From Candidatus Omnitrophota bacterium (GTDB lineage Bacteria; Omnitrophota; Gorgyraeia; Aquiviventales; Aquiviventaceae), in contig JAHFGV010000013.1 of assembly GCA_023247255.1 (NCBI GenBank), positions 1-39,618 on the forward strand: a DNA stretch of 39,618 nucleotides, in the 5' to 3' direction. Within the stretch, counting starts at the first letter, position 1, and each line of letters opens with the position of its first letter. The position numbers were made by a program, and so were the translations under genes. The notes under the pieces were generated by a model that searched no databases, was not told the origin of the DNA, and saw nothing but the letters and a program-made list of their open reading frames with translations. Of this stretch, positions 1 to 39,618 are shown piece by piece.

Positions 1-62
1 GCGTATTCTAACGCGGAAGCCGTCAACCCCTCTAGCTGTTGCACTTACTTATTGAACTTGGG

Positions 63-143
63 AATCGAAAATTCAAAGGCAAGTTCATGATTCCTTGGCA
101 GGGGAGAAGTTATCAGTGCCGCAGACTCATTCCGTGGGGCTCC
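63..143 (+). repeat. 81-bp dispersed repeat, copy at moaE 5' end
   Basis: This block aligns without gaps to 13777-13857 inside the glycosyltransferase gene (about 69 of 81 positions equal by eye). Its last part, a GTGCC(A/G)CAG...GTGGGGCTCC unit, recurs twice inside the MFS gene at 24375-24404 and 24501-24530. It ends 8 bp before the TTG start of moaE, so it forms that gene's leader. The unit can fold into a short stem (CCACAGG against CCCGTGG with one mismatch or wobble pair). Confidence 0.8.
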
Positions 144-150
144 ACGATAC

Positions 151-567
151 TTGACGGATCAGCCCATTTCTTGGGAGTTCATCGCCCATCATCAGTGTCG
201 GGCGTCAATGAATCCGCAACAAGCGCTCAGGGGTGCGCGGGTGACATTCCTAGGAATCGTGCGTGCCGACTGGTGGGGCGACCGGAAGGTGGGCGCTTTG
301 TGCTATGAGGCGTACCCCGAGATGGCCGAGTATCAAATGGATCGGCTCGTTGAAAAAGCCAAGATCCGCTGGCTACTGGCTGAGGTCTTCATTCAGCATC
401 GTCTGGGTAGAGTCGACGTCGGAGAGGTCAGTATGGTCGTGACGGTAGTCACGCAACACCGCGCCGAGGCCTACGCAGCATCCGAGTTTCTCGTCGAGGG
501 AATCAAACGGGACGTGCCGATCTGGAAACGGAACGAGTACGACGATGAAACTTCCCAGTGGGTGTAA
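151..567 (+). CDS. moaE: Molybdopterin synthase catalytic subunit MoaE
   Basis: MoaE is the large subunit of molybdopterin synthase. It transfers sulfur from thiocarboxylated MoaD to precursor Z (cPMP) to make the dithiolene of molybdopterin. The 138-residue protein has the family landmarks FLGIVR (33-38), CYEAYPEMA (51-59), the HR pair at 103-104, and the catalytic-lysine segment KRDVPIWKR (119-127), with lysines at 119 and 126 as in the E. coli enzyme. The start is a TTG at 151: an ATG at 208 exists but would remove the first family strand (ISWEF). The Shine-Dalgarno is weak, and the leader is a dispersed repeat. No moaD is visible in the window; it could lie upstream. First gene of a Mo-cofactor island on the + strand. 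Confidence 0.9.
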   Translation: MTDQPISWEFIAHHQCRASMNPQQALRGARVTFLGIVRADWWGDRKVGALCYEAYPEMAEYQMDRLVEKAKIRWLLAEVFIQHRLGRVDVGEVSMVVTVVTQHRAEAYAASEFLVEGIKRDVPIWKRNEYDDETSQWV

Positions 568-614
568 CATGTTCCAAGAGAATCAGTGGAGAAGTAATAG
601 TAATGAGGATTGTG

Positions 615-826
615 GTAATGAGGATTGTGTCATGTTTCATGAATCATGTGTCATGAAAAAAGCAGAAAATAAACAGGCATCTCAAGCACGGCCAAAGTAC
701 GCCTTTTGCTTTCCATGACTCATGACACATAAAACATGAAACAGTCTTTCATGACACCTGACACATGACTCATGAAACAGACGTGAGCGCTGCCACTAAC
801 CTCGATGCATTTTGCAAAACATCAGA
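615..826 (+). repeat. Tripartite dispersed repeat, copy A (moaE-moeA gap)
   Basis: Positions 615-724 match 4825-4934 at 109 of 110 bases. The block has a unique core of about 60 bp between inverted arms made of TCATG/CATGA words. A second block (about 766-826), including CCACTAACCTCGATGCATTTTGCAAAAC, follows in all three copies. This copy has an extra 40-bp stretch of CATGA words between the two blocks. It fills the moaE-moeA gap and nothing else is visible there. Confidence 0.85.
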
Positions 827-847
827 GGTAACACGGTCAGGACAAGT

Positions 848-2083
848 ATGCTCACTTATGAGCAAGCGTTAGCACGCATCTTAAGAGAAGTTTCCCCGGC
901 GGCTCCTGTAAAGGTCAAGCTTGAGGAAGCATTGGGCCTTGTACTGGCCCATCCGATCACCGCACGCTTTGACTTGCCGCTTTTCAATAACAGCGCGGTC
1001 GATGGATATGCGATCCGCTCGCAAGACGTTTCCCCATCTGCTGCGGAAGATCCCCCTTCTCATGTGTCGTTGCGTGTGATTGGCAAAGCGGAAGCCGGAC
1101 GGCCATTTTGCTCTTCTGTGCGAAAGGATGAAGCGATACGCATCCTGACCGGAGCCCAAGTTCCACAGGGGGCCAATGCTGTCGTCATGCAGGAGCACGT
1201 GATTAGACGCAACGGGCAACTCATCATCCAACGCTTGCCAAAAGCCGGCCAGAACATCCGCCGACGGAGCGAGGATCTGTGCAAGGGAGCCCGCATACTT
1301 AAAACCGAAACGCTGATTCGGCCTCAGGAAATCGGGCTGCTCGCAGCCTTAGGCAGTAGCCAGATTCCTGTATATCCCCGACCGACGGTAGCGATTCTGA
1401 CCACGGGCGATGAACTGAAACCCCCCGGGAGTCATCTAAAGGCTGGAGAAATTTATGAGAGTAACGGTGCGTTGCTTCATGCCTTGCTTCGTGAGGCTGG
1501 AGCCTCTTCGGCGCATCTGGGCATTGTTCGGGATGTGATCACGCCTTTGATTCGCAAGATTCGTCGCGGTCTGGGTTACGACATCCTGCTCATCTGTGGT
1601 GGAGCCTCGGTGGGTGAAAAAGACCTCCTGCGCAAGGCAACCCAGGCCTGCGGGATCAGAGAAATTTTCTGGAGGGTCAACATCAAACCGGGGATGCCGC
1701 TGTTTTTCGGAAAACATCGCGACACCTTTGTCTTTGGGCTTCCCGGCAATCCGATTTCCGTCTATGTGTGCTTTGAAGAGTTCGTGAAGCCGGCGATCGC
1801 CAGGCTCTCGGGCAGGTCTTGGAGCGATCCTTACCAGACTTGCGCCTTGTTGGCTAAAGACCTGAAGCTCTCTCCAACGAGGCGAACGCACTTTGTCCGG
1901 CTTAGCCGTTTGGCGAATAACGGTCGGATGTGTGTGGAAGCTCTCGACGCTCAGGGCTCGCACCAGCTCCGGAGCCTCAGCGAGGCCGATGCTTGGACCC
2001 GGTTGGTTTCCGACGAAGGACCTTGGAGAGCCGGAACGTTGATCAGGGTGAGACCGGTGAGAGGGAAATGCGAAGTGGCCTAA
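848..2083 (+). CDS. moeA: Molybdopterin molybdenumtransferase MoeA
   Basis: MoeA inserts molybdate into adenylated molybdopterin, releasing AMP, as the last general step of Mo-cofactor synthesis in the cytoplasm. The 411-residue product has the N-terminal MoeA signature NNSAVDGYAIR (47-57), the MoCF-like domain with TTGDE, a CGGASVGEKD stretch, and GLPGNPISV before the C-terminal beta domain. The length is normal for the family. I chose ATG 848 over the earlier in-frame TTG at 812, because 812 lies inside an intergenic repeat and 848 has a plausible CAGGA ribosome site. The 3' end overlaps mobA by 16 bp, indicating translational coupling. Confidence 0.95.
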   Translation: MLTYEQALARILREVSPAAPVKVKLEEALGLVLAHPITARFDLPLFNNSAVDGYAIRSQDVSPSAAEDPPSHVSLRVIGKAEAGRPFCSSVRKDEAIRILTGAQVPQGANAVVMQEHVIRRNGQLIIQRLPKAGQNIRRRSEDLCKGARILKTETLIRPQEIGLLAALGSSQIPVYPRPTVAILTTGDELKPPGSHLKAGEIYESNGALLHALLREAGASSAHLGIVRDVITPLIRKIRRGLGYDILLICGGASVGEKDLLRKATQACGIREIFWRVNIKPGMPLFFGKHRDTFVFGLPGNPISVYVCFEEFVKPAIARLSGRSWSDPYQTCALLAKDLKLSPTRRTHFVRLSRLANNGRMCVEALDAQGSHQLRSLSEADAWTRLVSDEGPWRAGTLIRVRPVRGKCEVA

Positions 2084-2670
2084 CAGGGTTTATTCTCGCC
2101 GGCGGCAAGTCCCGTCGAATGGGACGCGAGAAAGCTTTCTTGAAGATCGGCTCCCGCACCCTCATTGAAAGGGTGATCGAGAACCTGAGACCCTGCGTCG
2201 AGCACGTGAGTGCGATTGGTCATCCGGGCAATCGACGACAGCTTTGCGATCTGCCGCTGGATAATGTTCTTGTGGACTACCGCTGTGGGCAAGGACCTCT
2301 GATGGGAATCTACACAGCACTCATGCACACAGAGACTGCATGGAACCTATTTGTCTGCTGCGACATGCCCTGGGTCGAGGCTAAACTCATTGAACGTCTC
2401 CTGGCTCATTGCACAGCAGATGTCTCGGTGATAGCCAGTATCCTTGCCGATGAAAAGGTTCAACCCTTTCCCATGCTCTGCCATGTCAAGGCCTCTCGAT
2501 CCGTCGGGACATTACTGGATCGTGGGGAGCGATCCGTCTATAGCCTGCTGCGCGAGTCCGATGCACGTTTGGTGCGTGTCGAAGACCCGGATATAGGACG
2601 CGCGTTCACCAACGTCAACACGCAAGAAGACTATGCCAAACTCTACTGCGCTGCCGTTCTCTCACGTTGA
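2068..2670 (+). CDS. mobA: Molybdenum cofactor guanylyltransferase MobA
   Basis: MobA links GMP from GTP to Mo-molybdopterin to form the guanine dinucleotide cofactor used by DMSO-reductase family enzymes such as the nitrate reductase encoded downstream. The 200-residue protein starts with the nucleotidyltransferase loop LAGGKSRRMGREKAFL (10-25), then GPLMGIYTAL (76-85) and the metal-binding CDMP (98-101). The start at 2068 is preceded by GAGAGG and lies inside the end of moeA. The 3' end overlaps moaC by 38 bp. The match between a bis-MGD cofactor gene and a Nas-type reductase in the same cluster supports the call. Confidence 0.93.
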   Translation: MRSGLTGFILAGGKSRRMGREKAFLKIGSRTLIERVIENLRPCVEHVSAIGHPGNRRQLCDLPLDNVLVDYRCGQGPLMGIYTALMHTETAWNLFVCCDMPWVEAKLIERLLAHCTADVSVIASILADEKVQPFPMLCHVKASRSVGTLLDRGERSVYSLLRESDARLVRVEDPDIGRAFTNVNTQEDYAKLYCAAVLSR

Positions 2671-3139
2671 TCGAGAAGGAAACGCCAGGATGGTCGATGT
2701 GAGTCCCAAAACGCCGACACTTCGACACGCCATCGTTCAAAGTGTCCTCCGGTTATCGCCCGAGGCGTTTGAGGCGATTCGGCGGCAGGCACTGAGAAAA
2801 GGCGATCCGTTCACCGTCGCCAAAATCGCAGGCATCCAGGCGGCGAAGCGCACTTCCGAATGGATTCCCCTTTGCCATCCGCTACCCGTCGAATTTCTAG
2901 ATATCCGATTTGAGCAGGATGCAGCGACCCGTTCGATCCGTATCGTGACCGAGGCCACGACGACCGCTAAGACAGGAATCGAGATGGAAGCCTTCGTTGC
3001 TTGCGCGGCGGCGGCCTTGACACTCTACGACATGGTTAAAGCGGTCGATCCCTCGGCGACGATCACTGATTTGCAGCTCATCCGTAAAACCGGTGGCAAA
3101 CAACCCTTTGAAAGAGATGTTTCTGTCTTTTATCGTTGA
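2633..3139 (+). CDS. moaC: Cyclic pyranopterin monophosphate synthase MoaC
   Basis: MoaC converts the MoaA product 3',8-cyclo-7,8-dihydro-GTP to cyclic pyranopterin monophosphate, the second half of the first step of Mo-cofactor synthesis. The 168-residue protein carries the opening motif FSHVDREGNARMVDVS (9-24), CHPLP (81-85), KTGIEMEAF (113-121), YDMVKAVD (132-139) and KTGGK (152-156), which together hold the known active-site His, Glu, Asp and Lys positions. The start at 2633 overlaps mobA. No other start precedes the conserved FSHVD segment closely. Confidence 0.96.
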   Translation: MPNSTALPFSHVDREGNARMVDVSPKTPTLRHAIVQSVLRLSPEAFEAIRRQALRKGDPFTVAKIAGIQAAKRTSEWIPLCHPLPVEFLDIRFEQDAATRSIRIVTEATTTAKTGIEMEAFVACAAAALTLYDMVKAVDPSATITDLQLIRKTGGKQPFERDVSVFYR

Positions 3140-3177
3140 TACTTTCACTAGCAGCCTGCGAGTCACTGGTCACTGAA

Positions 3178-3690
3178 ATGCGCGCAGCTGTCGTGACGAT
3201 CAGCGATCGTTCTTTTCGGGGAGAGCGGCCCGACGTCAGTGGCCCGGTGCTTAAGGGGCTATTGGAAACATCTGGCATCACGCTCATCGAGGCTGTGATC
3301 ATTCCGGATGAGGCATCTCTGATTAAGCGGACGCTCGTCCGCCTCTGTGACGAGGAGAACTGTGAGCTGATCATCACGACCGGAGGCACAGGGCTTTCTC
3401 CCCGCGACGTGACGCCGCAGGCCACCCGGGAAATTATCGACAGAGAGCTCACTGGGATGGAGCAGGCGATCCTGCAGGAAAGCCTGAAGCAGACACCCTA
3501 TGCCATGCTCTCGCGAGGGATCGTCGGGGTGCGCAATCAGACACTCATCATCAACATGCCCGGCTCTCCTAAAGCGGTCCGTGAATGTTTCGCAATCGTT
3601 CAGCCCGTCTTGGATCATGCAGTCAAACTGCTACGGGATGAAAACCCCTATGCGATGCACGGTGAAAATTGTCACAAAAGAAAGAACTAG
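3178..3690 (+). CDS. mog: Molybdopterin adenylyltransferase (MogA/MoaB family)
   Basis: This protein adenylates molybdopterin with ATP to prime it for MoeA-catalysed metal insertion. The 170-residue MoCF domain shows the signature TTGGTGLSPRD (67-77) and PGSPKAV (128-134), with an N-terminal VVTISDR strand. MogA and MoaB share this fold and I cannot separate them by eye. I prefer ATG 3178 to an in-frame TTG at 3136, because the extra residues do not resemble the family, though no clear ribosome site precedes either. It follows moaC by 38 bp and is followed by a membrane exporter gene. Confidence 0.9.
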   Translation: MRAAVVTISDRSFRGERPDVSGPVLKGLLETSGITLIEAVIIPDEASLIKRTLVRLCDEENCELIITTGGTGLSPRDVTPQATREIIDRELTGMEQAILQESLKQTPYAMLSRGIVGVRNQTLIINMPGSPKAVRECFAIVQPVLDHAVKLLRDENPYAMHGENCHKRKN

Positions 3691-3703
3691 GCGTGTCCTA
3701 CTC

Positions 3704-4432
3704 ATGCTATTGATTTTTTTGGTGTTTCTAGTGGCGATGCTCTACGCCTCAGTAGGCCACGGCGGAGCCTCTGGGTATCTGGCCGTGATGTCGCTGATAG
3801 GGGGTTACTCCCCAGCACTGATGAGCACCAGTGCCTTGATCTTGAACCTGCTCGTGGCCGGCACAGCATGGCTGACGTTTTGGCGCATGGGGCATGGCTC
3901 ATGGTCAGAGCTGTGGCCGTTCGTGGTCTCGTCCATACCGGCGGCTTTCATCGGTGGGTGGCTGGCGGTTTCCGTACAGACGTACCGATTGCTCCTGGCC
4001 GGCTGCCTACTCGTGGCAGCGATGCGCCTATCCCTACCGTCCCTACGGGAAGAGATTCATTGTCAGGCACCCCCACTCTCCGTTGCCCTACCTGTGGGTG
4101 GCGTTCTCGGAGTGGTTTCAGGGATCGTCGGGGTGGGAGGAGGAATCTTCCTCAGCCCGCTTATGGTACTCCTGCGATGGGCGGATATGAAACGAACCGC
4201 AGCGATCTCTGCTGCTTTTATCGTAGTGAACTCGCTTGCCGGATTGGCCGGACGGCTGATCGCGGGACGGCTCTTAATCGACTCAATGGCTCTGATCCTC
4301 ATCGCGGCTTTGATGGGTGGTGTCGTTGGCTCGCGATTGGGAGCCAAGCATTTTTCGGGATTGTGGTTGCGTCGTCTGCTCGCGGTGGTTTTGGTTGTGG
4401 CAGCTGGGAAATTGGTCTTCTCTCATGCTTGA
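3704..4432 (+). CDS. TauE/SafE-family membrane transporter
   Basis: A 242-residue integral membrane protein with about eight hydrophobic segments in two repeats. Each repeat starts with a glycine-rich motif: GHGGASGYLA near residue 20 and GIVGVGGGIFLSP near 145. This is the pattern of the TauE/SafE family (older name DUF81), whose members export sulfite, sulfoacetate or other small organic anions; the substrate here cannot be read from the sequence. The start at 3704 is inferred from the hydrophobic beginning, as no clear ribosome site is visible. The stop overlaps the start of the next PII gene (ATGCTTGA), so the two are probably translationally coupled. A role in nitrate or oxyanion handling is only suggested by context. 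Confidence 0.88.
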   Translation: MLLIFLVFLVAMLYASVGHGGASGYLAVMSLIGGYSPALMSTSALILNLLVAGTAWLTFWRMGHGSWSELWPFVVSSIPAAFIGGWLAVSVQTYRLLLAGCLLVAAMRLSLPSLREEIHCQAPPLSVALPVGGVLGVVSGIVGVGGGIFLSPLMVLLRWADMKRTAAISAAFIVVNSLAGLAGRLIAGRLLIDSMALILIAALMGGVVGSRLGAKHFSGLWLRRLLAVVLVVAAGKLVFSHA

Positions 4433-4796
4433 GATAATCGCCATCGTCCGTCGGAATAAAGCCCTAGCCACACAACAGGAATTGGCTCGGATTGGAGCTC
4501 CTGGGTACAGCCGGTTGAGTGTGCTAGGACGCGGGCGGCAGCGCGGGCTACGTACTGAGACCAGTAGTGAAGGATTGCAGTTTCTTCCAAAAGTCCTCTT
4601 TGATCTCATCGTTGATGAGGCAGAGGCTCAAGAGGTAATCGAAGCGATCATTCGAACGAATCAGACCGGTGAGTTCGGCGATGGGAAGATCTTCGTCAGT
4701 GAAGGACTTGAGTCCTATCGCATCTCTACAGGAGAGCAAGTAGCCGCATCGAATCCTGTGATAACTGGGCTTTTGCAAAAACAGCCAACACGTTGA
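4425..4796 (+). CDS. PII-family nitrogen regulator, NifI2-like
   Basis: PII proteins are cytoplasmic trimers that bind ATP/ADP and 2-oxoglutarate and control nitrogen enzymes or transporters. This 123-residue protein opens with MLEIIAIVRRNK and has VLGRGRQRGL, FLPK, NQTGEFGDGKIFV and RISTGE, the PII framework. The T-loop is atypical, lacks the GlnB uridylylation context, and the FLPK plus NQTG pattern resembles NifI2, one half of the NifI1/NifI2 pair that switches off nitrogenase in archaea and some anaerobes. The start at 4425 overlaps the exporter stop. Its partner lies 240 bp downstream. No nif gene is visible, so the target here is unknown and may be nitrate uptake. Confidence 0.88.
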   Translation: MLEIIAIVRRNKALATQQELARIGAPGYSRLSVLGRGRQRGLRTETSSEGLQFLPKVLFDLIVDEAEAQEVIEAIIRTNQTGEFGDGKIFVSEGLESYRISTGEQVAASNPVITGLLQKQPTR

Positions 4797-4824
4797 CCGA
4801 ATGTTGTGTCCTGTCCCAAGAGAA

Positions 4825-4981
4825 GTAATGAGGATTGTGTCATGTTTCATGAGTCATGTGTCATGAAAAAAGCAGAAAATAAACAGGCATCTCAAGCACG
4901 GCCAAAGTACGCCTTTTGCTTTCCATGACTCATGAAATAGACGTGAGCACTACCACTAACCTCGATGCATTTTGCAAAACC
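4825..4981 (+). repeat. Tripartite dispersed repeat, copy B (between PII genes)
   Basis: Positions 4825-4934 equal 615-724 at 109 of 110 bases. The second block follows directly (AGACGTGAGCACTACCACTAACC... to 4981) without the extra CATGA words seen in copy A. It separates the two PII genes, and no ORF of note is inside. Confidence 0.88.
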
Positions 4982-4998
4982 TTAGTGATAAGTAACCG

Positions 4999-5019
4999 GT
5001 GACACGTGTTACGTGTCAC
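4999..5019. promoter_or_regulatory. Perfect 9-bp palindrome upstream of second PII gene
   Basis: GTGACACGT, a GTT spacer, then ACGTGTCAC. It sits 20 bp before the ATG of the second PII gene, where an operator would sit, and its TGACA/TGTCA halves recall Crp/Fnr-type dyads. It could equally be one more unit of the TCATG/ACGTG word repeats seen nearby. Confidence 0.4.
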
Positions 5020-5038
5020 GATAAGTGAGTGTCTAGCG

Positions 5039-5356
5039 ATGAAGTTGATCAAAGCCATCATCCGTCCGGAGAAGGAGACCGATGTCATCCGGGCCTTAGA
5101 GCAAGCCGGCCTCTCGGCGCTGACGAAATGGGATGTGCTGGGCCGAGGGAGGCAACGCGGCATTCAGGTAGGTGCAGCGGTCTATGGAGAACTTTCCAAG
5201 CTCTGCCTGATGCTCATCGTGCAGGAGGCTGATGCTCCGAAAGCGATTGAGACGATCCTCGCAAGTGCCAAGACAGGGCATCCGGGGGATGGTCGTATCT
5301 TTGTGAGCGAGGTCAAGCAGGCCTACACGATTCGGACAGGAAAGTCAGATACGTAA
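5039..5356 (+). CDS. PII-family nitrogen regulator, NifI1-like
   Basis: This 105-residue PII protein begins MKLIKAIIRPEKE and continues with ALTKWDVLGRGRQRGIQVG, a short T-loop with VYGELSK, then AKTGHPGDGRIFV and AYTIRTG. The order and the short T-loop match NifI1, the partner of NifI2, more than GlnB/GlnK, and the canonical uridylylated tyrosine context is absent. ATG 5039 is chosen because the PII strand begins immediately; in-frame codons upstream are in repeat DNA. It is followed within 65 bp by a nitrate transporter gene, so the natural inference is control of nitrate uptake or reduction. That goes beyond what is known for NifI proteins. Confidence 0.88.
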   Translation: MKLIKAIIRPEKETDVIRALEQAGLSALTKWDVLGRGRQRGIQVGAAVYGELSKLCLMLIVQEADAPKAIETILASAKTGHPGDGRIFVSEVKQAYTIRTGKSDT

Positions 5357-5395
5357 TCCCCCATTTCTTTTCGTTCGCAAAGACAGGTGGGGGAT
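5356..5395 (+). terminator. Stem-loop between PII gene and nitrate transporter
   Basis: ATCCCCCA at 5356-5363 pairs with TGGGGGAT at 5388-5395 around a 24-nt loop. The hairpin starts in the PII stop codon and ends 12 bp before the AGGAGG of the transporter gene. There is no T-run after it, so it may be an attenuator or mRNA stabiliser and not a classical terminator. Confidence 0.4.
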
Positions 5396-5419
5396 AACGG
5401 CCGACACAGGAGGTGTGCC

Positions 5420-6703
5420 ATGCGACTCAAGGGTTTTGCCAAAAGTGGACATCCACCGACGCTACTCTCGGCTTTTTTGTACTTCGACATCAGCTTCATG
5501 GTCTGGGTGCTCATCGGCGTGCTCGGCGTGCATATCGCGAACACCTTTGGGCTCACCGCAAGCCAAAAGGGTCTGCTGGTCGCGATTCCAATTCTGGGCG
5601 GTTCACTTGTGAGGATTCCGCTGGGGATTCTCGTCGATCGGATCGGCCCGAAACGGACCGGGATTCTGGGCCAATTGCTGGTGATGATTCCCCTCGTCTG
5701 GGCTTGGCTCTTCGGGCGTAGCTTCTCAGAGTTCCTGACACTTGGCTTGCTCTTGGGGATCGCTGGGGGCAGCTTTGCGGTTGCGCTCCCACTCGCCAGC
5801 CGTTGGTATCCTCCGCAACATCAAGGCCTAGTCATGGGTATTGCCGGCGCTGGCAACAGTGGTACAGTCCTTGCTGCGCTCTTGGCACCGCGCTTGGCTG
5901 AAAGCGTCGGGTGGCACAACGTATTCGGGTTAGCCCTGATTCCGGTGATGGTGACCCTTGCGTTCTACGCGATAGCCGCCAAGGACAGCCCCTCCCAGCC
6001 CGCCCCAAAACCCCTACGAAGTTACCTCGGTCTGTGTCGGGAGCGCGACACGCTCTGGTTCTGCCTGTTCTACAGTTTTACCTTCGGCGGATTCGTGGGT
6101 CTGGCGAGTTTCCTGACTATCTTCTTCCATGACCAGTACGGTTTGGCGAAGGTGATGGCAGGAAACTTCACGGCCCTGTGCGTGTTCTCCGGAAGTTTCC
6201 TGCGTCCGGTCGGCGGATATCTCGCCGATCGCTTCGGGGGCGCGCGAATGTTGACAGCTTTATTCGCCGGCGCCTCGGTCGGTCTTATCGCAGTGGGGAC
6301 ACTGCCTCCCTTGTGGCTAGTCACCCCGTTGCTGTTCCTCGTCATGGCGATCCTCGGTATGGGCAATGGGTCCGTGTTTCAGTTGGTGCCCCAGCGCTTC
6401 CGCGAAGAAATCGGTGTGGCCACAGGTGTGGTGGGAGCTGCCGGAGGGTTGGGGGGATTTCTACTGCCCTCGTTTTTGGGATTGTTGAAAGACCTGGGCG
6501 GATCCTACGGGGTGGGATTTTTCTGCTTCGGTCTGGCCGGGTTGGTATGCCTGGCGCTGCTGCGACTGGTGCGACGAGGCTGGCAGGATTCTTGGCTGAG
6601 TCAGACCCTTGACGCGATAGGGATGCAATCCCAGCTTGGGTTGTCAACTCGCCCAGGCTATAGTTACGAGCGGACTGGGGAAACCCGCAAGAATATCTAT
6701 TGA
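5420..6703 (+). CDS. NNP-family nitrate/nitrite transporter (MFS)
   Basis: A 427-residue, 12-segment major facilitator of the nitrate/nitrite porter family. Family marks include IANTFGLTASQKGLL, PLGILVDRIGPKRTG, the first NNP signature around GIAGAGNSGTVLAALLAPR and the second around GVATGVVGAAGGLGGFLLP. These glycine-rich helices line the nitrate pathway in NarK/NrtP-type proteins. A perfect AGGAGG at 5408-5413 sets the start at ATG 5420. Placed between PII genes and the nitrate reductase, it is the likely nitrate uptake system, possibly controlled by the PII pair. It could instead be a nitrite exporter. The C-terminal tail of about 30 residues is polar and not conserved. Confidence 0.92.
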   Translation: MRLKGFAKSGHPPTLLSAFLYFDISFMVWVLIGVLGVHIANTFGLTASQKGLLVAIPILGGSLVRIPLGILVDRIGPKRTGILGQLLVMIPLVWAWLFGRSFSEFLTLGLLLGIAGGSFAVALPLASRWYPPQHQGLVMGIAGAGNSGTVLAALLAPRLAESVGWHNVFGLALIPVMVTLAFYAIAAKDSPSQPAPKPLRSYLGLCRERDTLWFCLFYSFTFGGFVGLASFLTIFFHDQYGLAKVMAGNFTALCVFSGSFLRPVGGYLADRFGGARMLTALFAGASVGLIAVGTLPPLWLVTPLLFLVMAILGMGNGSVFQLVPQRFREEIGVATGVVGAAGGLGGFLLPSFLGLLKDLGGSYGVGFFCFGLAGLVCLALLRLVRRGWQDSWLSQTLDAIGMQSQLGLSTRPGYSYERTGETRKNIY

Positions 6704-6850
6704 TGCTCGCGGAATTTCATGACAGGCTTCATCGTCGAGAAACGCTGTCATGCTGATTTGCGAGACTCAATAAAATGGATCTCGCGAAGCGTCCATCACA
6801 GGACTTCGGCGGACGTTCACCAACGCCTTGTGGCGGGTGGCATTTATGGC

Positions 6851-8218
6851 ATGAGACTACGATATGGGTGTGTGGGAGTTGTTGGGGTTTGGCTGGTACT
6901 GGCGACGTCTGCGGCAGCCGCTGAGGGTGGTTCTCGAAATCTGTTGATGGTGATGGATCACGGGCTTGATCAGTTAGGCAAGCCACAGTCGTTTGTCAGT
7001 GGGCATCTGAGCGTCAAAACGGGTGGGGAGTTTCGCTACCGACTGGAACTGCGCGATGACTTTAATTTCAATGACGATGCGTTTGAGGATGACGCCGTCC
7101 GTTTGCTTCGCACGCGGTTGCAGATGGACGTTAACGCAGGAAAAACCCTCCGCGCGTTCATCCAAGGTCAGGATGCAGAGAGCTTCGCCGGCAGCAGCCT
7201 CAACCGCACCAACGGATTTATCGACCGCTTAGATTTACGTCAGCTCTTCGTGGAGCTGACGAGCCCCATGGAGGAGCGAGCTATCCAGTTGAAGGTTGGG
7301 CGACAGGAACTTGCCTATGGCGATCAACGCTTCGTAGGGGCATTCGATTGGTCCAACGTCGCTCGCGTCTTCGATGCCGTCAAGGCGAGTTGGACGCCGA
7401 GCGACTGGGCGTAGATAGACGCCTGGTTCAGCCAAGTGGTGCTCATCGACCGCGTCCGGCCGGACTCGGCCGACCATGCCGATGACTTCTACGGACTCTA
7501 TGCGTCGATCAAGCCCCTCAAAGATCATGCACTGGATACTTTTCTCTTCATCCGACATGATCGGGACAATGAATTGCGCGGAGAGATTACCAGTCACCGA
7601 GGTCAGCTCAAGGAGTACACCCTCGGCTCCCGGTTCAGGGGCAAGCGCGGGGCGTGGGATTATGGGCTGGAGGGTGCGTTTCAATTTGGCTCTCGCGCCC
7701 ACGAAGACATCGAAGCCTGGGCCTGGCACAACGAGCTGGGCTACACCCTAGCGGACATTCCGTGGAGTCCGCGCCTGGGCATGGAATACAACCACGGCTC
7801 AGGTGATGACGACTCCAGCGATGGTGAAGTCAGCAACTTCGACAACCTGTTTCCGACGAACCATATGCACTACGGCACTATCGATTTCGCCAGCCTACGC
7901 AACCTGGATCACGTTGAGGTTAACCTTACGACGAAACCGGCCAAGAGACTAACTCTCTTGGCGAAGTACCATTGGTTTTTCCGCGATACAAACAAGAGCG
8001 CTTGGTTCAATGCCGGCCAAGGTGTGATCCGCGCTTCAGGAGTGAATGCGAGTAAGACTCTCGGCCAGGAACTGGACCTGTTAGCCAAATGGCAGATCAG
8101 CCGCCATGTGGAGAGCGGGATCGGCTACTCCCATTTTCATGCGGGGGCCTTCGTCAAGGACACAGGTGTCAGCGACGACGCGAACTTCTTCTATTGGCAA
8201 ACCACCGTCAAGTTCTGA
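6851..8218 (+). pseudogene. Alginate-export-type outer-membrane porin, interrupted by one amber codon
   Basis: Two adjacent ORFs in the same frame form one beta-barrel protein of about 455 residues, split by a single TAG at 7412-7414. The N-terminal part (187 residues) has a signal peptide ending in SAAAA, then repeated strands such as RTRLQMDV and KVGRQELAYGDQRFVGAFDW, typical of the alginate-export porin family. After the stop the same frame goes on with IDAWFSQVVLIDR and ends with YWQTTVKF, a normal outer-membrane C-terminal aromatic. No frameshift is needed. The gene may be recently inactivated, translated by readthrough, or hit by a sequencing error. Its place between nitrate transporter and reductase suggests a nitrate-permeable porin. 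Confidence 0.8.
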
Positions 8219-8257
8219 CTCGACTGATCATGAGAGCTTCTGAGGTGTCTGTGACGA

Positions 8258-8320
8258 GAGACAAGCAAGATCGCGAGAGCAGTTGCTGTTTGAGCTTGTC
8301 GCTTGTTACGTGTCGCTTGT
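8258..8320. repeat. Palindromic word-like repeat upstream of nitrate reductase
   Basis: GAGACAAGC-type words on the left are complementary to the GCTTGT words repeated three times at 8294-8320. The block lies just before the nitrate reductase start and belongs to the same style of low-complexity palindromic DNA found at several gene borders in the window. No promoter can be separated from it by eye. Confidence 0.5.
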
Positions 8321-8335
8321 GATTGGGATCTATAA

Positions 8336-10522
8336 ATGACCGAACGCATTGTCATGCAGGTCGTCCAGGAAACCGGCGAGATCGTCGAGACGCCGCTCAC
8401 CGAAGAAGACCTCAAACTTACCTGGAATAAATCCGTCTGTCCCTACTGCGGCGTCGGCTGCGGGGTGTTGGTCGGCAGCAGGGACGGGCGTGTGCTCAAG
8501 GTTCGTGGGGATTCGAACCATCCGGCGAATTTTGGACTTTTGTGTGGCAAGGGCGCAACGCTTCCCCAGATGGTGCATACCCCGGACCGACTCCGCTACC
8601 CCCTGATGCGCTCAAGCCGCGAGGCTGAATTCCAGCGGACGTCGTGGGAGACGGCGCTCGATCGAATCGCGAGTCAGTGGCGCCGGATCATTCAGGATCA
8701 TGGACCGGATGCGGTAGCATTCTACGTCTCAGGCCAACTGCTGACTGAGGATTATTACGTCGTCAATAAGCTGGCCAAGGGGTTTCTGGGGACGAACAAC
8801 GTCGACTCCAACTCCCGCTTGTGCATGGCCTCCGCCGTATCGGGTTACGTTACATCGCTGGGAGCCGACGCACCGCCTGGCTGCTATGCAGACATCGAGC
8901 TGGCTGACTGCTTCTTGTTGATTGGAACCAACACCGCAGCCTGCCATCCGGTGACCTTTGAGCGGATCCGTCGACGCAAACTCCGCGCGCCCACTCGAGT
9001 CAAGGTCATCGTCGTCGATCCGCGCAAGACGCGCACCGCAGACATCGCCGATTCGTATCTTGCGATCCGTCCAGGCACCGACGTAGCACTCTTGAATGCG
9101 ATGCTGCACGTGCTGATGCGCGAGGAATTGCTCGATGAGCCGTTCATCCAGAGACACACAACAGGATGCAAGCCCCTTCAGGCCATACTCGATCGCTACA
9201 CGCCAGAGTACGCATCCAATCTGTGTGGGATCCCGGCGGATGAGATCCAGAAAGCCGCCCGCCTGTTCGGATGCGCCAAAGCCGCGATGAGTTTTTGGAG
9301 CATGGGGCTCAATCAATCGACGCATGGCACAGCAAAGAATAACTGCGTCATCAACCTGCATCTAGCGACGGGACAGATCGGTCGAGCCGGTGCAGGACCC
9401 TTCTCGCTCACGGGTCAGCCCAATGCGATGGGAGGACGCGAGACCGGAGGGCTCGCCCATCTGTTGCCAGGACATCGCTTCGTCGCAGAAGAGCAAGACC
9501 GACGAGAAGTGGAAGCCCTGTGGGGTTTGCCGCCAGGACGTATAGCGCCGCAGCCTGGATTGAGTGCGGTTGAGCTCTTCAAGGCGCTCGCTGAGGGACG
9601 CGTCAAGAGCGTGTGGGTGCTGTGCACCAACCCCATGGTCTCCATGCCAAACCTCAGCCTCGCCGAAGAGGCTCTGGAGAAAGCAGAACTGGTCATCGTC
9701 AACGACATCTATCATCCGACGGAAACGACTCAGCTGGCCGATGTCATTCTGCCTGCGGCCCAATGGTCGGAGCGGGACGGGACGCTGACGAATTCGGAGC
9801 GCTGCATCTCTTATATGGAGCAGGCGATCGTCCCGCCGGAAGAAGCCCTGCCGGATTGGAAAATCATCTGCCGGTTTGCTCAGGTTTTTGGAGTGGGCCA
9901 AGCGTTTCCCTTCCAATCGACTGAGGAAATCTATGAAGAGTACAAGTTACTCACGCGGGGACGAGATTTGGACATCAGCGGAGTCACCTACGAGCGACTC
10001 AAGCGCGGCAGCCTTCAATGGCCCTGCCCGAGTCCCTCGCATCGCTCGACGATGCGGCGCTACACAGACGGCAGGTTTGCCCATCCCGATGGCAAGGCTC
10101 GATTCCTCGCTCACGAATATGAATCGCCAGCCGAGCTTCCGGATGAGCAGTTTCCTTTTATCCTGACCACAGGCCGGGTCCGAGACCAGTGGCACACGAT
10201 GACGCGGACCGGAAAGATCCCTGTGCTCATGAAGAAAGAGCCCGAGCCGTTTGTCGAGTTGCATCCCGACGACGCTACTCGCTTGGGTATCGATGAGGGG
10301 AACCGGGTAAGGGTACTTTCCCGTAGAGGCCAAGCCCAGGCTAAGTCACGGATCACCCAGGCGATCAAACCGGGGACCTGTTTCATGCCCTTTCACTGGG
10401 GAAGCCTCTGGGGAGCGGCGGTGGTCAATCACACGACCATCGAGGCGTTCGATCCCTTATCCAAGCAGCCGGAACTGAAGTTCTGCGCGGTACGCCTCGA
10501 AAAGGTGGGAGGTGATCGGTGA
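8336..10522 (+). CDS. nasC: Assimilatory nitrate reductase catalytic subunit (NasC/NasA type)
   Basis: A 728-residue molybdopterin oxidoreductase that reduces nitrate to nitrite in the cytoplasm. It has an N-terminal [4Fe-4S] motif CPYCGVGC (35-42) with a fourth Cys at 70 (LLCGKG), the Mo-ligand Cys at 163 in SRLCMASAV, GTNTAACHPV, and the highly characteristic FWSMGLNQSTHGTAKNN and GPFSLTGQPNAMGGRE segments of assimilatory (Nas/Nar B) enzymes, then the C-terminal MopB-binding domain. No Tat signal is present, consistent with a cytoplasmic enzyme. It lacks the C-terminal [2Fe-2S] extension of some NasA proteins. Electron-donor subunit and nitrite reductase are not in the window, so the donor may be ferredoxin or flavodoxin. 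The stop lies inside a palindromic repeat. Confidence 0.94.
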   Translation: MTERIVMQVVQETGEIVETPLTEEDLKLTWNKSVCPYCGVGCGVLVGSRDGRVLKVRGDSNHPANFGLLCGKGATLPQMVHTPDRLRYPLMRSSREAEFQRTSWETALDRIASQWRRIIQDHGPDAVAFYVSGQLLTEDYYVVNKLAKGFLGTNNVDSNSRLCMASAVSGYVTSLGADAPPGCYADIELADCFLLIGTNTAACHPVTFERIRRRKLRAPTRVKVIVVDPRKTRTADIADSYLAIRPGTDVALLNAMLHVLMREELLDEPFIQRHTTGCKPLQAILDRYTPEYASNLCGIPADEIQKAARLFGCAKAAMSFWSMGLNQSTHGTAKNNCVINLHLATGQIGRAGAGPFSLTGQPNAMGGRETGGLAHLLPGHRFVAEEQDRREVEALWGLPPGRIAPQPGLSAVELFKALAEGRVKSVWVLCTNPMVSMPNLSLAEEALEKAELVIVNDIYHPTETTQLADVILPAAQWSERDGTLTNSERCISYMEQAIVPPEEALPDWKIICRFAQVFGVGQAFPFQSTEEIYEEYKLLTRGRDLDISGVTYERLKRGSLQWPCPSPSHRSTMRRYTDGRFAHPDGKARFLAHEYESPAELPDEQFPFILTTGRVRDQWHTMTRTGKIPVLMKKEPEPFVELHPDDATRLGIDEGNRVRVLSRRGQAQAKSRITQAIKPGTCFMPFHWGSLWGAAVVNHTTIEAFDPLSKQPELKFCAVRLEKVGGDR

Positions 10523-10609
10523 AAGGTGCGAGGGCAGCCAACCCACTTCTCTTTTTGTCTCTCCTGTCACCTCGCACCTCGCACCTCTCACCTGACACCT
10601 ATCACCCAG
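10508..10609. repeat. Inverted repeat filling the nasC-moaA junction
   Basis: A left arm of GGTG/AGGTGCGAGG words (10508-10531) is complementary to a right arm of CCTCGCACC/CACCT words (10568-10608). The right arm can be read in frame as an extension of moaA, and the left arm supplies the nitrate reductase stop codon. The hairpin between the genes may act on mRNA stability or termination. Confidence 0.65.
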
Positions 10610-11590
10610 ATGATTGATCAGTTTGGACGTCGCATCACGTACCTGCGCATCTCTGTCATCGACAAGTGCAACCTTCGCTGCTTTTACTGCATGCCCAAGG
10701 GCTATGTTAATCAAAGCCGCATCAGCGAGCTGTTGACGAACGACGAATGGGTGGAGCTGGGTGTGATCTTTGCTTCGCTTGGCATCACGAAGATCCGCTT
10801 AAGCGGAGGAGAGCCGCTGCTTCGTCCAGGCCTTGTAGAGATGATTCAACGACTCTCCCGCATCCCTGGTATCCAGCAGCTTGCCCTATCGACGAATGGA
10901 GTGTTGCTCAAACGCTACGCTTGCGCCCTCAAGCAAGCCGGCTTGCAGCGCGTCAATGTCAGCCTGGATACGCTCTTGCGAGAGAAGTTTGCCGCAATCA
11001 CCGGTAGGGATCAGTGGCAAGCGGTCATTGAGGGAATCGCTGAGGCAAAGGCTGCAGGTTTAACGCCGGTTAAGCTCAACACGGTGCTCATGAAGGGTGT
11101 TAACGATGATGAGATCTTAGCCCTCGTTGGCTTTGCCATCGAGCAGGAGCTTGAGCTGCGCTTCATCGAGTGGATGCCTACGAATCCTTTTGTCGACATC
11201 GAGCGCGAAGGCAAATTTTTCAGCAACGAAATCGCACGCAGCCGCATCGAAGAGCACTACCGGCTGATTCCCGATGATCCGGATCCGCACTCACCAGCGA
11301 GGAGCTTTGCCATTAAAGGCACTCAGGCGAGGGTAGGGTTTATCAACCCGCTTTCTAATTTCTTCTGCGCCCGATGCAACCGCATCCGTCTGAAGGCCAA
11401 TGGCCGAATCAAAACCTGCCTGCATGGTAAGGAGGAATTGGACCTAAAGAAGATGTTGCACCTGGGACTTCCCCGTGAAGCAATCAAGCGACAGATCGCC
11501 GAGCGCGTCTTCTGGCGCCCCGAGCAGCACTTCCTCAACCACCCCGAAGTCGAGCATCAGCCATTCGTGATGACCCAACTGGGCGGCTGA
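10610..11590 (+). CDS. moaA: GTP 3',8-cyclase MoaA
   Basis: MoaA is the radical SAM enzyme that starts Mo-cofactor synthesis by cyclising GTP to 3',8-cH2GTP. The 326-residue protein has the radical SAM cluster CNLRCFYC (C20, C24, C27), SGGEPLLRPG, and the second C-terminal [4Fe-4S] site with spacing C-X2-C-X13-C starting at CARC. It ends in the conserved Gly-Gly needed for activity. Start ATG 10610 (MIDQFGRRITYLR) matches the family; 28 in-frame codons upstream are a translated repeat and are rejected. It completes the moaA-C-E, mog, moeA, mobA set; only moaD and moeB-type genes are missing here. Confidence 0.95.
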   Translation: MIDQFGRRITYLRISVIDKCNLRCFYCMPKGYVNQSRISELLTNDEWVELGVIFASLGITKIRLSGGEPLLRPGLVEMIQRLSRIPGIQQLALSTNGVLLKRYACALKQAGLQRVNVSLDTLLREKFAAITGRDQWQAVIEGIAEAKAAGLTPVKLNTVLMKGVNDDEILALVGFAIEQELELRFIEWMPTNPFVDIEREGKFFSNEIARSRIEEHYRLIPDDPDPHSPARSFAIKGTQARVGFINPLSNFFCARCNRIRLKANGRIKTCLHGKEELDLKKMLHLGLPREAIKRQIAERVFWRPEQHFLNHPEVEHQPFVMTQLGG

Positions 11591-11736
11591 GAAATCAGGG
11601 ACAGCCACTGATTTCAGAAAGCCACTAAGCGTTGCGCCTAGTGCTCCATCTAGATTGAAATGACGGGTCGCCGATACTAAAGTCGGCTATGAATTACAGC
11701 GGACTATCCGTCAGTTCGATGGAGACGGAGCACTAG
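11591..11736. repeat. Hairpin-rich intergenic DNA after moaA
   Basis: GAAATCAG...CTGATTTC just after the moaA stop makes an 8-bp stem that could end transcription, though without a T-run. CTAGTGCTCCATCT (11639-11652) then pairs with AGACGGAGCACTAG (11723-11736) at 13 of 14 positions, enclosing smaller hairpins (TGACGG/CCGTCA and GCCGA/TCGGC). No ORF is convincing. Confidence 0.6.
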
Positions 11737-12009
11737 ACAATATGGCGTTGCCTCCTCCACGTTCTATCGTTGCATGTGGTAACCCACCCTGCGTGGGCTA
11801 AGGGTTCGTTAAGAAATAACTGCATCCATTTGACCGGGGGCTTTTGACTCATGGCTGCGTTGCTCATCGCTTACATCCTCATCGAGGATGCTCGCTCTTC
11901 GCGCCTTGCCCTGAGTCAAAATCCCCACGGCCAAATAGCGCAGTCATTTCTTAACGAACCCTAACCCACGATACTGCAACCTTGAGTTGAGGTCACGCCA
12001 TATTGTCTA
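11734..12009. mobile_element. Nested inverted-repeat (MITE-like) element
   Basis: Outer arms TAGACAATATGGCGT (11734-11748) and ACGCCATATTGTCTA (11995-12009) are perfect complements. Inside, 11801-11823 pairs with 11940-11962 at 22 of 23 positions, and the pairing extends outward with one indel to 11792 and 11970. The inner loop contains GCTGCGTTGCTC...GCGCCTTGCC, a module also present in the 277-bp element at 33052. No transposase gene and no clear target duplication are seen, so this is a non-autonomous element, perhaps one inserted within another. Confidence 0.65.
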
Positions 12010-12141
12010 AGTGGGATAGACGACGAATCCCACGTGTCTTGTATCCCGCAGATCACGATTATCGCCATCACGCCCCACCCATAGAAACAGGAACGGTTCT
12101 ATTCTTTACTTTCACGGCTGATAAATTTCGCTTCACCAGAT

Positions 12142-12366
12142 TTATTGGGTGGCAATCTCCACCAGTTTCTGACGGCTGGTCTGACCCTGGAGGATGGTCA
12201 CCGTTTTTTTCGGAACACCAAAATGCTCGGCGAGCATTTGAATCAGCGCAGCGTTGGCTCGTCCTGCCTCGGCTGGCTCAGGGAGTCTCACCACCAGCAT
12301 CCCATCGGGTGTCGTCTGGATGCTGCGCATCTTGGCGCGCGGCGTCACCTTCACCTTAACCCGCAT
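12142..12366 (-). CDS. DUF167 (YggU-family) protein
   Basis: A 74-residue protein with the YggU/DUF167 pattern: KVKVTPRAK at the start, RLPEPAEAGRANAALI in the middle, and the C-terminal LQGQTSRQKLVEI. The family forms a small alpha-beta fold of unknown function. Here it is the last gene of a - strand run and overlaps the end of the glycosyltransferase by 11 bp, suggesting coupled translation. It faces the moaA gene across a repeat-rich gap. Confidence 0.85.
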   Translation of the reverse strand: MRVKVKVTPRAKMRSIQTTPDGMLVVRLPEPAEAGRANAALIQMLAEHFGVPKKTVTILQGQTSRQKLVEIATQ

Positions 12367-14227
12367 CGGATCCAGGGCTTCTGCGCTGTTTGTCCGTCAC
12401 CCAGAACTCCAGACGTTTTCCAAGCATCAACCGGGTCTGAGCATCCAAAGCCGGCACCGCGCTCAGGAAAATGGTAATGACAGGAACTAAAAGCCATTCC
12501 GCCATGTGAATTGTTTTTCTCAGCCACGGACGTTTGACCGCAGGGCTGGGTAACAGCAACAGGCTGAGCAAACTCGTCGTCAGAAATCCAATCGAGGCCA
12601 GATGGAAGATCGCGAAGGTCACACGGGGAGCCATGTAAAAAGCAACCGAGTCGGAAAATTCGCGTCCCGCACAAAGCGCGGGCAGCCAGCCGAGCACCCC
12701 CAGCAAAAACGGCCACGTGGCCCAGGCCACATGGTCATCGAACAGCTTCCAGGCATGTTGCAACCGTTTGATCCGCGAGATCGAGCAGCTTCGGAGAAAA
12801 GCGCGCATGACAATTGGAAAATTCTCCACCCCCCAGGCCCATCGGCGCTTCTGCCTGTAGACGTTCACCACAGTCTGGAGCCAGGAGTGGGAAGCCGCCA
12901 CATCCATCGAGACCGTTACATACATCGGCACCACACGGTAGTTTCCTTCGTAATGGATGAATGCTTTCCAGAAGATGGCGGAATCATCAGAGATTATGTC
13001 CACCGGCCAGTAGCCGACTTCAACCAGGGCCTTAAAACTCATGCTGTGGCTCGAGAAAGTCACCAGCTGTTCGGGATGAGTGGCTTCGATCAATTGAAAA
13101 AACGAAGCGCCTACATCCAGCACTCTCGCAAAGCCCGGGACCTCCCAGATGTTGTTGTGATAAACCGGAATCGGTTGAAAACTCACTTGGGTTCGATCCG
13201 GACACAGCATGAAGGAATAGGTCAAACACCCAAAGTACTGAGGGCTGACCACGGTATCGGCGTCGAAACAGGAAACGATTACACGATCGAAGGAAATGTC
13301 GCGCCCACTAAGATACAAAGCCGCGGCCTTTGCGGCATGGGTGATGTTAGCTCCTTTCACCCGCGTTTCACCGGGCACGGCATCCGGATGGACTACGACA
13401 AGGCAATCAAAGAAATGATCTTGATACTGCTGTCGTACCGCATAAGCATCGGCCTGAACCGCAGAGCTGGCCCGTCCTTCCACGGCCAGCACGACCAAAA
13501 ACTGACTGGAAGGAAACGGTTGCTGGATTAAACGCCGGACGCCTGGCTCATACATCTCTCGACGTTCCTTGGCGATGGGAATGATGACCAGATGATAGAT
13601 CTCGCTGGAAGATGCAGGCAATCGACCGTGACGCAACCCCGCCATCGGGCCCACGGCCGAAGGCATGGGCCCAGTTGGTTTGCTTGAACGATTCAAGAGA
13701 GCCGGTGAAATTGTCGATTGACGATTGTCGATTTTCGATTGAACAGGGGGCTTCCAATCGAAAATCCAAAATCGACAATCGAAAATTCCAAGGCAGTTTC
13801 GTGATTCCTTGGGAGGAGAGAAGTTATCAGTGCCACAGGCTTGTCCCTTGGGGCTCCATAAGGGTTGGAGTATCGATGCCTCGGGCAATAATGGGCAGTT
13901 CTTCGAAGAGGGATCGGGTTGTTGGGAATGTCGCAACCTTTCGATGTGTTGATCGAGATCCCGGATGCGTGCGGCCCAATCCACCGTTCGGTCTCGGGAC
14001 AGCTTCAAGTAGGAAAGCACAAGAAACAGCGTCATCGATAACAAGCGCAGGAGCCAGTACAGGTCAAAAGCGATGATCCCTACAGCGGCCAGCAGCGGTT
14101 TCCCAAAAGACAGGGATAACGTTCCCAACAGGATGGCCCAGCTCGTCGCACCCGGAGCCATTTCAAAAAAGCGCTGCTTGAGTCGTTCAGACCCGGTGAG
14201 CCCCTGTCCGGAGAATGAAAAGGGCAT
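12356..14227 (-). CDS. Membrane GT2-type glycosyltransferase with in-frame repeat insertion
   Basis: A 623-residue membrane protein with N-terminal hydrophobic segments (about 25-75), a cytoplasmic family-2-like glycosyltransferase domain and four C-terminal segments. Visible motifs are SCFDADT near 320 (metal-binding DxD), SDDSAIF, and QKRRWAWG near 458 (the QxxRW motif of processive synthases such as cellulose or hyaluronan synthase). It probably polymerises or transfers sugars at the inner membrane; the product is unknown. Residues of roughly 123-198, between the N-terminal helices and the catalytic domain, are the translation of dispersed repeats (13634-13860) and do not look like protein of this family. 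The frame stays open. It follows a PEGA-domain gene by only 2 bp. Confidence 0.82.
   Translation of the reverse strand: MPFSFSGQGLTGSERLKQRFFEMAPGATSWAILLGTLSLSFGKPLLAAVGIIAFDLYWLLRLLSMTLFLVLSYLKLSRDRTVDWAARIRDLDQHIERLRHSQQPDPSSKNCPLLPEASILQPLWSPKGQACGTDNFSPPKESRNCLGIFDCRFWIFDWKPPVQSKIDNRQSTISPALLNRSSKPTGPMPSAVGPMAGLRHGRLPASSSEIYHLVIIPIAKERREMYEPGVRRLIQQPFPSSQFLVVLAVEGRASSAVQADAYAVRQQYQDHFFDCLVVVHPDAVPGETRVKGANITHAAKAAALYLSGRDISFDRVIVSCFDADTVVSPQYFGCLTYSFMLCPDRTQVSFQPIPVYHNNIWEVPGFARVLDVGASFFQLIEATHPEQLVTFSSHSMSFKALVEVGYWPVDIISDDSAIFWKAFIHYEGNYRVVPMYVTVSMDVAASHSWLQTVVNVYRQKRRWAWGVENFPIVMRAFLRSCSISRIKRLQHAWKLFDDHVAWATWPFLLGVLGWLPALCAGREFSDSVAFYMAPRVTFAIFHLASIGFLTTSLLSLLLLPSPAVKRPWLRKTIHMAEWLLVPVITIFLSAVPALDAQTRLMLGKRLEFWVTDKQRRSPGSDAG
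13634..13860. repeat. Composite palindromic repeat inserted in frame in the glycosyltransferase gene
   Basis: Starts with CAACCCCGCC and ends with GGGGCTCCATA, as does the insertion in the MFS gene at 24280-24533. Modules: 13637-13691 (55 bp, 53 equal to 24406-24460, with a GGGCCCA...TGGGCCC palindrome); a block of ATTGTCGATT/AATCGAAAAT words forming inverted repeats (about 13708-13790); and 13777-13857, the 81-bp repeat also found at 63-143. All of it is translated within the host gene. Confidence 0.85.
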
Positions 14228-14229
14228 TG

Positions 14230-15816
14230 TTACTCAGAGACGTTGTCGAGCAATGAAGGCAACAGGGAGAGAGATTTCCGAGGAACGATTTCTATCGCTG
14301 AGAGCCTAGCGGTAACAGCATCGAGGTAGTAGAGCATCCCGGTCCCCTCCATATAACCGATGGAACTTCCTGGGCGAACCATCAGTAAACGACGGGGCTG
14401 TCCATCGGTCCAAGAAGCGGCTTCAAGCAGAAACACGGCATCCTCATCCAAAAACAGAATATAATTTCCTTGAAGCGCCCAGAAGGCCTGTTGGATCTGG
14501 CGACCTTGGTGGAACACCCAGCGGGTTAGAGACTCGGTGGACAAGGGGACTGAGTTTGAACCCTCATTCCTTTTTGAGTCCGCGATCCTGGAGTCGATCT
14601 GTGTCGAAAACGATCGGGACCCCTGTGCCTGGTAGGCAACAGCCGCGGATGTGTCCGTCGGGTTTCGCTGCGACAGCGCCCGCTCCTCTGGGAATTTCCA
14701 CAACTTGGAAATATCCAAGATACCGATGGCGTTGGATTGCCACACCAACAGCCGCTGGCGATGTCGATCCCATTCGAACCCAAGCACATCCCGTTTGGCT
14801 AACCCGTAGGGGGGCACATTCGCCAAAAGCTGTCCTTGGGGTCCATGGAACAACACCCGATTTTCTGCAAGAACCGTCAATCGCCATAATCCCTTCGACT
14901 CGGTGAACATCTTCGACAGATATGGATGACGGATCAAAATCTCATCGTTTTCATTGCCATGATCCCGCTTTCGCACAGAACCGTCCTCCATCAGGGCATA
15001 GAGCGTGGTGTGGTATAGCCCGTAGCCCAGGACGGGTCCCATGATTCGCGGATGGATGGCCATGGTGTCGATGTCGATCTGATCCAAGAACCCATCGGCG
15101 CTGAGTGCGAACAAAGGATTGGGTATATGCGAGGACCACTGTACTTGAATCGGTCGATCCGGAAATAAACGCGTCAAATCCACCGACTGGGTATGCCGAT
15201 GTTTCAGCTCCAATCCCAGGAAACGCTCTTGTTTGGGTAGTCGCAGGCGCATCAGTAAAAAGGGGCTACCCTCAACCGAAGCATGCCACTGGATCCGTCC
15301 CCCTCGAAACGGTGAGTTTGAATTCACTAACGGCCAGGATTCCCCGGACCCCGAGTCATAGACGATTCCGCCTTCCGGTTGGCGTCCGTTCATCAGGATT
15401 AAGAATCGACTGCCAGAAAGAGGGATCAGGGATTGGAAGGCGCCTGGCAAAAGCTGTGTACGATTCGGCTGCTTAGGCCATAAAAGCAAAGGAGCTAGAG
15501 CTGTGGCTTTTTTAGGTTGGACAAAGACCGTCCGACTCCAGGGCTCGTGATCTTTCAAGACCACGCGCACAGGATAACCACCGGGTAACAGATCGCGAAT
15601 GACTGTCGGGGTGCGTTCTGTGTAACGGCTGTTCCCCAGATAAACGGAGGCTCCAGATGGAAGGGTGGACAGGTGGATCAGCCCTGTTGTTACAAGGCCA
15701 GGTTCTATCCCTGGCTTGAAGATGTATCCCAAGACATAGAGGATAACCAGCGGACAAACGATGAGGTAGACCAGGAGCAGCACATAGAACACCGTTTTTC
15801 TAAGAAGAATCGACAT
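14230..15816 (-). CDS. Membrane-anchored PEGA-domain protein
   Basis: A 528-residue protein with one N-terminal membrane helix (about 8-32), then a PEGA domain (about 45-110: GLIHLSTLPSGASVYLG, TERTP, LPGGYPVRV), a short carbohydrate- or wall-associated beta fold found on outer faces of membranes. The remainder looks like repeated beta strands, possibly a propeller, with no catalytic motif I recognise. ATG 15816 is chosen because the hydrophobic anchor starts there; 47 earlier in-frame codons are the antisense of bufC. It overlaps the 3' end of bufC by 17 bp and precedes the glycosyltransferase by 2 bp, so the genes are probably co-transcribed; a role in surface polysaccharide is an inference. 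Confidence 0.8.
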   Translation of the reverse strand: MSILLRKTVFYVLLLVYLIVCPLVILYVLGYIFKPGIEPGLVTTGLIHLSTLPSGASVYLGNSRYTERTPTVIRDLLPGGYPVRVVLKDHEPWSRTVFVQPKKATALAPLLLWPKQPNRTQLLPGAFQSLIPLSGSRFLILMNGRQPEGGIVYDSGSGESWPLVNSNSPFRGGRIQWHASVEGSPFLLMRLRLPKQERFLGLELKHRHTQSVDLTRLFPDRPIQVQWSSHIPNPLFALSADGFLDQIDIDTMAIHPRIMGPVLGYGLYHTTLYALMEDGSVRKRDHGNENDEILIRHPYLSKMFTESKGLWRLTVLAENRVLFHGPQGQLLANVPPYGLAKRDVLGFEWDRHRQRLLVWQSNAIGILDISKLWKFPEERALSQRNPTDTSAAVAYQAQGSRSFSTQIDSRIADSKRNEGSNSVPLSTESLTRWVFHQGRQIQQAFWALQGNYILFLDEDAVFLLEAASWTDGQPRRLLMVRPGSSIGYMEGTGMLYYLDAVTARLSAIEIVPRKSLSLLPSLLDNVSE

Positions 15817-16612
15817 GAGTCTGCTCCCAGCGGACGATCCAACCTTGCTGCGTCCATTGGAAGAACCATTCGTAGATCGGAGGCAGATTCTCTCCACAGT
15901 CACCAGAGAGACGCTCACAGGTCTCATCCAGCGTTTGTCCAGCCAACAGCGCCTCAAGGAGGATTGCCTGAGGCAGGTTCACAAGTTGGCACCGGACCTG
16001 CAATTCGCTGCGGGATACGACTACGTTGTGCGGACGCTCGACGAGATCGATGTTGACCTCGGATCGGGGCCGATGACGCACTTCCCAAATATCCAAGATC
16101 GGCCACGCTGAGCGAACGAGCGATACCGATGGCTGAAAAATGAAACGGACCCGGTGCCAGTCCTCAAAGGATTGGCCGTGCAAAGACGCAGGCGTGATCG
16201 GGGGATAGGAAATTGCATGAAACGCCTGACAGACCTGCCACTCCAGTTGCGCCAGATCCGCAAGAAAGGGCAGTCGCTGAACCCACAAAGAGTTCACCAA
16301 AAATTCGGGTAGGTGCCGACCGGAAAAGTTTAAGTTGTAATCACGCGAGGGAAAACGTCTGGCGTAAGAATCGACCAGTTCCGAGAAGGCACCTGTACCC
16401 AACACTTGATGGACCGATTCATAAACTTCCGCTAAGGCCTGGCGTAGGCGAGCCTGATACCCGTGCGCATAAACAGAAAGCCGACTGATGCCTGGAATAT
16501 TGCGCTGCGGGTTGAGACGGACATCCCCTGCGGTGGAAACCGTTGTCTCTGGCTGAATATGCGCACCTATCCAGCGTTGTACGTCGCGTAAGGATGGCTC
16601 TGGCGCATCCAT
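15800..16612 (-). CDS. bufC: Bufferin maturation partner BufC (DUF2063 domain)
   Basis: A 270-residue DUF2063-family protein, in which the N-terminal domain is marked by SLRDVQRWI, the segment RLSVYAHGYQARLRQAL, YESVHQVLG and YARRFPSRDYNLNFSGRHLPEFL. These proteins sit beside DUF692 enzymes and are thought to present the precursor peptide to them. The C-terminal half is a helical domain ending in GWIVRWEQ. ATG 16612 leaves the usual N-terminus and no overlap with bufB; an earlier in-frame start at 16687 is possible and would overlap bufB by 59 bp. No strong ribosome site precedes either, so coupling to bufB is likely. Confidence 0.85.
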   Translation of the reverse strand: MDAPEPSLRDVQRWIGAHIQPETTVSTAGDVRLNPQRNIPGISRLSVYAHGYQARLRQALAEVYESVHQVLGTGAFSELVDSYARRFPSRDYNLNFSGRHLPEFLVNSLWVQRLPFLADLAQLEWQVCQAFHAISYPPITPASLHGQSFEDWHRVRFIFQPSVSLVRSAWPILDIWEVRHRPRSEVNIDLVERPHNVVVSRSELQVRCQLVNLPQAILLEALLAGQTLDETCERLSGDCGENLPPIYEWFFQWTQQGWIVRWEQTHVDSS

Positions 16613-16628
16613 TCTGTACAGGGAGGAA

Positions 16629-17510
16629 TTACAAACGCGCGGCTGAAGAAGGATGGCGCGCTGTTGAGGATGTTTGGGCGCCGCCACAGATCTGATTAGA
16701 GATGGCTCGCGCCTTCTGGGCTTCTTCAGCTAGTTGAGGAAACGGGGGCACGTCTTCATCCCATTCGATGAGGGTGGAGATGGCTCCCCATTTCCGAAGC
16801 GCTTCTCGATACAGATCCCACACCGCGTCGATGACCGGGCGGCTGTGGGTGTCGAACAGATAACCGTCCATGGGGGTATGACCGGCCAGGTGGAATTGAC
16901 CGACCCGCTCACTGGGAATCCCTCGCAGGTATTCGTAGGGGTCGAACTGGTGATTGAACGCGTTGACATAGACGTTGTTTATATCCAGCAAGATCCCGCA
17001 GCCCGAGCGCTGGGCAACCGTCGCTAGAAATTCCCATTCAGGCAGGGTGGAGTGGGCGTAGGTAACGTAGGTAGAAACATTCTCGAGTAAGATACGGCAT
17101 CCCAAGAATTCCTGAACCTGTTGGATGCGGCTCACCACGTGCCGGATGGCTTCTTCGGTAAACGGAAGCGGCAAAAGGTCGTGGAGATTTTTCCCATCCA
17201 CCCCGCTCCAGCAGAGATGATCCGAGACAATGATGGGCTCGATCTGCTCCACCAGCGCCTTCAGATGCTTAAGGTAGCGTTCATCCAACGGATCGACGGA
17301 ACCGATGGACAGGGAAACCCCGTGAAGGGCAACCGGGTAGCGCTGGCGTACCTGCTCCAGGATGTGGCGCGGGCGTCCCCAAGAATCCATGAAATTTTCG
17401 GAGATCGCCTCGAACCAATCCATCGCAGGCCACTGTTGGATGATAGAGTCATAGTGCTCGGTCCGCAGTCCAACCCCGCATCCAAGCTGTGGCCACCTCT
17501 GTGCGTTCAT
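16629..17510 (-). CDS. bufB: Bufferin-modifying multinuclear iron enzyme BufB (DUF692/MNIO)
   Basis: DUF692 enzymes are TIM-barrel, multinuclear non-heme iron oxidases that modify cysteines of ribosomal peptides; in bufferin systems they convert them to thiooxazole-type heterocycles that bind copper. The 293-residue protein shows the family order: GCGVGLRTEHY, WFEAISENFMD, LHGVSLSIGS, VSDHLCW, ENVSTYV, LDINNVYVNAFNH, GQFHLAGH, DTHSRPV and IEWDEDVP, which carry the expected His, Glu and Asp ligands. It lies between bufC and a repeat that separates it from the precursor gene bufA. Confidence 0.92.
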   Translation of the reverse strand: MNAQRWPQLGCGVGLRTEHYDSIIQQWPAMDWFEAISENFMDSWGRPRHILEQVRQRYPVALHGVSLSIGSVDPLDERYLKHLKALVEQIEPIIVSDHLCWSGVDGKNLHDLLPLPFTEEAIRHVVSRIQQVQEFLGCRILLENVSTYVTYAHSTLPEWEFLATVAQRSGCGILLDINNVYVNAFNHQFDPYEYLRGIPSERVGQFHLAGHTPMDGYLFDTHSRPVIDAVWDLYREALRKWGAISTLIEWDEDVPPFPQLAEEAQKARAISNQICGGAQTSSTARHPSSAARL

Positions 17511-17537
17511 CTTTCTACGATACAGTACTCACATCTG

Positions 17538-17740
17538 TTTCATGTTTCATGTGTCATGAGTCATGGAAAGCAAAAGGAGCCCTTTGGCCATGCTTGAGAT
17601 GCCTGTTTATTTTCTGCTTTTTCATGACACATAAACCATGAAACATGACACAGACGTGAGTACTGGATCTTAGAACTATGATTTACTTTCTTCTTGGCCC
17701 CGGTCCACTTGGCCACTAACCTCGATGCATTTTGCAAAAC
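17538..17740. repeat. Tripartite dispersed repeat, copy C (bufA-bufB gap), core inverted
   Basis: The core (about 17551-17632) is the reverse complement of the core in copies A and B (same AAAATAAACAGGCATCTCAAGC word, read on the other strand), while the right block (CACAGACGTGAG, then CCACTAACCTCGATGCATTTTGCAAAAC to 17740) keeps the same strand. About 50 bp of unrelated DNA is inserted inside the right block. CATGA-word arms flank the core on both sides as an inverted repeat. Confidence 0.8.
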
Positions 17741-17785
17741 CTCAGTAAGCTTGCTTGAAACGATCGGTAAAGCCACCGGTCAAGA

Positions 17786-18085
17786 TTACGAAGGGGTCTC
17801 CTCGGGCTCCTGGGTGAGACGACCGTTTTGAATCTTCAAACAAGTATCCTGCTCCAGCTTGATGTAGCCCTGGCCTTGACAGGCATTCATCCCCGCGCAG
17901 CCATGGCCCTTGCCGCCGCACTCTCCGAGTCCCTGGCACTTGTTGAGTCCGTAGCAGGGAACTTTTTCCATTGCTTCTTGTGCTTCTTGCGCTTGAACGG
18001 ATGGATTACCTGCCATCGCTGCCACCGCAGCCAACAAACCTGCCACAGATGCGCTCACCAATGCCCGTTGCTTGTTCGCGTTCAT
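17786..18085 (-). CDS. bufA: Bufferin precursor peptide BufA (BufA2-like), secreted metallophore
   Basis: A 99-residue precursor with a Sec-type signal (about 1-32, ending near SVQAQ) and a mature part rich in Gly and Cys. Cysteines are at 44, 50, 56, 63, 69 and 82, in a pattern with CYGLNKCQGLGEC, then CAGMNACQGQGY. This layout matches BufA2-type periplasmic bufferins, copper-buffering peptides modified by a DUF692 enzyme with a DUF2063 partner. Both partner genes follow on the same strand. A tripartite repeat of about 200 bp separates bufA from bufB, which may reduce bufB expression relative to the peptide. Confidence 0.88.
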   Translation of the reverse strand: MNANKQRALVSASVAGLLAAVAAMAGNPSVQAQEAQEAMEKVPCYGLNKCQGLGECGGKGHGCAGMNACQGQGYIKLEQDTCLKIQNGRLTQEPEETPS

Positions 18086-18127
18086 ACTCCCTCCCGATGT
18101 GTGGTTATCATGTTAAACGATTCCAGT

Positions 18128-18155
18128 AAATCCCGCGGCCATGGCCGTGGGATTT
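18128..18155. promoter_or_regulatory. 28-bp near-perfect palindrome upstream of bufA
   Basis: Two 14-bp arms (AAATCCCGCGGCCA and TGGCCGTGGGATTT, 13 of 14 complementary) with no spacer, followed by AAAATACTTTT on the + strand. It lies 43 bp upstream of the bufA start and downstream of yceI. It could be a terminator for yceI, an operator for bufA, or both. A second hairpin, CCCCGC-AGCC-GCGGGG, is at about 18182-18197. The rest of 18086-18283 shows nothing else. Confidence 0.5.
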
Positions 18156-18283
18156 AAAATACTTTTGCGGGCCTTGCTTGACCCCGCAGCCGCGGGGAAA
18201 GGTATTGCTCCATCGACATCTTCCCGCAGACCAGACCGACAGGTGGCAGGATGAAGAGCTTCCGCGAAGCGGGATTTGTGAAT

Positions 18284-18877
18284 TCAACCTTGCTGGGCAA
18301 TGCCTTCCACCTCCAAAACGATTCCCACCTCCTCTCCCACTAAAACCTGACCCGTCTCCAAGGCTTCGTTCCAGATAAGTCCGAAATCTTTCCGATTGAT
18401 CGTGGTCGTAGCCGTAAAGCCGGCGCGTACGTTTCCCCAGGGATCCTTGCCCACTCCGTGGATCTCTAGATCCAAGGTAACGGGTTTCTCGATTCCGTGA
18501 ATGGTCAGAAGGCCGCTGAGCTTCGCCGTTTCGGGTGTCAGGGCCACAACCTCGGTGCTGGTAAAGGTGATCGTCGGGAAACGTGCCACGTCGAAGAAAT
18601 CCTTGGAACGCAGGTGATTGTCTCTCTCAGGAACGCGGGTGTCGATGCTGGTTGCCTGAATCGTCGCTTGAGCCATCCATTGTTCGGGCTTTTCCGGCTC
18701 ATAGACAAAAGAGCCTTTAACTTCCTTGAACCAGCCTTGCACCTGGGTGAATACGTGCCGTACCTTGAAAGAAGCGGTCGTGTGTTCTTGATCAATCGCA
18801 TAGGTGGTCGCCCCCACCGTGGGGCAAACAGCCAGAAACCCTACCCCCAGAGCGACAACGATGGATGTTCCCTTCAT
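18284..18877 (-). CDS. YceI-family periplasmic lipid-binding protein
   Basis: A 197-residue secreted protein: signal peptide (about 1-23, ending VGATT), then the YceI fold, an extended lipocalin-like beta barrel that binds isoprenoid lipids. Motifs include YAIDQEHTTASFKVRH, VKGSFVYEP, DTRVPERDNHLRSKDFFDVARFP and FTATTTINRKDFGL. An AGGAGG at 18884-18889 fixes the start. It is upstream of bufA on the same strand; YceI proteins are often found near stress, quinone or metal genes, but no specific function can be given. Confidence 0.92.
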   Translation of the reverse strand: MKGTSIVVALGVGFLAVCPTVGATTYAIDQEHTTASFKVRHVFTQVQGWFKEVKGSFVYEPEKPEQWMAQATIQATSIDTRVPERDNHLRSKDFFDVARFPTITFTSTEVVALTPETAKLSGLLTIHGIEKPVTLDLEIHGVGKDPWGNVRAGFTATTTINRKDFGLIWNEALETGQVLVGEEVGIVLEVEGIAQQG

Positions 18878-19009
18878 TTGTTACCTCCTCGTATGTTATG
18901 TGGTCGCGAAGCAAAATTTATGGTAACACAAGCCCGCCTTCCGGGCAATGTACCCGTAGGGATTCCCCTGTGGATTTTTGCAAAACCTTGAGTTGCGATT
19001 TACCCGCTG

Positions 19010-20887
19010 TCATTTTCCCACATTGTAGGGAGCCGAAGGGAGGCAGAAGAAAAACGTGGAGCCTTCACCTAAGGCGGCTTCCACCCAGATTTTTCCCCCG
19101 TGCTGTTCCACGATCTTCTTGCAAATCGCAAGACCTATTCCCGTTCCTGGATATTCGGATTTATTGTGCAGCCTCTGGAAGATCACGAAGATCCGTTCCC
19201 AGTATTCGGCGGCGATTCCGATGCCATTGTCTTTAACGGAGAAGACCCACTGTTTGTCGTCTGGGCGCTGGGTGCTGACATGGATCTGTACGGCAGTATC
19301 GCCTCTGAATTTTAGGGCGTTATCGAGAAGGTGGTAGAACACCCGCGCCAGTTGCACGCCATCCCCGATGACCTGAGGCAGCCGCTCATGAGTGACCACC
19401 GCCTGTTGCGCCTCGATCGCTGGCTTGAGCTGTTCCAAAACCTGCTGCAGAATTCCATCTATGTCAACGAGCTGGAAATCCTCCGCACGGCCAGCCCGCA
19501 AGTAAGCCAAAAGGTCATTGATCAATTGTTGCATCCGATTAGCCCCCTCGACCGCATAGCCGATGAAGGTATCGGCATCCGCGTCCAGGGTCTTGCGGTA
19601 GCGCCGGGCGAGCAGTTGGGTATAGCTAACCACCATCCTCAGGGGTTCTTGGAGATCGTGGGACGAGACGTGAGTCAGTTGTTGCAGCTCGGTGTTTGAG
19701 CGAACCAACTCCGCGTAGGCTTTTTGCAGTTCCTCTGCGCGCTTTTGTTCGGCTTTAGCCGAGGCTTCTGCTGCGGCCAAGGCTTTTTTCTTTTCCACCA
19801 GTTTCTCCATCTCGGCGGCCATGGTATTGAAGGCAGCGGATAATGTTCCGATCTCGTTGCTGGAAAAGACTCGGACCCGTTTCTGGAAATCCCCATGCGC
19901 CATCTGGGTAGTCGCCTCCACTAGATGGTGGATCGGGTGGGTGATTCTCCGAGCCGAAAGAGATCCCAGCAATACCGCTAGGGCTGTCATGACTATAGCC
20001 GCCACCACAATGGTCCGTACCATCAAAGCCTGCGCCAACTGAGTGGGGGTTCGAGGAATACTGACGAGCAACAGCCCAAGGGGATGTCCTGTCCAGTCGT
20101 TTAGAGGAATGGCTGTTGCAACCATCGACGCATCCAACCACTGGGGGTCCTGACTCGGGACCGCTGACTGCTTCACCAGTTGCTGCTTCAGGTGTGTGGC
20201 GGCCAGTCCCAAGCTCACGCGTGCGGCTGAAGTATCGTTCTCAATCGTGGTGCGGTAAAGGGTGGGGCCAAGAAAAAGACTCAGATCGGCACCGCTGATT
20301 TGTTGAATCTGTTGTAAAAAGGGCCGCTCCACCAAACGCGCGATGGTTAACGTTCCCAACTCACTGCCGTCACTCAGCCGAATCGGACACTCGGTTTGGA
20401 TCAGAAACTTATCGCTCTCGACCGCTAATCCAACCATGGCCTGGTGAAGCCCATGTGTCGGCGTGCTGCCAGGACGCATCGGCATACTGGCAGTGCCGGC
20501 CTGTCCCCAAAAAGAGCCGGCCTGTGCGATCAGCCTTGCGGTTCGATCCATGATCCACACATAGTCTGCTTGATAGAGCTCTCGCTTCGTATTCAGAAAC
20601 TGCGCGACTTCCTCGAAATTGCCCAGACTCAAATCCACCTGCAAAGCGGTGTCTGCAGCCAGGATCTGTCCGAACGAAAGCAGATCTTGTTTAGAATCCT
20701 CAAGCAACATCCGAACAAGCCGCACGGATCGCTGGGCCTTGCCGATGAACTCCGACTGCAACCGGTCGCTGATGATGGTGATGGCACAGAGGGTGACTAC
20801 CGCAAGGGGCAACAGGGCGATACCCAGCAGCAACAGCGTCAGCTCATGCTGAAGCCGCAGGGCTTTAAAACGGGGAGGTTCTTTCAT
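19010..20887 (-). CDS. Membrane-bound sensor histidine kinase (HAMP-HisKA-HATPase)
   Basis: A 625-residue sensor kinase. A membrane helix near residues 20-45, a periplasmic sensing domain (about 50-290, Cache-like) and a second helix near 295 lead to a HAMP domain (about 300-350). A coiled-coil stretch rich in Ala, Glu and Lys follows, then a HisKA domain with the phospho-acceptor in SSHDLQEPLRM near residue 409 and an HATPase domain with DNGIGI and GTGIGLAICKKIVE. The kinase type is that of phytochrome-like SHDLQEPL kinases. No response regulator lies beside it. ATG 20887 starts the first helix region; GTG 20926 in frame is possible. Confidence 0.9.
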   Translation of the reverse strand: MKEPPRFKALRLQHELTLLLLGIALLPLAVVTLCAITIISDRLQSEFIGKAQRSVRLVRMLLEDSKQDLLSFGQILAADTALQVDLSLGNFEEVAQFLNTKRELYQADYVWIMDRTARLIAQAGSFWGQAGTASMPMRPGSTPTHGLHQAMVGLAVESDKFLIQTECPIRLSDGSELGTLTIARLVERPFLQQIQQISGADLSLFLGPTLYRTTIENDTSAARVSLGLAATHLKQQLVKQSAVPSQDPQWLDASMVATAIPLNDWTGHPLGLLLVSIPRTPTQLAQALMVRTIVVAAIVMTALAVLLGSLSARRITHPIHHLVEATTQMAHGDFQKRVRVFSSNEIGTLSAAFNTMAAEMEKLVEKKKALAAAEASAKAEQKRAEELQKAYAELVRSNTELQQLTHVSSHDLQEPLRMVVSYTQLLARRYRKTLDADADTFIGYAVEGANRMQQLINDLLAYLRAGRAEDFQLVDIDGILQQVLEQLKPAIEAQQAVVTHERLPQVIGDGVQLARVFYHLLDNALKFRGDTAVQIHVSTQRPDDKQWVFSVKDNGIGIAAEYWERIFVIFQRLHNKSEYPGTGIGLAICKKIVEQHGGKIWVEAALGEGSTFFFCLPSAPYNVGK

Positions 20888-20934
20888 GGCTAAGAGTGTT
20901 CCACTGGCACTCATGAAACAAACCACTCACTTGG

Positions 20935-21070
20935 CAGGCTGCGGAAAAACCATTCGCGGTTCTGGGTTGAGGGTTCAGGGCAAATGCACCACCGCTCGTC
21001 AGTGAGACGGGTCCTGGCCCCCAGCCCAGAACCCCGAGCCCTGAACCGACTGGCATTTTTCAGCATCCTG
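20935..21070. repeat. Palindromic repeat between histidine kinase and secreted protein gene
   Basis: Outer arms CAGGCTGCGGAAAAAC and GCATTTTTCAGCATCCTG are imperfect complements. Inner blocks of GGTTCTGGGTTGAGGG and CCCAGAACCCCGAGCCC are also complementary. The right half matches 26843-26892. It fills the gap upstream of the kinase. Confidence 0.75.
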
Positions 21071-21685
21071 TTAGAGGGATGGGGAAACGTTGGAGAACAC
21101 CTGAAACAGGTTGTTTAAAGTCTGCCGGATCTGCCGTACCAGCTGATGGCATTCTTCCGGTTGGTATCCCGATATCGCATTGAGCCGTCGAAAGGTATTT
21201 TTCATATCTTTAGAGAGCTGAAAGTTCTTCTCTTGCACCCCGTGGTCAAGCACAAGATACAGGGCATAAGCATGTCGAATAGACGCTGTCGAGGTGTTTC
21301 GATCCGAACCCGCAGGGCAGCTATCCAACAAAAGGACACAGATAGACAATCCGATGAACCGATGAACGGTGGCAAGGACACGTGCGGAATCCCGACTGGC
21401 AATCGCTAGATTCAATTCTTCCTCGATCCGAACGGCAAAGACCTTATCCACGGCGTAAGCGACCGGTGACACCAAGGAGAGTGCCTTGGTGACCTTTTCG
21501 TAATCCCCCCGCTGTGTCAATATCAACATCCTTTCAAACACCTTATCGGGAGGCAAGGAACTCGACTCGCTTGCTGGATCCGCAAAAGCCGGCGGAAGAC
21601 AAATCACGACACATCCGACAATGAAAAGTCCTGTCCCTTTTGCCAGGCAGCGAATGACATAGGCAGCCGAGCTACCGGATCGCAT
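21071..21685 (-). CDS. Secreted protein of unknown function
   Basis: A 204-residue protein with a long signal peptide or anchor (hydrophobic core near 17-34, ending AFADP). The mature part is helical, with DKVFERMLILTQRGDYEKVTKAL, a TPR-like start, and a hydrophobic RFIGLSICVLLLDS segment near 110. I do not recognise a family. Two Cys residues at the ends (about 122 and 182) could pair. It lies 32 bp downstream of the porin gene on the same strand, so probably in the same operon. Confidence 0.7.
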   Translation of the reverse strand: MRSGSSAAYVIRCLAKGTGLFIVGCVVICLPPAFADPASESSSLPPDKVFERMLILTQRGDYEKVTKALSLVSPVAYAVDKVFAVRIEEELNLAIASRDSARVLATVHRFIGLSICVLLLDSCPAGSDRNTSTASIRHAYALYLVLDHGVQEKNFQLSKDMKNTFRRLNAISGYQPEECHQLVRQIRQTLNNLFQVFSNVSPSL

Positions 21686-21717
21686 TTCGCGTCATCCTGC
21701 CAAGCGTACCGATCGGT

Positions 21718-23244
21718 TTAGAATTCCAAGGTGCCACTTAGGTTAAAACCATTGTTTTCAATCTCATCGATGGCACTCTCTTGTTGGAGGAAGTATTCTG
21801 CTTTCAACAGGAAGTGGGGATGGGGGTAGGCGTTGAGTCCGAGGCCGTATTGATACCGTCGGAGGCTTCCCTCAGCGAGGGTGACATCCTTGGCTGTTGA
21901 GAATCGCCCTTTCAATCGCACCTGGCCGAATAGAGGAACGTTATCCGCAACAGTATACAAGGCATCGAGCGTGCCGCCGTTGCGGTCTAAACGCTTCAGG
22001 ACAGCATCCTCCAAATCTTCAGAGGAAAAATTCCAATAGCCCCTCAGTTCCAAGCGCTCCCATTCGTAAGTGGCATCGAATCCGTAAACGATGAGATCGG
22101 CTTCATACCGACGGGCATCGGAAACCGCATAGCTTGTATCGGCACCCCGGCGCAAAGCCCCGGCGGCAAAACTGGCTCCGACGGCAAGATTCTCCACCCA
22201 TGGAAAGATCCCAACCCTGGTTGTGACCGTCAGATTTCCGTCGTGATCGAAGGCGTTCGATCGCGCCATGCCGACGTTATCCCCGAGCTCAAAGCTCGAC
22301 ACCCCGCTTCCCAGGGATACGAGGTAGGTCAGCCCAAGATTCTCCTGAAGGGGCCATTCCCCTTCAGCCATGATCCCCAATTCATTCCAGTGTGCCGGGA
22401 CCACTTCTGTGGCTGCCGGGGATTGCAGATTGAATGCGTTCACGGCTGAAAACCATTCGCTGTTATGAATTCCAAATGGCCACCAGTATCGTCCGCCGAC
22501 CAAACGCAGGGTGGGTTGGGAAGGCGCATCGATAAGGGTCCACTCGAATTTACTTTCGGTGAGGATCGGATCCCGTGCATTGCCGACCAGATGCAGCTCG
22601 ATCAGCGCTTTCAAACGCTCGGTGACTTCGCTGCCGATGAACAGACAGCTGTCCTGTTTGAAGCCCTGCTCGTGCTTTCCCGAACGGGAGCTGTTGCCGG
22701 CTACGAGGATCTGCTCGGTGGATCCGGGAACCTGGTTGAGTCCTTTCTCAAAATCCGCATAGGTGAGTGTGGTGTAGGCATGAATAAAAAAGAAGCTCGT
22801 GGGATCCGCGTACATCCCGGTGGGTGTGTACCGGGTAAACCGAAACCGCTCGGAAGGACGCTTGAGCACTCCCCACTCGCCCGAGCCCCGTTGTTTCGTG
22901 CGCTCCCATAACTGGCTGAGCAGGTGTCCGGGTTTCTCCGAAACGGCAGGTTGCATCGCTGGCTGCGGTTTTTCAGAAACGGTCTTTCCTGGGACGAGAA
23001 TCTGGTCTAGCTGTTGCTGGAGGGCTTGAAGTTTCTGTTCCAATTCCGATCGGATACGGGCCTCCTCGGCTTGACGTTGTTCTGTCTGGCGCTTTTGCTC
23101 CTCCATCTGCTGACGCAAGACTTTCATCTGATCCTGCAGCAGGCGTAACTCTGGACTCGTCCGTGTTTCACCGGTATAGCCGATGACCGGGTGCATCAGC
23201 GTTATCATTGCTACAGCCAAAATCCCATTTCCAAGCCAACGCAT
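21718..23244 (-). CDS. Outer-membrane porin with N-terminal coiled coil
   Basis: A 508-residue protein: signal peptide (1-23), a coiled coil rich in Gln, Glu and Arg (about 30-78: LRQQMEEQKRQTEQRQ), a linker, and a beta barrel to the C-terminus ending NGFNLSGTLEF. The coiled coil plus barrel is the architecture of phosphate- or anion-selective OprP/O-like and other trimeric porins, but no substrate motif can be named. ATG 23244 is set by AAAGGAGG at 23249-23256. The gene starts a - strand operon with the secreted 204-residue protein. Confidence 0.85.
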   Translation of the reverse strand: MRWLGNGILAVAMITLMHPVIGYTGETRTSPELRLLQDQMKVLRQQMEEQKRQTEQRQAEEARIRSELEQKLQALQQQLDQILVPGKTVSEKPQPAMQPAVSEKPGHLLSQLWERTKQRGSGEWGVLKRPSERFRFTRYTPTGMYADPTSFFFIHAYTTLTYADFEKGLNQVPGSTEQILVAGNSSRSGKHEQGFKQDSCLFIGSEVTERLKALIELHLVGNARDPILTESKFEWTLIDAPSQPTLRLVGGRYWWPFGIHNSEWFSAVNAFNLQSPAATEVVPAHWNELGIMAEGEWPLQENLGLTYLVSLGSGVSSFELGDNVGMARSNAFDHDGNLTVTTRVGIFPWVENLAVGASFAAGALRRGADTSYAVSDARRYEADLIVYGFDATYEWERLELRGYWNFSSEDLEDAVLKRLDRNGGTLDALYTVADNVPLFGQVRLKGRFSTAKDVTLAEGSLRRYQYGLGLNAYPHPHFLLKAEYFLQQESAIDEIENNGFNLSGTLEF

Positions 23245-23292
23245 ACTGCCTCCTTTCGATTGGATAACGGTGCCACGGCGATCACAGGACAT

Positions 23293-23670
23293 CTTGTTTG
23301 CAATATTTCAGGACCGATGGGTCAACGTAACACGTACATGATAAGGGGCAGTTTCTCGAACTGTCAACAACAGCAAGGGTAGATGGGCGATTGCTGTTTT
23401 CATGCTTTTTCATGCCCGCAGCATACAACATACATTTCCCATCGTCCCGTGAACCGTGATAACATTAAACAATATCAGCAGGATGCCGAAAACCCTCATT
23501 TGGCTCTAGGCGTTAGTATGGGGCAGGGGGCGAGTTTTAATTTCGGATTGCGGATTGGAAAGAAATCAAAAATCCGAAATCCACAATCCGAAATTCGAAA
23601 GAATAGGCATATCTCCGGATCCGTACCCCCCATTGTCAGCCTTGAGCGCGGCGGGGCTTTTTCGTATCTG
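23293..23670. repeat. Gene-free region with GGATTTCGGATT-type palindromic repeat
   Basis: No coding region is supported. At about 23539-23596, a block of TTTCGGATTGCGGATT words is complementary to AATCCGAAATCC words. The same words recur at 27239-27266 and similar ATTCGATT words at 13708-13790. It is divergent between the porin and MFS genes, so promoters of both should lie here, but none can be assigned by eye. Confidence 0.6.
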
Positions 23671-23739
23671 TTTGGCTCTGTGAGAGGATTTCACGCTTCG
23701 AAGGGCATTTTATCGTCGAGGAACGCACTCAGCCACCTT
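23671..23739 (+). repeat. 69-bp dispersed repeat upstream of MFS gene
   Basis: Aligns with 36531-36599 at 67 of 69 positions by eye (the core reads GAGAGGATTTCACGCTTCGA and on through TCGTCGAGGAACGC). It ends 4 bp before the MFS start codon, so it sets the leader of that gene. The other copy lies upstream of leuD. Confidence 0.85.
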
Positions 23740-23743
23740 CATT

Positions 23744-25372
23744 ATGCAAACAAACATGTCCATGCCCGATCGATTGACCCCTAACCCAGCGATCCAGAAA
23801 AGTCTGAGGGTGGCCTGGAAAGAAGGTATCCCAGCCGCCATCATGATCGGGATCATGGATTATTATGTGGTCCCCTTCGGGTTGTTCCTGCATGCAAGCA
23901 CCCAACAGATCGGTTGGCTCGTCGCTCTGCCGCACCTTTTGGGAGCCGCATCTTTGTTGTTCACGGTCAAGGCGGTGAACCTGATCGGATCCCGGCTTCG
24001 GTTCATCGTTCGGGGGACTTTCCTGCAGGCCAGCCTTCTGATCCCTGTAGCGAGCTTGGCACTCATCCGGATTCCAAATCAGGTAACGGGGTTGATCCTG
24101 TTCATTATCTTCTACCGGATGCTTTTCAACCTCGTGGGCCCTCCTTGGGGCTCCCTGATGAGCGATTACCTTCCGGCCCACCAACGCGGCCGTTATTTCG
24201 GTAGCCGGAGTCGAGTCGTCGGAGCCTCTCAAGTAGCGGGAATCATCCTGGCCGGCGTGACGCTGTTTCTCACTCAACCCAACCCCGCCGTTGCGCCACG
24301 GCCGAAAGCCGTGTGCGACACAGCAGTTAGCAGCCGATGGGTGGGCGGGTGTCGTCCCATCGGGACGGAGTTGCCGGTGCCACAGGCTCATCCCGTGGGG
24401 CTCCTCCCCGCCATCGGGCCCACGGCCGAAGGCATGGGCCCAGTTCGTTTGCTTCAACGAACGGGTGGGCGGGATGTCGCCCCACTCGAAGCGGCCTTGT
24501 CGGTGCCACAGGCTCATCCCGTGGGGCTCCATACTCCCGCTGTGGGTTTTTTCCTCATCTTTATGTTCGCGGCGAGCGGACGCTTTCTCTCCAGCCATTA
24601 CCTCACCCAGATGGTTGATTTGCCCTCGCGCCAGACTCCGCAGAGCGATTTCACTTTCCTGATGTTCATCCGTCGTTTTAGGGAAAGCAACTTCGTCAAG
24701 TTCGCCTTCTACGTCTCCAGTGTCCTGTTCACCACGTTCTTGGCCGCTCCCTATTTCAGCGTTTACATGCTGCGTGACTTGCAATTCAGCTACCTTTCCT
24801 ACATGGCCATCCACGTGTCTGGAATGACGGCGAGCTTCTTGGCCTTTCCGGTTTGGGGCCGACACGCGGACGTCGTCGGAAACGCGAAGGTCCTGAAGAC
24901 CACAGGCCTGTTGATTCCAATGATCCCCTTCTTATGGCTGATTGGCCGATACCCCCTGTATCTGATGATGGTCGAGATGCTCTCGGGTTTCATCTGGGGT
25001 GGGTTCAACCTTTCCGCGACCAATTTCATCTACGACGCGGTCAGCTCTGAAAAGCGCGTGCGGTGCCTGGGTTACTTCAACCTGATCAATGGAGTGGCGA
25101 TGTTCGCCGGGGCCGCATGCGGGGGATGGTTGGGCGATCGTCTGCCGCCGTTGTTGGGCTTTCGGCTGCTGAGCCTGATCATGCTTTCCGGACTCTTGCG
25201 TCTTCTGGCTCACGGGACACTGGCCTGCGTCTTTCGAGAGGTGCGTGCCACCAGCCGGCGCATCTCCAGCATGCAACTATTCTTCAGCGTTGTAGGGATT
25301 CGGCCTTTGGCCGGTGAGGCTCGTGAAAGTATCTTTGGGGATTGGACGAAACGACCTGGGTGTTCGACTTAG
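23744..25372 (+). CDS. Major facilitator transporter with in-frame repeat insertion
   Basis: A 542-residue MFS protein with about 12 helices. GSLMSDYLPAHQRGRYFGSR is the loop motif between helices 4 and 5, and PVWGRHADVVGNAKVL the equivalent motif of the second half. Residues of about 179-263 (AVAPRPKAVCD... to SVPQAHPVGLHTPAV) are translated repeat DNA inserted between helix 5 (AGIILAGVTLFL) and helix 6 (FFLIFMFAASGR), in a loop. The frame is maintained, so the gene may still work. No substrate can be read. The start at 23744 is the first of three nearby ATGs. Confidence 0.8.
   Translation: MQTNMSMPDRLTPNPAIQKSLRVAWKEGIPAAIMIGIMDYYVVPFGLFLHASTQQIGWLVALPHLLGAASLLFTVKAVNLIGSRLRFIVRGTFLQASLLIPVASLALIRIPNQVTGLILFIIFYRMLFNLVGPPWGSLMSDYLPAHQRGRYFGSRSRVVGASQVAGIILAGVTLFLTQPNPAVAPRPKAVCDTAVSSRWVGGCRPIGTELPVPQAHPVGLLPAIGPTAEGMGPVRLLQRTGGRDVAPLEAALSVPQAHPVGLHTPAVGFFLIFMFAASGRFLSSHYLTQMVDLPSRQTPQSDFTFLMFIRRFRESNFVKFAFYVSSVLFTTFLAAPYFSVYMLRDLQFSYLSYMAIHVSGMTASFLAFPVWGRHADVVGNAKVLKTTGLLIPMIPFLWLIGRYPLYLMMVEMLSGFIWGGFNLSATNFIYDAVSSEKRVRCLGYFNLINGVAMFAGAACGGWLGDRLPPLLGFRLLSLIMLSGLLRLLAHGTLACVFREVRATSRRISSMQLFFSVVGIRPLAGEARESIFGDWTKRPGCST
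24280..24533. repeat. Composite palindromic repeat inserted in frame in the MFS gene
   Basis: Bounded by CAACCCCGCC and GGGGCTCCATA as at 13634-13860. It holds a CACGGC-CGAAA-GCCGTG hairpin (24297-24313), two identical 30-bp units at 24375-24404 and 24501-24530, and between them the module 24406-24460 (53 of 55 equal to 13637-13691). Exact ends are uncertain by a few bases. Confidence 0.85.
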
Positions 25373-25508
25373 AGGGCGTCCCTGCTCTGTCGAAAACCCA
25401 CTCCACAGACGGCTCCGCAGCAGTAGGCAGTAGCGGTGAGCGCATAGCAATCAGCAAACAGCACACATATATCAGGTAAAAGATTAAGAGGCAAGAGAGT
25501 CAATATCT
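25373..25508. other. Short gap with word-like palindromic DNA
   Basis: Contains GCAGTAGGCAGTAGCGG, TAGCAATCAGC and AACAGCACAC words of the intergenic palindromic type. No gene is supported; the MFS and the 63-residue gene converge here. Confidence 0.4.
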
Positions 25509-25700
25509 TTACAACCGTAACTTCGATTCGGTTCTCAATAGCCTGGCCGCTATTCCTATTGGGAGGAATGAGCCGATAATGAGCCACACGGCACATACAA
25601 TGATGTGGTGTAAAATCTCCCCTGCGGTTCGAGCAGAATAGTCGGAACGAAAAACGGCTAACAGTACGAAACAACCAAAGAGGACATGGACAATAATCAT
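25509..25700 (-). CDS. Small membrane protein (63 residues)
   Basis: Two hydrophobic segments (about 2-18 and 30-50) with a short charged tail. ATG 25700 lies 6 bp after the stop of the next-upstream gene, which suggests co-translation. Not recognised as a known family. It may be a real small gene because three genes in a row keep tight spacing. Confidence 0.5.
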   Translation of the reverse strand: MIIVHVLFGCFVLLAVFRSDYSARTAGEILHHIIVCAVWLIIGSFLPIGIAARLLRTESKLRL

Positions 25701-25706
25701 GACCCA

Positions 25707-25922
25707 CTACACATGTGATTTTCGCCGGTTTTTCCTCAACATATAAAATAACCAGAAGCCGGTGAAACTGGCTCCTGCGAAAAGAGTAAACGCGAATAGA
25801 ATCTCCATAGATGAAACGTTAGGTTTATCCGCGACCATTGCAGCAAAGGGTAGGCTCACCAAAAACACGATCCCTACCAAGAGATACACAAGCCTAAAGC
25901 ACCCGATCATGACGTTGAACAT
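25707..25922 (-). CDS. Small membrane protein (71 residues)
   Basis: Two hydrophobic segments (about 5-30 and 41-62) and a basic C-terminal tail (LRKNRRKSHV), so both ends probably face the cytoplasm. The start at 25922 is 2 bp after the UbiA stop codon, so the pair is likely coupled. Function not recognised. Confidence 0.55.
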   Translation of the reverse strand: MFNVMIGCFRLVYLLVGIVFLVSLPFAAMVADKPNVSSMEILFAFTLFAGASFTGFWLFYMLRKNRRKSHV

Positions 25923-25924
25923 AG

Positions 25925-26773
25925 TCAGTCAAGTCCTGCTAGGACAAGTCCAAATACAAAAAAACCGAGGGCCGCGTTGATCTGAAAGAACGCGAACGTT
26001 GGATGACGCTCAGCGATGCGGTGCTGTGCTATAAACAGTAGGGCGATTCCTGCCAACCACACCCAGGATCGGGGTCGTTGCAACTGAGTTGCCCAGAGCA
26101 TCATCAACGACGCGAATGCCAGACAATGGATGAGCTGGGACATCTGGAGTGCCTTTCGTCGGCCCACGCGCGCCGGCAGCGAATGAAGCCCCCACTCACG
26201 ATCGAAAGCTTCATCCATCGTCGCATAGATGATGTCGAAGCCAGCAACCCACAAGATAGAGAAAACCCACAGCCACAAAATCTGGCCAAAGCCCGACAGA
26301 GACTGCGATGCGGCTAACCATCCCCCCAAGGGAGCCATGGACCAGGCCACTCCCAATCCTAAATGGCACAGCGTCGTGAATCGTTTGAGGTAAGGATAAA
26401 TGACAAACAGGACGACGGGGATCGGGGACAGCCAAAGACAGATGGGAGCAATCGAAGCGGCACTGATTCCGTAGAGCAAGCCTGCAGCGAATACGATGAT
26501 CCAAGCTTCCCAGGGACGCATGGCTTTGCGGGGAAGCTCCCGCAGGGCTGTTCGTGGATTGTGGGCGTCGATTCCCGAGTCGATAATCCGGTTGAGCCCC
26601 ATCGCGAGTATCCGTCCGCCGATGGCGGCCAACACGATGAACACGAGCAAGCGTGTTTCTGGCCATGCGTGCGTATGAATCAGCGTCCCGGCGACAATCA
26701 AGGGCAGGGAAAAGATCGTGTGCTCAAACTTTACAAAACGGGCGTAGGTGTTAAGACGAAGGGATGGATTCAT
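25925..26773 (-). CDS. UbiA-superfamily prenyltransferase (MqnP / 4-hydroxybenzoate polyprenyltransferase type)
   Basis: A 282-residue membrane protein with about eight helices that transfers a polyprenyl chain to an aromatic acceptor in quinone synthesis. The first Asp-rich motif NRIIDSGIDAHNPRT (about 61-75) and following ELPRKAM, and the second, YATMDEAFDREWGLHSLPAR (about 188-207), are those of the 'UbiA-other' group used in the futalosine menaquinone route. UbiA proper is an alternative. The gene starts within 10 bp of a repeat-containing region and is followed by two tiny membrane genes on the same strand. No other quinone genes are in view. Confidence 0.88.
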   Translation of the reverse strand: MNPSLRLNTYARFVKFEHTIFSLPLIVAGTLIHTHAWPETRLLVFIVLAAIGGRILAMGLNRIIDSGIDAHNPRTALRELPRKAMRPWEAWIIVFAAGLLYGISAASIAPICLWLSPIPVVLFVIYPYLKRFTTLCHLGLGVAWSMAPLGGWLAASQSLSGFGQILWLWVFSILWVAGFDIIYATMDEAFDREWGLHSLPARVGRRKALQMSQLIHCLAFASLMMLWATQLQRPRSWVWLAGIALLFIAQHRIAERHPTFAFFQINAALGFFVFGLVLAGLD

Positions 26774-26842
26774 AAATAGTACGAATTTCTCGGGGCTGAG
26801 GGTAAGAACACAAATCCTCGATACTGATCACACGCACGGCCC

Positions 26843-26892
26843 TGAGTCCCAAGCCCAGAACCCTGAGCCAAGAGGGATTTTTCAGCATCCTC
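26843..26892. repeat. Palindromic repeat, partial copy of 21014-21070
   Basis: CCCAGAACCCTGAGCC followed by GGGATTTTTCAGCATCCTC resembles the right half of the 20935-21070 element. It sits just after the stop of the 137-residue gene (at 26895) on the - strand. Confidence 0.6.
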
Positions 26893-26894
26893 AG

Positions 26895-27308
26895 TTACAG
26901 CAGGAAAGGAACCACGAAGGGGGCGGCTGCCTTAGCCAGCGGGATGACGACACTTGCAAGACGGAAGATACCGCGCGCAGTCAGTCCAATTGCACGAACC
27001 GTTCCGTGCAGCGCCCCGTTGAGGGTTCCAAAAACAATAGGTCCCTTGAGGGTTCCACCGAGTACTTCAACGGGTAAGGCCAAGACGCCGCTCGCCACAT
27101 CGCCGATTCCGCCCAAAAGATCGTTGTCTGCAGAAGCCGTCTGATCGGTGAGTCCGGTTGCGAATACAAAACCCATTGCACTCGCTAGCAGAAACTGTAG
27201 TAGTTTAGATCCGATACGTTTTCCAAAGCGAGGATATTGCGGATTTCGGATTTCGGATTTCGGATTTTGGCTCTTCAATCCGCGATCTCCCAGTGTATCA
27301 TCCTCCAT
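26895..27308 (-). CDS. Secreted glycine-rich protein with repeat-derived N-terminus
   Basis: A 137-residue protein with a signal-like hydrophobic stretch (about 36-58: LLQFLLASAMGFVFATG) and a small glycine- and alanine-rich mature part (DVASGVLALPVEVLGGTLKGP, AIGLTARGIFRLASVVIPLA) with weakly hydrophobic segments. The residues before the signal (about 11-25) are the translated GGATTTCGGATT repeat, giving KSQNPKSEIRNPQ. No alternative start follows it before the signal, so the repeat appears to be part of the N-region. ATG 27308 overlaps the flavin reductase stop. Function unknown. Confidence 0.6.
   Translation of the reverse strand: MEDDTLGDRGLKSQNPKSEIRNPQYPRFGKRIGSKLLQFLLASAMGFVFATGLTDQTASADNDLLGGIGDVASGVLALPVEVLGGTLKGPIVFGTLNGALHGTVRAIGLTARGIFRLASVVIPLAKAAAPFVVPFLL
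27239..27266. repeat. GGATTTC repeat at the 5' end of a secreted protein gene
   Basis: Tandem GCGGATTTC/GGATTTC words, the same family as 23539-23596. Here they are inside the reading frame of the 137-residue gene. Confidence 0.75.
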
Positions 27309-27777
27309 AGTGCCATCCCGTGTCCATCAGGGTCAGGGCGGGTTCATCTCGGTGCACGCCTGCCTCGATGACCTCGCCGATGACGATCGCATGATCGCCG
27401 GTTTCGTTGGCGATTTCACGGACCTCGCATTCAAGAAAGCCTATGGCTTCATCGAGGATGGGGGTGCCTGTGGTTCCGATTCGGTGGCGGACCTCCTTGA
27501 GTTTTTCGCCGATCGCCGATGCGGGTTTGACGAAATGTTCGACGAGGGATTTTTGATTTTTACCCACCAGGTTCACCGAGAACACGCGGCTTTGTTTGAC
27601 CATTTCGAAAGAATGCGAATCCTTCCGAATGCCAACGGCCACCAAGGGGGGCGTGAAAGAAACCTGAGTGAGCCAGGTCGCGGTGAAGGCATTGATCTGC
27701 GAATCCGCTTTGACTCCGACCACATAGACTCCGTGCGGGATCTTTCGCAGGATGGTTTTCTTCGCTTGGGGATCCAT
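27298..27777 (-). CDS. Flavin reductase-like FMN-binding protein
   Basis: A 159-residue protein of the flavin reductase family with the split-barrel FMN fold: IPHGVYVVGVKA, FTATWLTQVSFTPPLVAVGI, FSVNLVG and GDHAIVIGEVIEAG. Such enzymes reduce free flavin or serve as small FMN electron carriers. ATG 27777 with GAGGTG upstream is chosen; 11 more in-frame codons upstream lie in a repeat (27788-27826). Next in the - strand run after the dienelactone hydrolase. Confidence 0.88.
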   Translation of the reverse strand: MDPQAKKTILRKIPHGVYVVGVKADSQINAFTATWLTQVSFTPPLVAVGIRKDSHSFEMVKQSRVFSVNLVGKNQKSLVEHFVKPASAIGEKLKEVRHRIGTTGTPILDEAIGFLECEVREIANETGDHAIVIGEVIEAGVHRDEPALTLMDTGWHYGG

Positions 27778-27787
27778 TTTCACCTCA

Positions 27788-27826
27788 ACTCGTAGATCGA
27801 CGATCGGCAATCGACGATTCGTAGAT
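27788..27826. repeat. ATCGACGAT palindromic repeat
   Basis: TCGTAGATCGACGATCGGC-like words with a complementary GCAATCGACGATTCG, in the gap between the hydrolase stop and the flavin reductase start; same style as 13708-13790. Confidence 0.5.
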
Positions 27827-27834
27827 GGTTTCGT

Positions 27835-28530
27835 CTATCGCAGGTGTTTGGCCAGGAATGCCAGGGTACGCTGCCAGGCGATCTGGGCGTCTTGGCTGCG
27901 ATAGGCATCGGGCCTTGTGTTATTGAAGAAGGCGTGTCCGGATTCAGGATAGACCAAAACCTCGCCAGGCTTGCCGAACTCCGAGAGGCCTTGCTTGAGG
28001 CGCTCCACTTCTTCTTGGGTCACCCAGCCGTCCTTCGCCCCATAGTGGTAGAGGATGGGACAGAGCAAATAGTCCAGGGTTTCCGATGGCGGGACCTTTC
28101 CATAGAAAGGGACTGCGGCTTTGATATCCGAGTTGTGCGTGGCCATCATCAGCGCGAAGCCGCCTCCCATGCAGAAGCCGACGACGCCAATCCTCTGCGG
28201 GTCCACCCCAGGCACACTTTTGAAGTATTTCGTCGCTGCATTGAGATCCCGCAGGGCTGCCTGCGATGAGAGTGCGTTCATGAGTCGAGCAGCCTCGTTG
28301 GGGTCTTGGGTGACCTTGTGGCCGGCTCGCGAGTATAGGTCCGGTGCCAGGGCGGCGTAGCCTTCCTGGGAGAAACGCTTGGCGATGTCCTTGATGTGGT
28401 CATTCAGCCCCCACCATTCTTGAATCACCAGGACCCCGGCAGTTGCGGATGATGGGGTACTGGGTTGAGCCAGAAAAGCCTCGATCGTAAAGTTATCACT
28501 CGGAAATTGCACCATCGAATCGCTGAGCAT
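27835..28530 (-). CDS. Dienelactone hydrolase family protein
   Basis: A 231-residue alpha/beta hydrolase. The nucleophile is the Cys in GFCMGGGFAL near residue 119, the Asp follows in GAKDGW near 167 and the His in GHAFFN near 199: the Cys-Asp-His triad of dienelactone hydrolases. The opening VLVIQEWWGLNDHI carries the family Glu. The physiological substrate is unknown; members act on diverse esters and lactones. It is 18 bp after the ThyX-like gene on the same strand. Confidence 0.9.
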   Translation of the reverse strand: MLSDSMVQFPSDNFTIEAFLAQPSTPSSATAGVLVIQEWWGLNDHIKDIAKRFSQEGYAALAPDLYSRAGHKVTQDPNEAARLMNALSSQAALRDLNAATKYFKSVPGVDPQRIGVVGFCMGGGFALMMATHNSDIKAAVPFYGKVPPSETLDYLLCPILYHYGAKDGWVTQEEVERLKQGLSEFGKPGEVLVYPESGHAFFNNTRPDAYRSQDAQIAWQRTLAFLAKHLR

Positions 28531-28548
28531 CGCCGGCCTTACATTACT

Positions 28549-30129
28549 TTAGATGACACGCTGATAGGCTTCCGGCTCTAGTTTCCAGACAGCCACGCCG
28601 CAGAAACGATCACCTTCCGGACAAATAGGCCGAGCCCCAGCCACGGCGCGAGGCCAACAGGGCGCTTGGATGTACTTGCCGATCTCAGGGAAGCGTTCTC
28701 TGACTTGCAGCACTTCATCCCGGCAGGCGTTCCAAATTTCCTCCTGCGCCGTATAACACAGGCGTTGCACCCATTTGTGGTGAAGGTGCAAGAGATCTCC
28801 GGATTCCTCAAAACGAATCGGAAAAGCATTGGGTAACAGATACAGGGCATACTCCTGTCGTACCCCGCAATCGAGCAGTTGCTCGATGGCTTTCCAGATC
28901 TCCTGCATGGTCTGTGTATAGAGGGCATGGGCCTGCGGGCTGTGTGTGATCAGGATGGGTGTGATGTAGTCCGGACGTCCGCTCATAAAATGCGCTGCTA
29001 GGATGGGTCGTGAGCCAGGCACCATGCGGTGGCGTTGATCCTGGGAATCGGCTGTGTGCGAGAGTTTCTTGCGAAAGGTAAAGTGCGGATGGACCATCGC
29101 ACGCGAGAGCTTACTTAGGGTCGTCAGCGTCAACGATTCACTCAGATAGCGATTCTTGGCGGGATGGAGAACGAGTTCGATCGCCTGCGCTTCGGTGAGC
29201 TGATTGCAAGTGAGCCCCAAAATCGAGCGCACAGCCTGAGCCATCGTCGTTTGAGCATGTGCCTTGTAGTCGATGAGCTTTGACGTCCAGTCCTCCAGCG
29301 AGTGGTCAAATTCCTCAAGGAACGCGAGCGTGGTTCCATTGCGTTGACTGCCATGGAACCGTTCGAAGGCTTGATGCTCGAGGGTTTCGTTGAGGGGAAT
29401 CGGATCCTCGGTGAGCGCCATGAAAGCTGGATCCACCTTGTTCACTTCCTCGACCATCTGTTGCACGATGAGTCGCTGCTCTAGCGGCACGTCAAACTGC
29501 TGGCACAACCTCCAATACCGATGGAGGGTCAGGCCGCTGATCGTGTGGTACAAGTGGGCGTGGGTCGCAACCGGAAGGATATAGCGCGCGATTTCCTGAG
29601 CGCGTTTCTTGATAGCAGAAGCCCAGCGTTTTTCCTGTAGGTTTCTCGATGGGAAAATCCGCCGGTATTCATCGATGACCACCGGTTGCACAAGCTCACC
29701 GAGGCGGTGGTAGACAGACATCTGGACCTGCACGGCCTTTAGATAGAGGCTGCGCGCGGGCTCATCTAACGGGGGGATGGTGAAATGCTCCGGCTTGACC
29801 TCGACATAGCGTTGGCTTACTTGCTCCGAGTTATAAAACGGATGCGCATGGAGGAACGACCAGAGAAACTGCCGGGAGACCCGCTCGAGCACGAACTGGA
29901 AGGTGGGATGCTGGATCGTCGTGTGGTGGCCTGCCTTGTAGATGCTTTCGGCGATACGATCCCGCTGAAGTTTAGCCTGCTCGTCTTTGTCGACGTCGAG
30001 CGGTGCGATCACTCGGGAAGAATAACAGGTACGCGCTGTCGCAATCGCCAGATTGTACGGCTCCTGAAAGGTATTCACCAGCCGGATAACTGGCTCAGGA
30101 GTGATCGTGGCATGCGACGGGGTAGACAT
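28549..30129 (-). CDS. Double-length ThyX-like (FAD-dependent thymidylate synthase family) protein
   Basis: A 526-residue protein that looks like two ThyX domains in tandem. The first half has ATARTCYSS, HHTTIQHPTFQFVLERVSRQ and SEQVSQRYVEV, corresponding to the ThyX FAD/dUMP region, but the RHR signature is replaced by LHAH. The second half has DQRHRM followed by SRP, closer to the RHR motif, and ITHSPQAHALY. True ThyX proteins are about 220-280 residues; long ThyX-like proteins are known in several phyla and often have uncertain activity. ATG 30129 (MSTPSHATITPE) is chosen since earlier codons are not conserved in style. Confidence 0.8.
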   Translation of the reverse strand: MSTPSHATITPEPVIRLVNTFQEPYNLAIATARTCYSSRVIAPLDVDKDEQAKLQRDRIAESIYKAGHHTTIQHPTFQFVLERVSRQFLWSFLHAHPFYNSEQVSQRYVEVKPEHFTIPPLDEPARSLYLKAVQVQMSVYHRLGELVQPVVIDEYRRIFPSRNLQEKRWASAIKKRAQEIARYILPVATHAHLYHTISGLTLHRYWRLCQQFDVPLEQRLIVQQMVEEVNKVDPAFMALTEDPIPLNETLEHQAFERFHGSQRNGTTLAFLEEFDHSLEDWTSKLIDYKAHAQTTMAQAVRSILGLTCNQLTEAQAIELVLHPAKNRYLSESLTLTTLSKLSRAMVHPHFTFRKKLSHTADSQDQRHRMVPGSRPILAAHFMSGRPDYITPILITHSPQAHALYTQTMQEIWKAIEQLLDCGVRQEYALYLLPNAFPIRFEESGDLLHLHHKWVQRLCYTAQEEIWNACRDEVLQVRERFPEIGKYIQAPCWPRAVAGARPICPEGDRFCGVAVWKLEPEAYQRVI

Positions 30130-30197
30130 GGGATACGGGTATCTTAGTGGGTTCCGTATGGCTGTGCAATGATTCTGTCGGGTACCCGGACGATGGT

Positions 30198-31322
30198 TCA
30201 CACCTCAAGGGTCTTTGGCGCCTCAGTCAGCAGTCGGCAGCCGTTGGAGGTGACGACAATCATGTCCTCAATGCGCATGCCTCCGGCGTCTGTGTAGTAG
30301 AGGCCAGGCTCGACCGTGACGACCATTCCCGCTTTGAGGATGTCCGGTTTGCTGCTTATGCGTGGCGGTTCGTGGATTTCCAGACCGACGCCGTGGCCGG
30401 TTCCGTGGAAGAATCCCTGCATGCGCCCGTTCTGCTCGCCGGTCTTGAAGCCTTGCTGCTCGAATGATTTCAGAATCGCCTGGTGCACCGTCGCGCCATC
30501 CACGCCATCCTTGATCATTCGATAGGCAATCTCCTGGCCATCCTTGACGGCTTGGAACATCCGTTTCACTTTCTCAGAGGCCTTACCCTTGACCACGGTG
30601 CGTGTGATGTCGGCAAAGTAGCGAGTGCTGGCGTGTTGGGGAAAGACATCCATGACGATTGGCTCATTCGCGCGAAGCGCCCCGCTGCCTTCGTTGTGCG
30701 GGTCCACTCCTTGGATGCCGCAGGCGATGATCGTATGTTGGGCGACACAGTCACGCTCCATCATGACGAGATGCATGGCCTTGCGCAGTAGCTCTGCCGT
30801 GAGTGGTTGATTGCCGATCCACAGTTCCCCGTTGGATTGGATCTGGCTGTTGCGCACAAGGTCAACGGCCCGCTCCAGCGCTTCTTCCGTGATGCGTAAG
30901 GCCTGGGTGAGGTGCGCGATTTCTTCCTCGGATTTGATCATCCGTTCCGGAAAGAAGGGATCCGGTCGGGGACTTACCGTGTAACCACGTTTACGAAGAC
31001 CGTCCGCGAAACTGCATCCGAAGTCGGTGGGAACTTCTACAGCGTCGGTCGATGCCTGCTTGAGCAATTCATCCACGATGTCCAAGAAAGAAGTTTCTGC
31101 TCCCGTCCGTTGCTTAGCCTGCTTGGCCAGTTTCGAGGAAGAAAGCACTTCATCGACTCTGGCTTGGGTCTTGGCCCGGTCGATTTCCAAATCGCTCATC
31201 ACCACCCGGCGACGGCCATCGACCTGGAGGAAGATAAAAAGATCGGGTGCTAAGAATCGGGTCGCGTAATAAAGATTCGCGTTCTTTTCGCTGTCAGCAA
31301 TGATGAGTTGAGCAACGGACAT
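30198..31322 (-). CDS. M24-family Xaa-Pro aminopeptidase-like protein
   Basis: A 374-residue protein with an N-terminal creatinase-like domain and a C-terminal pita-bread metallopeptidase domain. The five metal ligands appear in order: Asp in VMDVFPQ, Asp in YFADITRT, His in FFHGTGHGVGLEIHE, Glu in TVEPGLYY, and Glu in RIEDM. It should cleave Xaa-Pro N-termini or dipeptides. First gene of the long - strand run and divergent from the DUF2089 operon. No strong ribosome site is seen. Confidence 0.92.
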   Translation of the reverse strand: MSVAQLIIADSEKNANLYYATRFLAPDLFIFLQVDGRRRVVMSDLEIDRAKTQARVDEVLSSSKLAKQAKQRTGAETSFLDIVDELLKQASTDAVEVPTDFGCSFADGLRKRGYTVSPRPDPFFPERMIKSEEEIAHLTQALRITEEALERAVDLVRNSQIQSNGELWIGNQPLTAELLRKAMHLVMMERDCVAQHTIIACGIQGVDPHNEGSGALRANEPIVMDVFPQHASTRYFADITRTVVKGKASEKVKRMFQAVKDGQEIAYRMIKDGVDGATVHQAILKSFEQQGFKTGEQNGRMQGFFHGTGHGVGLEIHEPPRISSKPDILKAGMVVTVEPGLYYTDAGGMRIEDMIVVTSNGCRLLTEAPKTLEV

Positions 31323-31498
31323 AATTCCTTCCGATCGGTGATGGTTTAAAGAGTCATTAGGATACCATAAGAGAAATTCTGCTTTGTGAAATTTATCCTC
31401 CGGGCGTCCGTTTATGGATCCGGCCCTCTAGGTGTATTGGAACAAAAATTATACGTTTGTTTGTATTAATGCATGTAAAGACAATTTATTTTAAATTT

Positions 31499-31526
31499 GT
31501 TAAACTTACACTTGACAAAGTTAAAC
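31499..31526 (+). promoter_or_regulatory. GTTAAAC direct repeats, putative operator upstream of DUF2089 gene
   Basis: Two GTTAAAC sites at 31499-31505 and 31520-31526 are exactly 21 bp apart (two helix turns) around a TTGACA (31512-31517). They lie in an AT-rich stretch (31440-31530) 33 bp before the start. No good -10 is at the normal distance from TTGACA. A helix-turn-helix regulator may bind here; the DUF2089 protein itself is a candidate. Confidence 0.4.
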
Positions 31527-31558
31527 AAGGTATGGCATCCTTTATTCGGGAGGGGAAG

Positions 31559-31933
31559 ATGAAACCGGCTCAACGATGTCCATCCTGTAACGCCACGATG
31601 CAACTGGAGCGGTTGCGCTGTCCCAGTTGCCACACGATGGTCGAAGGTAACTTCCGCTGGCCGCGTCTGTGTAGGCTCAGCGGTTCCGATCAGCAGCTCA
31701 TCGAGATGTTGGTCCTGGCCAGCGGAAGCCTCAAGGCGGTTGCCAAGAAGCTGGGTGTGTCGTATCCGACGATCCGCAAGCGGTTGGATGAGTTGATTCG
31801 GAGGATCGAAGATGAGGTGAAAACCGACACGGCCTATCGAGCACAGCTTCTGCGAGACGTCAAGGCCGGCAAGCGCACCGCTGAGGAGGTTACACGACTG
31901 CTACGTCAAGAGGAAGGAGGCAGTGATGAGTGA
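31559..31933 (+). CDS. DUF2089 protein: zinc ribbon plus helix-turn-helix
   Basis: A 124-residue protein. An N-terminal four-Cys zinc ribbon (CPSC at 7-10 and 20-23) is followed by a helix-turn-helix (about 45-80: GSLKAVAKKLGVSYPTIRKRLDELI) and a C-terminal SHOCT-like tail (VKAGKRTAEEVTRLL). DUF2089 proteins are probable DNA-binding regulators found in operons of membrane stress genes. GGGAGGGG at 31548-31555 sets ATG 31559. Its 3' end overlaps the SHOCT-LemA gene by 8 bp. Autoregulation through the GTTAAAC repeats upstream is a reasonable hypothesis. Confidence 0.88.
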   Translation: MKPAQRCPSCNATMQLERLRCPSCHTMVEGNFRWPRLCRLSGSDQQLIEMLVLASGSLKAVAKKLGVSYPTIRKRLDELIRRIEDEVKTDTAYRAQLLRDVKAGKRTAEEVTRLLRQEEGGSDE

Positions 31934-33008
31934 GCGTGAAGCGATTGAACAGATGATTCGTGAGGGACGCCTCGGCGCCGATGAAGGCCTGAAATTGTTA
32001 GAGGCCTTCGAGGTGGCTCAAGCGCGCGATTCAGCGCTCCGGGAGGAACTACGGCATCGGCGTCGGAAGCAGGCTACCGGATGGATGGGTTGGATGATGA
32101 GCCTGCTTCTTGTAGGAATTGTCTGTGGATGGATCGGTGCCAAGACGACACCAACCGATTCTCACACGGCTGCCACATCCGGGAGTTTAGCTCAACAGAT
32201 GCAGGATCTGCTGGGTGAGGACATCAATCAAGCGATTGCCCGTATGGAGCATGTGCTTCGATCCCCCAGCGGCATTGCCGCAGACTACTACTCTTTGGGG
32301 TTCGCTTACCAGCTTCGCTACCAGGTCTCTAAAGATGAAGCTGACCAAAAACGCTCTGCCCAGGTCTGGGCTCGGGCACAACAACTCGAAAGGAGGACGG
32401 CAATGAAGGGCAATCCTGCTCTGTTTGGATTGTTGTTCGTCATCGTCATTGGCACAGCGGTGATCCTGTGGATCATGGCGCTCTACAACGGTCTGGCCAA
32501 GGCGGATGAGCGAATCAACGAGCGCTGGGCTCAGGTGGAAGCGGTGCTTCAGCGTCGGTTGGATTTGATTCCGCAACTCGTCGAGACGGTCAAAGGCTAT
32601 GCTGTTCATGAGCGCGAGACGCTTACAGCCATAACACAGGCACGGGCCAAGACCTTGGGGATCCTTCAGGCAACCGGCGGCCAGGCGCCTGAGAGTGCAA
32701 AGACGATGATCCAGGTCAATGAAGCGCAACAGGAAATGTCCCATGCAATCAGTAGGTTATTGGCCCTGGTGGAGCAGTATCCGGACCTGAAGGCGGGTAC
32801 CAACTTCCTCACCCTTCAGGATCAGTTGGAAGGAACGGAGAATCGCATCTCGGTGGAACGCCAGCGCTATAACGAAGTCGTGAGAGCCTACAATGCGAAG
32901 CTGCGTGTGTTTCCCTCAAACGCGGTAGCGGGTTGGTTCGGGTACGAGCCACGTGGCTATTTCGAATCCAAGGCTGGGGCAGAGGAACCTGTCCCCGTGA
33001 AATTTTAA
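31926..33008 (+). CDS. lemA: SHOCT-like membrane domain fused in frame to LemA
   Basis: A 360-residue reading frame with two parts. Residues 1-159 have a SHOCT-like helical unit (EAIEQMIREGRLGADEGLKLLEAF), a membrane helix (about 52-75) and a TPR-like segment. From residue 160, MKGNPALFGLLFVIVIG begins LemA: an anchor helix, ADERINERWAQVEAVLQRRLDLIPQLVETVKGYA, and a long coiled-coil body ending FPSNAVAGWFGYEPRGYFE. LemA proteins of about 200 residues normally start at this point. An excellent AAGGAGG lies before ATG 32403, so LemA is probably also made alone. The fusion may be natural or due to an indel. LemA commonly pairs with TPM-domain proteins, as here. Confidence 0.85.
   Translation: MSEREAIEQMIREGRLGADEGLKLLEAFEVAQARDSALREELRHRRRKQATGWMGWMMSLLLVGIVCGWIGAKTTPTDSHTAATSGSLAQQMQDLLGEDINQAIARMEHVLRSPSGIAADYYSLGFAYQLRYQVSKDEADQKRSAQVWARAQQLERRTAMKGNPALFGLLFVIVIGTAVILWIMALYNGLAKADERINERWAQVEAVLQRRLDLIPQLVETVKGYAVHERETLTAITQARAKTLGILQATGGQAPESAKTMIQVNEAQQEMSHAISRLLALVEQYPDLKAGTNFLTLQDQLEGTENRISVERQRYNEVVRAYNAKLRVFPSNAVAGWFGYEPRGYFESKAGAEEPVPVKF
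32403..33008 (+). CDS. lemA: Probable internally initiated LemA
   Basis: ATG 32403 has AAGGAGG 6-7 bp upstream. The overlapping ATGA in the other frame is the classical coupled stop-start, as if the upstream gene once ended there. The 201-residue product is a complete LemA protein. Confidence 0.6.
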   Translation: MKGNPALFGLLFVIVIGTAVILWIMALYNGLAKADERINERWAQVEAVLQRRLDLIPQLVETVKGYAVHERETLTAITQARAKTLGILQATGGQAPESAKTMIQVNEAQQEMSHAISRLLALVEQYPDLKAGTNFLTLQDQLEGTENRISVERQRYNEVVRAYNAKLRVFPSNAVAGWFGYEPRGYFESKAGAEEPVPVKF

Positions 33009-33016
33009 GGAACGCA

Positions 33017-33574
33017 ATGGGCAGAGTGCGACGTTACGCAATCTCCCTAAGAGTGCCTAACATAATGAGCACATGGCCGCGTTGCGGTGAAAGATGGCCA
33101 GATGCAAGGAGTGACGACGAAGGCGTAGCCGAAGGAGCGCTACGCCGAGGAGGAACGACGCAGCAGATGGCCATCTTTCACCGCAACCCGAAGGGCTGGG
33201 CGGAATTGCTTCGCCGCGCTGCGTTGCTCGTCGTCGCCGTACTTCTATCAGTACGGCTTCCCTCCTGGCGCCTTGCGCGTCGAAGCAATTGCGCCCAGCG
33301 CGACCATGCGATCATTATGTTAGGCACTCTAAGTCTACTCGGATTGGCAACAGCGCTCTACCTGGATGCCTCAATGTGCCGACTGTGCCCAGTCGATTCC
33401 GTGAGCGCAAGAGAGCGTGGTTGTTACACGGGCCTTGAATTGTGGTTGGGCATGAAATCCCCATCGTGGATCCGAATGACAGAAGGGATTGTGGCCTTCG
33501 CATTGGTTCCGTTGAGTCTGGTTACGTTCCTTTTGCTTCGTGGCCACGCCACAATACATACCCGTGATACCTAA
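33017..33574 (+). CDS. Small membrane protein interrupted in frame by a MITE
   Basis: The frame of 185 residues is made of MGRVRRYAISL, then 94 codons of a transposable element, then SLLGLATALYLDASMC and a second helix (VAFALVPLSLVTFLLLRG). Removing the 277-bp element plus one 5-bp target copy (282 bp) restores a 91-residue protein with two membrane helices and a Cys-rich loop (Cys in SMCRLCPVD and RGCYTG). I do not recognise the family; the Cys pattern slightly recalls VKOR-type redox proteins, but that is weak. AAGGA precedes ATG 33017. Expression today could also start at an ATG in the right terminal repeat (33318). Its place between lemA and a TPM gene suggests membrane stress or redox function. 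Confidence 0.7.
   Translation: MGRVRRYAISLRVPNIMSTWPRCGERWPDARSDDEGVAEGALRRGGTTQQMAIFHRNPKGWAELLRRAALLVVAVLLSVRLPSWRLARRSNCAQRDHAIIMLGTLSLLGLATALYLDASMCRLCPVDSVSARERGCYTGLELWLGMKSPSWIRMTEGIVAFALVPLSLVTFLLLRGHATIHTRDT
33052..33328. mobile_element. 277-bp MITE with 5-bp target duplication CTAAG
   Basis: Terminal repeats AGTGCCTAACATAATGA and TCATTATGTTAGGCACT are perfect for 17 bp and 27 of 30 overall. CTAAG occurs at 33047-33051 and 33329-33333, a clean target duplication. Inside are two further arms: 33081-33100 with 33168-33187 (20 of 20) and 33195-33213 with 33281-33299 (18 of 19), each closed by a smaller hairpin, so single-stranded DNA could fold as a three-way cloverleaf. A GCTGCGTTGCTC...GCGCCTTGC module is shared with 11850-11910. 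No transposase is encoded. Confidence 0.88.
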
Positions 33575-33587
33575 CAGGAGCCCACAT

Positions 33588-35036
33588 ATGCGGCACACAG
33601 CGCAACGCTTGCACAGAGGCTATTGCCTACTCGCTCTCCTAATCCTGTTGGTTCCCTACTCATGGGCGGATAGTCCTGCCTATCCCTCTCTGGACAAACC
33701 TCCAAAAGGAGAGTTTGTGGCTGAGGAAGCGGGTTTGATCCAGCCTGAGCAGAAGGACCATATGAACCAGCTCTTGCAAGCCGTGTTGCGCGACCTCGAC
33801 ATCGAGCTCGACGTCGCGTCTGTCCCTTCACTCTACGGACTGGACATCAACACGTTTACCAATGGACTTTTTGAAAACTGGAAGGTTGGCAGTCGAACCA
33901 AGGCTTCTCGAGGTCTTTTGCTTGTCATCGCTGCCAAGGAGCAGATCGTCCGGTTTGAGGTCAGCTATGAACTCGAGGGCATTTTCACCGACTCGTTTGT
34001 CTCGTACATCGAGCATAAGCAGATGGCGCCTTACTTCGAGCATCAGCGGATTAGTCAAGGGATCGAGGCAACGGTTGAGCTGATCGCCAGACGTGCGTAT
34101 GAAGGAGTCTTGGGACACAGCTACGATCCAACCGCTCAGGGGCCTTCTGATCTGAGCGGGTATCGAAGTGGAGGAGCTGGTGCGCAGACGAGCGTGACCC
34201 TGAACAGCGCAGCCACACCCAAGCCTCTAGACGTTGGCATTACCGCTCCAGAAGCGTTCGGCGCGCAATCCACACCGGCAGAGGCTTGGGAGAAGTTTTT
34301 AGAAGTGAATCGTCGGCACATCAAGGATCCACAGCTGGGACTCTACGACGAAGCAGCCAAGGGCTTGATGCGTGGGGTGAGCACCGACGCCGGGCAAGAT
34401 CACATCGCTCAGTTGTACGCCAACAAGGCTTCTACCGTTCGTCAGCAAGGAGACCGAGCGGCCATCCTGTTTCTAGAGGATCCGAACAACCTCTTAGCGC
34501 CGTGGTTCTTTCACAAGGCCACTTGGGGCTGGCAGCTCGACGGCAGCATGTATCCAGAAGTCGTCGGCTACAACCATCTCAACCAATGGTTCTTCAAACG
34601 TCGCGACCATCCGTATACTTTTGCTTTCAGCGACTACCATTTCGATCAGCACGGTTTTGCGTTTTATCGTCCCCAGGCGTCTGCGCAGGGTGGGGGATAT
34701 CTTGGGGTAAGCGCGTACTGGTATGGCTATCAGGGTCAGGGAGTGTTGGTGTATGAAGTCGTTCGAGGAAGCCCGGCTGAACAGGCTGGCCTTGAAGTAG
34801 GGGATATCATCCTCAGTTATGCAGGTGTTCCGGTGACGAAACCAGCGGAGTTCACGAAGCGCATTCGCGCGGATCAGCCCGGCGAAACCGTCACCCTTGA
34901 AATCGTCCGCGGAGCTTTACAAGAGCCATTAACCCTGAGGCTCGATGATGGCAGCGTGGTTGAGGTGCGTCCTGTTACTATTGCGCTCAGTCCTCCGAAA
35001 AGGCTGACGGTGCGTGCGACGTTAGGCGAACGCTGA
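33588..35036 (+). CDS. Secreted TPM-domain and PDZ-domain protein
   Basis: A 482-residue exported protein with a signal peptide (about 1-27, ending YSWAD). The TPM domain (TLP18.3/Psb32/MOLO-1 phosphatase fold) follows at about 38-165 with FVAEEAGLIQPEQKDHMNQ and NWKVGSRTKASRGLLLVIA. A linker and a second domain with repeated Tyr/Trp (WFFHKATWGWQLDG) come next, and a PDZ domain about 400-470 (GSPAEQAGLEVGDIILSYAG). TPM proteins often pair with LemA, and the PDZ addition suggests a protease or chaperone partner at the membrane. AGGAG before ATG 33588 sets the start. Confidence 0.85.
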   Translation: MRHTAQRLHRGYCLLALLILLVPYSWADSPAYPSLDKPPKGEFVAEEAGLIQPEQKDHMNQLLQAVLRDLDIELDVASVPSLYGLDINTFTNGLFENWKVGSRTKASRGLLLVIAAKEQIVRFEVSYELEGIFTDSFVSYIEHKQMAPYFEHQRISQGIEATVELIARRAYEGVLGHSYDPTAQGPSDLSGYRSGGAGAQTSVTLNSAATPKPLDVGITAPEAFGAQSTPAEAWEKFLEVNRRHIKDPQLGLYDEAAKGLMRGVSTDAGQDHIAQLYANKASTVRQQGDRAAILFLEDPNNLLAPWFFHKATWGWQLDGSMYPEVVGYNHLNQWFFKRRDHPYTFAFSDYHFDQHGFAFYRPQASAQGGGYLGVSAYWYGYQGQGVLVYEVVRGSPAEQAGLEVGDIILSYAGVPVTKPAEFTKRIRADQPGETVTLEIVRGALQEPLTLRLDDGSVVEVRPVTIALSPPKRLTVRATLGER

Positions 35037-35046
35037 GGCAACACGG

Positions 35047-35400
35047 ATGCACGAGTCCTACGAAGCGATCTTGGAAAAGCAACTCTCGATGACTGAGCAA
35101 ACTTGGAAGCGTCTCCAAGAGCTGGGGGCGACGAAAGAAACGCCGTTGCAACTTGATTTCGCGTTTGACGCTCCCAACCGCGAGGCTGCGGAGTCGTTGC
35201 AAGGGTTGCTGGAAGAGGAAACAGACTACGCTGTTCGCGTGGAATCGGAAGGGATGTTCAAGAAGACCCACCGCGTCAGTGGAACGACGCAGCCGACGAG
35301 CGTTTCCGAAGAAATTCTGAAACAATGGGTCGATTGGATGGTCACCGCCGGCTTGAAACATGATTGCGTCTTCGATGGATGGGGGACAGAGGTTCCCTGA
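35047..35400 (+). CDS. RraB-domain protein (regulator of ribonuclease E family)
   Basis: A 117-residue cytoplasmic protein with the RraB/DUF695-type fold: ETPLQLDFAFDAPNREAAESL, a middle strand YAVRVES, then VSEEILKQWVDWMVTAGLKHDCVFDGWGTEV. RraB binds RNase E in enterobacteria and alters its activity; the role here is unproven since the family is broader. It starts 11 bp after the TPM gene and ends the + strand operon. Confidence 0.8.
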   Translation: MHESYEAILEKQLSMTEQTWKRLQELGATKETPLQLDFAFDAPNREAAESLQGLLEEETDYAVRVESEGMFKKTHRVSGTTQPTSVSEEILKQWVDWMVTAGLKHDCVFDGWGTEVP

Positions 35401-35540
35401 TGATTGGTAATTACCTTGGATCTCTCTGATGGTGTTTTCACTATGGTTTCTGACAAGGCGGTTTCATGGACCCCCCTAAGAGCACGTAGAGTCCGTCTGA
35501 GAGACGGGGTCAAGTGGCATAAGGATACTACGAGCGGTGC
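35401..35540. other. Convergent gap with a short hairpin
   Basis: CCGTCT-GAG-AGACGG (about 35491-35505) is a 6-bp stem that could separate the converging RraB and secreted-protein genes. No T-run follows. No gene is supported. Confidence 0.35.
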
Positions 35541-35840
35541 TTAGGAAAGGACTGGAGGAGCGCGGGCGATAGAAAGGCGGACGATGAGGACACTGCGCGG
35601 CGATTCGTCGCAGCGTGAATCGCTCAGCGCTATAAGGACAGGCGAGATAGGTGCGATAACGCAAACGGGTGGCGTTGCAGAGAAGGTGCTTTGAACCCTA
35701 CAGGCACGGCAAGAATCGATAGGATGGTATACGCTCGATCCATCGTGATGGTGAGGCAGCCCGATTGTAAGAAACAAACCAGCGGTACCGATGCTCACTG
35801 CCACCTTCAAGAAACGATGAAAAGCTCGAGGATGTTTCAT
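35541..35840 (-). CDS. Small secreted protein with HHHD and Cys pair
   Basis: 99 residues: a signal or anchor segment (about 10-28: FLKVAVSIGTAGLFLTIG), then LPHHHDG, a DSCRACR motif and a second hydrophobic stretch. His and Cys clusters suggest metal binding, as in small periplasmic proteins beside metal-efflux genes, but no such gene is near. No clear ribosome site. A real gene is likely but not certain. Confidence 0.5.
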   Translation of the reverse strand: MKHPRAFHRFLKVAVSIGTAGLFLTIGLPHHHDGSSVYHPIDSCRACRVQSTFSATPPVCVIAPISPVLIALSDSRCDESPRSVLIVRLSIARAPPVLS

Positions 35841-35874
35841 TGAGGACTCAGCATACCGGTGTCGTCTCTACTTG

Positions 35875-36513
35875 TCAATGAATGGTCTGCGGATCATGAC
35901 GGCTTTCAAAGGCAGCGATCGCGGACTCGTACTTGAGGGTTCGCGCAATCGCGTCCAGGCCTTGAATGAGGTTGTCTTTGATCGCTGGGGGAATATCGAA
36001 GTGAAAAGAGATTTCCTCCGGTAGATGGAGCGTGATGCGCTGGTGCGGTAAATCCACCGTGGCCTCAAGGCCTCGGTAGCGGCTCGTCATCTGGATGATT
36101 TCCTCGACCTCAGGCTCGGATAATTCCACGGTGAGCAAGCCGTTCTTTGTGCTGTTGTTGCGAAAGATATCCGCGAAGGCGCTGACGCGCGTTTGTCCAC
36201 GCAACTGCCACGGGGCAACGATTGCTTTAAACCCGTACTCTTGTAGCGCCCAGACCGCGTGCTCCCGGCTTGAGCCACAACCAAAGTTGTTGCGCGTGAC
36301 GAGAATCGACGCTCCCCGAAAGCGTTCCTCGTTGAGCGCAAAGACAGGGTTTGGATTTGCATCCGGCAGGTATCGCCAATCGTGGAATAGATGAGGTCCA
36401 AAACCGGTGCGACGGATGGATTTCAAGAATTGCTTCGGAATGATTTGGTCCGTGTCCACATTGGCACGATCCAGTACTGCGATAAGCCCTCGATGGAAAG
36501 TGAATGGAGTCAT
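35875..36513 (-). CDS. leuD: 3-isopropylmalate dehydratase small subunit LeuD
   Basis: LeuD is the swivelling-domain subunit of isopropylmalate isomerase in leucine synthesis. The 212-residue protein shows FHRGLIAVLDRANVDTDQIIPKQFL, RGASILVTRNNFGCGSSREHAVWAL with the substrate-specificity loop, and DIFRNNSTKNGLL. Length and motifs are normal. LeuC is not beside it; upstream is only a 69-bp repeat and the tRNA-Thr locus, so the gene is separated from any leu operon in this window. Confidence 0.95.
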   Translation of the reverse strand: MTPFTFHRGLIAVLDRANVDTDQIIPKQFLKSIRRTGFGPHLFHDWRYLPDANPNPVFALNEERFRGASILVTRNNFGCGSSREHAVWALQEYGFKAIVAPWQLRGQTRVSAFADIFRNNSTKNGLLTVELSEPEVEEIIQMTSRYRGLEATVDLPHQRITLHLPEEISFHFDIPPAIKDNLIQGLDAIARTLKYESAIAAFESRHDPQTIH

Positions 36514-36530
36514 TGCTAAGGTCGGTTTTG

Positions 36531-36599
36531 TTTAGCTCTGTGAGAGGATTTCACGCTTCGAAGGGCATTTTATCGTCGAGGAACGCACTCAGCCGCCTT
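36531..36599 (+). repeat. 69-bp dispersed repeat, copy upstream of leuD
   Basis: Same as 23671-23739 (67 of 69). Here it lies 18 bp upstream of leuD, on the opposite strand relative to its own gene context. Confidence 0.85.
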
Positions 36600-36843
36600 T
36601 CCTCGCTGCGAAAGCTATGATTTTGGCCTCGTCGCTGTCTCAGAAAGCTGAACAGATACCCGCTAAGCACTTCGCTAATATTGAATATATTGAATGCCTG
36701 ACCCCAGTCGCTCTACGCCTAAGGCGGGACTTCGGTCGGGCACTCGCCGCTTCTAAGGAATGTCGATTCTCCTATTCGTCGGATCGACTTCCATCAAAGC
36801 AGTCGCGGCTCTCTTCGATTTCTCATTTAGGTCAAAGACAAAA
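36600..36843. other. Gene-free region with AATATT-rich hairpin
   Basis: About 36679-36708, CTAATATTGAATATATTGAA followed by TGCCTGACCCC, reads on the - strand as GGGGTCAGGCA then AATATTCAATA-like palindromes. Similar sequences flank REP-associated or IS200-type transposases in other bacteria; that comparison is from memory. No gene is supported. Confidence 0.35.
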
Positions 36844-36914
36844 GCCGGTGAGAGGAATCGAACCTCCGACCCGCTGTTTACGAAACAGCTGCTCTGCCCC
36901 TGAGCTACACCGGC
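36844..36914 (-). tRNA. tRNA-Thr (anticodon CGT)
   Basis: A complete cloverleaf of 71 nt: acceptor GCCGGTG/CACCGGC, D-stem GCTC/GAGC, anticodon stem GCTGT/ACAGC around the loop TTCGTAA (anticodon CGT, reads ACG), T-arm with TTCGATT. CCA is not encoded. A T-rich TTTTGTCTTT follows the gene. Two copies of its first 40 nt are at 37733-37772 and 38164-38203 on the same strand. Confidence 0.95.
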
Positions 36915-36948
36915 GCAAACGTTGAGCGGTTGGGTCTGATTCTGACGA

Positions 36949-37605
36949 CTAGTGAGAGGACTCAGCTCTTTCGCTATCTGTGGCTTCGGCAACTTCAGCA
37001 AAGAACTCATCAGAGTTAGTATCGCGATGCTCCCACTTCTTGAAGTACTCGTCAGCCTCATCTTCGGTGAAGCGTCGGAGCGTTACCGTATGCACGGCAT
37101 CGATCTCTTCGATCTTGAGGTGCAATTGACACGCAATTTCAGTACCGTACGAAGGAATCTTCAGGTCGCGCAGGAGCAGACGCATCGTCTCCATGCCGCT
37201 GAGATTCCATCGTTCGGGTGACCTAAGAATATCCCGGTTGTTGAGCTGCGCCTCTCTAAGAGTGACCTTAATCGGCTTGTCACTGCGATTGAATACTGCG
37301 ATCAGGCATTCGGCGGGGGACTCTGAGTCGTCGGGGCCAAGCCAGCCAAGGGTCTGCTTGATGCCATACCAGGCATTCACAATCTTCTTGTCTCGGACCA
37401 GAAGAGCAACTCCAAACCTATTAGGAACGAGCAGTTTTCGTGCTTCGTAGATGTCAGAGTACACGACAGTAACGGGTTGACCCGTCTCATCATACTTCGT
37501 CGAAGCCATTCGGCCCTGAACCCCCTGTCCACAGCCAGAACACCACACGCTGATGAGGAGAAGCGCTGCAACAAGGCAACGATGCGGAAAGGTGACTACA
37601 GACAT
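36949..37605 (-). CDS. Lipoprotein carried between tRNA-Thr fragments
   Basis: A 218-residue protein with a signal peptide whose lipobox-like end is WCSGC (about 22-26), so a likely lipoprotein. The body has beta-rich segments (QPVTVVYSDIYEARKLLVPNR, KPIKVTLREAQLNNRD) and an acidic C-terminal tail (DEADEYFKKWEHRD). I recognise no family. The gene sits between a 5' half of tRNA-Thr with leader (37617-37772) and the intact tRNA, on the same strand, as the cargo of one unit. Its upstream 120 bp matches the leader of the 86-residue gene. Confidence 0.75.
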   Translation of the reverse strand: MSVVTFPHRCLVAALLLISVWCSGCGQGVQGRMASTKYDETGQPVTVVYSDIYEARKLLVPNRFGVALLVRDKKIVNAWYGIKQTLGWLGPDDSESPAECLIAVFNRSDKPIKVTLREAQLNNRDILRSPERWNLSGMETMRLLLRDLKIPSYGTEIACQLHLKIEEIDAVHTVTLRRFTEDEADEYFKKWEHRDTNSDEFFAEVAEATDSERAESSH

Positions 37606-37616
37606 GGGAGCTGAGT

Positions 37617-37732
37617 AGTTGTCTGGTCGTGTGGCTACGTTCCTTAGCAGGGCGTTAGCAGAATACCCTCTCTGACCTGTTGTCTCATCTCATTTCCGCT
37701 TCGAAATCGCTCAAATCCGCCGATGTATCTCA
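37617..37732 (-). repeat. Cassette leader, copy 2
   Basis: Aligns with 38047-38163 over about 116 bp, with shared words GAGATACATCGGCGGATT, TAACGCCCTGCTAAGGAAC and AGCC. It lies directly between a 5' tRNA half and the start of the 218-residue gene. A TATTCT at about the position of TATACT in the other copy could be a -10. Confidence 0.85.
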
Positions 37733-37772
37733 TGGTTACGAAACAGCTGCTCTGCCTCTGAGCTACACCGGC
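37733..37772 (-). pseudogene. Truncated tRNA-Thr, 5' half, copy 2
   Basis: 40 nt from the acceptor start through the anticodon loop, with 2 differences from the intact tRNA at 36844-36914. It breaks off after GTAACC, then a leader. No 3' half follows. Confidence 0.9.
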
Positions 37773-37776
37773 GAGA

Positions 37777-38037
37777 CTATCTCACGAATTGCAGGATAAC
37801 CGGAACCGCGACAATCAGAGTCAGCAAGAGAATGACTGCGGTCATCCATGACATGATGTCATTGGAACGGATAAGATGTTTTGCTAGAATTGCATTTATG
37901 ACCGCGTGTGCTTTTCGTACCTCCTGTTGCATACCGGGGTCGTAATTCCGTTCACTGTCAACTATGAACTCCAATAGCTTATCGAGTTGCTTCTTTTCGC
38001 TCTTGTGCAGTGACCGAATATTGGAAACATCTCCCAT
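37777..38037 (-). CDS. Small membrane protein (86 residues) carried between tRNA-Thr fragments
   Basis: A mostly helical N-terminal part (NIRSLHKSEKKQLDKLLEFI) and one C-terminal membrane helix (about 63-85: MTAVILLLTLIVAVPVILQF). Not a recognised family; the layout (soluble helix then tail anchor) resembles small toxin, holin-like or regulatory proteins, which cannot be decided. It occupies the unit between tRNA half copies 1 and 2, on the same strand. A leader equal to that of the 218-residue gene precedes it. Confidence 0.7.
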   Translation of the reverse strand: MGDVSNIRSLHKSEKKQLDKLLEFIVDSERNYDPGMQQEVRKAHAVINAILAKHLIRSNDIMSWMTAVILLLTLIVAVPVILQFVR

Positions 38038-38046
38038 TGGCTGCTT

Positions 38047-38163
38047 ATTGTGCCTGGTTGTTTGGCTGTGTTCCTTAGCAGGGCGTTAGCAGTATACCCT
38101 GCCTGACCCGTTTGCTCGTCTCAATTCCGCTTCAAAATCTCTGGAATCCGCCGATGTATCTCA
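38047..38163 (-). repeat. Cassette leader, copy 1
   Basis: Matches 37617-37732. Contains GGGTATACTGCTAACGCCC: a TATACT that could be a -10 for the downstream gene, though no clear -35 is at 17 bp. Ends about 10 bp before the start codon of the 86-residue gene. Confidence 0.85.
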
Positions 38164-38203
38164 TGTTTACGAAACAGCTGCTCTGCCCCTGAGCTACACC
38201 GGC
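38164..38203 (-). pseudogene. Truncated tRNA-Thr, 5' half, copy 1
   Basis: 40 nt identical to the first 40 nt of the intact tRNA-Thr, then divergence at the base of the anticodon stem. It lies where a tRNA start would be expected after the promoter at 38246-38275. Confidence 0.92.
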
Positions 38204-38245
38204 AAATCGAATTCTCATAGTCAAATGGAAAGGATCTTGCCGAGT

Positions 38246-38275
38246 ATCTTACCGGAGGGTGGCGAGTGCCGTCAA
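38246..38275 (-). promoter_or_regulatory. Sigma70-type promoter ahead of the tRNA-Thr locus
   Basis: On the - strand TTGACG (38275-38270), an 18-bp spacer, TAAGAT (38251-38246). The start would be about 35 nt before the first tRNA half, a usual leader for a tRNA. It would transcribe both truncated copies and both small genes before the intact tRNA. Confidence 0.6.
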
Positions 38276-38308
38276 TACAACGCCGCCATCCACAGAGCCG
38301 GGCGTTTC

Positions 38309-39496
38309 TTAGGATGGGATGTTTGGCATCGAGCCCTCGGCCTTGGCAGAGGCCGTTGAGCTTGCCATCGGACGCACAAGACTGACACATACGGTTGTGC
38401 CCATAGCGGTGCGGCTGGAAAGATGAATGGAGCCGCCATGCAGCTCGAAGTAACGCTTGGCCAATGGCAGGCCAATGCCGGATCCGGCGTAAGCCCGATT
38501 GAGTCGGCGATCGACTTGGAAAAACGGTTCGAATACCCGTTGCTGGTCTTCCTCGGGAATGCCGATGCCGGTATCGCAGATCTCGATCTTGACTTTTTCA
38601 TCGGTTGCCGTAACTGTTACATCCACACGTCCGCCATCGCGATTGAATTTGACGGCGTTATCGATCAGGTATTCGAAGGCGGCGATGCAGCGGGATCGAT
38701 CCACTTCCACGACCACCGGGCTTGAGGGAAGGTGCAAGGCAATGGCGATGGAACGGGTCTCTGCCAGAGGCATCACCCGTGTCAAGGCCTGCTGGATGAG
38801 TTCTTGAACGGGAAGTTCCTTAAGCTGCAGGATGATGTTAGCACCCTGCATCAGGTCGATGAGTTGCTGGAGCAAGCGATGGAGCCGCTCGTAGGCATTA
38901 ATCAATATATCGACGGCGTGCTGTTGCTCGGTGGATAATTCACCCAGGGTTTTGTCGCAAAGCAAATAAAGCCACTCACTCATGAGGCATAAAGGGGTGT
39001 TGATCTCATGGGAGATTACGGCCAAGAACTGGCTCTTCATATCGTTCAGCTCGACGAGTCGGCGGTTCAACTCCTCAAGTTTGAGCAACCCCTTGCTGGT
39101 ATGTTGGAGCTGACGGGTGAGGCTGATTCGTTGTTGGCATCGGTAGAGGATGGCTTGGATCTGGGTGGTGTCGAAGGGTTTGGTGATAAAGTCGCAGGCG
39201 CCCTGTTGCATCGCTTCCACAGCCCCTTCAACCGACGCGTAGGCGGTGACGACGATGACACTCAACAGGGGATCGATGTGTTTGAGTTCACGCAGCAGTT
39301 CGATGCCAGCCAGCTTGGGCATCCGAATGTCGGTGATAACGACATCGGCGTGCTTCTGAGAGAAGATATCTAAGGCCTCCAGACCGTCGTGGGCGATGCG
39401 GACCGAGCATCCGTATTCCTTGAGGATCTGCCCCAGGATGTGGCAAATCTTGGGTTCGTCATCGACTACTAACACGTCGAGGGATATATCGGGCAT
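38309..39496 (-). CDS. Hybrid response regulator-histidine kinase
   Basis: A 395-residue soluble protein with a receiver domain first (DVLVVDDEPKICHILG, phospho-acceptor Asp in VVITDIRMPK near 56, TKPFD near 107), then a coiled coil and a HisKA domain with the acceptor His in AVISHEINTPLCLM (near 167), and an HATPase domain with EYLIDNAVKFN, DTGIGIPEEDQQRVFEPF and GSGIGLPLAKRYFELHGG. No output or membrane domain. It probably works in a phosphorelay with another kinase; no partner is adjacent except a possible gene starting at 39580 on the other strand. ATG 39496 (MPDISLDVL) is chosen over an upstream in-frame start at 39523. Confidence 0.92.
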   Translation of the reverse strand: MPDISLDVLVVDDEPKICHILGQILKEYGCSVRIAHDGLEALDIFSQKHADVVITDIRMPKLAGIELLRELKHIDPLLSVIVVTAYASVEGAVEAMQQGACDFITKPFDTTQIQAILYRCQQRISLTRQLQHTSKGLLKLEELNRRLVELNDMKSQFLAVISHEINTPLCLMSEWLYLLCDKTLGELSTEQQHAVDILINAYERLHRLLQQLIDLMQGANIILQLKELPVQELIQQALTRVMPLAETRSIAIALHLPSSPVVVEVDRSRCIAAFEYLIDNAVKFNRDGGRVDVTVTATDEKVKIEICDTGIGIPEEDQQRVFEPFFQVDRRLNRAYAGSGIGLPLAKRYFELHGGSIHLSSRTAMGTTVCVSLVRPMASSTASAKAEGSMPNIPS

Positions 39497-39579
39497 CGTG
39501 CTGGCTCTTTTTGAAGGGCTCAAGTTTGCTTAATAAAGCTCAAGGATGCATAACGGTTTTGAAGTCAGATAGAGTAAGT

Positions 39580-39618
39580 ATGCCTGATACGGATATCCTC
39601 AGCAAGGGGTTGCCACTG
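39580..39618 (+). CDS. Possible start of a divergent gene, cut by the window end
   Basis: ATG 39580 opens a frame of 13 codons without stop to the end of the window (MPDTDILSKGLPL). A weak AGAG lies upstream. The divergent layout with the hybrid kinase fits, but there is too little sequence to name it. Confidence 0.3.
   Translation, partial: MPDTDILSKGLPL

Follow-up and report, generated by a model that had tools for sequence, protein, structure and literature searches.

The stretch of DNA analysed here (the window, 39,618 nt) carries a 279-bp MITE at 33051–33329 on the plus strand. The element is a copy of a family whose core is conserved between genomes and phyla while its closing stem, stem 1, differs between genomes and even within one. 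In MITEs it is usually the ends that are conserved, so the family inverts the common arrangement. We consider it highly likely that the element is a non-autonomous DNA transposon that was inserted by transposition at C-TAA-G, duplicating TAA, and that its family has a fixed three-way architecture around the conserved core. The features of the element are as follows.

33048–33050, plus strand: left copy of the target duplication, TAA (from the sequence and from TWA concordance at related sites)
33051–33329, plus strand: the MITE (from comparison of copies and from the match G000:C29:33051-33329 to covariance model R1, 269 bits)
33051–33069, plus strand: left terminal inverted repeat, GAGTGCCTAACATAATGAG, the 5' side of stem 1 (from stem 1 covariation)
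33311–33329, minus strand: right terminal inverted repeat, the 3' side of stem 1 (from the sequence)
33330–33332, plus strand: right copy of the target duplication, TAA (from TWA concordance at related sites)

The boundaries were set by comparison with other copies in the genome and by model R1. The original prediction described a 277-bp MITE with terminal repeats that are perfect over 17 bp (27/30 when extended) and a 5-bp duplication of CTAAG. The repeats are indeed a near-perfect inverted pair of GAGTGCCTAACATAATGA, and CTAAG is present on both sides, but related copies place the limits differently. At 79 distinct related insertion sites, the triplet adjoining the GA...TC ends is TAA or TTA (TWA), and in the 48 cases in which both flanks are TWA, the left and right triplets are concordant in 45 (Fisher p = 3e-10). 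A C lies 5' of TWA at 48 of the 79 sites, and a G lies 3' of it at 48 of the 79. Because the flanking triplets agree over these sites, the duplication is TWA within a preferred C-TWA-G target (TAA at the window copy). In CTAAG, the flanking C and G represent preferred target context and coincide with the G and C that terminate the element. CTAAG thus mixes target context with element ends, and the element is therefore 279 bp long and runs from GAG to CTC (GAGTGCCTAACATAATGA...TCATTATGTTAGGCACTC), with a duplication of 3 bp. It contains no transposase ORF and is below the ~600-bp limit for MITEs; its dispersed copies, terminal repeats, and target duplication identify it as a MITE. An attC-like reading of the ends (GCCTAAC/GTTAGGC fits RYYYAAC/GTTRRRY) was dropped: both 7-mers fall inside a longer terminal repeat, and the flanking sequence is duplicated. 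Several related copies lie a few bases from the stop codon of an ORF, which is expected if C-TAA-G targets include stop codons.

Further copies, which the original prediction had suggested looking for, are numerous in the window's genome (G000): BLAST gave 37 matches and a pattern search gave 23 terminal-repeat sites. At least 12 copies bear the core. The same ends, or closely related ones, are found on full-length copies in contigs C15 (95% identical), C18, C10, C27, and C4; other copies join the same interior to other ends (GAGTGCGTCCCAGAATCTC on C10 and C48, and GAGCCCATCCCTAAACCC on C53 and C42). One copy on C42 (L014, 1385–1694) has one end of each kind, with GAGCCCATCCC.. on the left, ..GGGACGCACTC on the right, and TTA on both sides. 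There are also 50-bp copies (on C13, C14, C41, C18, and C54) in which nothing but the two ends is present, with a GCG microhomology at the junction. A common flanking repeat on C13, C14, and C15 holds two short copies and one long copy, an indication that loss of the core can take place at an existing site. The alternative that the 50-bp copies are progenitors of the long form is disfavoured, as they have the long form's asymmetric left stem, joined at the GCG microhomology, an arrangement that fits deletion. The flanking repeat itself is palindromic (CAGGCTGCTGAAAAAGG...CCTTTTTGAGCAGCCT) and surrounds the MITE at three loci (C13:78750-78970, C14, and C15; L183, L017, and L184), where the enclosed copy is the 50-bp form twice and the long form once. 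The interior of this repeat is similar to arm C of the fold described below. Separately, 305-bp variants on C10, C27, and C4 (L004, L005, and L006) contain an extra perfect hairpin, CGCCCTTGACAAGCTTGTCAAGGGCG, in arm C, and similar CTTGACA..TGTCAAG hairpins occur in other copies in this genome (C25 and C42).

The family extends through the phylum and beyond it. BLAST matches were found in 19 of 59 relatives, and when the hits were extended to their ends they gave elements of 275–305 bp that could be aligned throughout the interior, with ends that vary from genome to genome (GAGTTGGTTTCACAACC, GAACCGGCTTCATACATCC, GAGCTCGTCTCGAAACC, GAGCCTCTCCCGAGGCC, and others). Model R1, which was built from the end class of the window element only, recovers the core from 30 of the 285 phylum genomes, two of them belonging to other classes. 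Among the matches listed, many Betaproteobacteria have the exact end pattern, as do some Planctomycetota. The betaproteobacterial elements (238–298 bp, with a few of 391–422 bp) share the junction motifs GCGTTGC...GCAACCC...GGGCTGG...CCAGCGC, and the planctomycetal elements (~155 bp) have a single arm. Model R1 detected all 20 of the betaproteobacterial elements tested, at 39–129 bits on the better strand (19 elements at 83–129 bits and a 413-bp element at 39 bits), and the six loci used to gauge chance matches yielded no hit with E < 0.05.

Since pairing accounts for part of the R1 score, a profile that scores sequence alone and omits the ends served as a control. Phylum elements with other ends were recovered by this profile with most best hits at E = 1e-18 to 1e-26 and the weakest at ~1e-11; the betaproteobacterial cores were recovered weakly (best E ~1e-5), with all hits at elements, and eight control loci gave no hits. 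The betaproteobacterial cores are likely to be homologous to the core of the window family. No copy of the element was found in the plasmids and phages searched; 13 viral contigs carry the end pattern, and the core motif is in none of them. Short MITEs with the same ends and an unrelated interior (CCCCCTCTCCC...GGGAGAGGGGG) were also seen in betaproteobacterial genomes (L106, L150, and L173).

The original prediction that the element can fold as a three-way cloverleaf with two long arms agrees with our folding analysis. In the predicted architecture, the terminal repeats pair as stem 1, which closes two hairpin arms.

33081–33187, plus strand: arm B, hairpin GTTGCGG...CCGCAAC that has a tip hairpin and, in its purine-rich internal loops, GACGACGA opposite GAGGAGGA (from fold and covariation)
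33195–33299, plus strand: arm C, hairpin GCTGGGCGG...GCCCAGC, with the same purine-rich loop motif on the minus strand (from fold and covariation)

The DNA fold has an energy of -96.4 kcal/mol (z = -11.7), the RNA fold has z = -13.4, and no shuffle was as good in either case. In an alignment of 20 elements, 96.1% of cells are paired and 52 of 85 pairs change on both sides, including 15 of the 18 pairs of stem 1. Double-change cells number 264, as against 72.6 +/- 7.0 in shuffles (0 of 500 reach the observed value); the shuffles leave the relatedness of the elements in place, as do controls with slid partners, in which pairing is only 31–48%. The internal loops are kept across the family alignment where the stems vary. 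In arm B, GACGACGA facing GAGGAGGA would give C-G pairs separated by tandem G.A/A.G, and arm C has the same arrangement on the other strand. Template switching alone would give Watson-Crick changes but should erase conserved mismatched loops.

These properties could reflect selection on DNA or on a transcript. If the core were a structured non-coding RNA, or an mRNA-processing or regulatory structure that spread as a MITE, selection would act on an RNA three-way junction; the strong covariation, the conserved internal loops, the z score of the RNA fold, and the excess of G.T over A.C mismatches (30 to 13) are all compatible with this, and other MITEs act via their RNA (reviewed in PMC2229807). 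We nevertheless regard it as unlikely. G.T makes up just 0.9% of the pairs in stem 1, 2% in the main stems of arms B and C, and 2–5% in the arm tips; such values of 1–5% seem low by general standards for structured RNA. The element is also quasi-symmetric between strands, with many copies matching model R1 about equally on both, and the strand that bears the purine loop motif switches from one arm to the other, which is easier to reconcile with DNA than with a single RNA strand. Scans against Rfam 15 gave no family match over the element, and the only match was a tRNA elsewhere. The scarcity of G.T, the similar scores on both strands, and the strand symmetry of the loop motif favour selection at the DNA level. 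The core is probably kept by selection on DNA hairpins, because the G.A motif lies on opposite strands in the two arms and the covarying pairs are nearly all Watson-Crick. Its role might be to bind a host protein or the transposase, or to form a hairpin that aids mobility. That the core aids mobility is the mechanism we rate as most likely, at roughly even chances.

The conservation of the core is not matched at the ends. In one single-contig genome (G118), four different ends occur on cores that are 0.81–0.90 identical, and the identity between these ends is 0.11–0.50. Within the window's genome, the window copy and copy L007 share core identity of 0.79 and end identity of 0.24, whereas the window copy and copies of its own end class agree in both (cores 0.78–0.82, ends 0.82–0.84). 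Conversely, copies from the window's genome and from Betaproteobacteria have ends that are 0.87–0.95 identical and cores that are weakly similar. Global core identities have a high floor, as gaps are ignored; the case for decoupled cores and ends therefore rests on how copies differ within one genome and on the profile scores. Additional end types were found on CTGAG...AATAAATAATGG elements (L219–L234) and on an element with GGTCGTGTTGACATTG (L218). Most of the CTGAG copies have TA outside both ends; as TA is its own complement, a duplication at these ends is indistinguishable from a longer repeat. The flank type differs with the end, being TA beside CTGAG and TWA beside GAG.

A tentative interpretation, to which we give somewhat less than an even chance, is that these elements form a class defined by its core, in which a double hairpin with strand-symmetric tandem G.A loops has been passed between terminal repeats, and hence transposases, across phyla. 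If so, the core would be an exchangeable mobility module, the opposite of MITEs with conserved ends and an arbitrary middle. The exchange might instead be only apparent, if terminal repeats and core share one history and the ends diverge fast, tracking changing transposases. This second account is possible but more doubtful. It draws on the grading of the ends of relatives into one another (GAGTGCC.., GAGCACC.., GAGCCCC..), on the covariation of the stem 1 pairs, and on a correlation between core and end identity, which is weak (rho 0.16). It fits poorly with G118, where similar cores bear ends at or near chance identity, with the near-identical ends on weakly similar cores in the window's genome and Betaproteobacteria, with the C42 copy that has two end types between TTA flanks, and with the difference in flank type between CTGAG and GAG ends.

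Mobilisation of the element would have been in trans, through a DDE transposase from the IS5 family (IS427/IS1031-like). An enzyme of this type is suggested for the end class of the window element only, because related ISs have GA...TC ends and TA or TNA targets; elements of the CTGAG class may have another mobiliser. In two MITE-bearing betaproteobacteria, DUF4096 ISs have GA...TC ends in the style of the window class (GAAGTCATTTCATAAATG.. beside CTA/TAG in L205 and GAGCCTGTTATGGACTTG.. in L207). The IS1031 group of the IS5 family is reported to duplicate TNA, and ISLrh, a member of this group, to have ends of 17 bp, GAACCTGTCTAGTATCT (PMC12016507); the TWA duplication of the window class fits this. 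The original prediction proposed a search for an autonomous transposon with the same ends, and none was found: in the genomes scanned for them, four transposase families (PF13586, PF01609, PF13359, and PF13340) gave no gene with matching terminal repeats. PF13586 and PF13340 are absent from the window's genome, a 64-contig draft, and PF01609 is present in only 2 of 13 relatives scanned. The two PF13359 genes (ISL2-type IS5) in the window's genome have other ends, the best pair near the gene at L190 being AGATCTGTTGCACAATTG.., and a 6-contig genome (G051) has none of the three transposase families tested there. Fragmented drafts, like many of the genomes used here, tend to lose ISs. A candidate autonomous partner in G320, with an end pair spanning 1986 bp, turned out to be two distinct MITEs with two genes between them and was rejected.

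The element lies within a small membrane-protein gene that is flanked by recognizable neighbours.

31923–33008, plus strand: upstream lemA-type gene (PF04011, domain match)
33017–33574, plus strand: host ORF, 185 codons with the element and 91 without it (ATG preceded by AAGGA)
33588–35036, plus strand: downstream TPM-domain/PDZ gene (PF04536, domain match)

The host ORF begins nine bases downstream of lemA, at 33017, and is preceded by a plausible ribosome-binding site. The MITE would have transposed into a C-TAA-G target at codons 11/12 of the 91-codon frame, duplicating TAA. As the original prediction stated, the element plus one copy of the duplication adds 282 bp, or 94 codons free of stops in the host frame, and the frame is joined exactly, with MGRVRRYAISL before the insert and SLLGLATALY after it. 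The C-terminal 80 host residues match a 92-aa protein of a relative (G005) from which the insert is absent; the match is 38% over 77 residues (E = 5e-14, single comparison) and continuous through the insertion point. The locus of this homologue is not syntenic with the host ORF, and no neighbouring copy of the 91-aa ORF was found at 11 other loci with lemA homologues in the family. The search for an empty site thus yielded a homologue without the insert but no syntenic site.

That the 94 residues are ancestral protein sequence and the repeats coincidental, for which the open frame is the only argument, is already refuted by this homologue, by a 95% identical copy of the element in another context, and by the target duplication. 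The original prediction had named conservation of the segment as protein as the observation that would speak against an insertion, and the homologue lacks it.

The prediction also regarded a length-neutral, fully open insertion as rare. In-frame MITEs are established, as shown by Rickettsia palindromic elements and by Yersinia and Neisseria repeats (PMC2229807, PMC10969869). The 27 long relatives of the window element include 8 whose length is neutral modulo 3, and of their 162 frames 5 are open. Neutral length and an open frame together make roughly a 1% event per insertion. Given many insertions and a dispensable gene, such a fit is unremarkable. As neither neutrality nor openness is a property of the family, chance is the simplest account of the fit; length-neutral openness would then be a coincidence. 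The insertion would have been tolerated either because the host gene is dispensable or because translation still gives the two original transmembrane segments, made from the first ATG or by re-initiation at an ATG in the right terminal repeat. Several in-frame ATGs are added by the insert; an 85-residue protein could start at the one inside the right terminal repeat.

The opposite view, that the in-frame insertion was selected because the MITE donates a peptide, is one we hold to be improbable. The open frame of 94 codons, the in-frame ATGs, and a third hydrophobic stretch predicted within the insert (residues 61–87) speak for it, and Rickettsia palindromic elements supply precedents (PMC10969869, PMC2229807). 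The Rickettsia elements, however, carry a conserved peptide, unlike the window family, in which open frames are few and lengths vary modulo 3. No second in-frame fusion of a family member was found.

Other repeats were noted in the window. A second family (GGTGCCACAGGCTCATCCCGTGGGGCTCC... / CCGCCATCGGGCCCACGGCCGAAGGCATGGGCCCAGTT...) is present at 24339–24530, twice in tandem in an MFS-transporter-like ORF (23744–25372), and at 13637–13691 in a glycosyltransferase-like ORF; both ORFs appear to carry it in frame. A dispersed repeat of ~110 bp has three copies, 92–99% identical, at 615–744, 4825–4935, and 17535–17652.

MITEs are usually classified by their terminal repeats, because these are what the transposase sees. 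Conservation of a folded core between changing ends points to a function for the middle, whether as a DNA hairpin, a protein site, or an RNA. A covariance model finds such elements whatever their ends, and they may have escaped searches based on terminal repeats or on Rfam. Searches of openly available papers by sequence string and by keyword found no description of the family, and a cloverleaf family with a conserved core and variable ends appears to be undescribed in the literature covered.

Each of the known systems that the family resembles also differs from it. PIF/Harbinger (Tourist-type) MITEs of eukaryotes have a 3-bp TWA target duplication, as does the window family, which differs in its bacterial host; no homology is claimed, and Tourist MITEs are not known to have a conserved fold in their interior. 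IS5-family MITEs (IS427/IS1031-type) have in common with the window family GA...TC repeats of ~17–20 bp, a 3-bp T-A duplication, non-autonomy, and many copies; the window family differs in that no autonomous partner with matching ends was found and in that its interior is a conserved double hairpin common to unrelated ends. Rickettsia palindromic elements are likewise small palindromic repeats in frame within protein genes (PMC10969869, PMC2229807), but they carry a conserved peptide and are in frame repeatedly, whereas open frames are rare in the window family and the match in the host ORF looks accidental. Caulobacter CIR elements also have two long inverted-repeat arms and a linker (PMC2229807), but they lack a closing stem of terminal repeats and are not found inside genes, whereas the window family combines terminal repeats with two arms.

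Follow-up and report, generated by a model that had tools for sequence, protein, structure and literature searches.

A 39,618-nucleotide stretch of Omnitrophota DNA (the window, a portion of a 60-kb contig) carries at its tRNA-Thr(CGT) gene an array of two units, each made of a 5′ half of that tRNA, a conserved leader of ~115 bp, and one open reading frame (ORF). From sequence comparison, we consider it fairly probable, at roughly 60%, that these units are non-autonomous, promoterless one-gene cassettes that use tRNA genes of one Omnitrophota family as docking sites and are moved by a recombinase acting in trans. This reading rests on the array architecture, on junctions that coincide in the units at tRNA-Thr, on a foreign base composition in two genera, on the variation of the cargo genes, and on empty sites in relatives. 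Four units bearing the leader were found in the genomes searched, all in one family: two in the source genome (G000), one at the same locus of another genus (G022), and a fourth, more decayed one in G026, of a third genus, at tRNA-Pro(GGG). G000 is a 2.18-Mb draft of 64 contigs that is ~91% complete, and the named relative that matches it best is a “Candidatus Omnitrophota” metagenome-assembled genome.

Array layout and leader anatomy

Read along the minus strand, the locus runs from the kinase gene through a tRNA 5′ half, a leader, the 86-residue ORF, a second half, a second leader, and the 218-residue ORF to the intact tRNA-Thr(CGT), all of it present in the sequence with the layout, coordinates, and ORF sizes claimed by a first-pass annotation of the window. 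The response regulator and histidine kinase gene (38309 to 39523), recognized by Pfam and by synteny in nine relatives (G005, G008, G010, G011, G014, G015, G020, G021, and G022), is the conserved left neighbor of the tRNA-Thr(CGT) locus in the family. It is followed by the tRNA promoter region (38204 to 38276), with a consensus match TTGACG-18-TAAGAT at 38275 to 38246, and by the 5′ half of unit 1 (38164 to 38203), which is 100% identical to tRNA nucleotides 1 to 40, the identity being certain for nucleotides 1 to 37. The first leader (38045 to 38163) opens with an inverted copy of tRNA nucleotides 1 to 13, contains the repeat CTGCTAA-N4-CTGCTAA, and precedes cargo ORF 1 (37777 to 38037; 86 amino acids), whose product has a hydrophobic C-terminal stretch and belongs to no known family. 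Only 4 bp past its stop codon begins the half of unit 2 (37733 to 37772; 95% identity), followed by the second leader (37613 to 37732), which has the same direct repeat and is 88% identical to unit 1 over half and leader. Cargo ORF 2 (36949 to 37605; 218 amino acids), likewise of no known family, has a signal/lipobox-like N terminus, and the array ends with the intact tRNA-Thr(CGT) gene (36843 to 36914).

The copies of the first 40 nucleotides of the tRNA are thus spaced 858 and 431 bp in the window, and the unit lengths are 431 and 858 bp in G000 and 668 bp in G022. The half and leader together form a block of 153 nucleotides (37620 to 37772 versus 38051 to 38203; 88% identical), outside of which the two G000 units have no detectable likeness. 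An Rfam search of the locus matched the tRNA only. In a consensus promoter scan, the sole promoter-like match on the minus strand lies ahead of the first half, where the first-pass annotation had placed a promoter, and a GACTAT/TACAAT-like −10 element stands 13 nt ahead of the half in both G000 and G022. No internal promoter-like match was detected on the coding strand of the array, nor was any terminator-like site found by a scan of the array. Elsewhere in the window, neighboring plus-strand ORFs at 6719 to 7414 and 7436 to 8218 match consecutive parts of an alginate-export family, as if one gene had been split, and a 550-residue protein encoded on the minus strand (28549 to 30201) matches the thymidylate synthase ThyX family in two separate places.

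In the three Thr units, identity to the tRNA extends through the anticodon loop (nucleotides 31 to 37, invariant), and the junctions coincide directly after it. The half had been drawn at first pass as 40 nt, and such copies were found, but because nucleotide 38 is A, C, or G among the three units, followed by CATGAG in all of them, the shared part is best drawn as nucleotides 1 to 37. Nothing common was detected upstream of tRNA nucleotide 1 at the right ends of the units. The inverted copy of nucleotides 1 to 13 opens all three Thr leaders and can pair at 12, 12, and 13 of 13 positions (G-U allowed), a degree of pairing equaled by 3, 2, and 0 of 2000 shuffles. In both G000 units, a predicted 54-nt hairpin closes the tRNA 5′ end, and the three substitutions of G022 preserve or improve the pairing; the whole-fold stability of unit 2 is no better than that of shuffles (z −0.93). 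Further along, ~75 bp from the anticodon loop, the direct repeat CTGCTAA-cgcc-CTGCTAA, with a period of 11 bp, is invariant in all four leaders and, across the window and the fetched tRNA loci, exclusive to them. Two such heptamers on the same helix face would resemble a protein-binding site. Coding potential of the leader was rejected, as its reading frames are broken between copies.

The locus in related genomes

When the half-leader block was searched in 147 genomes, the whole 153 nt were found in one other, G022 (JACQRE010000140.1, “Candidatus Omnitrophota”), of the same family and another genus, at 83% identity; because the block recurs at the same locus with an E value of 9e-39, it is not a chance match. 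The G022 array is preceded by the same kinase gene and consists of the same half and leader, an unrelated 168-residue gene, and then another tRNA half, at which the contig terminates a few bases from the crossover. The 3′ half of this tRNA-Thr is absent from the G022 assembly; mixed array states would break an assembly at the crossover, where the contig stops. GC content is 68.6% up to base 15,300 of the contig and 47.2% from there to its end, with 53.4% in the leader and 48.1% in the cargo gene. Between the kinase gene and the array lie a transposase fragment and an AAA ATPase gene of 42% GC (2845 to 4776 of locus L034), in a genome of 68% GC.

The fourth unit was obtained by searching a 23-mer of the leader core, with ≤3 mismatches, in 384 genomes of the class, which yielded one further genome, G026. 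Since a reversed control pattern matched twice in the same search, this match counts for its tRNA setting alone: the core lies between 5′ pieces of tRNA-Pro(GGG) and an intact tRNA-Pro(GGG) and is followed by one gene of the MUG113/T5orf172 GIY-YIG type with one in-frame TGA. The initial 18 nt of the core are exact, CATGAGATA stands 50 bp ahead of it, and GC content declines from 66.8% to 52.5% at the unit. The tRNA-Pro pieces are decayed and contain inserts, and their alignment continues beyond the anticodon loop, so the crossover point is unreadable here. An empty-site comparison through the neighboring gene failed, as that gene adjoins no tRNA elsewhere. Separately, similar palindromic repeats (GCCACACxGCATxGCGxxTCCGC) break up 15- to 18-nt tRNA 5′ pieces of G020 (L048, 1269 to 1440) and G026 (L058, 1237 to 1300) within or close to the D-loop; after the broken piece of G020 comes a complete but different tRNA-Thr(CGT).

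Empty sites, with the tRNA directly after the kinase gene or a kinase-like coding end, were found in G011, G013, and G021; an empty and filled pair inside one species was not encountered among the genomes compared. Other inserts, with no matching leader, fill the interval between kinase gene and tRNA in G014, G008, G005, and G020, and the first 16 nt of the tRNA (G014 and G020) or the first 13 nt (G008) are left in front of the insert. These leaderless inserts, which include a toxin-antitoxin-like pair (G005) and an RHH-type gene (G008), may be different events. That of G014 follows the same plan without a leader, with the 16 nt of the tRNA 5′ end, a zinc-ribbon/HEAT-repeat gene, and the intact tRNA-Thr (L007, 571 to 1500).

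The 86- and 218-residue proteins share no similarity by blastp, the cargo of leader-bearing units belongs to no known family except in G026, and searches of the cargo proteins in plasmids, viral contigs, and genomes of the family gave matches in their own genome only. Structure predictions for two cargo proteins reached mean pLDDT values of 40 and 43 and were set aside, and a single-sequence AlphaFold model of the 218-residue protein was uninformative. The first-pass annotation had proposed looking among relatives for the leader, for additional tRNA-Thr(CGT) halves, and for different cargo: leader and halves recur in G022, the leader does so again in G026, and different cargo as well as empty sites were seen. 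Of the two outcomes it had named as contrary to serial insertion, neither occurred, as the units do not appear as an invariant pair (cargo differs and sites are empty) and are not a tandem duplication with homologous cargo (the cargo proteins are unrelated).

The composition of the units found in relatives (G022 and G026) supports horizontal arrival, while the G000 cargo ORFs, with 45.2% (86 residues) and 52.7% (218 residues) GC against a window mean of 55%, are not sharply foreign. Leader 1 is 88% identical to the G022 leader and 86% to leader 2, so the two G000 units are not each other's closest relatives; leader 2 is 72% identical to the G022 leader, and the three are therefore not equidistant. 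The kinase genes of G000 and G022 are 67% identical at the nucleotide level. This pattern of leader and kinase identities points to separate arrivals from a shared pool and not to duplication in place.

Copies of tRNA 3′ ends are a further feature of G000. Exact copies (≥15 nt) of the gene's own 3′ end lie ≤400 bp downstream of 21 of the 44 tRNA genes, and inverted copies (≥11 nt) lie within 80 bp of 18; with another tRNA's end as a control, the counts were 0.2 (direct) and 1.05 (inverted). These loci are L062 to L091 and L128 to L138, examples being tRNA-Thr(TGT) at 599 to 670 of L063 and the tRNA-Ser genes of L036. As the bodies between the copies have common motifs (GAAGGGAGCCGCGACT...GTGGCCGACC...GGCGCC), they look like gene-less mini-elements of one family that sit at tRNA 3′ ends. 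Similar 3′-end copies were seen at tRNA-Thr in G006, G014, G021, and G052.

Proposed mechanism and alternatives

According to the cassette model, a circular cassette (leader, one ORF, and tRNA 5′ half) would be inserted when the 7-nt anticodon loop in its half recombines with that of the chromosomal tRNA, the recombinase being supplied in trans. The old 5′ half would remain at the left, before the leader, while the half of the cassette would rebuild the intact tRNA at the right, allowing repeated, stacking insertions. As the simplest model for the Thr units, loop recombination with a cassette-borne half would explain why the leader follows the left half, why the tRNA is rebuilt, why units stack, and why they have nothing in common ahead of tRNA nucleotide 1 at their right ends; anticodon loops often serve as the overlap region of tyrosine integrases (PMC8371274). 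The repeat CTGCTAA-N4-CTGCTAA would be a putative binding site, on one helix face, of the recombinase or a helper protein. Without promoters of their own, the cassettes would be read from the tRNA promoter, as the single upstream promoter-like match and the lack of terminator-like sites suggest. The hairpin that each half forms with the start of its leader may indicate where RNase P cuts the messages apart, a step suggested by the hairpin and the weakest of the model. Recombinase, circle, transcription, and RNA processing are the parts of the model that we infer.

Serial insertion at the anticodon loop, as put forward at first pass, is partly supported: it agrees with the junctions, the foreign GC content, the cargo variation, the empty sites, and the second tRNA, whereas the lack of a linked recombinase, the total of only four units in a single family, the unreadable crossover in G026, and the cargo without known families (other than in G026) count against it. 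None was detected among 34 ORFs of the window scanned against Pfam, in line with the first-pass annotation, no unit contains an integrase or a remnant of one, and no recombinase could be linked to any leader-bearing unit. A search of G000 for tyrosine recombinases gave two, on other contigs and both XerC/XerD-like, one located after a topoisomerase-like gene and the other next to a gene resembling tRNA nucleotidyltransferase. The search of this ~91% complete genome thus revealed no dedicated tyrosine integrase, and the enzyme would either have been lost or be one that acts in trans. We hold to be less likely than not a bolder version, a gene-capture platform different from integrons, in which one-gene cassettes would be placed by a dedicated recombinase in the anticodon loops of several tRNA genes of the family, driven by the tRNA promoter, and cut by RNase P into single-gene mRNAs.

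Wider searches gave no additional units. Plasmids and phages gave no match by blastn. A search of viral contigs for the exact leader core gave no real match; its one 18-mer hit falls in T-rich, repetitive sequence away from any tRNA and was judged to be chance, as were a weak covariance-model match in one of 384 genomes of the phylum (G182; E value of 0.003 per genome, no tRNA nearby) and weak matches without tRNA of a four-unit profile in G019 and G013 of the family.

The alternative that survives best, and which we regard as unlikely, is that each unit is what is left of an ordinary integrase-bearing element that once entered tRNA-Thr with a 5′ fragment and then shrank. Integrase and most genes would have been deleted, the leader would be the left attachment region, and one gene would have survived by chance. 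A 5′ tDNA fragment is found in some known islands, though rarely, and tandem islands are rare too (PMC4383910); in G022, a transposase fragment and more foreign AT-rich DNA lie next to the array. The three Thr units nevertheless follow one compact plan, in which the intact ORFs stop 4, 5, and 34 bp ahead of the next half, and independent deletions would need the same stopping places every time, with an integrase remnant left in no unit.

Less probable again is spread without any site-specific recombinase, by homologous recombination through the 153-bp half-leader block and the tRNA at an insertion-tolerant locus. Such tolerance would fit the quite different inserts that G005, G014, and G008 hold in the same interval. 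Homologous recombination would account for the spread of existing units, but neither for their first origin nor for the exact loop junction, and the leader recurs at tRNA-Pro without a tRNA-Thr half. We find it improbable that half and leader serve stable regulation as a cis-acting RNA (a tRNA-like hairpin, RNase P, or stability element) controlling the downstream gene, with mobility secondary or absent. The predicted hairpin of both G000 units and the pairing maintained or bettered in G022 would suit that role, whereas the cargo is unrelated and of foreign composition, the second leader part is kept in G026 as a direct repeat and not as a hairpin, and the overall fold of unit 2 does not exceed shuffles. 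Plain tandem duplication in one genome, with the ORFs diverging afterwards, might be suggested by the adjoining similar blocks but is very improbable, since the cargo proteins lack similarity and the leader stands ahead of different genes in the other genera.

Comparison with known systems

The cassette model shares much with the tRNA islands collected in Islander (PMC4383910), namely, a tRNA dock, the anticodon-loop crossover class, a fragment on one side and the regenerated gene on the other, and possible tandems. Of the 3919 tRNA islands recorded there, a 5′ fragment is present in 159 (4%), and 4 consist of at least three islands in tandem (PMC4383910). As in such islands, the 5′ fragments are upstream of the intact tRNA, on the correct side and the same strand, and the site is empty in G011, G013, and G021; no tyrosine integrase is present in the units or the window. 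Islander islands carry an integrase and span 2 to 200 kb, while the present units of 431, 858, and 668 bp have one gene and no integrase. Islander accepts inserts of 2 to 200 kb with an integrase and rejects those that are <2 kb or integrase-less (PMC4383910), and it would therefore reject the present units on both counts.

Integron arrays and CALINs resemble the array in their promoterless single-gene cassettes, the conserved recombination-like element between them, and the outside promoter, and CALINs are integrase-less as well. By the consensus promoter scan, the cassettes of the array are promoterless, and each has one gene and a copy of the repeated element. The conserved element here precedes the gene instead of following it, however, and the boundary is a tRNA anticodon loop. 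IntI, which is optional for a CALIN, is lacking, with XerC-/XerD-like recombinases alone in G000, and the attC boxes GTTRRRY and RYYYAAC are absent from all four leaders on both strands, for which reason we rejected attC membership. Tycheposons are cargo-bearing elements at tRNA genes, as are the present units, but they are multi-kilobase in size and carry recombinases.

The Xer-dependent pdif modules of Acinetobacter (PMC12907356) are likewise small gene modules without a recombinase of their own that are moved in trans; they have dif-like flanks, whereas the flanks here are tRNA halves. In tRNA-dependent lysogeny, integration of the phage disrupts a host tRNA within a short core, and the phage makes up for the lost tRNA function (PMC10865867). 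Such phages bring an integrase and a complete tRNA gene of their own, while the present cassette would give a 5′ half only; G020, in which a different complete tRNA-Thr comes after the tRNA piece, is closer to these phages than the cassette array is. A Sulfolobus paper considered for comparison was set aside, as it describes remnants of larger elements and not single-gene arrays.

We are doubtful that the array is categorically new. If the units are mobile, the tRNA gene would take the role of attI and its promoter, accepting and expressing serial single genes while the tRNA stays intact. Such units would have been missed by Islander and could be common in uncultured phyla. The array works like an integron array yet is none, and its closest structural counterparts are integrative elements that target tRNA genes, here reduced to a single gene.
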